Shown one piece after another: positions 1-47,167 of a DNA stretch of 47,167 bases. The stretch is from positions 1-47,167 of the forward strand of contig JALCRR010000013.1 in the NCBI GenBank assembly GCA_022652815.1, given 5' to 3'. Under the pieces are notes generated by a model. It ran no database searches. It saw only the letters and a program-made list of their open reading frames with translations, and was not told the origin of the DNA. Numbering within the stretch: position 1 is the first letter of the stretch; every line of letters starts with the position of its first letter. The translations under genes and the position numbers were made by a program. This DNA is from Oscillibacter sp. (GTDB taxonomy: Bacteria > Bacillota > Clostridia > Oscillospirales > Oscillospiraceae).

Positions 1-1100
1 ATGTCAAGTGGTCTTGTGTCAAAATCAGCCGCACCCTCCGCAATGCAACCTATAAAGGGTATATCTGTTATAACAAGTCCAGAGTAAACAACTTCCTTGA
101 AAAGAAGCGCATCAAAAATCTGGACGAGGATAGCTTTATGCTGGTACGCGGTAACTTTGAGCCTATCGTATCGGAAGAATTGTGGGATCGCTGCAAAGAA
201 ATACGCGAATCCAGAATCCGGGAACGCAATATGCCTGATGGGGAAATGCGCCGTTTGGGGAGCAACCGTCCAAAATATCTTTGGTCGAGAAAGCTCCAAT
301 GCCGATGCGGAGGAAACTTCAGGCGTTTTCGCTGGCGCGTAATTCAGGAAACCGGCGTACAGATTTTTGGCTATGAATGCTACCGCAGAAAGCGGAACGC
401 AAGCAAAGCCTATCTGGAAAAGCATGGGGCTGAAGCTGCCGAGGTTTGCGATGCACACAGCATTCCCGAATGGAAGTTGGAATTGATGGCAAAGCAAATA
501 TTCAGTCGGATTTGGGGCGACCAGAAGGAAGCCGTACTGTTGGTTTGCGAAATGCTGACCCAGTGCGCAAAAATCGGCCCGACCTTTATTGAGCTGAACA
601 GTGGGCTTGAACAGCAAATCAAAAAGCTGGAGGAACGGCTCACAAAATACACAGAGATGCGGGCAGATGGAGAGCTTGACAAAGAACAGTACGCACAAAT
701 GTCCAAGGATACCAAAGCCAAGCTGAAACAGCTGAAAGCGGAGCAGCAAGCCGCAATGACACCGGAAGAAACGAGCGAAGCCGCTGCTTTTGATTTGAAC
801 GCTGTGCGGCAAGCACTTCAGCAGATGATAGACCTTGCCCAACCGAAGATTGCCGATGGTGTGGTGGATGAATTCGTAGAAACCATCACGCCGGTGCAGG
901 ATTACAGCTACCGCTGGAAACTGTGCTTTGGCACCCTCAAGCCGGAGTACCACACCAATTTGATGAGCATGGAAAGCAAACCGATTTTGAGCTTTGTGAT
1001 TCCTTTTGAAACGGCAAAGGAATTCCGCGAGGAAAACAAAATGGATGTGCGCTTCCGGCGCAGCCAGTGGAACGACCTCCATATAGAAGTCTATCTGTAA
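1..1100 (+). CDS. Large serine recombinase, C-terminal part (5' end outside window)
   Basis: The reading frame is open from base 3 and ends at the TAA at 1098-1100, so the catalytic resolvase domain and the start lie to the left of the window. Read from base 3, the first residues fit the end of the 'recombinase' domain of large serine integrases (a Tyr-Lys-Gly-Tyr stretch, then a PIVSEELWDRC segment). A zinc ribbon follows, with a Cys-x-Cys pair near LQCRCGG and a later Cys in the GYECYRR segment. A charged coiled-coil rich in Lys, Glu and Gln comes next, then a C-terminal domain as in transposon-borne recombinases of gut Clostridia. These enzymes integrate and excise mobile elements. Nothing recognisable as element cargo follows, so this may be the right end of an element. 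The family call is sure; the element type is not known. Confidence 0.88.
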   Translation, partial: VKWSCVKISRTLRNATYKGYICYNKSRVNNFLEKKRIKNLDEDSFMLVRGNFEPIVSEELWDRCKEIRESRIRERNMPDGEMRRLGSNRPKYLWSRKLQCRCGGNFRRFRWRVIQETGVQIFGYECYRRKRNASKAYLEKHGAEAAEVCDAHSIPEWKLELMAKQIFSRIWGDQKEAVLLVCEMLTQCAKIGPTFIELNSGLEQQIKKLEERLTKYTEMRADGELDKEQYAQMSKDTKAKLKQLKAEQQAAMTPEETSEAAAFDLNAVRQALQQMIDLAQPKIADGVVDEFVETITPVQDYSYRWKLCFGTLKPEYHTNLMSMESKPILSFVIPFETAKEFREENKMDVRFRRSQWNDLHIEVYL

Positions 1101-1106
1101 AAACAA

Positions 1107-1144
1107 AAAATACGCACATCACCTTACGGCGATGTGCGTATTTT
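1107..1144. terminator. Bidirectional intrinsic terminator between the recombinase gene and ppdK
   Basis: Two 10-base arms, TACGCACATC and GATGTGCGTA, pair perfectly around a short inner CC/GG pair and TTAC loop. A-rich sequence lies on one side and T-rich on the other, so it can stop transcription from both converging genes. Confidence 0.85.
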
Positions 1145-1198
1145 GCTTTATGGGGATTTAGCCGCCATTTTTAGGAAAAACGGCGCAAACAAGCGAAA

Positions 1199-3835
1199 TT
1201 ATTTCTCCCGCTTATTTTTAATAGCAGCCTGTGCGGCAGCCATGCGTGCGATGGGCACGCGGAAGGGAGAGCAGGACACGTAGTCCAGGCCAACCTTGTG
1301 GCAGAACTCCACGCTGGAGGGATCGCCGCCATGCTCGCCGCAGATGCCCAGGTGCAGGTCGGGACGAGTGGCGCGGCCCATTTCGGCAGCCATCTTGATG
1401 AGCTTGCCGACGCCCTTCTGATCCAGCTTGGCGAACGGGTCGTTCTCGTAAATCTTCTTGTCGTAGTAGGCATCCAGGAACTTGCCGGCATCATCGCGGG
1501 AGAAGCCGAAAGTCATCTGGGTCAGATCGTTGGTGCCGAAGGAGAAGAACTCGGCCTGGGTCGCGATCTCGTCAGCGGTAATGGCGGCACGCGGAATCTC
1601 GATCATGGTGCCGACCTTGTACTGCATGTTGGAACCGGCGGCCTTCAAAATGGCGTCGGCAGTTTCGGTGACAACGCTCTTGACGTAGGCCAGCTCCTTG
1701 ACCTCACCCACCAGAGGAATCATGATCTCGGGGACCATCTTCCAATCGGCATGACGGGCCTGAACAGCCAGAGCAGCCTTGATGACAGCGGTAGTCTGCA
1801 TCTCGGCAATTTCGGGATAGGTGACGGCCAGACGGCAGCCGCGGTGACCCATCATGGGGTTGAACTCGTGCAGGCCGGCGATGATGGCCTTGATCTCATC
1901 CACGGTTTTGCCCATGTCCTTGGCCAGCAGAGCAATGTCCTCCTCACTGGTGGGAACGAACTCGTGCAGAGGGGGATCCAGGAAACGGATGGTGACGGGG
2001 CAGCCCTCCATGGCTTCATAAATCGCCTCGAAGTCGCCCTGCTGCATGGGAGCCAACTTCTCCAGAGCCTTCTTGCGCTGCTCGACGGTGTCAGAGCAGA
2101 TCATCTGGCGGATGGCGGGGATACGGTCCGCGTTGAAGAACATATGCTCGGTGCGGCAAAGGCCAATGCCCTCGGCGCCGAACTTACGAGCCTGTGCGGC
2201 ATCGTAGGGAGTATCCGCATTGGTACGGACCTTCAGGCGGCGGTACTTGTCGCACCAGCCCATGACCGTGCCGAATTCAGCATCAATGGTGGCTTCCACG
2301 GTGGGGATCAGGCCCTCGTAGATGCAACCGGTGGAGCCGTCCAGAGACAGGGCGTCACCCTCGTGGAAGGTCTTGCCAGCCAGCTCGAACTTCTTGTTGT
2401 CCTCGTCCATGGTGATGGCGGAGCAGCCAGACACGCAGCACTTGCCCATGCCACGGGCCACAACGGCAGCGTGAGAGGTCATGCCACCGCGGACGGTCAG
2501 AATGCCCTGGGCTGCTTTCATGCCCTCAATGTCCTCGGGAGAGGTCTCGAGACGAACCAGAACGACCTTCTCGCCGCGCTCGGCCCACTCCTTGGCGTCC
2601 TCGGCGGTGAAGACGATCTTGCCGGCAGCGGCGCCGGGAGATGCGGCCAGAGCCTTTGCAAGCGGGCCCTGAGTCTTGAGCACCTTGCCGTCAAACTGGG
2701 GATGCAGCAGAGCGTCCAGAGAGCGGGGCTCGATCATGGCGACGGCCTGCTTCTCGGTGATCTGCTTTTCGTTCACCAGTGCGCATGCGATCTTCAAAGC
2801 GGCAGCGGGCGTGCGCTTGCCGTTACGGGTCTGCAGCATGTACAGCTTGCCGTTTTCCACGGTGAACTCCATGTCCTGCATATCGTGATAGTGATTTTCC
2901 AGCGTGTTGCACACGTCCTCAAACTGGGCGAATGCGGCGGGGAACTTGTCGGCCATCTGGCTGATGGGCATCGGGGTACGAACGCCGGCAACGACGTCCT
3001 CGCCCTGGGCGTTGGTCAAGAACTCGCCGAACAGGGCGCGCTCGCCGGTAGCGGGGTTGCGGGTAAATGCAACGCCGGTGCCGCAGTCGTCGCCCATGTT
3101 GCCGAAGGCCATCATCTGCACGTTGACAGCGGTGCCCCAGGAATAGGGGATGTCATTGTCACGGCGATAGACGTTGGCGCGGGGGTTATCCCAGGAACGG
3201 AACACAGCCTTGATGGCACCCATCAGCTGCTCTTTCGGGTCGGAGGGGAACTCCTCACCGATCTTGGACTTGTACTCTGCCTTGAATGCACCGGCCAGCT
3301 CCTTGAGGTCGTCGGCGGTCAGCTCCACATCCTGGGTGACGCCGCGCTCGGCCTTCATCTTGTCGATGAGCTGCTCAAAATACTTCTTGCCGACTTCCAT
3401 GACGACGTCGGAGTACATCTGGATAAAACGGCGATAGCAGTCCCATGCCCAGCGGGGATTGTTGGACTTCTTTGCGATGACGTCCACAACCTGCTCGTTC
3501 AAGCCCAGGTTCAAGATGGTATCCATCATGCCGGGCATGGAGGCACGGGCACCGGAACGAACAGAGACCAGCAGGGGATTTTCTTGATCGCCGAACTTTT
3601 TGCCGGTGATCTGCTCCATCTTCTCGATGTACTCCATAATCTCGGCCATGATGTCGGGATTAATCTGCTTCTTGTCCTCATAATACTGGGTGCAGGCTTC
3701 GGTGGTAATGGTAAAGCCCTGGGGGACTGGCAGACCGATGTTAGTCATTTCGGCCAGGTTTGCGCCCTTGCCGCCCAGCAGCTCACGCATATTTGCGTTG
3801 CCTTCCGTAAACAGGTAACAATACTTTTTGCTCAT
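1199..3835 (-). CDS. ppdK: Pyruvate, phosphate dikinase
   Basis: PPDK interconverts pyruvate + ATP + Pi and phosphoenolpyruvate + AMP + PPi in the cytoplasm. The 878-residue product has the family's usual length. Its N-terminal nucleotide-binding domain opens with FTEGNANMRELLGGKGANLAEM. The phosphohistidine domain carries GGMTSHAAVVARG with the swivelling His at residue 455, and the C-terminal PEP/pyruvate TIM barrel carries GICGEHGG with the catalytic Cys at about 832. The open frame extends 14 codons upstream, but the ATG at 3835 is preceded by a well-placed GGAGGA and gives the conserved MSKKYCYLF start. The gene is monocistronic with its own promoter at 3915-3943 and ends at the shared terminator at 1107-1144. 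Codon use is strongly biased, which suggests high expression. Confidence 0.97.
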   Translation of the reverse strand: MSKKYCYLFTEGNANMRELLGGKGANLAEMTNIGLPVPQGFTITTEACTQYYEDKKQINPDIMAEIMEYIEKMEQITGKKFGDQENPLLVSVRSGARASMPGMMDTILNLGLNEQVVDVIAKKSNNPRWAWDCYRRFIQMYSDVVMEVGKKYFEQLIDKMKAERGVTQDVELTADDLKELAGAFKAEYKSKIGEEFPSDPKEQLMGAIKAVFRSWDNPRANVYRRDNDIPYSWGTAVNVQMMAFGNMGDDCGTGVAFTRNPATGERALFGEFLTNAQGEDVVAGVRTPMPISQMADKFPAAFAQFEDVCNTLENHYHDMQDMEFTVENGKLYMLQTRNGKRTPAAALKIACALVNEKQITEKQAVAMIEPRSLDALLHPQFDGKVLKTQGPLAKALAASPGAAAGKIVFTAEDAKEWAERGEKVVLVRLETSPEDIEGMKAAQGILTVRGGMTSHAAVVARGMGKCCVSGCSAITMDEDNKKFELAGKTFHEGDALSLDGSTGCIYEGLIPTVEATIDAEFGTVMGWCDKYRRLKVRTNADTPYDAAQARKFGAEGIGLCRTEHMFFNADRIPAIRQMICSDTVEQRKKALEKLAPMQQGDFEAIYEAMEGCPVTIRFLDPPLHEFVPTSEEDIALLAKDMGKTVDEIKAIIAGLHEFNPMMGHRGCRLAVTYPEIAEMQTTAVIKAALAVQARHADWKMVPEIMIPLVGEVKELAYVKSVVTETADAILKAAGSNMQYKVGTMIEIPRAAITADEIATQAEFFSFGTNDLTQMTFGFSRDDAGKFLDAYYDKKIYENDPFAKLDQKGVGKLIKMAAEMGRATRPDLHLGICGEHGGDPSSVEFCHKVGLDYVSCSPFRVPIARMAAAQAAIKNKREK

Positions 3836-3914
3836 GTTTTTCCTCCGTCTTTCTATCGCTGCCAAAATAGCAGACAAATGTACGCTGTTAAACGATTACA
3901 AAATTAGCATATAA

Positions 3915-3943
3915 ATTATAATGTGTAAAAACTCGGAAAACAA
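3915..3943 (-). promoter_or_regulatory. Predicted sigma-A promoter of ppdK
   Basis: On the minus strand TTGTTT (3938-3943) is followed after 17 bases by a perfect TATAAT (3915-3920). It leaves an untranslated leader of about 75 bases. The whole 3836-4108 gap is AT-rich and holds only this promoter and the weaker one for holB. Confidence 0.65.
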
Positions 3944-4070
3944 TACATAAATCTGATAAGAAATTGATTTTCAAACCCAAAAAATTTGAAAATTTATGTG
4001 CAAAGTATACAATAAACGGTTACGTAACAAAGAAAAATTTTACGTCCTTTCATTTTTTGGCTTTCTATGG

Positions 4071-4076
4071 TACGAT
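4071..4076 (+). promoter_or_regulatory. Possible extended -10 element for holB-ricT
   Basis: TACGAT preceded by TGG (extended -10 style) lies 33 bases before the holB ATG. The matching -35 (TTTCAT, 17 bases upstream) is poor, so this is tentative. Confidence 0.4.
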
Positions 4077-4108
4077 GAGCAAGAGTTTTAAAAGAGGCGG
4101 GTGCTCTT

Positions 4109-4969
4109 ATGGCAGAGTGGAAACTGGACGGAAATCAGGATATTGCAGCGCGTCTGCGGGAGGCGGCCTCCCAGGGAACGCTGTCCCATGCCCTGCTGTT
4201 TACCGGGAGCGGAGATCGAATGGAAGCAGCGACCTATGCCGCGGCGGCCTTTGAGTGCGAAGCGGAGAAAAACCGCCCCTGCGGCGTGTGTGCAGCCTGC
4301 CGCAAGGTGCAAAAGGGCATCCACCCGGATGTGACAGTTGTGCAGGATGCCGAACACAAAAATATTGCCGTGGATGTGGTGCGCGCCGCCCGATCCGACG
4401 TCTATATCCGACCCAACGAGGGCAGACGGAAGGTCTATATTTTTCCGGACTGTTCCATTTTAACCGAGCAGGATCAGAATGTTCTGCTGAAAATTGTAGA
4501 AGAAGGACCGCCCTACGCGGCGTTTTGCTTTTGCGCGGAAAATCCCTCGTCGGTTTTGCAGACGCTGCGTTCCCGGTGCGTGGAGCTGAAGCTGCGCCCG
4601 GCGGGCAGACGGGCTGCGGCAATCGGGGATCAAGCGCAGCTTTTGTGCCTGGCCGTGGGAAAAAAGAAGCCCTGCGGCGTGACGGAAGTTTTGATTCGCA
4701 TGGAACGGGCAAAAATGACGCGGGAGGAGCTTGCCACCATGCTGTCGGAAAGCTACGCGGCCTTTGCGGCGGCACTTTTGACCCTGTGCGGACAGGAGAT
4801 CGGACCGGAGGAACGGGAAACTGCCGACTTTCTTGCGAAAAACTTGACAAAAACACAAATTATGCGCACAATAGAATTGTTGCAAAAATACCGGCAGGAA
4901 TGCCAGTTTAACGTAAGTGCAGGCCAGGTGCTGGGCGCTTTGGCCGTGGAATTGGAGGGTATCCTTTGA
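4109..4969 (+). CDS. holB: DNA polymerase III clamp-loader subunit delta'
   Basis: This is a 286-residue AAA+ family subunit of the sliding-clamp loader. It starts with the family's 'nQ-ia-L--a---g-lsHAlLF-G' layout (NQDIAARLREAASQGTLSHALLFTG). It has the zinc-binding Cys cluster CGVCAACRKVQKG and a Walker-B region ending in EEGPPYAAFCFCAENPSSVLQTLRSRC, where the SRC motif acts as the arginine-finger segment. The P-loop position reads TGSGDRME, without the usual Lys-Thr/Ser, consistent with delta' subunits that do not hydrolyse ATP. The last bases overlap the next start (TTGA at 4966-4969), so holB and ricT are translationally coupled. The holB-yaaT order is the classic Firmicutes arrangement, which supports both calls. 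Confidence 0.93.
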   Translation: MAEWKLDGNQDIAARLREAASQGTLSHALLFTGSGDRMEAATYAAAAFECEAEKNRPCGVCAACRKVQKGIHPDVTVVQDAEHKNIAVDVVRAARSDVYIRPNEGRRKVYIFPDCSILTEQDQNVLLKIVEEGPPYAAFCFCAENPSSVLQTLRSRCVELKLRPAGRRAAAIGDQAQLLCLAVGKKKPCGVTEVLIRMERAKMTREELATMLSESYAAFAAALLTLCGQEIGPEERETADFLAKNLTKTQIMRTIELLQKYRQECQFNVSAGQVLGALAVELEGIL

Positions 4970-6270
4970 CAGAAGTAATCAGCGTCCGCTTTCGCGGCGG
5001 ATGCAAAAACTACTATTTTGATCCCAAGGACGCACAGGTGAAGATGGGAGACCAGGTGATCGTGGAGACCACCCAGGGCCCGGAATTTGCCACCTGTACC
5101 GAGGGAAATCACGAGGTGGAGGACTCCACCATCGTGAAGCCGCTTGCCGCGATGATCCGCATGGCGACGGAAAATGACCGCCGCACCGTGGAATACAACC
5201 GCAAGCGGGAAAGCGAAGCCTTTGACATCTGCGAAAAGAAGATCGCCGACCACGGTCTTGATATGAAGCTGGTCAACGTCAACTGCGCCTTTGACGGCAG
5301 TAAGATCATCTTTTTCTTCACGGCTGACGGCCGTGTAGATTTCCGCGAGCTGGTGCGGGACCTTGCCGGCGTGTTCCGCGCCCGGATCGAGCTGCGCCAG
5401 ATCGGCGTGCGGGACGAGGCCAAGATGATCGGCGGCCTTGGCATCTGCGGCAGACCGTTCTGCTGCTCCCAGTTTTTGGACGGGTTTATGCCTGTCTCCA
5501 TTAAGATGGCAAAGACCCAGAACCTCTCCCTAAACCCCACAAAAATTTCCGGTACCTGTGGCCGTCTGATGTGCTGCTTGAAGTATGAGCAGAACGCCTA
5601 TGAGGACGCAGCCAAGCGGATGCCCAAGAGCGAATCCTTTGTCCAGACCCCTGACGGCCCCGGCAATGTGAAGAGTGTGGATTTGCTGCAGGAGAAGGTC
5701 AAGGTCAACCTGGACGGCAGCATGCCCAACGAGCCGCTGAAATGCTACCACAACTGCGAAATCTGCGTTTTGCGCAACGGAAAGGGCACCCGCGACGGCA
5801 TCGAGATTCCCGCTGCGCGCCCGGAACGCTATGTGGAGGAGAAGCCGGAGGAAGAGGAAACAGCCATGTTCTCCACTCCGACAATCAGTGCGCCTCCTTT
5901 TTATATGAATCATCTGGAAAACCAGGTAGAGGAAGCGGAAACGCTTCCCGTGCGGGAAAAAATCGGTGGTCCGGACAGCCCGGAAAAGCGCCGGCGTAGA
6001 CGGTCCCGCGGACGCCGCAGTACTCCGCGTACAGAGAGTACCGCAGGTGCGGATAAGTCGGCACAGAGCGCGGGAAAGACCGCCGAAAGACCGGCAAAAC
6101 CTGCCGCCCTTAAACCTGCCGGGGAAAAGCCTGCGGCGCAGAAGCCGCGCGCAGCTGCCAATCAAGAGAATCAGGACGGCGCCGTAAAGCGCCGCCGTCC
6201 CCATCACCGCGGCGGACGCCGCCATCATGGCGGCGGAAGCGGCGCACCGGAGACACCCAAGACCGAATAA
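4966..6270 (+). CDS. ricT: RicT/YaaT family protein (PSP1 domain) with long basic C-terminal tail
   Basis: RicT (YaaT) in Bacillus forms a complex with RicA and RicF that supports RNase Y-dependent RNA maturation and the sporulation phosphorelay. The start is a TTG that overlaps the holB stop and is preceded by GGAGGG. Residues 1-270 are a standard PSP1 protein. Cysteines at 161, 166, 167, 198, 203 and 204 (in CGRPFCCSQF and CGRLMCCLKYE) match the iron-sulfur ligands of this family. After about residue 325 the sequence becomes a low-complexity tail of roughly 110 residues rich in Arg, Lys, Ala, Pro and His, which ordinary RicT lacks. I see no ricA or ricF nearby. The core call is secure; the role of the tail is unknown. 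Confidence 0.92.
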   Translation: MTEVISVRFRGGCKNYYFDPKDAQVKMGDQVIVETTQGPEFATCTEGNHEVEDSTIVKPLAAMIRMATENDRRTVEYNRKRESEAFDICEKKIADHGLDMKLVNVNCAFDGSKIIFFFTADGRVDFRELVRDLAGVFRARIELRQIGVRDEAKMIGGLGICGRPFCCSQFLDGFMPVSIKMAKTQNLSLNPTKISGTCGRLMCCLKYEQNAYEDAAKRMPKSESFVQTPDGPGNVKSVDLLQEKVKVNLDGSMPNEPLKCYHNCEICVLRNGKGTRDGIEIPAARPERYVEEKPEEEETAMFSTPTISAPPFYMNHLENQVEEAETLPVREKIGGPDSPEKRRRRRSRGRRSTPRTESTAGADKSAQSAGKTAERPAKPAALKPAGEKPAAQKPRAAANQENQDGAVKRRRPHHRGGRRHHGGGSGAPETPKTE

Positions 6271-6274
6271 CCGG

Positions 6275-6306
6275 ACGGGGAGAGAATTTGTTCTCTCCCC
6301 GTTTTA
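6275..6306 (+). terminator. Intrinsic terminator after holB-ricT
   Basis: A perfect 11-bp stem (CGGGGAGAGAA / TTCTCTCCCCG) around a TTTG loop is followed by TTTTAAA. Confidence 0.9.
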
Positions 6307-6337
6307 AACGTAGTGATATGAAAAAAGGAGACTGCTC

Positions 6338-7180
6338 ATGGGAAAATTTGACGGCGTGCTACTGGCCAGCGATTTTGACAATACCCTAATTTATACGGAG
6401 GACGCCCTGCGCACCGGCGGGCAGGTGCCCACACTGTCGAAAGGCAACCGGGAGGCACTGGAATATTTCACGGGAAATGGCGGACTTTTTACCATCTCCA
6501 CGGGACGAGCGCTGGCGGCTTTCGAGCATTATGCGCCGATGCTGCCCATCAATGCGCCGGGTATCGTATGCAACGGTGCGGCAATTTATGACTTTGCACA
6601 AAAGGAGTATCTGGAATTTTCCATGCTGGAGGAGACGGCGCTAGAGCGCGGCCAGCAGGTTCTGGAGGCATTTCCCACCGTCGCCTGCGAGGCCTATCAC
6701 CCGGAAAATGTGATTCATGCGGTGCATCCCAATGAGATCACCCGCAAGCACGCCCACTTGACCCATGTGGAGGTTGAGGAGAAGGCGAGCCTGCTGGAGG
6801 TCCCCCTGCCGCTGGGCAAGCTGCTTTTTGAGGAGGAACTGCCGGTTTTGGAGCAGGTGAAGACTTATCTGACTGAGAAAGGCTGGGCCGGGGACTACGA
6901 GCTGATCTTTTCTACCAAGACACTGCTGGAGCTGACAAAAAAGGGTGCCAGCAAGGGCGGCATGGTGCTCCGGCTTGCGGAGCTTTTGCACATTGACCCG
7001 CGCAATCTCTATTGCGCCGGGGACGAGGCCAATGATCTTTCCATGCTGAAGGTGGCGGCGGAGGGATTTGCACCGGAAAACTGTATCGAAGCTGTGCGTC
7101 AAAGCGGAGCAACCATCGTCTCCGACGCCCGAAAAGACGCCATGGCCGACATTATTGCGCGGCTTGATAAAAAATATTGA
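6338..7180 (+). CDS. HAD superfamily hydrolase (Cof/YidA type)
   Basis: This 280-residue cytosolic phosphatase is of the Cof subfamily, which usually acts on sugar phosphates or similar small phosphorylated metabolites. All four HAD motifs are present: the nucleophile motif SDFDNTL (Asp12 and Asp14), STGR around residue 54 (motif II), the Lys in KKGASKGG (motif III), and GDEANDLSML (motif IV, metal-binding Asp). A C2-type cap lies between motifs II and III. The start has a good AAAGGAG site. Terminators on both sides make it a single-gene unit. The substrate cannot be read from sequence. Confidence 0.9.
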   Translation: MGKFDGVLLASDFDNTLIYTEDALRTGGQVPTLSKGNREALEYFTGNGGLFTISTGRALAAFEHYAPMLPINAPGIVCNGAAIYDFAQKEYLEFSMLEETALERGQQVLEAFPTVACEAYHPENVIHAVHPNEITRKHAHLTHVEVEEKASLLEVPLPLGKLLFEEELPVLEQVKTYLTEKGWAGDYELIFSTKTLLELTKKGASKGGMVLRLAELLHIDPRNLYCAGDEANDLSMLKVAAEGFAPENCIEAVRQSGATIVSDARKDAMADIIARLDKKY

Positions 7181-7193
7181 GCATTTTAAATCG

Positions 7194-7233
7194 TTGCGGC
7201 AGAGCGGATTCACGCTCTGCCGCAAACTTTTTT
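7194..7233 (+). terminator. Strong intrinsic terminator after the HAD gene
   Basis: A perfect 13-bp stem (TTGCGGCAGAGCG and its complement) with a GATTCA loop is followed by AACTTTTTTT. Confidence 0.93.
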
Positions 7234-7254
7234 TAAAATATTTGAAAAAGCCTA

Positions 7255-7282
7255 TTGACAATCCGCCAATCTGTGCTATTGT
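7255..7282 (+). promoter_or_regulatory. Sigma-A promoter of the GntR-ABC operon
   Basis: A perfect TTGACA (7255-7260) is followed after 16 bases by TATTGT (7277-7282). The start codon of the regulator is about 45 bases further on. Confidence 0.75.
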
Positions 7283-7325
7283 ATTAATTGCTTAAGACAA
7301 CAACACAAACCACAGGAGGTGTGCA

Positions 7326-7697
7326 ATGAACTGGCAATTTAATAATGATGCGCCGATATATTCCCAGCTGATCGGACAGATCAAGCAGGGTATTGTTTCG
7401 GGTGCATTTCCGGCAGGCGAACGACTGCCTTCGGTACGGGACATGGCCACAGAGGCCGGCGTGAATCCCAATACCATGCAGCGTGCGCTGACAGAGCTGG
7501 AACGGGACGGACTGGTATTCAGCCAGCGGACCGCAGGTAGATTTGTGACGGAGGATCGGACAATGATTGAAACAGCAAAAAGAAAGCTGGCGGAGACGCA
7601 CATTCAGTCGTTTCTCACGGCGATGAGCCGGCTGGGCTATCAAAAAGAAGAAATCTTGACGCTGGTTCGTCAAGAAGCGACGCAGGGAGAGGAGTAA
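7326..7697 (+). CDS. GntR family transcriptional regulator, YtrA subfamily
   Basis: This short (123-residue) regulator has an N-terminal winged helix: PIYSQLIGQIKQGIVSGAFPAGERLPSVRDMATEAGVNPNTMQRALTELERDGLV is textbook GntR. Instead of a large effector domain it has a tail of about 50 residues, which defines the YtrA group. YtrA-type repressors almost always sit at the head of an ABC transporter operon and repress it, often responding to cell-envelope stress. Here it has an AGGAGGT ribosome site and is followed one base after its stop by the ATPase gene. Autoregulation and control of the two downstream genes are inferred from this order. Confidence 0.92.
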   Translation: MNWQFNNDAPIYSQLIGQIKQGIVSGAFPAGERLPSVRDMATEAGVNPNTMQRALTELERDGLVFSQRTAGRFVTEDRTMIETAKRKLAETHIQSFLTAMSRLGYQKEEILTLVRQEATQGEE

Positions 7698-7698
7698 C

Positions 7699-8439
7699 AT
7701 GGACAATCTGGAAAACGAGGCACTGAGCACGCAGCACTCCGGCGGTGCCGTTTTAGAGTGCAAGGATCTGAGCAAGAGCTACGGCAATATGCCGGCGCTC
7801 AATCACATCAACTTTTCCATCGAGCCGGGTCGAATCGTCGGCCTGCTGGGTCCCAACGGCAGCGGCAAAACGACCCTCATCAAGCTGGTGAACGGACTTT
7901 TAACGCCTTCCTCCGGTGAGGTGCTGGTGGACGGCATGGCGCCCGGAAAGCAGACCCGGGCGGAGGTTTCCTTCCTGCCGGATCGAACCTGCCTGCCCAC
8001 CTGGATGACAGCGACACAGCTGCTGGACTTCTATCAGGACTTTTACGCGGATTTCCGCAGAGACGCGGCGGAAGAAATGCTGGAACATCTGGGCATCAAC
8101 AAAAAGCAGACCATCAAGCAGATGTCCAAGGGCACGCGGGAAAAGGTGCAGCTGATTATGGTGATGAGCCGCAGCGCGAAGCTGTATCTGCTCGATGAGC
8201 CCATCGGCGGCGTGGACCCCGCAACCCGCGACTACATCTTGACCACCATCATCACGAATTACAACCCGGAGGCGGCGGTGATTATTTCCACCCACCTAAT
8301 CTCCGATGTGGAAAAAGTGCTGGACGAAGTCATCTTTATCAATCAGGGCCAGATGGTGCTCCAGTCCTCTGTGGATCAGATCCGCGAGGAGAAGGGCATG
8401 AGTGTGGACGCCCTGTTCCGGGAGGTATTCAAATGCTGA
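7699..8439 (+). CDS. ABC transporter ATP-binding protein
   Basis: The 246-residue nucleotide-binding subunit has Walker A GPNGSGKT (residues 51-58), a modified signature MSKGTREK (142-149) in place of LSGGQ, Walker B LYLLDEP (162-168) with the D-loop GGVD, and the switch His in STHL (199). The Q-loop region reads FLPDR. The MSKGTREK/EPIGGVDP pattern is typical of exporters controlled by YtrA-type regulators. It starts one base after the gntR stop and overlaps the permease gene by seven bases, so the three genes form one operon. The transported compound is unknown; peptide or antibiotic export is the usual guess for this group. Confidence 0.92.
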   Translation: MDNLENEALSTQHSGGAVLECKDLSKSYGNMPALNHINFSIEPGRIVGLLGPNGSGKTTLIKLVNGLLTPSSGEVLVDGMAPGKQTRAEVSFLPDRTCLPTWMTATQLLDFYQDFYADFRRDAAEEMLEHLGINKKQTIKQMSKGTREKVQLIMVMSRSAKLYLLDEPIGGVDPATRDYILTTIITNYNPEAAVIISTHLISDVEKVLDEVIFINQGQMVLQSSVDQIREEKGMSVDALFREVFKC

Positions 8440-9212
8440 GTAAACTTTTGAAGCACGAATTTCGTGCAACGGGCCGGATTATGGGCCCTCTGTATCTTGT
8501 TTTGCTGGCGTTGAGCATCTGCGCCAACTTCTCCATCCGTCTGTTGGACAGCTCCGACGCACGGTTTCTCAATATTCTGGGCGGACTGATTATGGTTCTG
8601 TTCGTTCTTTGCATTACGGCTGTTTGCATTATGACGCTGGTGCTGATGATTAACCGCTTCCGTACGAATCTGCTGGGCGACGAGGGCTACGTGATGTTTA
8701 CCCTGCCCGTCTCCGTCCATGAGCAGGTTTGGAGCAAAATCATCGTTTCCGTCGTGTGGTTTATTGCCACGGGCGTGGCGGTGTGTCTGGCAGCTCTGAT
8801 TGCCGCATTCCGCGTGGCCTATGTCGGACAGATTGTGGAGGCAATCCGCGAGGTGATGGCACATATCACCGCTTATTACGCCATCAACGGCGTTGGCTTC
8901 CTGCTGGAGTTCATCGTTTTGTGCTTCGTGGGTATTGCCTCCAGCTGCCTGCAGTGCTATGCATCCATGGCAGTGGGCCACAGCTTTGCCAACCATAAAA
9001 CCCTTTTGAGCGTGGTGTTCTTCTTCGTGTTCCAGTTCGCGCTTCAGTTTCTGGGTCTGAGCGGTGCGTTTTCCTTCGAGGGCTTCAACTTCGGTGGGCC
9101 GCAGGCAATCCATGCCTTCATGCTGATCTTAATCGGACTTTCCGCAGCGGTCGGCGCAGTTTTCTATATTATTACGACACAGATGTTGAAAAAGCGTCTG
9201 AATCTGGAGTAA
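8433..9212 (+). CDS. ABC-2 type membrane protein, partner of the upstream ATPase
   Basis: The 259-residue hydrophobic protein shows about six predicted membrane helices (clear ones near residues 17-37, 45-75, 105-130, 155-185, 190-210 and 230-250). It opens with LLKHEFRATGRIMGPLY, an amphipathic lead often seen in ABC-2 permeases of bacteriocin or antibiotic exporters. It overlaps the ATPase gene by seven bases, so the two should be made together and form one transporter. No substrate can be assigned. Confidence 0.85.
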   Translation: MLSKLLKHEFRATGRIMGPLYLVLLALSICANFSIRLLDSSDARFLNILGGLIMVLFVLCITAVCIMTLVLMINRFRTNLLGDEGYVMFTLPVSVHEQVWSKIIVSVVWFIATGVAVCLAALIAAFRVAYVGQIVEAIREVMAHITAYYAINGVGFLLEFIVLCFVGIASSCLQCYASMAVGHSFANHKTLLSVVFFFVFQFALQFLGLSGAFSFEGFNFGGPQAIHAFMLILIGLSAAVGAVFYIITTQMLKKRLNLE

Positions 9213-9222
9213 GATAGCAGAC

Positions 9223-9253
9223 AGGGCGGAGCAGACTTCGGTCTGCCCCGCCT
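9223..9253 (+). terminator. Intrinsic terminator after the ABC exporter operon
   Basis: A GC-rich stem with one mismatch (GCGGAGCAGAC against GTCTGCCCCGC) around a TTCG tetraloop is followed by a short CCTTT run. Confidence 0.7.
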
Positions 9254-9347
9254 TTGGCAGTTGAACCGTTCCGTCCTGTGATGGGAGGATCGACGATAGA
9301 ACCCTGAAAGGGCAGCTTTGGCATTTACCAAGGAGAGGAGCAGCGGC

Positions 9348-9821
9348 GTGGCATTTCTGGAAACGGTACTGGGAAGATGGCTGATGACGGCCGGCATCGC
9401 AATGGTGCCGGTGATTGAGTTGCGCGGCGCCATCCCCATCGGCGTTGCCGCGGGGCTTGCCCCTTGGGAGGCGTACCTGGCTGCGGTGATCGGCAATTTG
9501 CTGCCGGTGCCGCTGATTATGCTGCTGGTGCGGCAGGTGTTTGACTGGCTGCGCGGCGGCAAGTGGTGGGGGCCGAAAATTGAGAAGCTGGAAGCTCGCG
9601 CCCACCTAAAGGGCAAGGTCATCAAGAAATACCGTCTGCCGGGACTGATTTTGCTAGTGGCCATTCCGCTGCCGGGAACCGGCGCCTGGACCGGTGCACT
9701 GGCGGCGACGCTGCTAGACATTCGGATGCGGGATGCAATGCCCGCAATTTTGGCGGGGCTGCTGATTGCTGGCGGCATTACGCTTGGCGTGACCTGCGGC
9801 GCTTTTGCCATGTTTGGCTGA
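9348..9821 (+). CDS. COG2426/Sm_multidrug_ex family membrane protein
   Basis: The 157-residue membrane protein belongs to the 'putative small multidrug export' family. Family marks are the PVIELRGAIPIGVAAGL segment after the first helix and the re-entrant-like AIPLPGTGAWTGALAA segment. Four to five hydrophobic stretches are visible. I chose GTG at 9348 because AGGAGAGGAG lies seven bases upstream. A TTG 30 bases earlier is in frame but has no good ribosome site. The family name is historical and transport has not been firmly shown. No clear promoter was found. Confidence 0.85.
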   Translation: MAFLETVLGRWLMTAGIAMVPVIELRGAIPIGVAAGLAPWEAYLAAVIGNLLPVPLIMLLVRQVFDWLRGGKWWGPKIEKLEARAHLKGKVIKKYRLPGLILLVAIPLPGTGAWTGALAATLLDIRMRDAMPAILAGLLIAGGITLGVTCGAFAMFG

Positions 9822-9875
9822 AAAAATGGGTTGGCAGGGCAGATGCCGACCAAGGCTTGCTTGGAGTGAGAGATT

Positions 9876-10838
9876 ATGAAACGGTACCAAATGACACGCA
9901 GATTTCTGATTTTCTGGACGCTGTTTATCGGCATCGGCGCTGTGGGAGGCGCCTGCGCCATGCTTTACGACCCCACCGGGGCGTTTATGGGCATGGATGT
10001 GGTGCTACCCTATTTTCAGATCCTGCCATTTGCGGATATTCTGTTCCAGAACTTTGTGTTTTCCGGAATTTCTCTGCTGGTTGTCAACGGTATTTCCAAT
10101 TTGACCGCAGCCGTGCTGCTTTTCAGAAAAAAGCCGCTGGGCATCAAGCTGGGCGGAATTTTCGGCTGCACGCTGATGGCCTGGATCTGCATTCAGTTTT
10201 ATATGTTTGAACCCAATACCATTGATACGGCATACTTTCTCTTCGGCCTTGCCCAGGCTTTGACCGGCTATGCCTGCTGGGTGTTTTATCGGCAGGTGAG
10301 CTGGAAAGCGGAGACGGTGGACTACCCACACATTGGGCAGAATCCGAAAACGCTGGTGGTGTATTTTTCCCGGCTGGGTCGGGTGAAGCGGCTGGCCTGC
10401 GAGGAGGCTGAACGCACCGGCGGAGTACTTTTCGAGGTTCGGACAACGGAACGTACCCGGGACACGTTGGGCTTCTGGTGGTGCGGCCGATTCGGCATGC
10501 ATCAATGGGCCATGCCGATTGAGGAAATGCCCGACCATCTGGAACAGTATGAAACGGTGATTCTATGCACGCCGGTGTGGGTCTTTACGCTGTGTGGACC
10601 CATGCGGGAGTTCTGCCGCCGTGGGGCGGGAAAGATCCGCAGGGCGGAATATGTGGTTGTTCACTTTCAGCCCTGGCCCAGCGTCGGGGTCTGCCGGGAG
10701 ATGGACCGTCTGCTGGGGATTACGGCGGAGCAGCGCACCGATGTGCGCTGCCAGCTGGGACACTACAAAGTCCTGCATCAAGAAGCAGCGAGACAAGACT
10801 GCTCTGAAGAAGAGCCGTCGATGGTGGAGAAGGAATAA
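9876..10838 (+). CDS. Membrane protein fused to a flavodoxin-like domain
   Basis: This 320-residue fusion has residues 1-140 forming about four membrane helices (near 10-30, 48-83, 90-110 and 118-138). Residues 157 to about 290 are a flavodoxin-fold domain (KTLVVYFSRLGR at 158-169, then VILCTPVWVFTLCGPMREF). Flavodoxins bind FMN through a loop of the type S/T-x-T-G-x-T. Here it reads SRLGRV and lacks the hydroxyl residues, so FMN binding is doubtful. The last 30 residues are charged. The gene has a GGAGTGAGAG ribosome site and stands 54 bases after the previous gene, possibly in the same transcript. A membrane-anchored redox or sensor role is only a guess. Confidence 0.75.
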   Translation: MKRYQMTRRFLIFWTLFIGIGAVGGACAMLYDPTGAFMGMDVVLPYFQILPFADILFQNFVFSGISLLVVNGISNLTAAVLLFRKKPLGIKLGGIFGCTLMAWICIQFYMFEPNTIDTAYFLFGLAQALTGYACWVFYRQVSWKAETVDYPHIGQNPKTLVVYFSRLGRVKRLACEEAERTGGVLFEVRTTERTRDTLGFWWCGRFGMHQWAMPIEEMPDHLEQYETVILCTPVWVFTLCGPMREFCRRGAGKIRRAEYVVVHFQPWPSVGVCREMDRLLGITAEQRTDVRCQLGHYKVLHQEAARQDCSEEEPSMVEKE

Positions 10839-10877
10839 AAAGCGTACCTCTGCTGATGCAGAGGTGCGCTTTTTGTT
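10838..10877 (+). terminator. Intrinsic terminator after the flavodoxin fusion gene
   Basis: A stem (AAAGCG and ACCTCTGC with their complements, one mismatch) around a TGAT loop is followed by TTTTTGTTTT. Confidence 0.9.
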
Positions 10878-10937
10878 TTGGGCAGCCGCATAATACCTGT
10901 GTCCAGAATTTTATATACCGAAGAACAAGAGCTTTCC

Positions 10938-10967
10938 TTGACATGATCATACCTATTCGAGTAAACT
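10938..10967 (+). promoter_or_regulatory. Predicted promoter of the nucleoside ABC importer operon
   Basis: A perfect TTGACA (10938-10943) is followed after 18 bases by TAAACT (10962-10967). About 65 untranslated bases follow. I looked there for a purine riboswitch and found none of its conserved segments. Confidence 0.55.
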
Positions 10968-11038
10968 AGGGTAGCAATAGGTTGTCCTTTTGGGAGCTTT
11001 TTCCCTGTCGGATATCAAACATAGAAGGGGTTGAGGCA

Positions 11039-12547
11039 ATGGAAGAAATTTTACGCATGGAGCACATCACCAAGCAGTTTGGCAGCGTATACGCCAACCG
11101 GGATATTAATTTGGAGGTCCGGCGCGGCGAAGTACATACCCTCCTGGGCGAGAACGGTGCCGGCAAGAGCACCTTGATGAACGTGCTGTTTGGCCTTTAC
11201 CAGCCCACTGCAGGTCAGATTTATCTGAACGGCAAGCCGGTAAAAATCACCTCTCCGGCCGAGGCAGTGAAGCTCGGCATCGGCATGGTGCACCAGCACT
11301 TCATGTTGGTGGAGGCCATGACGGTTTTTGAGAACATTATCCTGGGCGACAAACGCACCAAGGGTGTTTTTATTGACCGAGACGCTCGCCGCAAAGAGAT
11401 TACGGAGCTTGCGGACCGCTACGGTCTGGAGGTGGAGCTGGACAAGCCCATCACCGAGATTGCCGTGGGTGCGCAGCAGCGCGTGGAAATTTTGAAGGCA
11501 CTGTACCGCGGAGCGGAGCTTTTGGTGCTGGACGAGCCCACCGCAGCCCTAACGGACCTTGAGGTCGAGGGACTGTTTGAGATTATCGAGAAGCTGAAGA
11601 AGGAAAACAAGAGCGTTATCTTCATCAGCCACAAGATGCGCGAGGTGCTGAAGATCTCCGATCGAATTACGGTTCTCCGTGCCGGACAGACGGTCTGCAC
11701 GGTGGAGCGCAGCGAAACCGACGGCGCAAAGCTGGCCAATCTGATGATGGGTCGGGAACTGGCGCCCTCCCATTATGAGAAGATCGAGCAGCCCGGCGAG
11801 CCGGTGATGACCCTTGACCATGTGAGCTATCACAAGGCATCCAAGCACAGCGGACTGAACGATATTTCCCTGTCCATCGGCCGGGGCGAGATCGTGGGAA
11901 TCGCCGGCGTGGACGGAAACGGCCAGAGTCAGCTTGCCCAGATCGTCACCGGCGTCCTAACGCCAGACGAGGGCGAGGCAGATCTGAAAGGCTCCAAGGT
12001 GGCAAAATTTACGCCCAACGGCTTTATTGTGGAAAATGTGGCCCACATTCCGGAGGATCGGAACAAGATGGGGCTCATCGGCAATATGTCGGTGCAGGAC
12101 AACATCGTGCTGAAAAGCACGGAAGAACCCCGCTTTTCCGATGGCCACGGTGCCCATTTGAAGAAAAAAGCTATACACGAATATGCCCTTTCCATGCAGG
12201 AAAAGTACGATATTCGCTGTGAATCGGTGGAGCAGGAGACGAGAAACCTCTCCGGCGGCAATCAACAGAAGGTCATTCTGGCCCGGGAGCTGGAGGGCAA
12301 CCCCGATCTTCTGGTGGCGGTGCATCCCACCCGCGGATTGGACATCGGCGCAACCCGCTTTGTCCACGACTCCATGATTGATGCCCGGGGCAAGGGCTGC
12401 GGTGTGCTGCTGATCTCCGCAGACTTTGACGAGGTGCTGGAAATTTCCGACCGCATCATCGTCATGTTTGAAGGACAGATCATGGGCGTCTATCCCGGCA
12501 AGAATCCTCCCATTGAGGAAATCAGCCTGGCCATGGCCGGCAAGTGA
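11039..12547 (+). CDS. BMP-type nucleoside ABC importer, double ATPase subunit
   Basis: The 502-residue protein holds two fused nucleotide-binding domains, as in Bacillus NupO/YufO and sugar RbsA-like ATPases. Domain 1 has Walker A GENGAGKST and Walker B LVLDEPTAAL with a degenerate signature (VGAQQRVEI). Domain 2 has a degenerate Walker A (GVDGNGQSQ) but a full LSGGNQQK signature and HPTRGLD. This split pattern is normal for the family. The frame is open 19 codons further upstream, but the ATG at 11039 follows a GAGG site and gives the conserved MEEILRMEHITKQFG start. It heads a four-gene operon with two permeases and a lipoprotein. The partner families point to nucleosides or purines as cargo. 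Confidence 0.93.
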   Translation: MEEILRMEHITKQFGSVYANRDINLEVRRGEVHTLLGENGAGKSTLMNVLFGLYQPTAGQIYLNGKPVKITSPAEAVKLGIGMVHQHFMLVEAMTVFENIILGDKRTKGVFIDRDARRKEITELADRYGLEVELDKPITEIAVGAQQRVEILKALYRGAELLVLDEPTAALTDLEVEGLFEIIEKLKKENKSVIFISHKMREVLKISDRITVLRAGQTVCTVERSETDGAKLANLMMGRELAPSHYEKIEQPGEPVMTLDHVSYHKASKHSGLNDISLSIGRGEIVGIAGVDGNGQSQLAQIVTGVLTPDEGEADLKGSKVAKFTPNGFIVENVAHIPEDRNKMGLIGNMSVQDNIVLKSTEEPRFSDGHGAHLKKKAIHEYALSMQEKYDIRCESVEQETRNLSGGNQQKVILARELEGNPDLLVAVHPTRGLDIGATRFVHDSMIDARGKGCGVLLISADFDEVLEISDRIIVMFEGQIMGVYPGKNPPIEEISLAMAGK

Positions 12548-12558
12548 GGAGGAACGAC

Positions 12559-13632
12559 ATGAAACTCAAAAAGACTCTGATGAGCGTTCTGGTGCCGCTG
12601 GCCTCCGTCATTCTGGCCTTTGTCATCGGCGCCATCATCATCGCCGCTCTGGGCGGAAGCCCCGTGCAGGCGGTCGCGTATCTGTTTCAAGGCGCCTTTG
12701 GCACCCCCAACAACTTTGCTTCCACACTGGTGAAGGCAACCCCACTGATTTTTACAGGCCTTTGCGCCTGCTTCGCATACCGTTGCGGCGTGTTCAACCT
12801 GGGCGGCGAGGGCCAGTTCATTATGGGCTCCATCGCCACCTGCTGGGTGGCCACCACCTGGGGAATTGAAGGCCCAGGCGCCATGGTTTTGTGCCTGCTG
12901 TGCGGCATCATCGCCGGCGGTATCTGGGGCGCTATTCCCGGTATTCTAAAAATTACCCGGGGACTGAACGAAATGATCGTGTCCATTATGCTCAACTACG
13001 TGGCAACGCTGTTTATGGGACTGCTCTACACCAGCGTCCTGCGAGACGGCAATGTGCCCCAGACGGCTGCCGTTCCCGACGCGACTCAACTCCAGCGCAT
13101 CGTCCCGTCACTCCGCGTGACCTGGGGCATCGTCATTGCGCTGGCTGTTGCGGCGGTGGTGCAGTATTTCCTGTTCAGCACCTCCAAGGGCTTCCAGCTG
13201 CGGGCAGTGGGCCTTAATATGACCGCCTCCCGGTTCAACGGCTTTTCCGTGAAGAAATACATCCTCTTCAGCTTTGTCGTTTCCGGCGCGATTGCCGGCC
13301 TGGGCGGCAGCGTGGAGCTGCTGGGTACCCAGTACCGCCTAATCAGCGGCTACGCCGTGGGCTACGGCTTTGACGGCGTCGCCATGGCGCTGATTGCCCA
13401 GCTCAACCCCGTGGCCACGGTGATTGTGGCCTACTTCTTCGCGGTGCTCCGTACCGGCGCCAACACCATGCAGGCCGGCACTGGCGTACCCACCTCCGTG
13501 ATCGACATTATTCAGGCGCTGGTCATCGTTCTGGCTGTGGCAGGCTTTGCACTGGTGAAGCTGCCCCAGATCCGACAGTGGCTTGCCGGCCGCGGCGGAA
13601 AGAAAACCGCAGAGAAAAAGGAGGAGAAGTAA
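12559..13632 (+). CDS. BMP-type nucleoside ABC importer, permease 1 (NupP-like)
   Basis: The 357-residue integral membrane protein is of the branched-chain-amino-acid/ribose permease superfamily, with eight to ten hydrophobic helices. It contains the family segments FNLGGEGQFIMGS and GLNEMIVSIMLNYVA, and FDGVAMALIAQLNPVA near the end. AGGAGG lies six bases before the ATG at 12559; a GTG overlapping the previous stop is in frame but too close to that site. The C-terminus is short and Lys-rich. It should form a heterodimer with the next gene product. Confidence 0.92.
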   Translation: MKLKKTLMSVLVPLASVILAFVIGAIIIAALGGSPVQAVAYLFQGAFGTPNNFASTLVKATPLIFTGLCACFAYRCGVFNLGGEGQFIMGSIATCWVATTWGIEGPGAMVLCLLCGIIAGGIWGAIPGILKITRGLNEMIVSIMLNYVATLFMGLLYTSVLRDGNVPQTAAVPDATQLQRIVPSLRVTWGIVIALAVAAVVQYFLFSTSKGFQLRAVGLNMTASRFNGFSVKKYILFSFVVSGAIAGLGGSVELLGTQYRLISGYAVGYGFDGVAMALIAQLNPVATVIVAYFFAVLRTGANTMQAGTGVPTSVIDIIQALVIVLAVAGFALVKLPQIRQWLAGRGGKKTAEKKEEK

Positions 13633-13633
13633 C

Positions 13634-14554
13634 ATGGATATCGGTGAACTGATCCTCTCTACCGTCCGCATGGCCACCCCCATTCTTCTGGTGGCACTGG
13701 CGGAGCTGTACTCCGAGCGGGCAGGCCTTGTCAACATCGGACTGGACGGCATCATGTCCTTCGGCGCTTTGGCGGGCTTTATGGTCTGCTTCATTACCGG
13801 CAGCCCGTTCCTCGGAATCCTGGCCGGTGCGATGGGCGGCATTCTCATCAACATGATCTATGCCTACTGCACCATTTCCCTGTGCGCCGAGCAGATCGTT
13901 TACGGCATGGCCATCAACATCTTTGCCCCTGCCGTGGCGTCGTTTATCTACCGTATTTACTTCGGCGTCAGCTCCACACTGGCGCAGGACACCCTAATGA
14001 AATCCATCGCCATCCCGTATCTCAAGGATATCCCCTTCCTGGGCAAGCTGCTCTTCGACCAGACGCCCATGGTATACTTTGCCTATCTGATGGTGGTCTT
14101 TACCGCGATCTTCTTCAATAAAACGAAGAAGGGCCTAAATTATAAGGCCGTGGGCGAATATCCAAAGGCGGCTGAGACGCTGGGCATCAACGTCATCCGC
14201 CAGAAGTATGTTGCCTGCATGATCTGCGGCGCACTGGCCGGTATCGGCGGCGCGTACTTAACCACCTGCTATGTCAACACCTATTCCGACGGCGTAGTGG
14301 CTGGACGCGGCTTCATTGCCCTGTCTGCCGTCATTTTCGGACGGTGGAGCTCCGGCGGCGTACTGCTGGCCTGTCTGCTGTTCGGCTTCTGTGACGCTTT
14401 GCAGCTGCGCCTCCAGATTATGAACACCTCCACGCCCTATCAGCTGTTCCAGATGATTCCGTATGTCTGCACGCTGGTGGCGCTGGCTGCGTTCGGCATT
14501 AAGAAGGCCGGCCCGAAGGCCAACGGCAAGCCCTATATGCGCGAGGAGCGCTGA
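13634..14554 (+). CDS. BMP-type nucleoside ABC importer, permease 2 (NupQ-like)
   Basis: The 306-residue permease starts two bases after the previous stop, with GGAGGAG upstream. It has the family pattern LVALAELYSERAGLVNIGLDGIMSFGALAGF near the N-terminus and GIGGAYLTTCYVNTYSDGVVAGRGFIALSAVIFGRW further on. Eight or so helices are visible. An in-frame open stretch reaching 51 bases into permease 1 is not used, judging by the ribosome site. Confidence 0.92.
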   Translation: MDIGELILSTVRMATPILLVALAELYSERAGLVNIGLDGIMSFGALAGFMVCFITGSPFLGILAGAMGGILINMIYAYCTISLCAEQIVYGMAINIFAPAVASFIYRIYFGVSSTLAQDTLMKSIAIPYLKDIPFLGKLLFDQTPMVYFAYLMVVFTAIFFNKTKKGLNYKAVGEYPKAAETLGINVIRQKYVACMICGALAGIGGAYLTTCYVNTYSDGVVAGRGFIALSAVIFGRWSSGGVLLACLLFGFCDALQLRLQIMNTSTPYQLFQMIPYVCTLVALAAFGIKKAGPKANGKPYMREER

Positions 14555-14625
14555 TTGATCGGTCATAAGGCGCAAGCCTTTGTGATATTGCTCTTGGAAA
14601 AAATGAAGTATGGAGGAATTTGAAA

Positions 14626-15651
14626 ATGAAGAAAGTCTTTGCACTCGTTCTCACCCTGGCCATGGCACTGTCCCTGGCCGCCTGCGGCGCAGCCAGCAAG
14701 CCCGCCGCATCTGCATCTGGCAGCGCAGCTGCTTCCGGCTCTGCCGCTGCATCCGGCTACAAGGTCGCCATGGTCTGCGACTCCAGTATTTCCGACGGCG
14801 GCTGGGGTGCTGCCTGCTACAACGCCATGGTGGATGCCGCTGCCGATCTGGGCTGGGAAACCGCCTATTCCGACTCCGTTGCACAGTCTGACTATGCAAG
14901 CTCCATCACCAGCTACTGCGACCTGGGCTACAACATGATCTTTCTGCCCGGCAACCAGTACTCCGATGCAACCGTGCAGGTTGCCAAGGACTATCCCGAC
15001 ATCTGCTTCGCCGTTTTGAACGGCGCTGAGGATCTGCCCACCGACAACATCACCTCCATTCTGCCCAACGCAGACGAGATCGGCTACATGGCCGGCGCTC
15101 TGGCTGGCCTGATGACCAAGACCAACGTCCTGGGCTTCATCGGCGGCATGGAAATCGACACCACCAAGGCAAAGCTGGCCGGCTACGAGGCCGCTGCCAA
15201 GGCTGTCAATCCCGACATCACGGTGCTCTCCGCCTATGCAGGCTCCTTCGATGACACTGCCAAGGGCATGGAGCTGGCCAACGGCATGCTCTCCAAGAAC
15301 GCTGACGTGTTCTTCGGCGATGCCTCCGCAGTTGACTCCGGCGCCCGTCAGGCAATCGACACCGCCAACGGTGACGGCGAAATTGGCATCTACGATATCG
15401 GCCAGCCTGCCGATCTGCTGGGCCAGAATCCCTGCGTCATCTGCTCTGTTGTCACGGACAACGCCGGCATGCTGAAGCTGGCTATGCAGGATGCCCAGGC
15501 AGGCTCCTTCGGCAACAAGACCATCTATGGCTCCTTCGAGAACGGCTGCCTGAGCGTCGGCGCCTTCAACGATGAGCTGGTCTCCGCTGACATCCAGAGC
15601 GCTTACATGGACTTCATCGATCAGATGGCCGCAGGCACGTTCCCCGGCTAA
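14626..15651 (+). CDS. BMP family substrate-binding lipoprotein (nucleoside importer)
   Basis: The 341-residue secreted lipoprotein has a signal peptide with lipobox LAAC at residues 17-20, so it is anchored by Cys20. An Ala/Ser linker of about 20 residues follows, then a PnrA/Med-like periplasmic-binding fold (DGGWGAACYNAM, GFIGGMEIDTTKAKLAGYEAA, DVFFGDASAVDSGAR). BMP proteins bind purine or pyrimidine nucleosides outside the membrane and hand them to the permeases. GGAGG sits nine bases before the ATG at 14626; an in-frame TTG six bases earlier is too close to it. Codon use is strongly biased, as expected for the most abundant transporter subunit. The terminator at 15675-15711 closes the operon. 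Confidence 0.94.
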   Translation: MKKVFALVLTLAMALSLAACGAASKPAASASGSAAASGSAAASGYKVAMVCDSSISDGGWGAACYNAMVDAAADLGWETAYSDSVAQSDYASSITSYCDLGYNMIFLPGNQYSDATVQVAKDYPDICFAVLNGAEDLPTDNITSILPNADEIGYMAGALAGLMTKTNVLGFIGGMEIDTTKAKLAGYEAAAKAVNPDITVLSAYAGSFDDTAKGMELANGMLSKNADVFFGDASAVDSGARQAIDTANGDGEIGIYDIGQPADLLGQNPCVICSVVTDNAGMLKLAMQDAQAGSFGNKTIYGSFENGCLSVGAFNDELVSADIQSAYMDFIDQMAAGTFPG

Positions 15652-15674
15652 GCTGAAAAAGCAATCTCACTGAT

Positions 15675-15711
15675 AAAAGGAGCGCCCGGCCAAAGGCCGG
15701 GCGCTCCTTTT
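15675..15711. terminator. Bidirectional terminator between the nucleoside importer and guaD
   Basis: A perfect 17-bp stem (AAAAGGAGCGCCCGGCC and its complement) closes on a three-base AAA loop, with a T-run on both strands. It separates the converging operons. Confidence 0.95.
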
Positions 15712-15727
15712 ATAAGAGTTAAAAGAA

Positions 15728-17005
15728 TCAGCGGTTTTTCGCGTTGTAAACCTTGCGACCCTCGCTCCAGACGGCGCGGATGGCATCCGGCTGGCGGACG
15801 TAGACGCACCGCTCAAACCGCTCCTGTACGGTTAAGGGACGGGTTGAGGGGACCAGCGCACTGTCGTCCAGCACCATCGCGTGAAGGGCATCGCCCTTGG
15901 CGAAGCCCGCTCCGGCGCCAAAGAAATTCGCGCCTGCGGTCGTGCCCAGATACCAGCCCTCGGCCACGGTCAAAAAGTCTGTGCGCCAGTTGTCCATGAT
16001 CCGCCGATCCTTGGAGGCCTTGATGGCATCCGCCACGGCGTCGAACATGTGGATGGAGCAGCCGCCGGCTACATCGCTGCCGAGAGCCACCTTCAGCCCC
16101 TCATTTAGCATGACCCGCACCGGCGCGGTGCCAGAGCAGATGGCGTTGTTGGAGTTGGCGCAGTGGGCAACAGTGACGCCGGCATCTTTCATGGCCTTGC
16201 GCTCCCGCGCGTCAGAGTGGACGCAGTGAGCCATAATGGTGCGGTCATTCCACAGCCCGTATTCCGCGTAAGTCTCCCAGTATTGCTTGCATTCCGGGTG
16301 CAGCTCCCGTACCCACTCGATTTCCCGATGGTTTTCCGAAAGGTGGGACTGAACGGGAAGGTGCCGCTCCTGGGCAAGTTTGCCCAGAAACGCCATCAGC
16401 TCGTTGGTGCAGGACGGGGTGAATCGGGGCGTCAGAATGGGCTTGATGTGCGGAAAGTCTTGACATTCCTCCAGCCAGCGCAAGGTCTCCCGCTGGGATT
16501 CTTCGGTGGTTTCCTGCAAATTAGATGCGCCGTTGCGGTCCATGTTGACCTTGCCCACATAGCCCACGATGCCCGCCTTTTCCAGCTCCTCCATCAAAAT
16601 GAGCGTCGCCTCCCGGTGCAAAGAGGAGAACAACGACACCCGGGTGGTGCCGTTTGCCACCAGCTCATGGGCAAGATGGCGGTAGACCGTCCGCGCGTAG
16701 TCAGCGTCAGTGAACCGTGCCTCCGTGGGGAACGCATACTCGTTCAGCCAGTCCAGCAGCGGCAGATCCATGCCCATGCCCATCATGGCGTACTGCGGGG
16801 CGTGCATGTGAAGATCGGCAAAGGACTGAAGAATGAGGCAATCGCCCCAGTCCTCCACAGGGACGGCGGCATAGCGCTCCGGCAGCTGGGAGAAAACGCC
16901 GATGATGATGCCGTCCTCGGCGATGAGATAGCCGTATTCGGTGATGTCCAGCTTTCCGCATTCCGGAGCCGAAACGATATTCCCTTTCAAGATTGTGACT
17001 GCCAT
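15728..17005 (-). CDS. guaD: Guanine deaminase
   Basis: GuaD hydrolyses guanine to xanthine and ammonia. The 425-residue amidohydrolase carries the zinc site as DLHMHAPQY near the N-terminus, QSHLSE and AHCVH in the middle, and LGSDVAGG late. The guanine-deaminase marks LPLLDWLNEYAFPTEARF and KVNMDRN separate it from other amidohydrolases. The open frame extends 27 codons upstream into leader sequence, but the ATG at 17005 has GAGGTG eight bases before it and starts the conserved MAVTILKG. It has its own promoter (17201-17229) and a guanine riboswitch with a terminator in the leader. The nucleoside importer converges on it from the other side, which fits purine catabolism. Confidence 0.95.
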   Translation of the reverse strand: MAVTILKGNIVSAPECGKLDITEYGYLIAEDGIIIGVFSQLPERYAAVPVEDWGDCLILQSFADLHMHAPQYAMMGMGMDLPLLDWLNEYAFPTEARFTDADYARTVYRHLAHELVANGTTRVSLFSSLHREATLILMEELEKAGIVGYVGKVNMDRNGASNLQETTEESQRETLRWLEECQDFPHIKPILTPRFTPSCTNELMAFLGKLAQERHLPVQSHLSENHREIEWVRELHPECKQYWETYAEYGLWNDRTIMAHCVHSDARERKAMKDAGVTVAHCANSNNAICSGTAPVRVMLNEGLKVALGSDVAGGCSIHMFDAVADAIKASKDRRIMDNWRTDFLTVAEGWYLGTTAGANFFGAGAGFAKGDALHAMVLDDSALVPSTRPLTVQERFERCVYVRQPDAIRAVWSEGRKVYNAKNR

Positions 17006-17035
17006 AAAAAAACACCTCACATAAAATCGGTAAAA

Positions 17036-17084
17036 CAAAACGAGTGCCCGTCTGGATGCACGAATTGCGTCCGGACAGACACTC
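17036..17084 (-). terminator. Riboswitch-controlled terminator in the guaD leader
   Basis: On the minus strand the arms 17066-17084 and 17042-17060 pair at 17 of 19 positions, counting three G-U pairs, around an ATTCG loop. GTTTTGTTTTA follows. The first four bases of the 5' arm (GAGT) are also the 3' end of riboswitch stem P1, so ligand binding and a complete terminator exclude each other. Confidence 0.8.
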
Positions 17085-17174
17085 ATAGTCAGACCTTAGG
17101 CGGTCATGTAGAAACTTCCGCACCGTTTTCCTCCCCCGAACAGGCAGGGCGAGCCTCAGCGGAATTATATGAGT
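17081..17174 (-). promoter_or_regulatory. Guanine (purine-class) riboswitch aptamer with an extra hairpin in loop L2
   Basis: On the minus strand the aptamer reads P1 ACTCATA (17168-17174) with TATGAGT (17081-17087), J1/2 TAA, P2 TTCCGC with GCGGAA, J2/3 GTTTCTAC, a P3 hairpin with a CCTAA-containing loop, then GACTAT before the P1 3' strand. The uridines of J2/3 and the C of GACTAT (the position that pairs with guanine; U in adenine types) are all present. What is odd is L2. Instead of 7-8 bases it has 37 (17122-17158), able to form a CTCGCCC/GGGGGAG stem. A GG still sits next to the P2 3' strand and could kiss CC in L3. I infer that it senses guanine. Confidence 0.85.
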
Positions 17175-17200
17175 TGTTCACTTGTTTTGTTTCCACCGAT

Positions 17201-17229
17201 AAGATACCATATTTGAAACGGGAAATCAA
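17201..17229 (-). promoter_or_regulatory. Sigma-A promoter of guaD
   Basis: On the minus strand TTGATT (17224-17229) is followed after 17 bases by TATCTT (17201-17206). Transcription would start about 20 bases before the riboswitch, so guaD is expressed separately from thiI-cinA. Confidence 0.8.
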
Positions 17230-17238
17230 CCCCGCAGC

Positions 17239-18501
17239 TCACAGCTCCTCCACGGGAAGATCGGTGAGATAGCGCCGGAGCATATCAAAGGCGTGGTTGC
17301 AGGTGACGCTGCGGATGCGATCCCGGCGGCGCTTGCCCAGCTGAAGCTTGCGGCAGAATGTGCCATCGGGCGTTGCAAGTCCTACGAAAACAAGACCTAC
17401 GGGATTTCCGCGCTCATCGCAGTCGGGTCCGGCAACGCCGGTGACGGACACGGCAAGGTCGGCGCCGGTGATGCGCCGGGCACCCTCTGCCATGGCGCGG
17501 GCGGTAGGCTCCGCCACGGCGCCCCATTCATCAAGAAGCCCTTGATCGACGCCGAGAACATCGTGCTTCACCGACGTCCAGTAGGAGACAACACCGCCCC
17601 GGTAGACGGCGGAGGCACCCGGCAGGGAGGTGAACTGGGCGGCAATCATGCCGCCGGTGCAGCTTTCCGCCGTGGCAAAGGTGACGTTTTTCTCCCGCAG
17701 CAGCTTCAAACACTGGGCGGGAAGGCCGGAGACATCGACGCCGTAGACATAGCTACCGAGGGCGGATTTGACTTCCTCCACAACGGGCGCGAGCATAGCC
17801 TCCGCCTCCGTGGAGGACGCGGCCTTCGCCGTGGCGCGAAGGCGAACCTCCGCCGGTTTTGCGTAGGTGGCGAGACTGGGGTTGACCATGTGAACCATCC
17901 GGTCATGGAGCAGCTCCTCCACGGAGGATTCGCCCAGACCGAAGCACATGATGTCGTGGGAGACGATGGTTTCGTCGGAAAGACGCTTCAGATACGGAAT
18001 GGCACACCGCTCCACCATGGTCTCCATCTCAAAAGGCGGGCCGGGGAGCATCAGCACAGAGACGCCGCCGCTTGTAAAGGCACAGCCGGGGGCGGTGCCC
18101 ACGGCATTGTCGAAAATCGTGCAGCCCTCGGGCAGCTCCGCCTGCTGGGTGTTGTTGAGGGGCATCTCCCGATGAAGCGCCTCCCGGTAAAAAGAGCGGA
18201 TGCCGTCCAGAATGTCCTCATGAAGAACCAGACGCTGGCCGAAGGTCTCGCAGATGACCTGCTTGGTGAGATCGTCGTAGGTGGGCCCGAGGCCGCCGGT
18301 GGTGATGATGATGTCCGCCCGGGTGCGGGCCAACTCCAACGCTGCGCGCAGACGCTCCGGATTGTCGCCCACCACCGTATGCCAGTACACGCTGATACCC
18401 AGCGACGAGAGCTCGCAGGAAAGATACTGGGCGTTGGTGTTGGCGATATTGCCCAGCAGAATTTCTGTGCCAACGGCAATGATTTCCGCAGAATGTGCCA
18501 T
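17239..18501 (-). CDS. cinA: CinA-like protein with nicotinamide-nucleotide amidase domain
   Basis: The 420-residue protein has an N-terminal MoeA/MogA-like (COG1058) domain that opens AEIIAVGTEILLGNIANTNAQYLS and includes TTGGLGPTYDDLT. A C-terminal PncC-type amidase domain carries FATAESCTGGMIAAQFTSLPGAS, AVSVTGVAGPD and GLVFVGLATPDG. The amidase deamidates nicotinamide mononucleotide to nicotinic acid mononucleotide in NAD recycling; in some species the protein is linked to competence or DNA damage. The size is normal. It starts 15 bases after the thiI stop with GAGAGGG upstream, so thiI-cinA form an operon. No terminator is obvious between it and the guaD promoter. Confidence 0.95.
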   Translation of the reverse strand: MAHSAEIIAVGTEILLGNIANTNAQYLSCELSSLGISVYWHTVVGDNPERLRAALELARTRADIIITTGGLGPTYDDLTKQVICETFGQRLVLHEDILDGIRSFYREALHREMPLNNTQQAELPEGCTIFDNAVGTAPGCAFTSGGVSVLMLPGPPFEMETMVERCAIPYLKRLSDETIVSHDIMCFGLGESSVEELLHDRMVHMVNPSLATYAKPAEVRLRATAKAASSTEAEAMLAPVVEEVKSALGSYVYGVDVSGLPAQCLKLLREKNVTFATAESCTGGMIAAQFTSLPGASAVYRGGVVSYWTSVKHDVLGVDQGLLDEWGAVAEPTARAMAEGARRITGADLAVSVTGVAGPDCDERGNPVGLVFVGLATPDGTFCRKLQLGKRRRDRIRSVTCNHAFDMLRRYLTDLPVEEL

Positions 18502-18516
18502 AGTGAAAACCCTCTC

Positions 18517-19743
18517 TTATTCTTCCGTCCGTGCGGGTTTGCGCACGATGGTGCCGTCGCCCTTGATACGGATGTTTTCAACGCCAGACAGGGCTTTTTC
18601 CACCAGTGCATCGACGTCCAGCGCCTTTTCTGCGTCCCGTACATCGGACACAAAGGGCTTGGTGCAGGGATGACGGGGCGTAAAGACGGTGCAGCAGTCC
18701 TCATAGGGGAGAATGGAGGTTTCAAAGGTACCGATCTTCCGGGAAATTTTCACGATTTCGGATTTATCCATGCCGATCAGCGGACGCAGAACGGGCATAT
18801 CCGTCACGTCCTCGGTAACGCCTAAGGCCATCATGGTCTGGCTGGCCACTTGACCCAGCGATTCACCGGTGACGAGCGCCCGGGCACCGGCCTTTTGTGC
18901 CACGGCCTGGGCAAGACGCATCATAAACCGGCGCATAATGAGCGTGAAGTAGTCCTCCGGGCAGTTCCGACGAATTTCCTCCTGAATTTCCGTGAAGGGA
19001 ACAACGTGAATGATGAGCTGGCCGCACCAGGGGGTTAGGAGCTTTGCAAGAGACAGAACCTTTTCAAGCGCCTGCGGGGAGGTATAGGGCGGGGACTGGA
19101 AGTGAACCATCTCCAGCCAGACACCACGTCGGGCCATCATCCAAGACGAAACAGGGGAGTCGATACCGCCGGAGAGCAGGCTCATGGCTTTGCCGCCGGT
19201 GCCCACCGGCAGTCCGCCTGCACCCTCGGTAGCGGGGCCGTGGACATAGGCTGCCCGCTCCCGGATTTCCACATGGACCGTGAGATCGGGATTGTGAACA
19301 TCCACCGCAACACCGGGGAACGCATCTGCCAGATTGCCGCCGACAGCCTGGGAGAGCTGGATGGAGGTCATGGGGAACTGCTTGTCCGCGCGGCGGGACT
19401 CCACCTTAAAGCTCTTTGCCGCGGCAAATTCGTCTTTCAAGTAGCGCTTTGCCGTTTCGGTGATGGCATCCACGTCCTTGGCACAGGGAAGTGCCCGGGC
19501 AATGGCGGCTACGCCGAATACCTGCAAGCAGGCGCGGTACGCCCTGTCCATATCGCATTCCTCGTTGCGGGGCTCCACATAGATGGTGCTCTGCTTCGTA
19601 TAGACTTGAAAGCGCCCGTAGGGCTTGATATGGCGGGAGACATTGGCCGTCAGCTTGTCCTCAAACACGTTGCGGTTGAGACCCTTCAAAACGACCTCGC
19701 CCAGCTTTAAAAGCAGAATTTCCTGCGTGGTTTCCTCAGACAT
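18517..19743 (-). CDS. thiI: tRNA 4-thiouridine synthase
   Basis: ThiI transfers sulfur to U8 of tRNA and in some organisms also to the thiazole carrier ThiS. The 408-residue protein has an N-terminal ferredoxin-like and THUMP domain (about 1-170) and the PP-loop ATP-binding motif SGGIDSP (191-197). A C-terminal segment carries EDCCTVF and RHPCTKP. The rhodanese domain of the E. coli form is absent, as is normal in Firmicutes. No cysteine desulfurase gene lies next to it. The start has GGAGGT six bases upstream. Confidence 0.96.
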   Translation of the reverse strand: MSEETTQEILLLKLGEVVLKGLNRNVFEDKLTANVSRHIKPYGRFQVYTKQSTIYVEPRNEECDMDRAYRACLQVFGVAAIARALPCAKDVDAITETAKRYLKDEFAAAKSFKVESRRADKQFPMTSIQLSQAVGGNLADAFPGVAVDVHNPDLTVHVEIRERAAYVHGPATEGAGGLPVGTGGKAMSLLSGGIDSPVSSWMMARRGVWLEMVHFQSPPYTSPQALEKVLSLAKLLTPWCGQLIIHVVPFTEIQEEIRRNCPEDYFTLIMRRFMMRLAQAVAQKAGARALVTGESLGQVASQTMMALGVTEDVTDMPVLRPLIGMDKSEIVKISRKIGTFETSILPYEDCCTVFTPRHPCTKPFVSDVRDAEKALDVDALVEKALSGVENIRIKGDGTIVRKPARTEE

Positions 19744-19789
19744 ACGTTACCTCCGAAGCCGCGGTCTTTTGCCGCGAAATATTTTCCCC

Positions 19790-19798
19790 ATGATAGCA
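19790..19798 (-). promoter_or_regulatory. Extended -10 promoter element of thiI-cinA
   Basis: On the minus strand TGC directly followed by TATCAT forms an extended -10. No good -35 is seen 17 bases upstream, which extended promoters tolerate. Confidence 0.5.
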
Positions 19799-19918
19799 CA
19801 CCCCATAAAAAAAGAAAAGGGACAACCCTCCGGGGAAGGAAAAACGTTTTTCTGGGAGTGGCTTATTTGGGGGCTGCCACAGAAAAAGAGACAGCATCCA
19901 AAAATAATCTTCCCATTT

Positions 19919-19947
19919 TGTAACCTTTTCCCCCGAAAGTTCATCTA
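19919..19947 (+). promoter_or_regulatory. Candidate ECF-sigma promoter driving the sigV-rsiV-like pair
   Basis: TGTAAC (19919-19924) is followed after 17 bases by CATCTA (19942-19947). This is close to the TGAAAC/CGTCTA pattern of Bacillus SigV-type promoters and suggests autoregulation. A perfect 12-base palindrome TTGACCGGTCAA lies at 19953-19964, and a 6-bp hairpin (GCCGCG/CGCGGC) at 19969-19987. Confidence 0.5.
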
Positions 19948-20011
19948 TATATTTGACCGGTCAAGAAAGCCGCGCAAAAGACGCGGCGGAAATGTGAAAG
20001 GAGGTTGCCCT

Positions 20012-20500
20012 ATGCCTTGCCTCACAAAAGCGTGGTTTACCGGGCAGGTGGTGCAAAACCAGACGGCCCTTTACCGAACTGCACGCACCATCTTAAAAAA
20101 CAGGGAAGACGCCGAAGACGCCGTGCAGGAGGCCATTCTGGCAGCTTACGCAAGTCTGGATACGCTGCGTACACCGGAGAGCTTCAAGCCCTGGATTCTG
20201 CGGATTCTGACCAATCGGTGCTATGACGTATGCCGCCGCTCCCGCCCAACCGTGGATTTGTCCGATGTGGAGAACGTACTCTGCGCATCCGGGACGGATT
20301 GCACGGAAAAAATGTCGCTCTGGCAGGCGGTGGAGCAGCTTCCCGACGACCTGCGTACGCCGATTACCCTTTTTTACTATGAGGACCTGAATATCCGGCA
20401 GATCTGCTCGGTGCTGAACCTCTCGGAGCCGGCTGTGAAAACGCGGCTGCACCGGGGACGGGCGAAACTGAGAGAGCTGCTGGGAGAGGAGGGAACCTAA
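20012..20500 (+). CDS. ECF (extracytoplasmic function) RNA polymerase sigma factor
   Basis: The 162-residue protein has sigma region 2 (YRTARTILKNREDAEDAVQEAILAAY, and FKPWILRILTNRCYDVCRR) and region 4 (LPDDLRTPITLFYYEDLNIRQICSVLNLSEPAVKTRLHRGRAKLREL). An open frame extends far upstream, but AAAGGAGG lies just before the ATG at 20012 and gives the normal ECF size. The next gene encodes an RsiV-like anti-sigma, so this is probably a SigV-like factor that answers cell-wall attack such as lysozyme. The sigma assignment is sure. The SigV subtype is inferred from the neighbour. Confidence 0.93.
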   Translation: MPCLTKAWFTGQVVQNQTALYRTARTILKNREDAEDAVQEAILAAYASLDTLRTPESFKPWILRILTNRCYDVCRRSRPTVDLSDVENVLCASGTDCTEKMSLWQAVEQLPDDLRTPITLFYYEDLNIRQICSVLNLSEPAVKTRLHRGRAKLRELLGEEGT

Positions 20501-20501
20501 A

Positions 20502-21350
20502 ATGAATGAATTTGATGAACTGCTGAAAAAAAGAGCGCGGGAAGAGCCATTCCCCCTGCCGGAGGATTATGCCGGCCGGGTGTTTGCCGCCTGCGCTTCT
20601 CTGGAGGAAAAACAAGTGAAAGCAAAGAAAACCCATACGCTGCACCGCTGGGCCATGGGTGTTGCCGCGGCTCTGGCTGTATTTGTCGCCGTTCCGAATC
20701 TCTCTGCCCCCGCTGCTGCCGCTATGGAGCGGATTCCGGTGCTGGGCAGCATCGTGAAGGTCATCACCTTCCGCACGTATACCTATGACGACGAGCACGC
20801 CCACGCGGACGTCTCCGTTCCCCAAATCGAGGGCAGCGGCTCCGCCGCCGCTTCCGTGAATGCGGATGCCCAGAAGTACACCGATGCGCTGGTAGAGCAG
20901 TTCAAAGCCGACTGCGCCGATCTGGGCGAGGCCTACGAGGGACTGAACGTGACCTATGATGTGGTCACCGACAGCGATACCTGGTTTACCCTGCGGGTGG
21001 ACGCGTTGGAGACGAAGGCCAGCGGCTACCAGTTCGCAAAGATTTACAATATCGACAAGACCACCGATCAAGTGGTGGCGCTGGACGGCCTTTTCAAGGA
21101 CGACTCCGACTGGGCAAAGGCGTTGTCCGACGAGGTACTGCGCCAGATGAACGAGCAGATGGCGGACGCCTCCTCCGGCACCGCGTATTTTACCGAGGAC
21201 TTCACCGGTGTGACCGCGGATCAAAACTACTATTTTGACGCGGAGGGCAATCTGGTGCTGGCTTTTGACGAGTACACGGTGGCTCCCGGCTCCATGGGCG
21301 CGGTGGAATTCACCATCGCCCCCAGTGCCTATGAAAATCTGCTGAAATAA
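20502..21350 (+). CDS. RsiV-like transmembrane anti-sigma factor (DUF3298)
   Basis: The 282-residue protein has a cytoplasmic N-terminus of about 48 residues that would bind the sigma factor and a single membrane helix (about 50-68). Its extracellular domain is of the DUF3298 type: ALETKASGYQFAKIYNIDKTTDQVVALDGLF and YYFDAEGNLVLAFDEYTVAPGSMGAVEF match the RsiV fold. In Bacillus subtilis and Clostridioides difficile RsiV binds lysozyme, is cleaved by signal peptidase and releases SigV. It starts one base after the sigma stop, so the two are co-expressed. No obvious lysozyme-resistance target gene (oatA, pdaV, dlt) lies nearby. Confidence 0.88.
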   Translation: MNEFDELLKKRAREEPFPLPEDYAGRVFAACASLEEKQVKAKKTHTLHRWAMGVAAALAVFVAVPNLSAPAAAAMERIPVLGSIVKVITFRTYTYDDEHAHADVSVPQIEGSGSAAASVNADAQKYTDALVEQFKADCADLGEAYEGLNVTYDVVTDSDTWFTLRVDALETKASGYQFAKIYNIDKTTDQVVALDGLFKDDSDWAKALSDEVLRQMNEQMADASSGTAYFTEDFTGVTADQNYYFDAEGNLVLAFDEYTVAPGSMGAVEFTIAPSAYENLLK

Positions 21351-21356
21351 GCGCAT

Positions 21357-21388
21357 AAAACCGGCTGTGAATGCTCACAGCCGGTTTT
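21357..21388. terminator. Bidirectional terminator between rsiV-like gene and comM
   Basis: A perfect 14-bp stem (AAAACCGGCTGTGA and its complement) with an ATGC loop has T-runs on both strands. Confidence 0.93.
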
Positions 21389-21389
21389 G

Positions 21390-22907
21390 TTATCCCTTGA
21401 GAATGTCGGTGTTGCGATATTGAATGGCCTCCGCCAGGTGGGCAGCTTCAATGTTAGCCGCTCCGTCCAGATCGGCGATGGTCCGGGCAACCCGGAGAAT
21501 CCGGTCGTGGGAGCGGGCGGTGAGACCCATGCGCTCAAAGGCGTTTTTCATCAGCTTGTCGCAGGTTTCATCCAGTGCGCAGAACTCCTTGAGCTGGGCG
21601 GGGGTCATGTAGGCATTGCAGGAAACGCCGCTGCCGGCAAATCGCGCTGCCTGAAGTGCCCGGGCTTTGTCCACCCGCACCTTGATGTCGGCGGAGGACT
21701 CCGGCGTTTCTTTCCGCCGCAGCGCCTCGTATTCCACGCTGGGGACGTTGACGTGGAGATCAATGCGGTCCAGAAGCGGGCCGGAGATTTTCTCGACATA
21801 TTTCTCAACATCCCGGTCAGAACAGGTACATTTTCCGGACGGATGACCCCGCCAGCCGCACTTGCAGGGATTCATGGCGCAAACCAGCTGGAATCGGGCA
21901 GGCAGATGCAGCGTGCCGCCGGCGCGGGCAACGGTGACTTCCCCGTCCTCCAGCGGCTGACGCATGGCCTCCAGCACATCCCGGTGGAATTCCGGTAGCT
22001 CATCGAGAAAGAGAATCCCGTTGTGGGCAAGGGAAATCTCTCCCGGACGCAGGGCGGGACCGCCGCCGGCCAGTGCCGCGGCGGAAGCCGTGTGATGCGG
22101 GGAGCGGAAGGGACGATGGATGAGCAGGGGATGATCCCGGTCCAGCAGTCCTGCCACCGACCACACGGCGCTGGCCTCCAGCGCCTCCTCTCGGGAAAGC
22201 TCCGGCAAAATGGAGGGCAGGCGCTTGGCCATCATGGATTTTCCGGCGCCGGGAGAGCCGATCAACAGAATGTTGTGCCCGCCTGCGGCGGCGACTTCCA
22301 GCGCGCGCTTGACGTTTTCCTGCCCCATGACGTCCTGAAAATCCGGCAGGATCTCGTCGGGAGCCTCCGGATCCCAGGGGGATTCCGGCGTGAGCACTTC
22401 TTCCCCGGTCAAGTGGCGTAAAAGGGTACCCACGTCCGGCACACCGTAGATGGTCAGACCTCCGGCAAGCGTTGCCTCCCGGGCGTTTTCTGCCGGGACA
22501 AACAGCTGGCGGATGCCTGCTTTTTTTGCGGCCATCGCCATGGGCAGCACGCCGTTGACGCCCCGCAGCGCGCCGGTCAGACTCAGCTCGCCCAGAAACG
22601 CCGCGTCCGGCGGCAGGTGCTTGACATCTCCGCTGGCGGCGAGAATGCCCACAAAGATCGGCAGGTCGTAGACCGTGCCCTCTTTTTTCTGGCCGGCCGG
22701 CGCCAGATTGACCGTAATGCGGCTGACGGGGAATTTGCACCCGCAGTTTTTCACCGCCGCCCGAACCCGCTCCCGCGCTTCCCGCACAGCAGCATCCGGC
22801 AGTCCGACAATATCAAAGGCCGGCAGTCCGCCGGAGAGAAAACACTCGGCGGACACCTCGTAGCCGGAAAGACCGGTCAGCCCCAGAGAACGCACGCTTA
22901 CGACCAT
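21390..22907 (-). CDS. comM: ComM/YifB family Mg-chelatase-like AAA+ ATPase
   Basis: The 505-residue protein has an N-terminal Lon-protease-like fold (GYEVSAECFLSGGLPAFDIVGLPDAAVREARERVRAA). A central Mg-chelatase ATPase domain follows, with Walker A GSPGAGKS (217-224), Walker B ILFLDELPEF and a Cys-rich insertion CNPCKCGWRGHPSGKCTC. The C-terminal ComM domain ends in HDRILRVARTIADLDG. ComM is a hexameric helicase that promotes branch migration during natural transformation, but it is widespread and may serve recombination generally. I chose the ATG at 22907, which has AGGAGGAG upstream; the open frame reaches 46 codons further with no support. Confidence 0.95.
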   Translation of the reverse strand: MVVSVRSLGLTGLSGYEVSAECFLSGGLPAFDIVGLPDAAVREARERVRAAVKNCGCKFPVSRITVNLAPAGQKKEGTVYDLPIFVGILAASGDVKHLPPDAAFLGELSLTGALRGVNGVLPMAMAAKKAGIRQLFVPAENAREATLAGGLTIYGVPDVGTLLRHLTGEEVLTPESPWDPEAPDEILPDFQDVMGQENVKRALEVAAAGGHNILLIGSPGAGKSMMAKRLPSILPELSREEALEASAVWSVAGLLDRDHPLLIHRPFRSPHHTASAAALAGGGPALRPGEISLAHNGILFLDELPEFHRDVLEAMRQPLEDGEVTVARAGGTLHLPARFQLVCAMNPCKCGWRGHPSGKCTCSDRDVEKYVEKISGPLLDRIDLHVNVPSVEYEALRRKETPESSADIKVRVDKARALQAARFAGSGVSCNAYMTPAQLKEFCALDETCDKLMKNAFERMGLTARSHDRILRVARTIADLDGAANIEAAHLAEAIQYRNTDILKG

Positions 22908-23156
22908 AACTGGACTCCTCCTGTCAGAATACGCGCATATTGATGAAAAAGGCGGCTTTGTGAAAGGACGGGAGCGTTGTCTGATTTCGCCTGGAGACAA
23001 CACACCCGTCAAAAACCGCTTGTGTGAACGGAAACATTTTACCACAACATGACGAAAAGCGGAACGGAAAAAATAAAAAAGTACCTAAAAAACCATAGTT
23101 GATTTGTCCTTTCTGCAGAAATTATAAAATTTGTGCAAAAAATAACAAGCCAAACA
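22908..23156. other. Intergenic region between comM and nifJ
   Basis: This part of the divergent 364-base gap is AT-rich towards nifJ. It holds a TTGTCT/AGACAA dyad around 22977-23000. I see no convincing sigma-A promoter for comM (a TATTCT lies about 15-20 bases before its ribosome site without a -35), no RNA gene and no supported ORF. Confidence 0.4.
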
Positions 23157-23185
23157 TTTACATGCAAAGTTGGTGGTGATATAAT
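23157..23185 (+). promoter_or_regulatory. Strong sigma-A promoter of the PFOR gene
   Basis: TTTACA (23157-23162) is followed after 17 bases by a perfect TATAAT (23180-23185). The leader is about 80 bases. Near its 5' end is an 8-bp perfect hairpin (GAAATCTG 23196-23203, CAGATTTC 23212-23219). Confidence 0.85.
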
Positions 23186-23271
23186 ACCAGTGCATGAAAT
23201 CTGCGTTGGCACAGATTTCGTGGGCTCGTTAAAATGCTGTCACCCGGGCAGCAAATATAGGAGGTAAGTTT

Positions 23272-26200
23272 ATGGCAAGAAAGTTCAAGTCCATGGACGG
23301 TAACAACGCCGCTGCGTATGTCAGCTATGCGTTTACCGAAGTGGCGGGAATTTATCCCATCACGCCGTCCTCGCCCATGGCAGACCTGGTCGATCAGTGG
23401 TCTGCTGCCGGCCAGAAAAACATCTTCGGCACCACCGTTAAGGTGTGCGAGATGCAGTCTGAAGCCGGTGCTTCCGGCACCGTCCACGGCTCTCTGGCAA
23501 CCGGCGCTCTGACGACGACCTATACGGCATCTCAGGGCCTGCTGCTGATGATCCCCAACATGTACAAGATCGCAGGCGAGCTGCTGCCCGCAGTGTTCCA
23601 TGTTTCTGCGCGTACGGTTTCCACCCACGCACTGAACATCTTCGGCGATCACTCCGACGTCATGGCATGCCGCCAGACCGGCTTCGCCATGCTGTGCGAG
23701 AACGATGTCCAGGAGATCATGGACCTCTCTCCCGTTGCCCATCTGGCAGCGATTGAGGGCCGCGTTCCCTTCATCAACTTCTTCGACGGCTTCCGTACTT
23801 CCCACGAGATCCAGAAGGTCGCTGTGTGGGATTACGCTGATCTGGGCGAGATGTGCGACATGGATGCAGTTGCTGCATTCCGTAAGCACTCTCTGAACCC
23901 CGAGCGCCCGAATATGCGCGGCTCTCACGAGAACGGCGACGTCTTCTTCCAGCACCGCGAGGCTTGCAACAGCTATTATGATGCTCTGCCCGAGGTTGTT
24001 GAGAAGTACATGGACAAGATCAATGCCAAGCTGGGCACTGATTACAAGCTGTTCAACTACTACGGCGCACCCGATGCTGACCGCGTGATCATCGCCATGG
24101 GCTCCATCTGCAATGTTGCAGAGGAAGTCATCGACTACTTGACCGCCAAGGGCGAGAAGGTCGGCATGATCAAGGTTCATCTGTATCGTCCTTTCAAGGC
24201 TGACCGTCTGATCGCTGCGATCCCCTCCACCTGCAAGAAGATCGCCGTTCTGGACCGCACCAAGGAGCCCGGCTCCCAGGGCGAGCCTCTGTACATGGAC
24301 GTTGTCACCGCACTGCACGACGCTGGCAAGAACGATATCGTTGTCACCGGTGGCCGTTACGGCCTGGGCAGCAAGGATACGCCTCCTGCCTCTGTGTTTG
24401 CTGTGTATGACGAGATGAAGAAGGCACAGCCCAAGCATGAGTTCACCATCGGCATCGTCGATGACGTGACCCATCTGTCTCTGGCTGAGGAAGCTGCACC
24501 CAACGTGGCTGCCAAGGGCACCATCGAGTGCAAGTTCTGGGGCCTGGGCGGCGACGGCACCGTCGGCGCAAACAAGAACTCCATCAAGATCATCGGCGAC
24601 CATACCGACAAGTACGTTCAAGCGTATTTCCAGTATGACTCCAAGAAGACCGGCGGCGTCACCATCAGCCATCTGCGCTTTGGCGATCAGCCCATCAAGT
24701 CCTCTTACTACATCAACAAGGCTGACTTCGTGGCCTGCCACGTTCCCGCCTACATCACCAAGAAGTTCCCCATCGTCCGTGACGTGAAGCCGGGCGGCGT
24801 GTTCATGATCAACTGCAAGTGGACTCCAGAGGAACTCAACGAGCATCTGGATGCCGCTTCCAAGCGTTACATCGCCAAGAACAACATCCAGCTGTACACC
24901 ATCAACGCCATCGACCTGGCTATCCAGATCGGCATGGGCAAGCGTACCAACACCATCCTGCAGTCTGCATTCTTCTCTCTGGCAAAGGTTCTGCCCGAGG
25001 CTGATGCTCTGAAGTTCATGAAGGAGAAGGCCACTGCCTCCTACCTGAAGAAGGGCCAGGACGTGGTTGATATGAACCACAAGGCCATCGATCTGGGCGC
25101 TACCGCCTACACGAAGATCGAAGTTCCCGCCGACTGGGCAAATGCTACCGAAGAGGCTGACACCAAGACCCTCACCGGCAAGCCCGAGCTTGTCGAGCAG
25201 GTCAAGACCATCCTCAACCCCATCGGCAAGATGGACGGCGACTCTCTGCCCGTCTCCGCATTCTCCAAGCACGTTGACGGCCAGTTCGAGCTGGGCGCTG
25301 CTGCTTATGAGAAGCGCGGCGTTGCCGTTTCCGTTCCCACTTGGGATTCCACCAAGTGCATTCAGTGCAACAACTGCGCTTATGTCTGCCCCCACGCCAC
25401 CATCCGTCCCTTCGCGATGACTGAGGAAGAGGCCAAGGCCGCTCCCGCTGCCGCCAAGATCGTGGACGTCAAGGCCGGCAAGGGCAAGGGCGTTTACAAG
25501 TACACCATGGCAGTTTCTCCTCTGGACTGCATGGGCTGCGGCGTCTGCGTTGGCCAGTGCCCCGTCGGCGCTCTGACCATGGTCGCCCAGGAAGACGAAG
25601 CTGCTCAGCAGGACGTCTTTAACTACTGCGTTGCAAAGGTTTCCGAGAAGAAGGATATGCAGGACAACACCGTCAAGGGCAGCCAGTTCAAGCAGCCCAT
25701 GCTGGAGTTCTCCGGCTCCTGCGCAGGCTGCGCCGAGACTTCTTATGCTCGCTTGATCACTCAGATGTTCGGCGATCATATGTACATCTCCAACGCAACC
25801 GGCTGCTCCTCCATCTGGGGCGGCCCCGCTGCCACTTCTCCTTACTGCACCGACAAGGCCGGCCACGGCCCCGCATGGTCCAACTCCCTGTTCGAGGACA
25901 ATGCTGAGCACGGCCTGGGCATGTTCCTCGGCCAGAATGCAACCCGTCAGCGTCTGGTTGCCAAGGTCAAGGAGCTGGCTGGTGTGACCACGGTTGCCTC
26001 TAAGAAGGCTGCCTGCGAAGAGTATCTGAACACCATGGATGACTGCATTGCTAACAAGGCTGCCGCTGACAAGCTGGTTGCCGAGCTGGAGAAGGATGCT
26101 TCCTGCGAGTACAGCAAGGAGATCCTGGCTGATGCAGAGTATCTGGCCAAGAAGTCCATGTGGGTCTTCGGCGGCGACGGCTGGGCTTATGATATCGGTT

Positions 26201-26799
26201 TCGGCGGCGTGGACCACGTCCTGGCTTCCGGCAACGACATCAACATCTTTGTCTTCGACACCGAGGTTTATTCCAACACCGGCGGACAGGCATCTAAGGC
26301 CTCCAACATCGGCCAGGTCTGCCAGTTCGCAGCTGCCGGCAAGGAGATCAAGAAGAAGTCCCTGGCTGAGATCGCCATGTCCTACGGCTACATTTATGTG
26401 GCTCAGGTTGCTATGGGCGCCAACCCCGCTCAGACTCTGAAGGCTATTTCCGAGGCTGAGGCTTATAAGGGCCCGTCTCTGATCATCGGCTATTCTCCCT
26501 GCGAGATGCATAGCATCAAGGGCGGCATGATGAACAGCCAGAAGGAAATGAAGAAGGCTGTGGATTGCGGCTATTGGAACCTGTTCCGCTTCAATCCCGC
26601 AGCTGAGGGCTCCAAGTTCACCCTGGATTCCAAGGAGCCCGCTGGCGGCTATCAGGAATTCTTGATGAACGAGGCTCGCTACTCTCGTCTGACCCGTGAG
26701 TTCCCGGATCGTGCAACCGATCTGTTCGAGCGCAACGAGAAGAACGCTATGGCTCGCTATGAGCACCTGCTCAAGCTGAAGGCCATGTACGAGGGCTAA
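23272..26799 (+). CDS. nifJ: Pyruvate:ferredoxin (flavodoxin) oxidoreductase
   Basis: PFOR oxidises pyruvate to acetyl-CoA and CO2 and passes electrons to ferredoxin. It is central to fermentation in anaerobes. The single 1175-residue chain is the usual fused homodimeric form: pyruvate-binding domain with GIYPITPSSPMADLVDQW, gamma domain (FWGLGGDGTVGANKNSIKI), then a ferredoxin-like domain with two 4Fe-4S motifs (Cys 696, 699, 702, 706 and Cys 753, 756, 759, 763). The TPP domain follows, with the proximal-cluster CAGC (817-820) and GGDGWAYDIGFGG. The start has AGGAGG seven bases upstream. It has its own promoter and two downstream hairpins. Codon use is extremely biased, which suggests one of the most highly expressed proteins of the cell. 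Confidence 0.98.
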   Translation: MARKFKSMDGNNAAAYVSYAFTEVAGIYPITPSSPMADLVDQWSAAGQKNIFGTTVKVCEMQSEAGASGTVHGSLATGALTTTYTASQGLLLMIPNMYKIAGELLPAVFHVSARTVSTHALNIFGDHSDVMACRQTGFAMLCENDVQEIMDLSPVAHLAAIEGRVPFINFFDGFRTSHEIQKVAVWDYADLGEMCDMDAVAAFRKHSLNPERPNMRGSHENGDVFFQHREACNSYYDALPEVVEKYMDKINAKLGTDYKLFNYYGAPDADRVIIAMGSICNVAEEVIDYLTAKGEKVGMIKVHLYRPFKADRLIAAIPSTCKKIAVLDRTKEPGSQGEPLYMDVVTALHDAGKNDIVVTGGRYGLGSKDTPPASVFAVYDEMKKAQPKHEFTIGIVDDVTHLSLAEEAAPNVAAKGTIECKFWGLGGDGTVGANKNSIKIIGDHTDKYVQAYFQYDSKKTGGVTISHLRFGDQPIKSSYYINKADFVACHVPAYITKKFPIVRDVKPGGVFMINCKWTPEELNEHLDAASKRYIAKNNIQLYTINAIDLAIQIGMGKRTNTILQSAFFSLAKVLPEADALKFMKEKATASYLKKGQDVVDMNHKAIDLGATAYTKIEVPADWANATEEADTKTLTGKPELVEQVKTILNPIGKMDGDSLPVSAFSKHVDGQFELGAAAYEKRGVAVSVPTWDSTKCIQCNNCAYVCPHATIRPFAMTEEEAKAAPAAAKIVDVKAGKGKGVYKYTMAVSPLDCMGCGVCVGQCPVGALTMVAQEDEAAQQDVFNYCVAKVSEKKDMQDNTVKGSQFKQPMLEFSGSCAGCAETSYARLITQMFGDHMYISNATGCSSIWGGPAATSPYCTDKAGHGPAWSNSLFEDNAEHGLGMFLGQNATRQRLVAKVKELAGVTTVASKKAACEEYLNTMDDCIANKAAADKLVAELEKDASCEYSKEILADAEYLAKKSMWVFGGDGWAYDIGFGGVDHVLASGNDINIFVFDTEVYSNTGGQASKASNIGQVCQFAAAGKEIKKKSLAEIAMSYGYIYVAQVAMGANPAQTLKAISEAEAYKGPSLIIGYSPCEMHSIKGGMMNSQKEMKKAVDCGYWNLFRFNPAAEGSKFTLDSKEPAGGYQEFLMNEARYSRLTREFPDRATDLFERNEKNAMARYEHLLKLKAMYEG

Positions 26800-26839
26800 T
26801 TTTCCCGATTGAAACCTGCGGGAGAAATCCCAAGGGGTA

Positions 26840-26877
26840 AAGAAAGAGGCAGGCACATTCGTGTCTGCCTCTTTCTT
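26840..26877 (+). terminator. Intrinsic terminator after nifJ
   Basis: A stem of about 17 bp (AGAAAGAGGCAGGCAC and its complement with one G-U) around an ATTC loop is followed by a short T-rich tail. Confidence 0.9.
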
Positions 26878-26915
26878 ATGCAGGGATGGGAACCCCACGC
26901 CCTTCCTATAAAAGC

Positions 26916-26950
26916 AAGGAGCCACCGTTTTAGAAAACGGTGGCTCCTTT
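26916..26950. terminator. Second, bidirectional terminator facing the 27019-28458 gene
   Basis: A perfect stem AAGGAGCCACCGTTT with its complement closes on a TAGA loop. The minus-strand side ends in TCCTTGCTTTT, so it mainly serves the gene that converges on nifJ. Confidence 0.88.
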
Positions 26951-27018
26951 GAAAACTCTAATTGTCCGGTAAACTGTTTACGCCCGAATGGGCGCTGCAC
27001 AACAGACCCAGCGCTGGT

Positions 27019-28458
27019 TTACTGATAGCTCTCGTTGGTCAGATAGCGGTAGAATGCGGCATTGACCCAGATCTGGTTGGGTGCGCAGGTCAGAGACGGG
27101 GCATCCTTGGCGACCTCAGACTTCACAGCGGGCATCTGATCGTTGGTGGCAAAGGGGTGGATCGTGTAGCTGCCGTCCCGCACCACAACGTCGTTAATCT
27201 GCTGATATTCGGGAGCAGGCATAGCCACCTTGGTACTGTAAAGCGGCTGCCACCATGCGCCGTAAATCATGCCTTCGCCGTTGGGGGCAGCATCGCTCTT
27301 CTTGGCGTTGGTCATAATCACCTTGTCAAATGCATCGCGGTCTGCCTTGGTCTCGAACTCCAGCATCAGATCGTACTCAACTGCGTAGCACAGGTACATA
27401 TTGTCGGAAACCTTGCGCACCTCATAGGTGGGGGTGGAACCGGGCACCTTGCCGTCGCTCCACTCCAGCAGGTACTCGTAAACAGAGACCTTCGGCTCCA
27501 GCTGCACCTTGGCAGTCAGACCCTCACGATTCAAAAGACCCATCAGCTGCACCGCATGGGTGATGTCGCTGTGTCCGTACTGAATGGTGTTTTCCTTTAG
27601 AAAGCGGGCAGAATAGCCGTCATACTTCAGATTGTAGCCGGTGGTTGCGCCGCTCTTGACAATTTTGACGCCCAGATCGGAGAGTGCTGCGTCATCAAAC
27701 AGGGTGAAGGAATTCCAGGTGGACATCAGACGGGCACCGATGTCGCTGTCGCTGGAATAGCCGATATAGTTGCGGCCCAGACCGGCCATGTCGGCGGCAT
27801 TCATCAGCAGAGCGGAGGCGGTGGAACCGTCCAGCGCAGCCGTCAGATTGACAGTGGCGGGAATGAGGCTGTTGTCCAGTGCGCAGGCAACATACTTGGT
27901 ATCGGCGGCGGAAACGGTGCCGTAACGCTTGCAGGTTGCCGCAGCGGTGGAGGCGGAGTAGTTTTCAGCCAGCTGCGTCATATTGGCCAGAGCGACCAGA
28001 GACTTGGCAGCCGTTGCTGCCGTCAGCGTGCCGGTGCCGGTCACTGCGCTGCCGCCAATTTTCTGAATGGCTGCGCTCCAGGTGGACCAGGAAACGGTTC
28101 CGCTCATCGGAGAAATGCCGAAATACTCCTTCAGATAAGCTTGATCGTTTGTAACGTCATTGCCGGGAGTGCCCAATTCCACGGATTTTGTGGCGGAGTT
28201 CCAGGATACTTCGCGGCCCAGAGCCTCGCTGACTGCACGGATCGGCACATAAGTCGTTCCATCGCAGTAAAAGGCGCTGACTTCCTTGCCAGAAACGTCG
28301 GTCATACGGGCTTTCAGCCCGTCAATGGTCAGGCCTACGCCGGTGGTGACATTTAGGGTTTTCTGCGAGGTGGAGGCGCTGACGGGAAGCATCAGTGCCA
28401 GAGTCATGATGACGGCCAACAGGCCTGCGCCTATGCGCTTTTTCGGTAGCTTGTTCAT
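27019..28458 (-). CDS. Secreted protein with copper-amine-oxidase N-terminal-like domain
   Basis: The 479-residue protein has a clear signal peptide (Lys/Arg-rich start, hydrophobic stretch to about residue 24, VSAS cleavage region). Residues about 33-95 match the copper amine oxidase N-terminal (stalk) domain seen in many clostridial secreted proteins: VGLTIDGLKARMTDVSGKEVSAFYCDGTTYVPIRAVSEALGREVSW. The remaining 380 residues show no motif I recognise, and there are no catalytic amine-oxidase residues, so this is not an oxidase. The domain is thought to bind cell-wall or surface partners. The gene stands alone with its own promoter. Function unknown. Confidence 0.8.
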   Translation of the reverse strand: MNKLPKKRIGAGLLAVIMTLALMLPVSASTSQKTLNVTTGVGLTIDGLKARMTDVSGKEVSAFYCDGTTYVPIRAVSEALGREVSWNSATKSVELGTPGNDVTNDQAYLKEYFGISPMSGTVSWSTWSAAIQKIGGSAVTGTGTLTAATAAKSLVALANMTQLAENYSASTAAATCKRYGTVSAADTKYVACALDNSLIPATVNLTAALDGSTASALLMNAADMAGLGRNYIGYSSDSDIGARLMSTWNSFTLFDDAALSDLGVKIVKSGATTGYNLKYDGYSARFLKENTIQYGHSDITHAVQLMGLLNREGLTAKVQLEPKVSVYEYLLEWSDGKVPGSTPTYEVRKVSDNMYLCYAVEYDLMLEFETKADRDAFDKVIMTNAKKSDAAPNGEGMIYGAWWQPLYSTKVAMPAPEYQQINDVVVRDGSYTIHPFATNDQMPAVKSEVAKDAPSLTCAPNQIWVNAAFYRYLTNESYQ

Positions 28459-28532
28459 CCTTTTTACCTCTCTTTTCCTACTTCTTTTTTGGGGAGCACT
28501 TATGTAATTTTCCCATGTATGGGTTTATGAAG

Positions 28533-28561
28533 ATCATACCATTCACATTTGGGGAAGTCAA
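28533..28561 (-). promoter_or_regulatory. Promoter of the secreted protein gene, flanked by an operator-like dyad
   Basis: On the minus strand TTGACT (28556-28561) is followed after 17 bases by TATGAT (28533-28538). Perfect 8-base inverted arms, TACCATTC and GAATGGTA, at 28537-28544 and 28564-28571 bracket it. A CCCAT-GT-ATGGG dyad lies at 28512-28523 near the transcription start. Confidence 0.75.
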
Positions 28562-28622
28562 TCGAATGGTACGACCTCACATATAGAAAAAGATTTGCTG
28601 CGGCGGGAAACTTTGTTTTTTG

Positions 28623-28643
28623 GTAACTGGATGTTTCAGTTAC
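28623..28643. promoter_or_regulatory. Inverted repeat upstream of the purine nucleoside phosphorylase promoter
   Basis: GTAACTG and CAGTTAC form a perfect 7-base dyad with a 7-base spacer, ending seven bases before the -35 of punA. It is a candidate regulator site; the binding protein is unknown. Confidence 0.4.
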
Positions 28644-28649
28644 TTTCCT

Positions 28650-28678
28650 TTGCCATCGAGGAAAGCCCATGATATACT
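28650..28678 (+). promoter_or_regulatory. Sigma-A promoter of punA
   Basis: TTGCCA (28650-28655) is followed after 17 bases by TATACT (28673-28678), with TG close upstream of the -10. Confidence 0.7.
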
Positions 28679-28752
28679 AACTTTACACGGCAACCGCACG
28701 GATTGCGGAAGCTGCCATCAAACCGAGTTGATACGGTCAAGGAGGCCTTTTT

Positions 28753-29592
28753 ATGGACAATCGAGACATTTGCCGTCATGCTGTGGATTTTATCCGCGGA
28801 AAAACCACCGCGCAGCCGAAAATTGGCGTAGTTTTGGGCAGCGGGCTCAGTGATTTTTGCGGGGAATTGCAGGACGTTACAGAAATTCCGTTTGTCAGCA
28901 TCCCTAATTTTCCCCGCGCCACGGTGGAGGGGCACACAGGCGCGTTCCTGTTCGGCACGTACCGGGGAATCCCGGTGGTGGTTTTGAATGGGCGGCTCCA
29001 CTATTACGAAGGGTATGCGCAGCAGACCATCACGCTGCCCACTCGCGTTTTTTCCAGCCTCGGCGTGCAAACTGTGATTCTGACCAACGCCGCCGGCGGC
29101 ATCAACGAAAGCTTCACGCCGGGAACGCTGATGCTGCTTACAGATCACATCAACTTTTCCGGGTCCAATCCGCTGATCGGAGAGAATCTCGGGGAATACG
29201 GCCCCCGCTTCCCGGACATGTCGGACGTGTACAGCCGAACCCTGCGGGAGGCGCTGCTGGCACGGCTTGAGCGGGAGGAGCTTTCTGTCCGCCAGGGCAT
29301 TTATATGATGTACAGCGGGCCGAGCTTTGAAACACCCGCGGAAATTCGGATGTTCCGGATGCTGGGCGCCGACGCCGTGGGCATGTCCACCGTCCCGGAG
29401 GCCATCGTGGCCAATCACTGCGGCATGAATGTCCTCGGCATTTCCTGCATCACCAATATGGCGGCGGGAATCCTGCCGCAGAAGCTCAGCCAGGAAGAAG
29501 TCATCGAAACCGCTGCGCGAGTGAAGCCGACCTTCCTGCGGGTGCTGTCATCTGCCATCGAAACTGCTGACGCAGCCTGTAAAAAGGAATAA
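28753..29592 (+). CDS. punA: Purine nucleoside phosphorylase
   Basis: This enzyme cleaves guanosine or inosine with phosphate into the free base and (deoxy)ribose 1-phosphate. The 279-residue product is of the trimeric, eukaryote-like family 2. Marks are VLGSGLSDF (phosphate-binding Ser), GHTGAFLFG, GRLHYYEGY, TNAAGGIN, YMMYSGPSFETPAEIRMFRMLGADAVGMSTVPEAIVA and ISCITNMAAGI, where family members usually carry Asn near the end for base contact. An AAGGAGG site lies nine bases before the ATG. It is a single-gene unit with a terminator downstream. It links the nucleoside importer to guanine deaminase and Xpt. Confidence 0.96.
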   Translation: MDNRDICRHAVDFIRGKTTAQPKIGVVLGSGLSDFCGELQDVTEIPFVSIPNFPRATVEGHTGAFLFGTYRGIPVVVLNGRLHYYEGYAQQTITLPTRVFSSLGVQTVILTNAAGGINESFTPGTLMLLTDHINFSGSNPLIGENLGEYGPRFPDMSDVYSRTLREALLARLEREELSVRQGIYMMYSGPSFETPAEIRMFRMLGADAVGMSTVPEAIVANHCGMNVLGISCITNMAAGILPQKLSQEEVIETAARVKPTFLRVLSSAIETADAACKKE

Positions 29593-29603
29593 AAGGCCTC
29601 CAA

Positions 29604-29646
29604 AAAGCGGACCAGAAGCCGTAAAGCACGGTTTCTGATCCGCTTT
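29604..29646 (+). terminator. Intrinsic terminator after punA
   Basis: An 18-bp stem with two G-U pairs starts AAAGCGGACCAG. Its tail reads GATATTTTGA, so the T-run is broken. Confidence 0.75.
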
Positions 29647-29749
29647 GATATTTTGACTTGCGTGGTGGGTCCGGTCCTTTGACGGGCTGAAGCCTGCCAA
29701 AGCGCACATAAGAAAGAAACGGCACTTTCAGCGGGGATTGCATTTCGCC

Positions 29750-30694
29750 TCAGCGTGTCTGCTCAAGCAGAAAGTGGGCAATACTCTCCATGGCTGCGCC
29801 GGCCTTGCGGATGGGGAACATCTGAAAAACATGCCACATGCCCTCGCTGATTTCCAACCGGCAGGGAACCCGCGCCTCAAGCAGCTTTTGATACAGCTGT
29901 TGGGAATCGGAGAAGAGAATTTCGTGGTCGCCCACTTGAATCAACGTGGGCGGAAAGCCTGCAAAATTCCCGAATAGCGGCGACAGGGAGGGGTCTTGAA
30001 GCCTGCACGTGCCGGCATAGGCGGTGCGTACGGCTTGAATGTATTCCGGCGTCAGCATGGGATCAATGTCCGCACGCTCCAGATACGATGCCCCGCTCAT
30101 GGTCATGTCCGTCCAGGGGGACATCAAAATCAAGGCACCCGGCAGCCGCCGTCCGGCGCTGCTGAGCTTTTGGCAGAGAACCAGTGCCAGATTTCCTCCG
30201 GCGGAGTCCCCGGCCAGCACAATATTTTCCGCGCCGTACCCTTGCAGCATCAGGTAATCCCAGGCGTGCAGGGCGTCTTCCACCGCGGCGGGGTAGGGGT
30301 GCTCCGGCGCAAGACGGTATTCAAAGCTAAGCACATCATAGCCCAGCGCCGCCGTCAGCTTGGAGGAGAGCACCCGGGAGTAGCCGAGATTTCCGCTGGT
30401 ATAGCCGCCGCCGTGGCAATAGAGCACGGCGTGCCGGTTACCATGGGGGGCTTTTAGCCGCATCCATGCGCACTGCATGCCGCCCAGTTCAAATTCCTCC
30501 CAGTTCATCCCGCTCATGGGCGCAGCCAGACGCCCCAGAATCTCTTGATTCCGGCGCTGACGCTCCAGCTCCTCCGGCGTCATGGACTCCGGCGAGCCTG
30601 CACTGTGAAGCGCTTTGAGCGCCCGCATATTTAGATCCATTCGCTTGTCGGCAACTGCGGCTTTTCCGCGCCCGACCAATTTTCCCTTGTCCAT
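29750..30694 (-). CDS. Alpha/beta hydrolase of the hormone-sensitive-lipase (HSL) family
   Basis: The 314-residue esterase has oxyanion motif HGGG (94-97), nucleophile motif GDSAGG with Ser164, and acid/base residues Asp256 (VGDHEIL) and His288 (GMWHVF), a complete catalytic triad in HSL order. There is no signal peptide, so it is cytosolic. Members hydrolyse short acyl esters. The start has AAGGGGG upstream. It is transcribed away from an acyltransferase and DUF6320 gene; linkage of an acyl hydrolase to an acyl transferase suggests shared lipid or acylated-metabolite chemistry, but this is inference. Confidence 0.92.
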   Translation of the reverse strand: MDKGKLVGRGKAAVADKRMDLNMRALKALHSAGSPESMTPEELERQRRNQEILGRLAAPMSGMNWEEFELGGMQCAWMRLKAPHGNRHAVLYCHGGGYTSGNLGYSRVLSSKLTAALGYDVLSFEYRLAPEHPYPAAVEDALHAWDYLMLQGYGAENIVLAGDSAGGNLALVLCQKLSSAGRRLPGALILMSPWTDMTMSGASYLERADIDPMLTPEYIQAVRTAYAGTCRLQDPSLSPLFGNFAGFPPTLIQVGDHEILFSDSQQLYQKLLEARVPCRLEISEGMWHVFQMFPIRKAGAAMESIAHFLLEQTR

Positions 30695-30765
30695 GGTGCC
30701 CCCTTACGGATTCATGGTGTCATCGTACCATAATTTTTCCCAAAATGGAAGCATTCCGGCACGCC

Positions 30766-30794
30766 TTGCGCAAGAATATGCTCTGTGATAGAAT
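30766..30794 (+). promoter_or_regulatory. Predicted promoter of the acyltransferase-DUF6320 operon
   Basis: TTGCGC (30766-30771) is followed after 17 bases by TAGAAT (30789-30794). Transcription would start near 30801, which makes starts upstream of that point impossible. On the other strand TACGAT (30722-30727), with TGG before it, may serve the divergent esterase gene. Confidence 0.6.
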
Positions 30795-30816
30795 GAGTCG
30801 AATGGAGGCGATGCCT

Positions 30817-32097
30817 GTGAAAACAGCAAAAGGACGCTGGTACAAGCTGGACAGCGCGGGCGTCTTGTATTCCGCACTGCAAACCGAGGAATACTCCGCC
30901 ACCTATCGCTTTTCCGCCGTTATGACCGACATGGTGCAGCCCGCTGCGCTGCAGCAGGCCATCGAACGGGTCATGCCGCGCTTTCCCGGCTTTGCGGTGC
31001 GGATTCGCCGGGGCGTTTTCTGGTACTATTTAGAGCATAATGATGCACCGGGCCCCTTTTTGAAGGCGGACACCTCTGACCCCTGTCAGCCGTTTCGGTT
31101 CAAGGAGGACAACGGCTGGTTGATTCGCTTTTATTATTATCGCCGCCGCATCTCCATTGAGGTGTTCCACGCGCTGTCCGATGGGGCGGGAGCGCTGACC
31201 TTTTTCCGGACGCTACTGGCGGAGTATCTGCGCCAGACCGGCGAGACAATCCCTCAAGAGGGACTTTTGAATGTGGACGAACCTCCCCGCCCGGGAGAGC
31301 TGGAGGATGCCTATTCCCGGTATGCCGGGCAGCACGCAAAGCGGCTGGAGTATCTGCCGAAAGCCTATCAGAACACGGGCACGCCGGAGCCATTTTACAC
31401 CTTTCACGTGACCATGGGCTTTTTGCCGCTGAACGTGCTGAAAGAGAAGGCACATTCTTGCGGCGCGTCCATTACCGAGTATCTGTCCGCTGCGCTGATT
31501 TACGTCATTCTCGAAAAGCAGCATCGGGAGGGGCTCCATCGCGAGCGCCCAGTGGCGTTGGCTGTTCCGATTAATTTGCGGGCCTATTTCCCCACGGAAA
31601 CCCTGCACAATTTTATTACCACGGTGCGCCCGTACATTGACCCGGAAATGGGGGAGTACACCTTTCAGGAGATCGTGGCACAGGTGCGCCATTATATGAA
31701 GCTGCACGTCAACCGTCAGGAGCTGCGGGCTTCCTTTACAGGCAATGTCCGCTTTACCCAGAACAGGCTCCTGCAGATTGTGCCGGTGTTTCTCAAAAAC
31801 CCGGTTATGGCGCTGAATTACCGCCTGCTTGGCGTGAAGCCGTACTCCTGCACCTACACCAATCCCGGCCCGTTTCAGGTGCCGGAGAGCATGCACCCGC
31901 ATATCGCCCGGATGGAAGTTGTTCTGGGACAGGCGACGATACCCCGCTGCCACTGCGCCTCCATCAGCTATGAAAATACCATGGAGATTACCTTTGCGGG
32001 AACACTGGCGGAGACAGAGACCGAGCGGGAATTTTTCCGCTTTCTGGTGCGGGAGGGAATTCCCGTCCGCATAGAGAGCAACCGATCAGAGAGGTGA
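30817..32097 (+). CDS. Condensation/alcohol-acetyltransferase-like protein
   Basis: The 426-residue protein is of the CoA-dependent acyltransferase/condensation superfamily. The catalytic motif HxxxDG is present as HALSDG (His118, Asp122). The region continues with the expected second half, including ALAVPINLRAYFPTETLHNFIT, the usual 'DFR'-like segment. In Clostridia such proteins occur next to an HSL esterase and a DUF6320 protein. The open frame starts at 30745, before the predicted transcription start. GGAGG at 30804-30808 fits a GTG at 30817 (8 bases) better than the ATG at 30811 (2 bases), but either is possible. The substrates are unknown. Confidence 0.8.
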   Translation: MKTAKGRWYKLDSAGVLYSALQTEEYSATYRFSAVMTDMVQPAALQQAIERVMPRFPGFAVRIRRGVFWYYLEHNDAPGPFLKADTSDPCQPFRFKEDNGWLIRFYYYRRRISIEVFHALSDGAGALTFFRTLLAEYLRQTGETIPQEGLLNVDEPPRPGELEDAYSRYAGQHAKRLEYLPKAYQNTGTPEPFYTFHVTMGFLPLNVLKEKAHSCGASITEYLSAALIYVILEKQHREGLHRERPVALAVPINLRAYFPTETLHNFITTVRPYIDPEMGEYTFQEIVAQVRHYMKLHVNRQELRASFTGNVRFTQNRLLQIVPVFLKNPVMALNYRLLGVKPYSCTYTNPGPFQVPESMHPHIARMEVVLGQATIPRCHCASISYENTMEITFAGTLAETETEREFFRFLVREGIPVRIESNRSER

Positions 32098-32103
32098 GAG
32101 CAA

Positions 32104-32802
32104 ATGGCTTATTGTGTGAACTGCGGTGTCAAGCTGAATGACGGCGCAAAACAGTGCCCGCTGTGCGGCACCGAGGCATGGCATGCTCCAACGGTGGAGC
32201 CACCGGAGCCGTATTTTCCGCTGGAACCCACCCGGGTCAAGCCGGAATCCAAACGGGCACTGGCAATCCTGTTTACCGCCATGCTGGCATCCGTGTCAGT
32301 GTGCTGCGGCCTTTTGAACTTGATTTTAAATGCGGAGCGGCTGTGGTCGCTGTATGTAATTGGCGCGGCGGTGATGCTTTGGATCTGGTTTGTTGCGCCG
32401 ATGTTGCTGCGCGGAATTCCTGTTTTTTTTAGGCTGACGATGGATGTTGTCGCCGTGGGAATCTACGTCTATCTGATCTCCGTCAATCAAAACGGGGGAC
32501 ACTGGTTTCGGGGACTGGCTCTGCCCATTTTGGGGGAGGCATGCGTGGCGGTATTTCTGTTAAGCTTTTTGCTGCGGGACCACCGGCATTCCACCATTTC
32601 CACCATTACCTTCTGCATCGGCGGTGTGGGACTGTTCTTGATGGCTGTGGGCTATTCCCTTGACCGGTATTTTCTCGGACACTGGAAACCGGGATGGTCG
32701 CTTGTGGTGCTGGTGATCTGCTTTGGACTGGTCATTCCGCTGCAAATTATTCGCCATGTCCCGTCTTTGTGGGAAGAAGCCAAACGCCGATTCAACATGT
32801 GA
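32104..32802 (+). CDS. DUF6320 membrane protein with N-terminal zinc ribbon
   Basis: The 232-residue protein starts with a zinc ribbon (CVNCGVKLNDGAKQCPLCG, Cys pairs at 4/7 and 18/21). A Pro-rich linker follows, then about five or six membrane helices from residue 55 onward. This matches the DUF6320 family as I know it. It starts six bases after the acyltransferase stop, with GAGAGG upstream, so the two form an operon. Family function is not established. The pairing suggests a membrane partner for the acyltransferase. Confidence 0.82.
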   Translation: MAYCVNCGVKLNDGAKQCPLCGTEAWHAPTVEPPEPYFPLEPTRVKPESKRALAILFTAMLASVSVCCGLLNLILNAERLWSLYVIGAAVMLWIWFVAPMLLRGIPVFFRLTMDVVAVGIYVYLISVNQNGGHWFRGLALPILGEACVAVFLLSFLLRDHRHSTISTITFCIGGVGLFLMAVGYSLDRYFLGHWKPGWSLVVLVICFGLVIPLQIIRHVPSLWEEAKRRFNM

Positions 32803-32832
32803 AAATTGCACTTTTAGGAAAAGACATCGATG

Positions 32833-32878
32833 AAAAAGCAAGCAGAACGGACAAAAAGTCCGTTCTGCTTGCTTTTTT
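32833..32878. terminator. Bidirectional terminator between DUF6320 gene and garR-like gene
   Basis: A perfect stem of about 20 bp (AAAAGCAAGCAGAACGGAC and its complement) with an AAAAA loop has T-runs on both strands. Confidence 0.95.
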
Positions 32879-32914
32879 GGCGCGGAGAAACGTCAAAAAG
32901 AAGGGAAGTGGCTC

Positions 32915-33799
32915 TTAATCTTCAGAGCCGACGGTAACGTCCATTTTGTCCTCAAAGTATTTTACCATGGCTGCCTGATCTTCGTTGATGTGCCCGTTGT
33001 CATTCATCCAGTCCATGATGTTGAGCACCACATCCGTCACAGGAAGATCCACGCCCAGCTTGTGGGCATAATGCTTGGCGTTGAGAATATCCTTGCGGTG
33101 AACCGCCACCCGGGCGCCGGGGGTATAGTTGCGGTGAATGACCATGGGAACCTTGTTGTCGTACATGGGCCCGCCGGCAAACCCGCAGCGGGTGGCATCA
33201 AAGGTGGTTTGCAGGTCAATGCCCGCCTTGGCGGCAAAGGCATAGCCCTCCGCAATGGCAGCCAGAATTGCGCCGCCGATCATGTTGTTTACCAGCTTTG
33301 TGACGTCGCCGGAGCCGCTTGAACCGGTATAGACGGGTTTTCCCATGCAGGAGAGAATCGGCTTGACCGCATCAAAGGCCTCCTTGTCACCGCCGGTCAT
33401 GATCGCCAGCGTGCCGGCCTGTGCCATGGGATTTCCGCCGCTGACGGGGGAATCCAGCAGGGACATTCCCGCAGCCTTCACCTTCGGATAGAGGGACTGA
33501 ATGATGTCCGGCGCGGCGGAGGAGCAGTCCACGATGATGTTGCCGGGCTTGCCCAGAGCGACGGCCTGCTCAATGGAGGCAGAAATGGTGGCGTGGGTGG
33601 GTAGCATCTGCAAAATCACGTCGCAGGTGCGGTAAATCTCGGCGGGGTCGGAAACCGCCTTGCCGCCGCCGGCGGTAAACTGTTCCAGACGCTCCGGCAT
33701 TGTGTCATAACCCACGATGGCCTGTCCCATTCCCTTGACAATGTTGAGAGCCATGGGCAGTCCCATAACGCCCAGACCCAGAAATCCGATTTGTTTCAT
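32915..33799 (-). CDS. NAD(P)-dependent beta-hydroxyacid dehydrogenase (GarR/HIBADH family)
   Basis: The 294-residue enzyme is of the 3-hydroxyisobutyrate / 2-hydroxy-3-oxopropionate (tartronate semialdehyde) reductase family. It has the Rossmann motif GFLGLGVMGLPMA at the N-terminus, substrate-binding DSPVSGGNPMAQAGTL, and the catalytic Lys in VTKLVNN near residue 170. The start at 33799 has GGGAGG five bases before it; the frame is open six codons further. It is divergent from a GntR/FCD regulator, a family that senses organic acids, with a 44-bp palindrome over its transcription start. I infer a regulated hydroxyacid or aldonate pathway; the exact substrate is open. Confidence 0.9.
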   Translation of the reverse strand: MKQIGFLGLGVMGLPMALNIVKGMGQAIVGYDTMPERLEQFTAGGGKAVSDPAEIYRTCDVILQMLPTHATISASIEQAVALGKPGNIIVDCSSAAPDIIQSLYPKVKAAGMSLLDSPVSGGNPMAQAGTLAIMTGGDKEAFDAVKPILSCMGKPVYTGSSGSGDVTKLVNNMIGGAILAAIAEGYAFAAKAGIDLQTTFDATRCGFAGGPMYDNKVPMVIHRNYTPGARVAVHRKDILNAKHYAHKLGVDLPVTDVVLNIMDWMNDNGHINEDQAAMVKYFEDKMDVTVGSED

Positions 33800-33825
33800 A
33801 GCTGCCTCCCGTAGCAATACGCTTA

Positions 33826-33869
33826 ATTCTATAAATTATATTTTAAATTTAAAATCTAATTTATAGAAT
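33826..33869. promoter_or_regulatory. 44-bp near-perfect palindrome, candidate operator for the GntR/FCD regulator
   Basis: The outer arms ATTCTATAAATTA and TAATTTATAGAAT are perfect complements, the core ATTTTAAATTTAAAAT is itself a perfect palindrome, and only one base pair between them mismatches. It starts inside the -10 of the garR-like gene and covers its start site, a classic repressor position. A weaker dyad, ATTTTCT/AGAAAAT, lies at 33907-33930. Confidence 0.75.
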
Positions 33870-33893
33870 AGGCGCGAATGGTACGAAAGTCAA
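33865..33893 (-). promoter_or_regulatory. Sigma-A promoter of the garR-like gene
   Basis: On the minus strand TTGACT (33888-33893) is followed after 17 bases by TATTCT (33865-33870), which overlaps the palindrome edge. Confidence 0.75.
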
Positions 33894-33980
33894 GAGCAAT
33901 TCCACAATTTTCTAATCATTTAGAGAAAATAGACAATTTGAGATCAGAACTTTGTGTGTTCCGGCGGGCTATGCAGATTC

Positions 33981-34009
33981 TTGACAACCCCGCAAAGAAT
34001 CGGTAGTAT
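33981..34009 (+). promoter_or_regulatory. Sigma-A promoter of the GntR/FCD regulator
   Basis: A perfect TTGACA (33981-33986) is followed after 17 bases by TAGTAT (34004-34009). It lies about 110 bases from the palindrome. Confidence 0.7.
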
Positions 34010-34078
34010 AGAAAAAACAAGTTTAGCTGCAAATCGTATTGCACAAAACGGAGAAGTCACGTGCGTTTGGAGGCACCT

Positions 34079-34759
34079 ATGGAATATCCTGAATCGCTGC
34101 AAAATTATGCACTGGAAGAAATTCGCCGACGGATTCAAACCGGCGTCTATCCCGTGGGGAGCAAGCTGGCGCCCCAGAAAATTGCATCGGAGCTTTCCAT
34201 CAGCCCCACACCCGTGGTGGCTGCGCTGAACCGCCTCATTTCCCAGGGACTGGTGGAGATGCTGCCCCGCAGGGGCTTTCTTGTCAAGGCGTTCACGGTG
34301 GAGGATATCAGCAACTATTTCGACACCCGAACCATGATGGAATGCTGGGCGGTGAAAGCCGCAATCCGAAACCGCACCCGGTTCCCCAAAATTCTCGCGG
34401 AGATGGGGGAGATCGTGGATCGCTTTGACGGCGTAGATCCCACAGACTTGGAGACGGCGCGGGAGTTGGAGACCCAATTCCATATGCGGCTCATCCGCAT
34501 GGCCGGAAACGACCAGCTGACCCGGCTTTATGAGTTCAACTGGAGCGTGGGCAGCGTGTTTTTCGTGTTCAGCGTGAGCAAGGTACTGCCGGAGAATTTC
34601 CGCATCTCCCTGCAGGAGCACCGCACTATTCTCGAGGCGCTGACAGCCGGGGATGAGGAACGGCTGATGACGCTTTTGGCGGAGCATTTGCGCTTTTTGA
34701 ACAAGGCCATTGACTGGTACAAAAAGGCGGAGAGCGAACATTATAAAGAAGAAGGCTAA
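34079..34759 (+). CDS. GntR family regulator, FadR/FCD subgroup
   Basis: The 226-residue regulator has an N-terminal winged helix (ALEEIRRRIQTGVYPVGSKLAPQKIASELSISPTPVVAALNRLISQGLVEMLPRRGF) and an all-helical FCD effector domain. Metal and ligand residues lie in the expected order: Asp in the first helices, His in FHMRLIRMAGN, and His in EHRTILEAL and AEHLRFL. FCD regulators bind carboxylic acids or sugar acids. The ATG at 34079 has GGAGG five bases upstream and is preferred over an in-frame GTG at 34061. The gene is divergent from the garR-like gene and followed after five bases by the PNPOx-like gene. Confidence 0.92.
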   Translation: MEYPESLQNYALEEIRRRIQTGVYPVGSKLAPQKIASELSISPTPVVAALNRLISQGLVEMLPRRGFLVKAFTVEDISNYFDTRTMMECWAVKAAIRNRTRFPKILAEMGEIVDRFDGVDPTDLETARELETQFHMRLIRMAGNDQLTRLYEFNWSVGSVFFVFSVSKVLPENFRISLQEHRTILEALTAGDEERLMTLLAEHLRFLNKAIDWYKKAESEHYKEEG

Positions 34760-34764
34760 AAAGC

Positions 34765-35274
34765 ATGACACATGAGGAGTTTCAGTCGGCAGCGGAGCAT
34801 TGGAGCAAGAAGGACGCGCTGGGTGTCAAGATGGAGGCAGATGCGCTGAAGGCGGCTGTGGAAGCCTTTTTTGCGGACAACAATACCTGCGCACTGGCTA
34901 CCGCCTGTGGTGATTTTGTCCGCTGTACCCCCATTGAGTACACCTGGCATGACGGGGCGTTCTGGATGTTTTCTGAAGGTGGCCTCAAGTTTTTTGCACT
35001 GGAGCACAATCAGAATGTCTGCCTTGCCATCTACGACCGCTATGACGGCTTTGGTAGCCTGCATTCCGCACAGGTGACCGGAAGAGCGGAAATGGTGGAG
35101 CCGTTTTCTGCGGAATATGTCCGCGCGGCGGAGTTTCGCAAAATTCCATTGGCTGCGCTAAAGGCGCTGCCGTCGCCGATGCATCTCATCAAGATTACCC
35201 CGATACACATTGATTATCTCTGCTCGGCCCTCAAAGAGCAGGGATTGAACGTCCGGCAGACACTGGACTGCTGA
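34765..35274 (+). CDS. Pyridoxamine 5'-phosphate oxidase-like flavin-binding protein
   Basis: The 169-residue split-barrel protein is of the PNPOx-like superfamily. The core (AFFADNNTCALATACGDFVRCTPIEYTWHDGAFWMFSEGGLKFFAL, QNVCLAIYD, QVTGRAEMVEPFS) is typical of FMN- or heme-binding small reductases. It starts five bases after the regulator stop, so it is co-transcribed with it. No direct link to the hydroxyacid dehydrogenase can be shown. True pyridoxamine oxidase activity is unlikely in this subgroup. Confidence 0.82.
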   Translation: MTHEEFQSAAEHWSKKDALGVKMEADALKAAVEAFFADNNTCALATACGDFVRCTPIEYTWHDGAFWMFSEGGLKFFALEHNQNVCLAIYDRYDGFGSLHSAQVTGRAEMVEPFSAEYVRAAEFRKIPLAALKALPSPMHLIKITPIHIDYLCSALKEQGLNVRQTLDC

Positions 35275-35306
35275 CAGGGCGAGTCAAGTTCGCTGCAAAT
35301 GATAAT

Positions 35307-35346
35307 AAGGAGACCGCACAGTCATGGCTGTGTGGTCTCCCTTTTT
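35307..35346. terminator. Terminator between PNPOx-like gene and mmuM
   Basis: A stem (GGAGACCGCACAG with a complement carrying one mismatch) around a TCATGG loop is followed by CTTTTT on the plus strand. The minus side (CCTTATTAT) is weaker. Confidence 0.85.
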
Positions 35347-35357
35347 GATTAGCTGAA

Positions 35358-36320
35358 TTACTTTTTTAGATGGAGCAAATGGGACTCTTTGTCGTACCAG
35401 TCTGCAACTTCTTTGATGTCCTCCGGACGGGTGCGGCAGCACCCGCCGATGATGGTTGCCCCGGCGCGATACCATTCCGCTGCCCAGTTACCGAAGGTCT
35501 TTCCGTCGGCAGAGCCGTGCCAGGTTTTGCTGACGGCGTCGTAGACTTCTCCCCGGTTGGGATAGACGCACACTGGCAGGGAGGAGACGGCCTTGAAATT
35601 GCGGACAATGCCCTCCACAAAGGCGGGGGGCGTGCAGTTCACGCCCACGGCTTTCAGATGGGGGAAACCCTCTTTTAGCGCGGCGGCAACCTCTTCGATA
35701 GAGGTGCCCTCACTGATCTGCCGGGCATTGTGGAAGGTGAAGCTCAGCCAGTAGTCGCAGCCAAGCTCCTCCAGCATGTTTGCACAGGCGATGGCTTCAT
35801 CCAGCCGGGGCAGGGTTTCCACGGCAAAGATCTCTGTGCCGGCGTCCTTGAGAATTTGCAGCCTGGGCAGGTGGAACGCGCGGTATTCCTCCTCGGTGCA
35901 AGTATAATCGCCGGTGTACTCGCTGCCGTTGGCCAGAAATGCGCCGTAGGGGCCGATGGCGGCTGCCGCCAGGGGATGGGGACGGCCGGAATCCCTGCCC
36001 TCGTTTGCCCACCACTCGTCCCGGGCGGCAAGCAGCAACGTCATGGAGCGGGCGATCAAGGACTCGGCCTCTGATTTTGTGTAGCCGCTTTTCAGATAGC
36101 CGGGGATGGTGGCCTGATAGCTGGCGGAAGTGGAGCAGTCCGCTCCACTGACAAAGTAGTCGTAGTGGACGGCTTTAATCATGTCCGGCTGCTCAACCAG
36201 CGCCCGGGCACTCCAAAGAGAGTCGTTCAGATTCAGACCCTTGCGCTCCAGCTCCGTTGCCATGGCACCGTCCAGAATCACAAGGTCTTTCTGCTTCCAG
36301 ATTTCATCAATGCTGCTCAT
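35358..36320 (-). CDS. mmuM: Homocysteine S-methyltransferase
   Basis: MmuM makes methionine by moving a methyl group from S-methylmethionine (or S-adenosylmethionine) to homocysteine. The 320-residue TIM barrel shows the zinc site as VGVNCTPP and IIGGCCRTRPEDI, and the opening VILDGAMATELERKG is typical. Size matches the E. coli enzyme. Its ATG overlaps the transporter stop (TCAT on the plus strand at 36317-36320), so the two are translationally coupled. GAGGAGG lies ten bases upstream. Both sit behind a T-box leader. The E. coli partner of mmuM is a methylmethionine permease, which suggests the same job for the transporter here. Confidence 0.94.
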   Translation of the reverse strand: MSSIDEIWKQKDLVILDGAMATELERKGLNLNDSLWSARALVEQPDMIKAVHYDYFVSGADCSTSASYQATIPGYLKSGYTKSEAESLIARSMTLLLAARDEWWANEGRDSGRPHPLAAAAIGPYGAFLANGSEYTGDYTCTEEEYRAFHLPRLQILKDAGTEIFAVETLPRLDEAIACANMLEELGCDYWLSFTFHNARQISEGTSIEEVAAALKEGFPHLKAVGVNCTPPAFVEGIVRNFKAVSSLPVCVYPNRGEVYDAVSKTWHGSADGKTFGNWAAEWYRAGATIIGGCCRTRPEDIKEVADWYDKESHLLHLKK

Positions 36321-37750
36321 GCGTGTTCCTCCTCTTGTTCACTGCAGTCAAAGGTGACGGGCGCGGGATTTTCGCCCCGTTCCTTTGCCGGTTCATAGCG
36401 TTTCCAGAAATCGTCAAACAGGCGGAAAATCTCCTTCCGCTTGCCGTAAATGAAGATCAAGGTAATGATGACGTAGGCGGCGGAGAGAATGTCCGTGAAC
36501 GCCCACAGGGTATCTGCCTGAATGTTGTAGAAAATGACACAGGGAACCAGGTAGTAAATCATGTAGACGGGCATCATTTTGCGGTTGGTCGCCGTGTCAC
36601 CAAAGACATAGTTGACGGACTTTTCGCAGGTGTAGTACATGCCGATGATGGTGGTCCAGGCAAAAATGGCAATGGCAATGGCGGTAAAGCGTCCGCCCAG
36701 CACGCCGTAGGCGTTGCGGAAGGCAATCGTGGTCAGCGCGCCGGAGGTTGCACCGCTGGAGACGTAAGAGCCGGTGATGATAATGGTGAAGGCGGTGATG
36801 GAGCAGATCACGATGGTGTCCAGGAACACCTCACCCCAGCCCCACAGGGATTGGCGGACAGGGTGGTCGGTCTTGGCGGAGGCGTGGGCGATCATGCCGT
36901 AGCCGGTGCCGGCATCGTTGGAGTAGACGCCCCGGGCGATGCCATACTGCACGGCGTCCCGGACAGTGGCGCCGGCAAAGCCGCCGGCGGCAGCCGTGGG
37001 TGTAAAGGCACTCTTGAAAATCAAGGCGATGACCGCGGGAATCTGCTGGTAGTTCAAAATGACAACGCCCAATCCTGCAATCACATACAGCACAGCCATG
37101 ATGGGCACGGCCTTGGACATGACGGCGGAAATGCGTTTCAGACCGCCCCAGATGGTCAAAAGGCAGGTGATGCCAATGGCGATGACAGTCACCAGCGGAG
37201 ACAGGCCGAAGCCCTCCTGCATGGAGGAGGTGACGGCTTCCGTCTGGACACAGCAGGTCCACGGGCCGAACAAAAAGCAGAAGATTGCCAGCACCACGGC
37301 GCCCCGCTTCCAGCCGAAGGCGTTTTTCATGACGAAGGAACGGTCGCAGACGTATTCATCCATGGATTTCTTATACCGCTCCCGGTAGCGCTGGCCGATA
37401 ATAATTTCGCAGGCCTTGGTGGACATGCCGAAAAACGCGGATACCCACATCCAGACGAGGGCTCCCGGTCCGCCGGAGACGATGGCGGTTGCGACACCGC
37501 TGATGTTGCCGGTGCCGATCGTGTTGGCAAGGGCCGTGCAGGCGGCACGGAAGCCCGAGATGGTGCCCTCGCCTTCGCCCTTGGAGAACATTTTGGCGTA
37601 TGTATTTTTGAAGTTGAAAGCGATCTTTCGCTGGTAGCGGAAACCGAAGCGAATGGACAGGAAGATGCCGGTGCCGACCAGAATTACGATCATGGGCGTT
37701 CCCCAGAGAAGGTCATCCAGCCAATAGAGAAAATCTGTGATACTTGTCAT
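36317..37750 (-). CDS. Sodium:amino acid symporter, AGCS (alanine/glycine carrier) family
   Basis: The 477-residue membrane carrier has about ten to eleven helices. Family marks are ACTALANTIGTGNISGVATAI near the N-terminus, GGPGALVWMWVSAFFGMSTK, and YSNDAGTGYGMIAHASAKTDHPVRQSLWG. AGCS proteins import alanine or glycine with sodium, but specificity varies. Coupling to mmuM and a T-box that seems to read methionine suggest it imports methionine or S-methylmethionine. The open frame runs 59 codons further into the T-box leader, which is not translated; the ATG at 37750 with AAGGAG upstream is the start. Confidence 0.93.
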   Translation of the reverse strand: MTSITDFLYWLDDLLWGTPMIVILVGTGIFLSIRFGFRYQRKIAFNFKNTYAKMFSKGEGEGTISGFRAACTALANTIGTGNISGVATAIVSGGPGALVWMWVSAFFGMSTKACEIIIGQRYRERYKKSMDEYVCDRSFVMKNAFGWKRGAVVLAIFCFLFGPWTCCVQTEAVTSSMQEGFGLSPLVTVIAIGITCLLTIWGGLKRISAVMSKAVPIMAVLYVIAGLGVVILNYQQIPAVIALIFKSAFTPTAAAGGFAGATVRDAVQYGIARGVYSNDAGTGYGMIAHASAKTDHPVRQSLWGWGEVFLDTIVICSITAFTIIITGSYVSSGATSGALTTIAFRNAYGVLGGRFTAIAIAIFAWTTIIGMYYTCEKSVNYVFGDTATNRKMMPVYMIYYLVPCVIFYNIQADTLWAFTDILSAAYVIITLIFIYGKRKEIFRLFDDFWKRYEPAKERGENPAPVTFDCSEQEEEHA

Positions 37751-37786
37751 ATGGTTTAGGCTCCTTTTGAAAATTTGCACAGAAAC

Positions 37787-37822
37787 AAAAAACGCCCCTG
37801 TGCAGTGTTCTGCACAAGGGCG
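37787..37822 (-). terminator. T-box terminator hairpin
   Basis: A 13-bp stem without mismatches, including one G-U pair, lies between 37810-37822 and 37793-37805 with a four-base loop. On the minus strand it is followed by TTTTTT. It competes with the antiterminator that holds the T-box bulge. Confidence 0.95.
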
Positions 37823-38070
37823 AATATGATTCGCGGTACCACCTTGCTTTACAGACATCTCACAATGCCTGTCTCTTAAACTGCGGCGCCAAAGGCACTG
37901 CACAGCCGAACGCTTTAACGGGCGCACCCGTCGCCGACTTGCACAACTGTGTTTGCCGACGCCGCTCCGAGGCCATGTTCCGTCTGGCGTACCCTGCCCG
38001 CTTTCACCATCCGCGGACTCTCTGCAAAGGTCGATTCAGACGTACTCTTCTCATCATCGCGTTTAAACTG
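37823..38070 (-). promoter_or_regulatory. T-box riboswitch (uncharged-tRNA sensor), specifier best read as AUG (Met)
   Basis: On the minus strand the T-box AGGTGGTACCGCG lies at 37832-37844. Upstream come stem I elements in order: a GATGA K-turn, the AGTA bulge, distal AGAGAG and GGTGAAAG segments, and on the return strand GAACATGGCCTCGGAGC. The specifier loop lies between the GAG/CTC and CGTCTG/CAGACG helices. The codon ATG at 37974-37976 followed by a purine fits the usual spacing better than GGC or GCC. The tRNA-end contact is TGGT, which needs discriminator A, true for tRNA-Met and excluding tRNA-Gly. The T-box is certain; the Met reading is inference. Confidence 0.93.
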
Positions 38071-38076
38071 GTGTTT

Positions 38077-38106
38077 ATCTTATTCCATAAAGGCCCAATT
38101 TGTCAA
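38077..38106 (-). promoter_or_regulatory. Sigma-A promoter of the T-box operon
   Basis: On the minus strand a perfect TTGACA (38101-38106) is followed after 18 bases by TAAGAT (38077-38082). From here to the end of the GGDEF gene at 38206 nothing else is visible, and I see no terminator for that gene. Confidence 0.75.
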
Positions 38107-38205
38107 GAATAAATTTGAAAAATTGTGTTTTAAGCCCCACTGCGATGTTGCGAAACCTTTGAAACAATCCGATTCGCCACGAAAATACAGGAGAAAGCGA
38201 GCACC

Positions 38206-39351
38206 TTACCGCAACGTTCCCTTATTGGCATACATCACGCTGTCTGCCTCACGGATTAGGCGCTCGGCGTCCTCTGCATTTGGGCACGCTCCGCTGGCTG
38301 ATCCGATTTCTACGGACAGACCGCGAGAATTTGCTTGATCGGCGTGAACGCTCTTGATTTCCTCCTGGATAAGGGCTTCAATTCGGGAAACATCCGCAGG
38401 GGAAAGTTCTCTTCCCGCAATCAGAAATTCGTCGCCACCATACCGACACAGAAAGATCTTTTTCTGTGATCGGTCGCAGGCATTTTTAATTGCCTCAGCT
38501 GTATCAATTAGAGCTTGATCTCCGGCAACATGGCCAAAGCGGTCGTTAATCTGCTTAAAGTTGTTAATGTCGATCATCATGATGGACAATTCCAAACCGG
38601 AGCGGCTCTGCACACAGGCATCAAGATATTTGCTAAGCCCTCGTCGGTTATTCAAGCCGGTCAGAGAGTCGGTGGAAACTTGACTGTTTTGCTCCATCAG
38701 GAAGATCCAGACAATGGAAATGGTAATTCCCACCTGGGTAGAGGAAACCCCATAAAATATCATTTGAATCACGCTTCCCACAGCAGGAGCCAGCGCGAAA
38801 AGCACAAGGGGGAACAGGTCACTGCGGCGCAACCGGCTGGGCTCGTGCACAATGGACATCACCGCCTGCACCGTCGGGAGGATCAGATACAGCAGTGATA
38901 CTGCCCAGTGCAGATAGGTGCCGGAATTTCGCAAATACAGATTGCCCCGGTCAATGGTGAACAGAAAGTGCGTGAATGGGTTTGAGAGCGCCGTGACAGT
39001 AAAACACAGCAGCGGGGACGCAGCCTTCAGTGTGGTTTTCCAGTCAAGGCGCGTAATCCACCCTAGCCGCAGGTTTACATACAGCAGCCACTCAAAGCCA
39101 ATGACAGCCATCATTTCATAGTACAGCAGATTGGTGATCTCCAGCAGAACCCGCACAGTGGGAAGATCCTGCCCACGAAAAATTCCGGAGATCATTTCTG
39201 CTGCGCACAGCACCATGGTTGAGCACACAAGGGCATTGAATACGAGATTTTTCGTTGAATATGTCTTCTGCCGATGGCCCAACTGCCCCCATATCAGCAG
39301 CATCAGAACGATACAGGTTAAATTAACCTCTATATAGTAAACGACGCTCAT
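38206..39351 (-). CDS. Membrane-bound diguanylate cyclase (GGDEF)
   Basis: The 381-residue protein has six or seven N-terminal membrane helices (about residues 8-215) that act as the sensor. A short helix (VSTDSLTGLNNRRG, the usual linker) leads to a GGDEF domain. The active site reads RYGGDEF with GGDEF at 305-309, and the metal-binding Asp261 sits in MMIDINNFK, so it should make cyclic di-GMP. The RxxD inhibitory site normally five residues before GGDEF is missing, so product inhibition is probably absent. No EAL or HD-GYP phosphodiesterase gene lies near. It has its own promoter and is divergent from the TetR gene. Confidence 0.93.
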   Translation of the reverse strand: MSVVYYIEVNLTCIVLMLLIWGQLGHRQKTYSTKNLVFNALVCSTMVLCAAEMISGIFRGQDLPTVRVLLEITNLLYYEMMAVIGFEWLLYVNLRLGWITRLDWKTTLKAASPLLCFTVTALSNPFTHFLFTIDRGNLYLRNSGTYLHWAVSLLYLILPTVQAVMSIVHEPSRLRRSDLFPLVLFALAPAVGSVIQMIFYGVSSTQVGITISIVWIFLMEQNSQVSTDSLTGLNNRRGLSKYLDACVQSRSGLELSIMMIDINNFKQINDRFGHVAGDQALIDTAEAIKNACDRSQKKIFLCRYGGDEFLIAGRELSPADVSRIEALIQEEIKSVHADQANSRGLSVEIGSASGACPNAEDAERLIREADSVMYANKGTLR

Positions 39352-39386
39352 ATTGTGAGTCCCCTAAAAATAATTTTGATGAAATC

Positions 39387-39415
39387 ATTATAAAAGATGA
39401 TACCCTCTTTGTAAA
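39387..39415 (-). promoter_or_regulatory. Strong sigma-A promoter of the diguanylate cyclase gene
   Basis: On the minus strand TTTACA (39410-39415) is followed after 17 bases by a perfect TATAAT (39387-39392). Confidence 0.8.
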
Positions 39416-39514
39416 TCATTTTCGGGTAAAGCGGTCTACTTTTGGAAGAAGGCGGCAGCATCACACTTTGCAGTTGTAAAATAGCCGATGATTACAAAAC
39501 AATGAGGAGGTGTG

Positions 39515-39551
39515 TTGCTTTTTACAACCCAATATGATAGACTTCCTATCA
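39515..39551 (+). promoter_or_regulatory. Predicted tetR promoter overlapped by an inverted repeat
   Basis: TTGCTT (39515-39520) is followed after 17 bases by TAGACT (39538-39543). TGATAG-N5-CTATCA (39535-39551) covers the -10. A palindrome of about 17 bp over the promoter is the normal autoregulation site of TetR-type repressors. Confidence 0.5.
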
Positions 39552-39613
39552 ATAGAGAGACGAAACGCATTAAGGAATTTTTCGGAATTACGCCCGACTG
39601 TCGGAAGAATTGA
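39515..39613 (+). CDS. Possible small ORF (32 residues) upstream of the TetR gene
   Basis: A TTG start four bases after a perfect AGGAGG (39505-39510) opens a frame of 32 codons ending TGA at 39611-39613, ten bases before the TetR ATG. The product begins MLFTTQYDRLPINRETK and ends TPDCRKN. It is polar and not low-complexity. I do not recognise it. It overlaps the promoter predicted for tetR, so only one of the two can be right as drawn, unless transcription starts further upstream. It could be a leader peptide or a gene remnant. Confidence 0.3.
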   Translation: MLFTTQYDRLPINRETKRIKEFFGITPDCRKN

Positions 39614-39622
39614 GGAATGGCT

Positions 39623-40255
39623 ATGAAGTACCAGGAGTATATCGCCCAGAGGAAGGACAACATTCCGGAGACGGCGTTTCATCTGTTTGCAGAGCGGGGT
39701 ATTGAGGCCGTGACCATGCAGGAGATCGCCGATGCCGCCGACTGCGGCATTGCGACCCTATATCGCTATTACGGGACAAAACTCAAACTGGTGATCGAAA
39801 TTGCAGCAATCAAGTGGCGGGAGTACGCGGAGCTTGTAACTGCCGACTACGACGCGAAAAACGGTACGGCCATGAACGGCATGGAGGAGTTTCGGTTTTT
39901 CCTGTCGCTGTATATGGATCTGTACCAAAACCACAAGGAGCTTTTAAAATTTAACTTTAACTTTGACTTGTTCGTGATTCACGAGAAGGCAACGGCGGAG
40001 GACATGAAGCCCTACTACGAAAGCGTGGAAATGTTTACCCGGAAGTTCCATGTGGTTTATGAAAAGGCCCTAAAAGACCATACCATGCGCACGAATATCG
40101 ATGAAACGCAGCTGTACTTCGGCTCCATGTATTCCATGCTGACCACCGCCGCAAAATACACCTACGGCACGGTTTATCCCGTGGACACCGTGCTGGATTA
40201 TACCCGCGCACTGGAGATGCAAATGGATATGATCCTCAACTACGTCAAGCCCTAA
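39623..40255 (+). CDS. TetR/AcrR family transcriptional regulator
   Basis: The 210-residue regulator has an N-terminal helix-turn-helix (IPETAFHLFAERGIEAVTMQEIADAADCGIATLYRYYGTKLKLV) and a helical ligand domain. The ATG at 39623 has GAGG seven bases upstream; the ATG two codons earlier is too close to that site. No exporter or enzyme gene lies adjacent in the same direction, so the target is unclear; the divergent GGDEF gene 271 bases away is one candidate. A terminator follows at 40292-40321. Confidence 0.9.
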   Translation: MKYQEYIAQRKDNIPETAFHLFAERGIEAVTMQEIADAADCGIATLYRYYGTKLKLVIEIAAIKWREYAELVTADYDAKNGTAMNGMEEFRFFLSLYMDLYQNHKELLKFNFNFDLFVIHEKATAEDMKPYYESVEMFTRKFHVVYEKALKDHTMRTNIDETQLYFGSMYSMLTTAAKYTYGTVYPVDTVLDYTRALEMQMDMILNYVKP

Positions 40256-40291
40256 AAAAGTGGGGGGACATTCCAAAACAAAGCGTATATT

Positions 40292-40321
40292 AAAAGTGGC
40301 TGCCAAAAGGCAGCCACTTTT
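40292..40321 (+). terminator. Intrinsic terminator after the TetR gene
   Basis: A perfect 13-bp stem (AAAAGTGGCTGCC and its complement) with an AAAA loop ends in CTTTTCTTTC. Confidence 0.92.
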
Positions 40322-40415
40322 CTTTCGCGTTTTGACGCAATTCGCTCTTTTCTGCGGGAAACAAATGATAGGGTGTTCTTATCTAAAATCAAAACAGTAT
40401 GGGAGGCCTTATAAA

Positions 40416-40664
40416 ATGGCTGCGGAAACACGAAACAGACGGTCAAAAGAAGAGCGAATGGAAGAGCTGAATCAGAAAATCTTGTTTCACAAGGAACAGA
40501 TCGGCAAACTGGAGGAGAAAAAGCGGAAACTGACAGAAACGAAAAAGCGTCGGCAGAGGATGACAACAGCTGGCATTCTTCAGAAGGCGAAGAAAAAAGG
40601 CCTAACGGTCAAGGAAATTGCCCGACTGCTTGGCCTGGACGGCAGTGAGGAGAAGCCTTCTTGA
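40416..40664 (+). CDS. Small highly charged coiled-coil protein (unknown function)
   Basis: This is an 82-residue product. Residues 5-50 are a Lys/Arg/Glu-rich heptad-like helix (MEELNQKILFHKEQIGKLEEKKRKL). The C-terminus (GILQKAKKKGLTVKEIARLLGL) resembles a helix-turn-helix recognition pair. GGAGG lies nine bases before the ATG at 40416; the open frame starts further upstream across the tetR terminator and is not used there. In style it resembles small proteins encoded beside relaxase genes of clostridial conjugative elements, but no relaxase is present. Function unknown. Confidence 0.6.
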   Translation: MAAETRNRRSKEERMEELNQKILFHKEQIGKLEEKKRKLTETKKRRQRMTTAGILQKAKKKGLTVKEIARLLGLDGSEEKPS

Positions 40665-40760
40665 CGGATTCAATTTAAAAAGGCAAAGAAAGATCCCAGT
40701 GAAAGGAACTCAGAAGGGGAATCCGTTCACGTTGCCGAAGTTTTTTGGAAAGCCCTTTCA

Positions 40761-40801
40761 ACAGTCGAAGGCCGCCATTACTCGTGGCGGCCTTCGACTG
40801 T
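40761..40801. repeat. Perfect 17-bp inverted repeat in the gene-poor region
   Basis: The arms ACAGTCGAAGGCCGCCA (40761-40777) and the exact complement (40785-40801) enclose a TTACTCG loop. No T-run follows on either strand, so it is not a standard terminator. Confidence 0.85.
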
Positions 40802-40865
40802 CAAACAGACTTGCAGATTGCATTCCCTGTGATTTGGAGTGCTCAGAAAAACGAAAAAATGATCG

Positions 40866-41003
40866 CTATTTTTCGGGCGGCGCTGCTTTTCGTAGACGGT
40901 TGCGCGGGACATTTCCATATTTTCTGCGAATGATTGCATCAATCAGCTTCTTTTTCCAACCGTAGGAGCGGTAGCGCTTGATATCTTCTTCCATCGGACT
41001 CAT
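40866..41003 (-). CDS. Small basic ORF (45 residues), possibly frameshifted
   Basis: The ATG at 41003 follows GGAGGA at a spacing of nine bases. The product starts MSPMEEDIKRYRSYGWKKK and ends in RLRKAAPPEK, with many Lys and Arg. Near codon 27 the +1 frame continues as AENMEMSRATVYEKQRR, which looks more like a helix-turn-helix segment than the annotated frame does, so a one-base indel may have broken a longer gene. I do not recognise the family. The strong ribosome site supports some expression. Confidence 0.4.
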   Translation of the reverse strand: MSPMEEDIKRYRSYGWKKKLIDAIIRRKYGNVPRNRLRKAAPPEK

Positions 41004-41431
41004 GAGTTATCTTCCTCCTGTATATATCATAAAACACCTGCTGAAAGATGAAAGAAGTTGAGTAAAAAATGCGGGATTTTGTGTGAAACTTGCAGATGAA
41101 TGAAACCTGGCAGAACGGCAGAGCAAGCTGCACCCGCTCACTTTTTATCGGAGCTGCCGTTAGGACCCTTCTGACGGCAGGCAGGCGGATGGTCGGCAAT
41201 GCAAAGCATGGTCCGCTCGCGGTAATCCTAACGCACCGGTGGAAAGCGCAAAGGAGCAACAAAGGACTGCGAACAAAATTGAAAAATACCAACGAAAAGA
41301 GCGAGCTGATTCAATCAAAATCAGTTCGCTCTTTTTATATGAATAATAAAAAAATGTTGCCATTTCGTTGCCACGAAAGGCTCTAATCCTCAAAAAATCC
41401 AGTGTTTATGGGCTTTTTGGGGCCTCTGAAT
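41004..41431. other. Gene-poor region between the small ORF and guaA
   Basis: No supported gene. It holds the hairpin at 41295-41336 and a short direct repeat GTTGCCA (41356-41362 and 41367-41373, four bases apart). The open frames here look like chance. With the small ORFs to its left it may be the remnant of a lost element. Confidence 0.4.
41295..41336. terminator. Hairpin terminator downstream of guaA
   Basis: A stem of about 17 bp with one mismatch (AAAAGAGCGAGCTGATT and near-complement), with T-runs on both strands, lies about 100 bases past the guaA stop. It probably ends the xpt-guaA transcript. Confidence 0.75.
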
Positions 41432-42967
41432 TCATTCCCATTCGATGGTAGCGGGGGGCTTGCTTGTGATGTCGTAGCAGATGCGGTTGATGTGAGGAAC
41501 CTCGTTGACAATGCGGACGGAGATGCGATCCAGCACGTCATAGGGAATCCGCGCCCAATCCGCCGTCATAAAGTCAGAAGTGGTGACGGCACGGAGAGCC
41601 AGGGTATAATCATAGGTTCGTCCGTCGCCCATCACGCCCACGCTGCGCAGGTTCGTCAGCACGGCAAAGTACTGGCTGAGCGCCGCGTCGGCGCCCTCCT
41701 TGTGCAGCTCATCACGGAACACAAAGTCGGCATCCCGCAGAATGTCCAGCTTGTCCTTCGTGATGTCGCCGATGACGCGAATGGCAAGGCCGGGACCGGG
41801 GAAGGGCTGGCGCATCACCAGATATTCCGGCAGGTCCAGCTCACGGCCCAGTGCGCGCACCTCGTCCTTGAAGAGCATCCGCAGCGGCTCAATAATTTCC
41901 TTGAAGTCCACGAAATCCGGCAGACCGCCCACGTTGTGGTGGCTCTTGATGGTGGCAGCATTGCCGAGGCCGGATTCGATCACGTCGGGGTAAATCGTGC
42001 CCTGTGCCAGATAGTCCACCTTGCCAATTTTCTTGCCCTCGTCCTCAAAGACGCGAATAAATTCCTCGCCGATGATTTTACGCTTGCTTTCCGGCTCTGT
42101 GATGCCGGCCAGCTTGTCGAGGAAACGCTTTTCAGCGTCCACGCGGACAAAGTTGATGTTCCATTTTTTGAAGGCGGCTTCGACCTCGTCACCCTCGTTT
42201 TTGCGCATCAGACCGTGATCCACAAAGACACAGGTGAGCTGCTTGCCCACGGCTTCTGCCAAAAGGGCGGCGGCAACAGAGGAATCCACGCCGCCGGAGA
42301 GCGCCAGCAAAACCTTGCCGTCACCGACTTTTTCCCGGATGGAGGCAATGGCGGTCTTGCAGTAGTCGCCCATGGTCCAGTCACCCTTGGCACCGCAGAC
42401 GGCATAGAGGAAGTTGCGGATCATGGCAACGCCGTTTTCCGTGTGGTTGACCTCGGGGTGGAACTGGACGCCGTAAAAATGCCGGACTTCATCGGCAATG
42501 GCCACGTTGGGGCAGCCCTCGGAATGGGCGGTCAGGGCAAAACCCTCCGGCACCTTTTCCATATAATCGCCGTGGCTCATCCAGGAGGTGCCCGCAGCGG
42601 GCAGACCCTTAAAGAGCGTGCAGGCGGTGTCGTAAAACGTCTCCGTCTTGCCGTATTCCCGGGCGGTGGCGTCAGATGCGGGAACGACCTTGCCGCCCAG
42701 GTGATGGGCAATCAGCTGGCAGCCGTAGCAGATGCCGAGGATGGGCACGCCCCATGTGAAGATCTCGGGGTCCACCTGGGGAGAACCGGCCTCATAAACA
42801 CTGTTGGGACCGCCGGTAAAGATGATGCCAATGGGATTTTTCGCTTTGATCTCGGTCAGCGGCGTGGTGTAGGGCTTGACCTCACAGTAGACATTGCATT
42901 CGCGGACGCGGCGGGCAATCAGCTGATTGTACTGTCCGCCAAAGTCCAGGATGACGACTTCCTGCAT
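41432..42967 (-). CDS. guaA: GMP synthase (glutamine-hydrolysing)
   Basis: GuaA aminates XMP to GMP using glutamine and ATP. The 511-residue protein is complete. The glutaminase domain has Cys80 in GICYGCQ and the His170/Glu172 pair in VQFHPEV. The ATP pyrophosphatase domain has SGGVDSS (224-230), and the C-terminal dimerisation domain ends in KPPATIEWE. The start has GGAGG inside the end of xpt, and only three bases separate the genes. With xpt it turns xanthine into GMP, the step that follows guanine deaminase or xanthine uptake. Confidence 0.98.
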
Positions 42968-42970
42968 GGC

Positions 42971-43552
42971 TTAGTCCTCCTCGTCGCGGAAAACGATGTC
43001 GCCCGGCTCGGCTTTTTCGATGATGGCCAGGGACTTCAGATTGACGCCTGCGGCACGCAGACGGTCACCGCCGCCTTGGAAGCCCTTTTCCACGGCACAG
43101 CCGATGCCCACCAGCGATGCGCCGGCATTTTCCACGATCTCGCACAGGCCGCGAATGGCTTCGCCGTTGGCCATAAAGTCGTCGATAATCAGCACCTTGT
43201 CGTCCTTGCTCAGCCATTCCTTGCTGACCAGCAGAGTGACCTTTTTCTTGTAGGTATAGGAGAAAATGTCGCTCTGATAGAGGCCACCCTCGATGTTGTC
43301 GCTCTTGGCTTTTTTCGCAAAAATCATGGACTTGCCGAAGTGCTGGGCACAAATAGCGGCCAGCGCAATGCCGGAGGCCTCGGCGGTCAGGATCATGGTG
43401 ACGTCATCCATGTTGAAGTGCTTGCCGAATTCCACGGCAATCCGATCCATCAGACCTGTGTCGATGCGATGATTTAGGAAACCGTCCACTTTGATGATGT
43501 TGCCGGGCAGGACCTTGCCCTCTTTGACGATACGATCTTTCAGTTCCTGCAT
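42971..43552 (-). CDS. xpt: Xanthine phosphoribosyltransferase
   Basis: Xpt joins xanthine to PRPP to give XMP. The 193-residue protein has the family opening (MQELKDRIVKEGKVLPGNIIKVDGFLNHRIDTGLM) and the PRPP-binding motif VLIIDDFMANGEA (120-132). The start has AAGGGGGAG upstream. It is the first gene of xpt-guaA. In Bacillus xpt is the classic guanine-riboswitch gene, but here the leader of about 65 bases is too short and lacks the aptamer, so control must differ. Confidence 0.96.
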   Translation of the reverse strand: MQELKDRIVKEGKVLPGNIIKVDGFLNHRIDTGLMDRIAVEFGKHFNMDDVTMILTAEASGIALAAICAQHFGKSMIFAKKAKSDNIEGGLYQSDIFSYTYKKKVTLLVSKEWLSKDDKVLIIDDFMANGEAIRGLCEIVENAGASLVGIGCAVEKGFQGGGDRLRAAGVNLKSLAIIEKAEPGDIVFRDEED

Positions 43553-43623
43553 TGGTTGCTCCCCCTTACAGCGTTTTCATGTATTTTGTGGCCTTTACGG
43601 AAAAATACAAAGATTCAAATTCT

Positions 43624-43652
43624 ATTATCACGAATTTCTTGCTTTTTTTCAA
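43624..43652 (-). promoter_or_regulatory. Sigma-A promoter of xpt-guaA
   Basis: On the minus strand TTGAAA (43647-43652) is followed after 17 bases by GATAAT (43624-43629). Confidence 0.8.
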
Positions 43653-43731
43653 GTGGTTGAACACACAAAAACATAAAATCGTGACGCGCCGGCATTGTCT
43701 ACTTTTGTGTACGCAGAGCACGGACAGAAAA

Positions 43732-43766
43732 AAGATGGCATGTTTTTCACAAAAACATGCCATCTT
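43732..43766 (-). terminator. Intrinsic terminator after the mrp gene
   Basis: A perfect 16-bp stem (AAGATGGCATGTTTTT and its complement) with a three-base loop is followed on the minus strand by TTTTCTG. Confidence 0.9.
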
Positions 43767-43771
43767 ACCCT

Positions 43772-44593
43772 TTATTTGCCTTCGACAGCGTCGGCTGCAT
43801 CCTTCAGCCAATCGCCCGCAAAGTCCTCAATTTTTCCTGCGTCGGTCAGCGCGGCCAGAGCCGGATCAATGGGCATCCGCGCCAGCAGCTTCAGATTGTG
43901 GCGCTTGGCGGCCTCTTCACTGCGGCCTTCGCCGAACAGGTACACCTTTTTCCCGCAATCCGGGCAGGTGATATAGCTCATGTTTTCCACAAGACCCACG
44001 ATGGGGACTTCCATCATCTCGGCCATGTTGACGGCCTTCTCCACCACCATGCTTACCAGCTCCTGGGGGGAGGCAACGATGATGATGCCGTCCAGCGGAA
44101 TGGACTGGAACACGCTCAGGGACACGTCGCCCGTTCCGGGAGGCATATCCACGAACAGATAGTCACAGTTCCAGATGACGTCCGTCCAGAATTGCTGCAC
44201 CACGCCGGAGATTACCGGGCCGCGCCAGATGACCGGGTCCGTCTCATGCTCCAGCAGGAGGTTGGTGGACATGACTTCAATGCCGGTTTTGGACTCGCAG
44301 GGGAACATCCCGGCATCTGTGCCGGTGGCACGCTCGTGAATGCCGAATGCCTGGGGAATAGAGGGACCGGTCACGTCGGCATCCAGAATGCCGACCTTAT
44401 AGCCCCGGCGCTTCATGGTCACGGCCAGCTGACTTGTCACCATGGACTTGCCAACGCCGCCCTTTCCGGAGACAATGCCATATACTTTTCCGATGTGGCT
44501 GTCGCCGTTGGGAGCCTTCAGCAGGGACTGGGGCTCCTGACGCTCGCCGCAGCTTTCGCCGCAGGTGGAGCAGTCATGCGTACATTCGCTCAT
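43772..44593 (-). CDS. mrp: Mrp/NBP35 family Fe-S cluster carrier ATPase
   Basis: The 273-residue P-loop ATPase binds an iron-sulfur cluster and delivers it to target proteins. It has the deviant Walker A GKGGVGKS (43-50), FVDMPPGTGD and the conserved CPDC pair (Cys210, Cys213) that bridges a cluster between two subunits. A Cys cluster at the N-terminus (4, 8, 11, 15) is typical of clostridial and archaeal NBP35-like forms. It starts 68 bases after the ATPase gene at 44662, with AAAGGAG upstream, so the two may be co-transcribed. Confidence 0.95.
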   Translation of the reverse strand: MSECTHDCSTCGESCGERQEPQSLLKAPNGDSHIGKVYGIVSGKGGVGKSMVTSQLAVTMKRRGYKVGILDADVTGPSIPQAFGIHERATGTDAGMFPCESKTGIEVMSTNLLLEHETDPVIWRGPVISGVVQQFWTDVIWNCDYLFVDMPPGTGDVSLSVFQSIPLDGIIIVASPQELVSMVVEKAVNMAEMMEVPIVGLVENMSYITCPDCGKKVYLFGEGRSEEAAKRHNLKLLARMPIDPALAALTDAGKIEDFAGDWLKDAADAVEGK

Positions 44594-44661
44594 AGTGTGT
44601 ACTCCTTTGCTTCGCTTTTCAGCGTAATTTCTGACATATGCCGCAATGCGGCAAGTTCATC

Positions 44662-46872
44662 TTATACCCGTGCGAGGGGATTCGTCAACTCCTGAACGCA
44701 AACTTCCGGGTCATCCCGGAAAAATTCCGCTTCCCGGCTGTGGCAGGAAAAGAGGAGGATCTGGCGGTGCGCCGCTTCCCGGCGCAGCCATTGCAGAGCC
44801 AGCACACAGCGCTCATCGTCAAAGTTGGTCAGCGCATCATCGAGAATGATAGGCACGGGTTCTTCCGGAGGAAGAACCAGCTCACAGATCGCCAGTCGGA
44901 CGGCCAGATACAGCTGATCCAGAGCCCCGGCACTTAAAAACTGGGCGTCCCGGGGAATCGGGTCACCGGAGGGCTCGGCGGCTAGACGGAAGGCGCGGTC
45001 TAACGTCACGGCATGGTAGCGGCCTCCGGTTAACGCTGAAAAGATTTCCGCTGTGCGCCGTCCCAGCGCGGGAGAGAACCGCCCCTGCAAGGCGGTGTTG
45101 GCGTGTTCCAGCGTATCCAGAGCCAGCGCAAGTGCGTCATATTCCTGCTGGCAGGCATCGTGTCGGGCGGTCAGAGCCTCTTTTTCGCGGGCAAGGGCAG
45201 CCGGATCACCCATGGCGGACAGTTGACCGGAAAGCCGGTCTGCCCGGCTCTGAAGCGCGGCAGAGCGCTCACGGAGCGCTTCCAGCTGCGCATGCAGGGC
45301 ATCGGGGCGTTCCTCCGGTAATTTCGCGGCAGACGCATCCGCTGCTGGCGAAATGCCCGCGCCTGCGGTCTGCTGCACCATCAACTCCTGACGAAGCGCG
45401 GCCTCCTGCACGGCACGTTCCGCGTCCAGAAGTTCTCTGCGCCGGACGGCGCAGCTGCGCAACGCCGCGTCCGCGGCGGGAATGTCAAATGCGGCGGGGG
45501 CAAAACGCCGGACCGCCAGCAAAATCGCCTGCTCATTAGAAGAGAGGGAGGCATACAAAGCGTCTGCGGCGGCTTTTGCCGCGGCAGCGTCTGCACGCGC
45601 TTTTTCCCGCACCTCATATAATATACAATAGGTGTCCGCCTGTTTGGAAATCTCGGCAGGGTCGGCGGTGCCGAAACGCTTGACAAGCGCGGCAATTCTG
45701 GCCTTTTTACGAGCTGCGGCGCACAGCCGCCAGCAGATCAAAATGGTCAGCACACATCCCACACCGAACAAAAGTGGCTGTTTCCAGACAAATCCGGCGA
45801 CCCCGGACAGCACAAGCAGAGCGGAAGAGACAATCGCCGGCACCAGCATACTGGCACGGACTTTTGGTGTGACGGTAGATTCATGCCTGGCGTCCTCCGA
45901 CGTCATTCCGGCAAAAGGACCGTCATCCGCGGCGGCACTGGCTCGCAGAAGGTTTTTCTCCGCCTCGTCTCGCTTTTCTCTGGCTGCGTTGACTGCCTTA
46001 CGGGTGGTCTCCAGATTGACAATGGCGCCACGTAGCCGGGCGATGGTCTCATTTTCGGGAATGCGGTCCTGCCCCAGCTGCGCGCGCAGTGCTGCCGCGC
46101 GGGACTGCGCATTTCGAAACGCGCACTGTTTTTGCAAGGATTCCTGCTGTAAAATGGTGGCTATTTTTCGCTGGCAGTCTGTTTGCAGGGCAGCGGTCTG
46201 CGCCATTTCCCGGCGCACGGCCTCCAGCTCTGACCGCAGAGCGTCCATTTCCGTAAGGCGACGATCCAACTCCGCAAGCGCATCTTCCATTTGCGGGAGC
46301 TCGCCGGTTTTGTTATGCCGCCGCCGGTTCAGCTGCTTTTTCAGCGCGGCGGACGCCTCCAAATAGGAGGAGCCCTCCTCACCGGAGGAAATTAGGGACA
46401 AAATCCGCTTCTCAAGCTCTGCATCCTGCGAGACGCTTAAACCGGACTGACGGATAAAGGCGCTGCGCTCAAAAACGCTCTGCGGAATGCCGAGAAGAGC
46501 CTCCCCGCAGTTCAGCCCCGTCAATCCCGGCACCGCGTCACCGGTTCCAGCATAGTTTGCGGAAAATTCCGCCATTGGCGCGGCTGGACGCCGGGTTTCC
46601 CGCAGCAGGGTGATCTCCCGGCCAGCAGTGCAGAGCTCCATCCGCCCCTGCATCGGCTGCCCATTCCAGGGCGCATAGCGATTCTTGTCTGCCAGAGAAC
46701 CGGCACGATCCCGCTCCCGGGAGCTGATGCCATACAGCATGGCCGAAAGAAAGGCACACCAGGTGGACTTGCCCGTCTCGTTGGGGGCTTTCAAAATATT
46801 CAGCCCGGGGCCGAGCACAAGCCTTTGATTGTCAAGCCGACCAAAGCTGGCGGTCAGGCGATGAATGTACAA
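44662..46872 (-). CDS. SbcC/YhaN-like AAA ATPase with two central membrane helices
   Basis: The 736-residue protein has an N-terminal ABC-type half with Walker A APNETGKST (29-37), a long coiled coil, two hydrophobic stretches (about 343-362 and 366-384), a second coiled coil, and a C-terminal half with signature-like SAGALDQLYLAVRLA and Walker B PIILDDAL (674-681). This is the YhaN design: an Rad50/SbcC-type ATPase with a membrane hairpin in place of the zinc hook. TTG at 46872 has AGGAGG six bases upstream and gives the typical MYIHRLTASFG start; TTG codons further upstream lack a site. No SbcD/YhaO nuclease gene is visible in the window. Confidence 0.85.
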   Translation of the reverse strand: MYIHRLTASFGRLDNQRLVLGPGLNILKAPNETGKSTWCAFLSAMLYGISSRERDRAGSLADKNRYAPWNGQPMQGRMELCTAGREITLLRETRRPAAPMAEFSANYAGTGDAVPGLTGLNCGEALLGIPQSVFERSAFIRQSGLSVSQDAELEKRILSLISSGEEGSSYLEASAALKKQLNRRRHNKTGELPQMEDALAELDRRLTEMDALRSELEAVRREMAQTAALQTDCQRKIATILQQESLQKQCAFRNAQSRAAALRAQLGQDRIPENETIARLRGAIVNLETTRKAVNAAREKRDEAEKNLLRASAAADDGPFAGMTSEDARHESTVTPKVRASMLVPAIVSSALLVLSGVAGFVWKQPLLFGVGCVLTILICWRLCAAARKKARIAALVKRFGTADPAEISKQADTYCILYEVREKARADAAAAKAAADALYASLSSNEQAILLAVRRFAPAAFDIPAADAALRSCAVRRRELLDAERAVQEAALRQELMVQQTAGAGISPAADASAAKLPEERPDALHAQLEALRERSAALQSRADRLSGQLSAMGDPAALAREKEALTARHDACQQEYDALALALDTLEHANTALQGRFSPALGRRTAEIFSALTGGRYHAVTLDRAFRLAAEPSGDPIPRDAQFLSAGALDQLYLAVRLAICELVLPPEEPVPIILDDALTNFDDERCVLALQWLRREAAHRQILLFSCHSREAEFFRDDPEVCVQELTNPLARV

Positions 46873-46904
46873 GCAATCCCTCCTCAGGTGCAACAATACA
46901 ATAT

Positions 46905-46933
46905 AATATAGTAGATTGGACCCATTCCGTCAA
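46905..46933 (-). promoter_or_regulatory. Promoter of the YhaN-like gene
   Basis: On the minus strand TTGACG (46928-46933) is followed after 17 bases by TATATT (46905-46910), which places the transcription start close to the ribosome site. Confidence 0.7.
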
Positions 46934-47027
46934 TGGACGTTTGCCCGGAAATGATCATGAGCGGAAGCACCATAAGAGCAGATAATACCCAACATTTAAA
47001 AAACTGAAAAAAGATTGCCGAATCCCC

Positions 47028-47056
47028 TTGACAATTCGCCAAGCGTCTGGTATTCT
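47028..47056 (+). promoter_or_regulatory. First of two tandem strong promoters facing right
   Basis: A perfect TTGACA (47028-47033) is followed after 17 bases by TATTCT (47051-47056). Confidence 0.75.
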
Positions 47057-47121
47057 AACAAAGCTGTCCGCGAGAACGGCGGTCAACTGAAAAGGAGATC
47101 GAAAACGGTCGAAAAAAACAG

Positions 47122-47150
47122 TTGACAAACGGAACGGGATATGATATCCT
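47122..47150 (+). promoter_or_regulatory. Second tandem promoter facing right
   Basis: A perfect TTGACA (47122-47127) is followed after 17 bases by TATCCT (47145-47150), preceded by TGA. The tandem arrangement 94 bases apart resembles promoters of ribosomal or tRNA operons; the gene is outside the window. Confidence 0.7.
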
Positions 47151-47167
47151 ATAAAAGTTGCTGAAAA

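Follow-up and report, generated by a model that had tools for sequence, protein, structure and literature searches.

What has become of a guanine-type purine riboswitch whose loop L2 has grown to 37 nt, and does it still control the guanine deaminase gene (guaD) that follows it? We address this for a 47,167 nt stretch of an Oscillibacter genome, hereafter the window, which belongs to the only assembly seen of its species, a draft of 2.25 Mb in 69 contigs that is 96.5% complete. Our preferred reading, to which we give a probability of roughly 0.6, is that the leader is a guanine-sensing transcription riboswitch turning guaD on, and that the outgrowth of L2 is tolerated by an aptamer that still folds.

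The aptamer and its gene

The features of the leader and gene, all on the minus strand, are as follows.

17201..17229, minus strand: possible promoter TTGATT, 17 nt, TATCTT (by eye; 8/12 bases agree with the consensus, and the promoter scan, whose threshold is higher, does not list it)
17174-17081, minus strand: purine riboswitch aptamer (RF00167), 75 nt upstream of the guanine deaminase gene
17168..17174, minus strand: P1 5' strand ACTCATA, pairing with 17087-17081 (sequence, RF00167, fold)
17165..17167, minus strand: J1/2 TAA, i.e. U22, A23, A24 (sequence, RF00167)
17159..17164, minus strand: P2 5' strand TTCCGC (sequence, RF00167, comparison)
17122..17158, minus strand: enlarged L2, 37 nt including a U.U mismatch (17158 with 17122) beside P2, compared with 8-12 nt in 48/51 guaD leaders
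17131..17156, minus strand: 26 nt extra to relatives and hairpin-capable (compare L2 such as TGGAAACGGT in genome G014); limits uncertain by 1-2 bases
17123..17124, minus strand: GG ending L2 (G37, G38), taken as one side of the proposed kiss; GG in 51/51 leaders
17116..17121, minus strand: P2 3' strand GCGGAA (sequence, RF00167, comparison)
17108..17115, minus strand: J2/3 GTTTCTAC, containing U47 and U51 (sequence, RF00167)
17090..17107, minus strand: P3 with L3 GCCTAA (sequence, RF00167, fold, comparison)
17100-17099, minus strand: CC in L3, proposed other half of the kiss; CC in 51/51 leaders
17088..17089, minus strand: J3/1 AC, i.e. A73 and the guanine-specifying C74 (sequence, RF00167)
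17081..17087, minus strand: P1 3' strand TATGAGT, also used by the terminator (sequence, fold)
17032..17086, minus strand: terminator, stem 17086-17074 with 17052-17040, then GTTTTGTTTT (fold; from 17084 on, -26.7 kcal/mol)
17013..17018, minus strand: ribosome-binding site GAGGTG (read from sequence)
15728..17005, minus strand: guaD, guanine deaminase, 425 aa (P0001; TIGR02967 best; 2i9u; Pfam Amidohydro_1)

A preliminary description of this DNA had recognised the core of a purine aptamer, and P1, J1/2, P2, J2/3 and J3/1 are all present as it gave them. It had proposed a check with the Rfam purine covariance model, and RF00167 indeed matches 17192-17066 on the minus strand at 39.5 bits in cmscan, where the gathering cut-off is 37, with an E of 0.0046 over the entire window and 33 nt of L2 left unaligned to the model. 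This is the sole RF00167 match in the genome, and its score is the lowest among the 27 places listed in an RF00167 search of 60 relatives. With a custom covariance model, trained on 46 rows that include the window beside its relatives, the score is 67.9 bits (E 2.6e-13 for the window's own genome). By the RF00167 match the window aptamer is a real purine riboswitch.

Its helices P1, P2 and P3 are supported by comparison of 46 distinct aptamers of this type. All six P2 pairs hold in 46/46, three of them changed on both sides, and the three-helix model as a whole has 97.8% paired cells and two-sided changes in 8/19 pairs, whereas slid controls reach a maximum of 54.1% and 4 pairs, and 500 shuffles have a mean of 4.7 two-sided pairs with none reaching 8. 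One of the five measures, the number of additional kinds of pair, does not stand out clearly from shuffles (16 against a shuffle value of 14.5, with 84/500 shuffles reaching 16), and P1 is nearly invariant and so adds little comparative support. The minimum-energy fold of the aptamer alone contains P1, P2, P3 and a hairpin in L2, and despite that hairpin the window's six P1 and six P2 pairs have predicted probabilities of 0.65 to 1.0; the fold energy of this stretch alone is no better than that of shuffles (z -0.05).

P3 had been described with a bulged U and a six-base loop. The loop stands, while the bulge is one of two readings of the P3 base, the alternative being two mismatches (A.G, U.U); when six pairs are read, the window is the sole row of 46 in which both basal pairs fail. 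The outermost of these pairs fails in 5/46 rows, comprising all three aptamers with an L2 insert (the window, G074 and G090) and 2 of the 43 others, and the P3 base and L2 might vary together, a pattern spotted after the fact among related rows that are not independent.

The gene downstream had been named guanine deaminase, and it is so by best match: the aptamer ends 75 nt before 17005, and the best NCBIfam family of the product is TIGR02967 (313.5 bits, below the cut-off of 375.4, compared with 87.2 bits for the 8-oxoguanine deaminase family). Its nearest solved structure is 2i9u, a cytosine/guanine deaminase related protein (E 7.2e-100). A second guaD-like gene of the same genome (G000:C30:23298-24551, locus L111; 40% identity) has no aptamer upstream. 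Tail to tail with guaD, ABC transporter genes for an ATPase, two permeases and a PnrA-like Bmp binding protein occupy 10982-15651 on the plus strand; the transporter is probably for nucleosides, and with guaD it perhaps forms a cluster for purine uptake and breakdown. Elsewhere in the window, a T-box leader at 37813-38066 on the minus strand (125.1 bits) overlaps the start of ORF 37927-36317, which resembles an amino-acid sodium symporter and is followed by the homocysteine methyltransferase-like ORF 36320-35358 (names assigned by eye).

The enlarged loop in the genus and beyond

Searching 86 genomes of the genus with the guaD protein brought up 66 guaD-like places, spread over 63 genomes; 51 of these places have a readable aptamer upstream, in one it is interrupted by a run of N (G079), and 14 show none, the custom model finding no match at these either. 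That model added one guaD leader with an ordinary L2 (G094) and, in G010, one aptamer upstream of an xpt-like gene (by eye). The L2 and L3 loops of purine riboswitches are each about 7 nt. Counted between the six-pair P2 strands of the 51 leaders, L2 is 8 nt in 10, 9 nt in 15, 10 nt in 7, 11 nt in 12 and 12 nt in 4, the remaining three being long, with 20 nt (G090), 29 nt (G074) and 37 nt (the window). The 37 bases given in the preliminary description are thus upheld if the U.U mismatch is included, the loop proper being 35 nt. Across the 51 leaders this last P2 pair is U.C in 39, U.U in 9, A.C in 2 and the pairable A.U in 1, and J2/3 is GTTTCTAC in 39 and GTCTCTAC in 12.

L2 starts with TG in 47/51 leaders, including all three long ones, which diverge afterwards, and the extra sequence therefore seems to have entered at much the same point in the 5' part of L2, leaving the 3' end untouched. 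The extra sequences of G074 and G090 are unlike that of the window and occupy the same site, right after the 5' UG of L2; since two other species carry different inserts at this point, it appears to be one that accepts insertions. Without its 26 nt the window's loop would be an 11 nt loop resembling that of G014; in G025, whose guaD is the closest to the window's (77% identity), L2 has the usual size at 9 nt. Homologous leaders with the same insertion, which the preliminary description had advised seeking, did not emerge: the insertion is not conserved and 48/51 leaders lack one, although two others carry inserts of their own. Enlargement of a different loop was seen at L094 and L096 (genomes G034 and G102), where L3 is GCCGTTTGAAAA.

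The loop had also been credited with a stem of its own, CTCGCCC/GGGGGAG. It can indeed fold, but the predicted stem consists of CUC/GAG and CCCUG/CGGGG with one bulged G (8 pairs, -10.6 kcal/mol), and 619 of 1000 shuffles of the loop were as good (mean -11.5 kcal/mol). The hairpins of G074 and G090 are likewise within chance (390/1000 and 413/1000 shuffles as good), and no covariation was found for the L2 hairpin. Shuffled loops being equally stable in all three species, the hairpin finds no support as a selected structure, and because shuffles of the same loop fold as well, we regard it as plausible rather than demonstrated.

The three inserts are unlike in sequence, which suggests separate insertion events. 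In a quick tree of guaD proteins (55 rows) the three bearers require three changes; a tree holding them together is not rejected (p 0.38), and one joining the window and G090, missed by the free search, is 4 log units better than the free tree (p 0.56). Two or three events may be involved, and a single one is also compatible with the tree.

Beyond the genus, the custom model found 57 places in 56 of 400 genomes of the family, 9 of these places lying in the genus, and we read 24 of the 48 non-genus matches (the 21 best-scoring with loci and three weak-scoring). A guaD relative (60-71% identity) adjoins the aptamer in 20 of the 21 best-scoring loci, L171 being the one without, so that by this count the guaD leader type extends to other genera of the family; no L2 insert was seen in these 21, and no guaD match at the three weak-scoring loci (G414, G380, G323). 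Over the 86 genus and 400 family genomes, searches with this model, run with stricter filters and a training set that included the three insert bearers, yielded a long L2 beyond the window only in G074 and G090. The 90 nt match in G414 (L187), considered as a further insert, has mainly an enlarged L3 of approximately 21 nt with L2 a few bases longer than usual (by eye). RF00167, searched over 60 relatives and 400 family genomes in runs that lose weak matches, listed no match longer than 107 nt besides the window. A pattern search for L2 inserts (exact ATATAA/GTTTCTAC/CTATG) in overlapping sets of 391 class and 394 order genomes gave 38 and 6 places, two of them common to both; 34 loci were read, 8 of the 38 having none. 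Among these 34 a strict test accepted 14 aptamers; L2 is 37 nt in the window and 7-9 nt in the other 13, although the pattern would miss G074 and G090 (TATAG) and some of the 20 failing loci resemble ordinary aptamers.

A second set of purine aptamers in the genus (L003, L004, L009, L010, L012) was seen by eye before look-alike amidohydrolase genes. The one gene of this set that was tested, at L010, scores as an 8-oxoguanine deaminase above the NCBIfam cut-off (572 against 532 bits), and the joining regions of the aptamers look guanine-I-like; their ligand may be guanine or 8-oxoguanine. In the tails of L003 and L009 a P1 strand is seemingly common to a terminator (by eye).

The kiss, the pocket and the ligand

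The kiss between L2 and L3 is a well-known tertiary contact of purine riboswitches, highly conserved and critical for preorganization according to an excerpt of PMC3764141. The kiss bases given there are U34, G37 and G38 with C60, C61 and A65, with G37 and G38 pairing with C61 and C60 in solved structures and U34 and A33 also taking part in crystal structures. In all 51 leaders L2 ends in GG followed by a pyrimidine and L3 opens with GCC; the GG and CC correspond to G37/G38 and C61/C60, which allows both central kiss pairs in each leader. The reduced GG/CC kiss suggested in the preliminary description is therefore supported as a possibility, and we infer that it forms in the window, where A33 and U34 have no fixed counterpart and L2 is far outside a length of about 7 nt while GG and CC are present.

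The window also keeps the ligand-contacting bases U22, U51 and C74 (listed as such in an excerpt of PMC9295807), in keeping with the guanine type named in the preliminary description, and C74 is found in 51/51 leaders. At position 73, 36 leaders have G, 12 have U and only 3, one of them the window, have the A of the Rfam consensus; because most relatives have G or U where the window has A, their pockets may not be strictly comparable. Some guaD leaders have one extra base in J3/1. Guanine aptamer variants that sense xanthine, 2'-deoxyguanosine and 8-oxoguanine have been described (PMC9295807, excerpt). The marks of xanthine-II (U51G and a two-nucleotide J2-3 insertion) are absent from the window, which retains U51 and a J2/3 without insertion, and those of guanine-II (a one-nucleotide J2-3 insertion and a J3-1 insertion) do not fit it either, J2/3 being without insertion and J3/1 being AC, or GAC in the bulged reading of the P3 base. 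An altered ligand, which had been raised as a possibility, is thus not supported, because the bases that contact the ligand (PMC9295807, excerpt) are all kept; C74 and the gene together point to guanine.

Downstream of the aptamer lies a terminator, absent from the preliminary description, that shares the P1 3' strand. Its strand 17086-17074 takes in most of the P1 3' strand, and by sequence and predicted fold it is mutually exclusive with aptamer P1. The leader including the terminator folds better than shuffles (z -2.45); a simple terminator scan listed none at 17032..17086. Searching for the best place, a downstream partner of the P1 3' strand with at least 9/10 pairs exists in 50/51 leaders compared with 1134/5100 shuffled tails, and with the added demand of at least 6 T in the next 11 positions the figures are 49/51 and 214/5100. 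In full-length folds the P1 3' strand goes to the terminator in 44/51 leaders, the window included, and part of P1 is kept in 7/51 (an earlier run, in which the T-run was placed too early in at least 5 leaders, gave 40/51). One position of the lower stem is A-T in 29, G-T in 12 and G-C in 10 leaders, and three others show T-G, T-A and C-G, with two non-pairs over the eight positions tallied, so that changes in this stem appear mostly to preserve pairing.

Since only one of P1 and the terminator can be complete at a time, a bound ligand should promote transcription, and the guaD leader is most likely a guanine-ON switch, a direction that we infer from sequence and predicted fold. When guanine is absent, the P1 3' strand (ATGAGTG) would become the lower part of the terminator and transcription would stop before guaD. 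Bound guanine would hold P1 closed, and the terminator would lose its base, with the U-run shifted away from what remains of the stem; guaD would then be read and guanine deaminated to xanthine. Such control fits guaD because the enzyme removes guanine. The 26 nt would be an extension, probably folded as a small hairpin, in the 5' part of L2 between the loop's first bases and the kiss stretch, and the GG beside P2 would still pair with the CC of L3, allowing the aptamer to fold.

Competing explanations and known systems

It is rather unlikely that the aptamer has been disrupted or impaired by its outgrowth, leaving it without an L2-L3 kiss and with low guanine affinity, and guaD mostly off or at a fixed level. 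The importance attached to the kiss (PMC3764141, excerpt), the failure of both basal P3 pairs in the window alone of 46 rows (in the six-pair reading) and the low Rfam score would all agree with such decay; however P1, P2, the joining regions, GG, CC, the terminator and the guaD frame are intact, and three species retain inserts together with intact pockets. A gain of function seems to us less probable again, be it a second input (for example a protein or a small molecule) or a hairpin at which the polymerase pauses and so gains time before the terminator forms. The outgrowth is GC-rich, three species share its position within L2, and pausing is known to guide the folding of transcription riboswitches (PMC5459577, excerpt), but the three inserts vary in size and have no evident common sequence, their stability does not exceed that of shuffles, and G025, the closest relative by guaD, does without one.

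We consider a switch of ligand, to 8-oxoguanine, xanthine or a nucleoside, improbable; the L2 enlargement would then be a side effect. The existence of variants with three such ligands (PMC9295807, excerpt) and the G or U at position 73 in 48/51 guaD leaders of the genus give the idea some footing, whereas A73, C74 and U51 are all found in the window, its J2/3 has no insertion, and its gene matches guanine deaminase far better than 8-oxoguanine deaminase. An artefact of assembly or binning in a single draft genome is very improbable: although just this one assembly of the species was seen, the insert lies inside a 47 kb contig, the bases flanking it on both sides resemble those of relatives, and two other genomes have inserts at the same place. 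The window's aptamer is thus, as judged from its sequence and relatives, a real and rare structural variant of a known riboswitch, and likely a functional guanine aptamer that tolerates its outgrowth rather than a new ligand class. A broader conjecture, doubtful but deserving some weight, is that the family's guaD leaders form a distinct guanine aptamer subclass (G/U73, U.Y atop P2, a G-capped short L3 and a GG/CC kiss), in which the smaller kiss leaves the 5' half of L2 free to grow and hairpins have been grafted there in a few species, possibly with a shifted ligand or a second input. If this were true, the grafted L2 hairpins would be natural counterparts of engineered loop insertions.

Among the matches listed for the open-licence literature, as far as their excerpts extend, there was neither a natural L2 insertion nor a guanine-type riboswitch of guanine deaminase genes. 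Three aspects give the tolerated outgrowth wider meaning: an L2 of 8-37 nt with GG and CC constant in 51/51 leaders points to the essential part of the kiss, the 5' side of L2 emerges as a site at which insertions are compatible with the fold and which could also serve in building sensors, and the proposed guanine-ON switch would act on a guanine-degrading enzyme.

In the pbuE adenine riboswitch, also an ON switch, the terminator takes the P1 3' strand and ligand binding prevents termination; the window's terminator architecture is alike, although the adenine aptamer has U74 where the window has C74. The 8-oxoguanine riboswitch, associated with 8-oxoguanine deaminase, similarly guards a purine deaminase gene in the ON direction, whereas the window's gene encodes a guanine deaminase and its pocket is that of guanine-I. 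Some members of xanthine-I (NMT1) lie near genes like guanine and 8-hydroxyguanine deaminases (PMC7373994, excerpt), but their RNA is unrelated to the window's, with a structure entirely different from the three-stem junction (PMC9295807, excerpt). Guanine-II, according to the same excerpt, shares the ligand proposed for the window and the predicted ON direction, yet has J2-3 and J3-1 insertions and mostly precedes phosphoribosyltransferase genes, while the window has no J2-3 insertion and precedes guaD. With the guanine-I aptamer (RF00167) the window has in common the three-way junction, the J1/2 and J2/3 sequences, U22, U51 and C74, the GG of L2 and the CC of L3, and it differs in its 37 nt L2 (against approximately 7), in the U.U that replaces the last P2 pair and in its six-base L3. 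It also differs in its predicted ON response, guanine riboswitches commonly reducing expression (PMC9295807, excerpt); such a response to guanine is not new in itself, as the same source predicts it for guanine-II.
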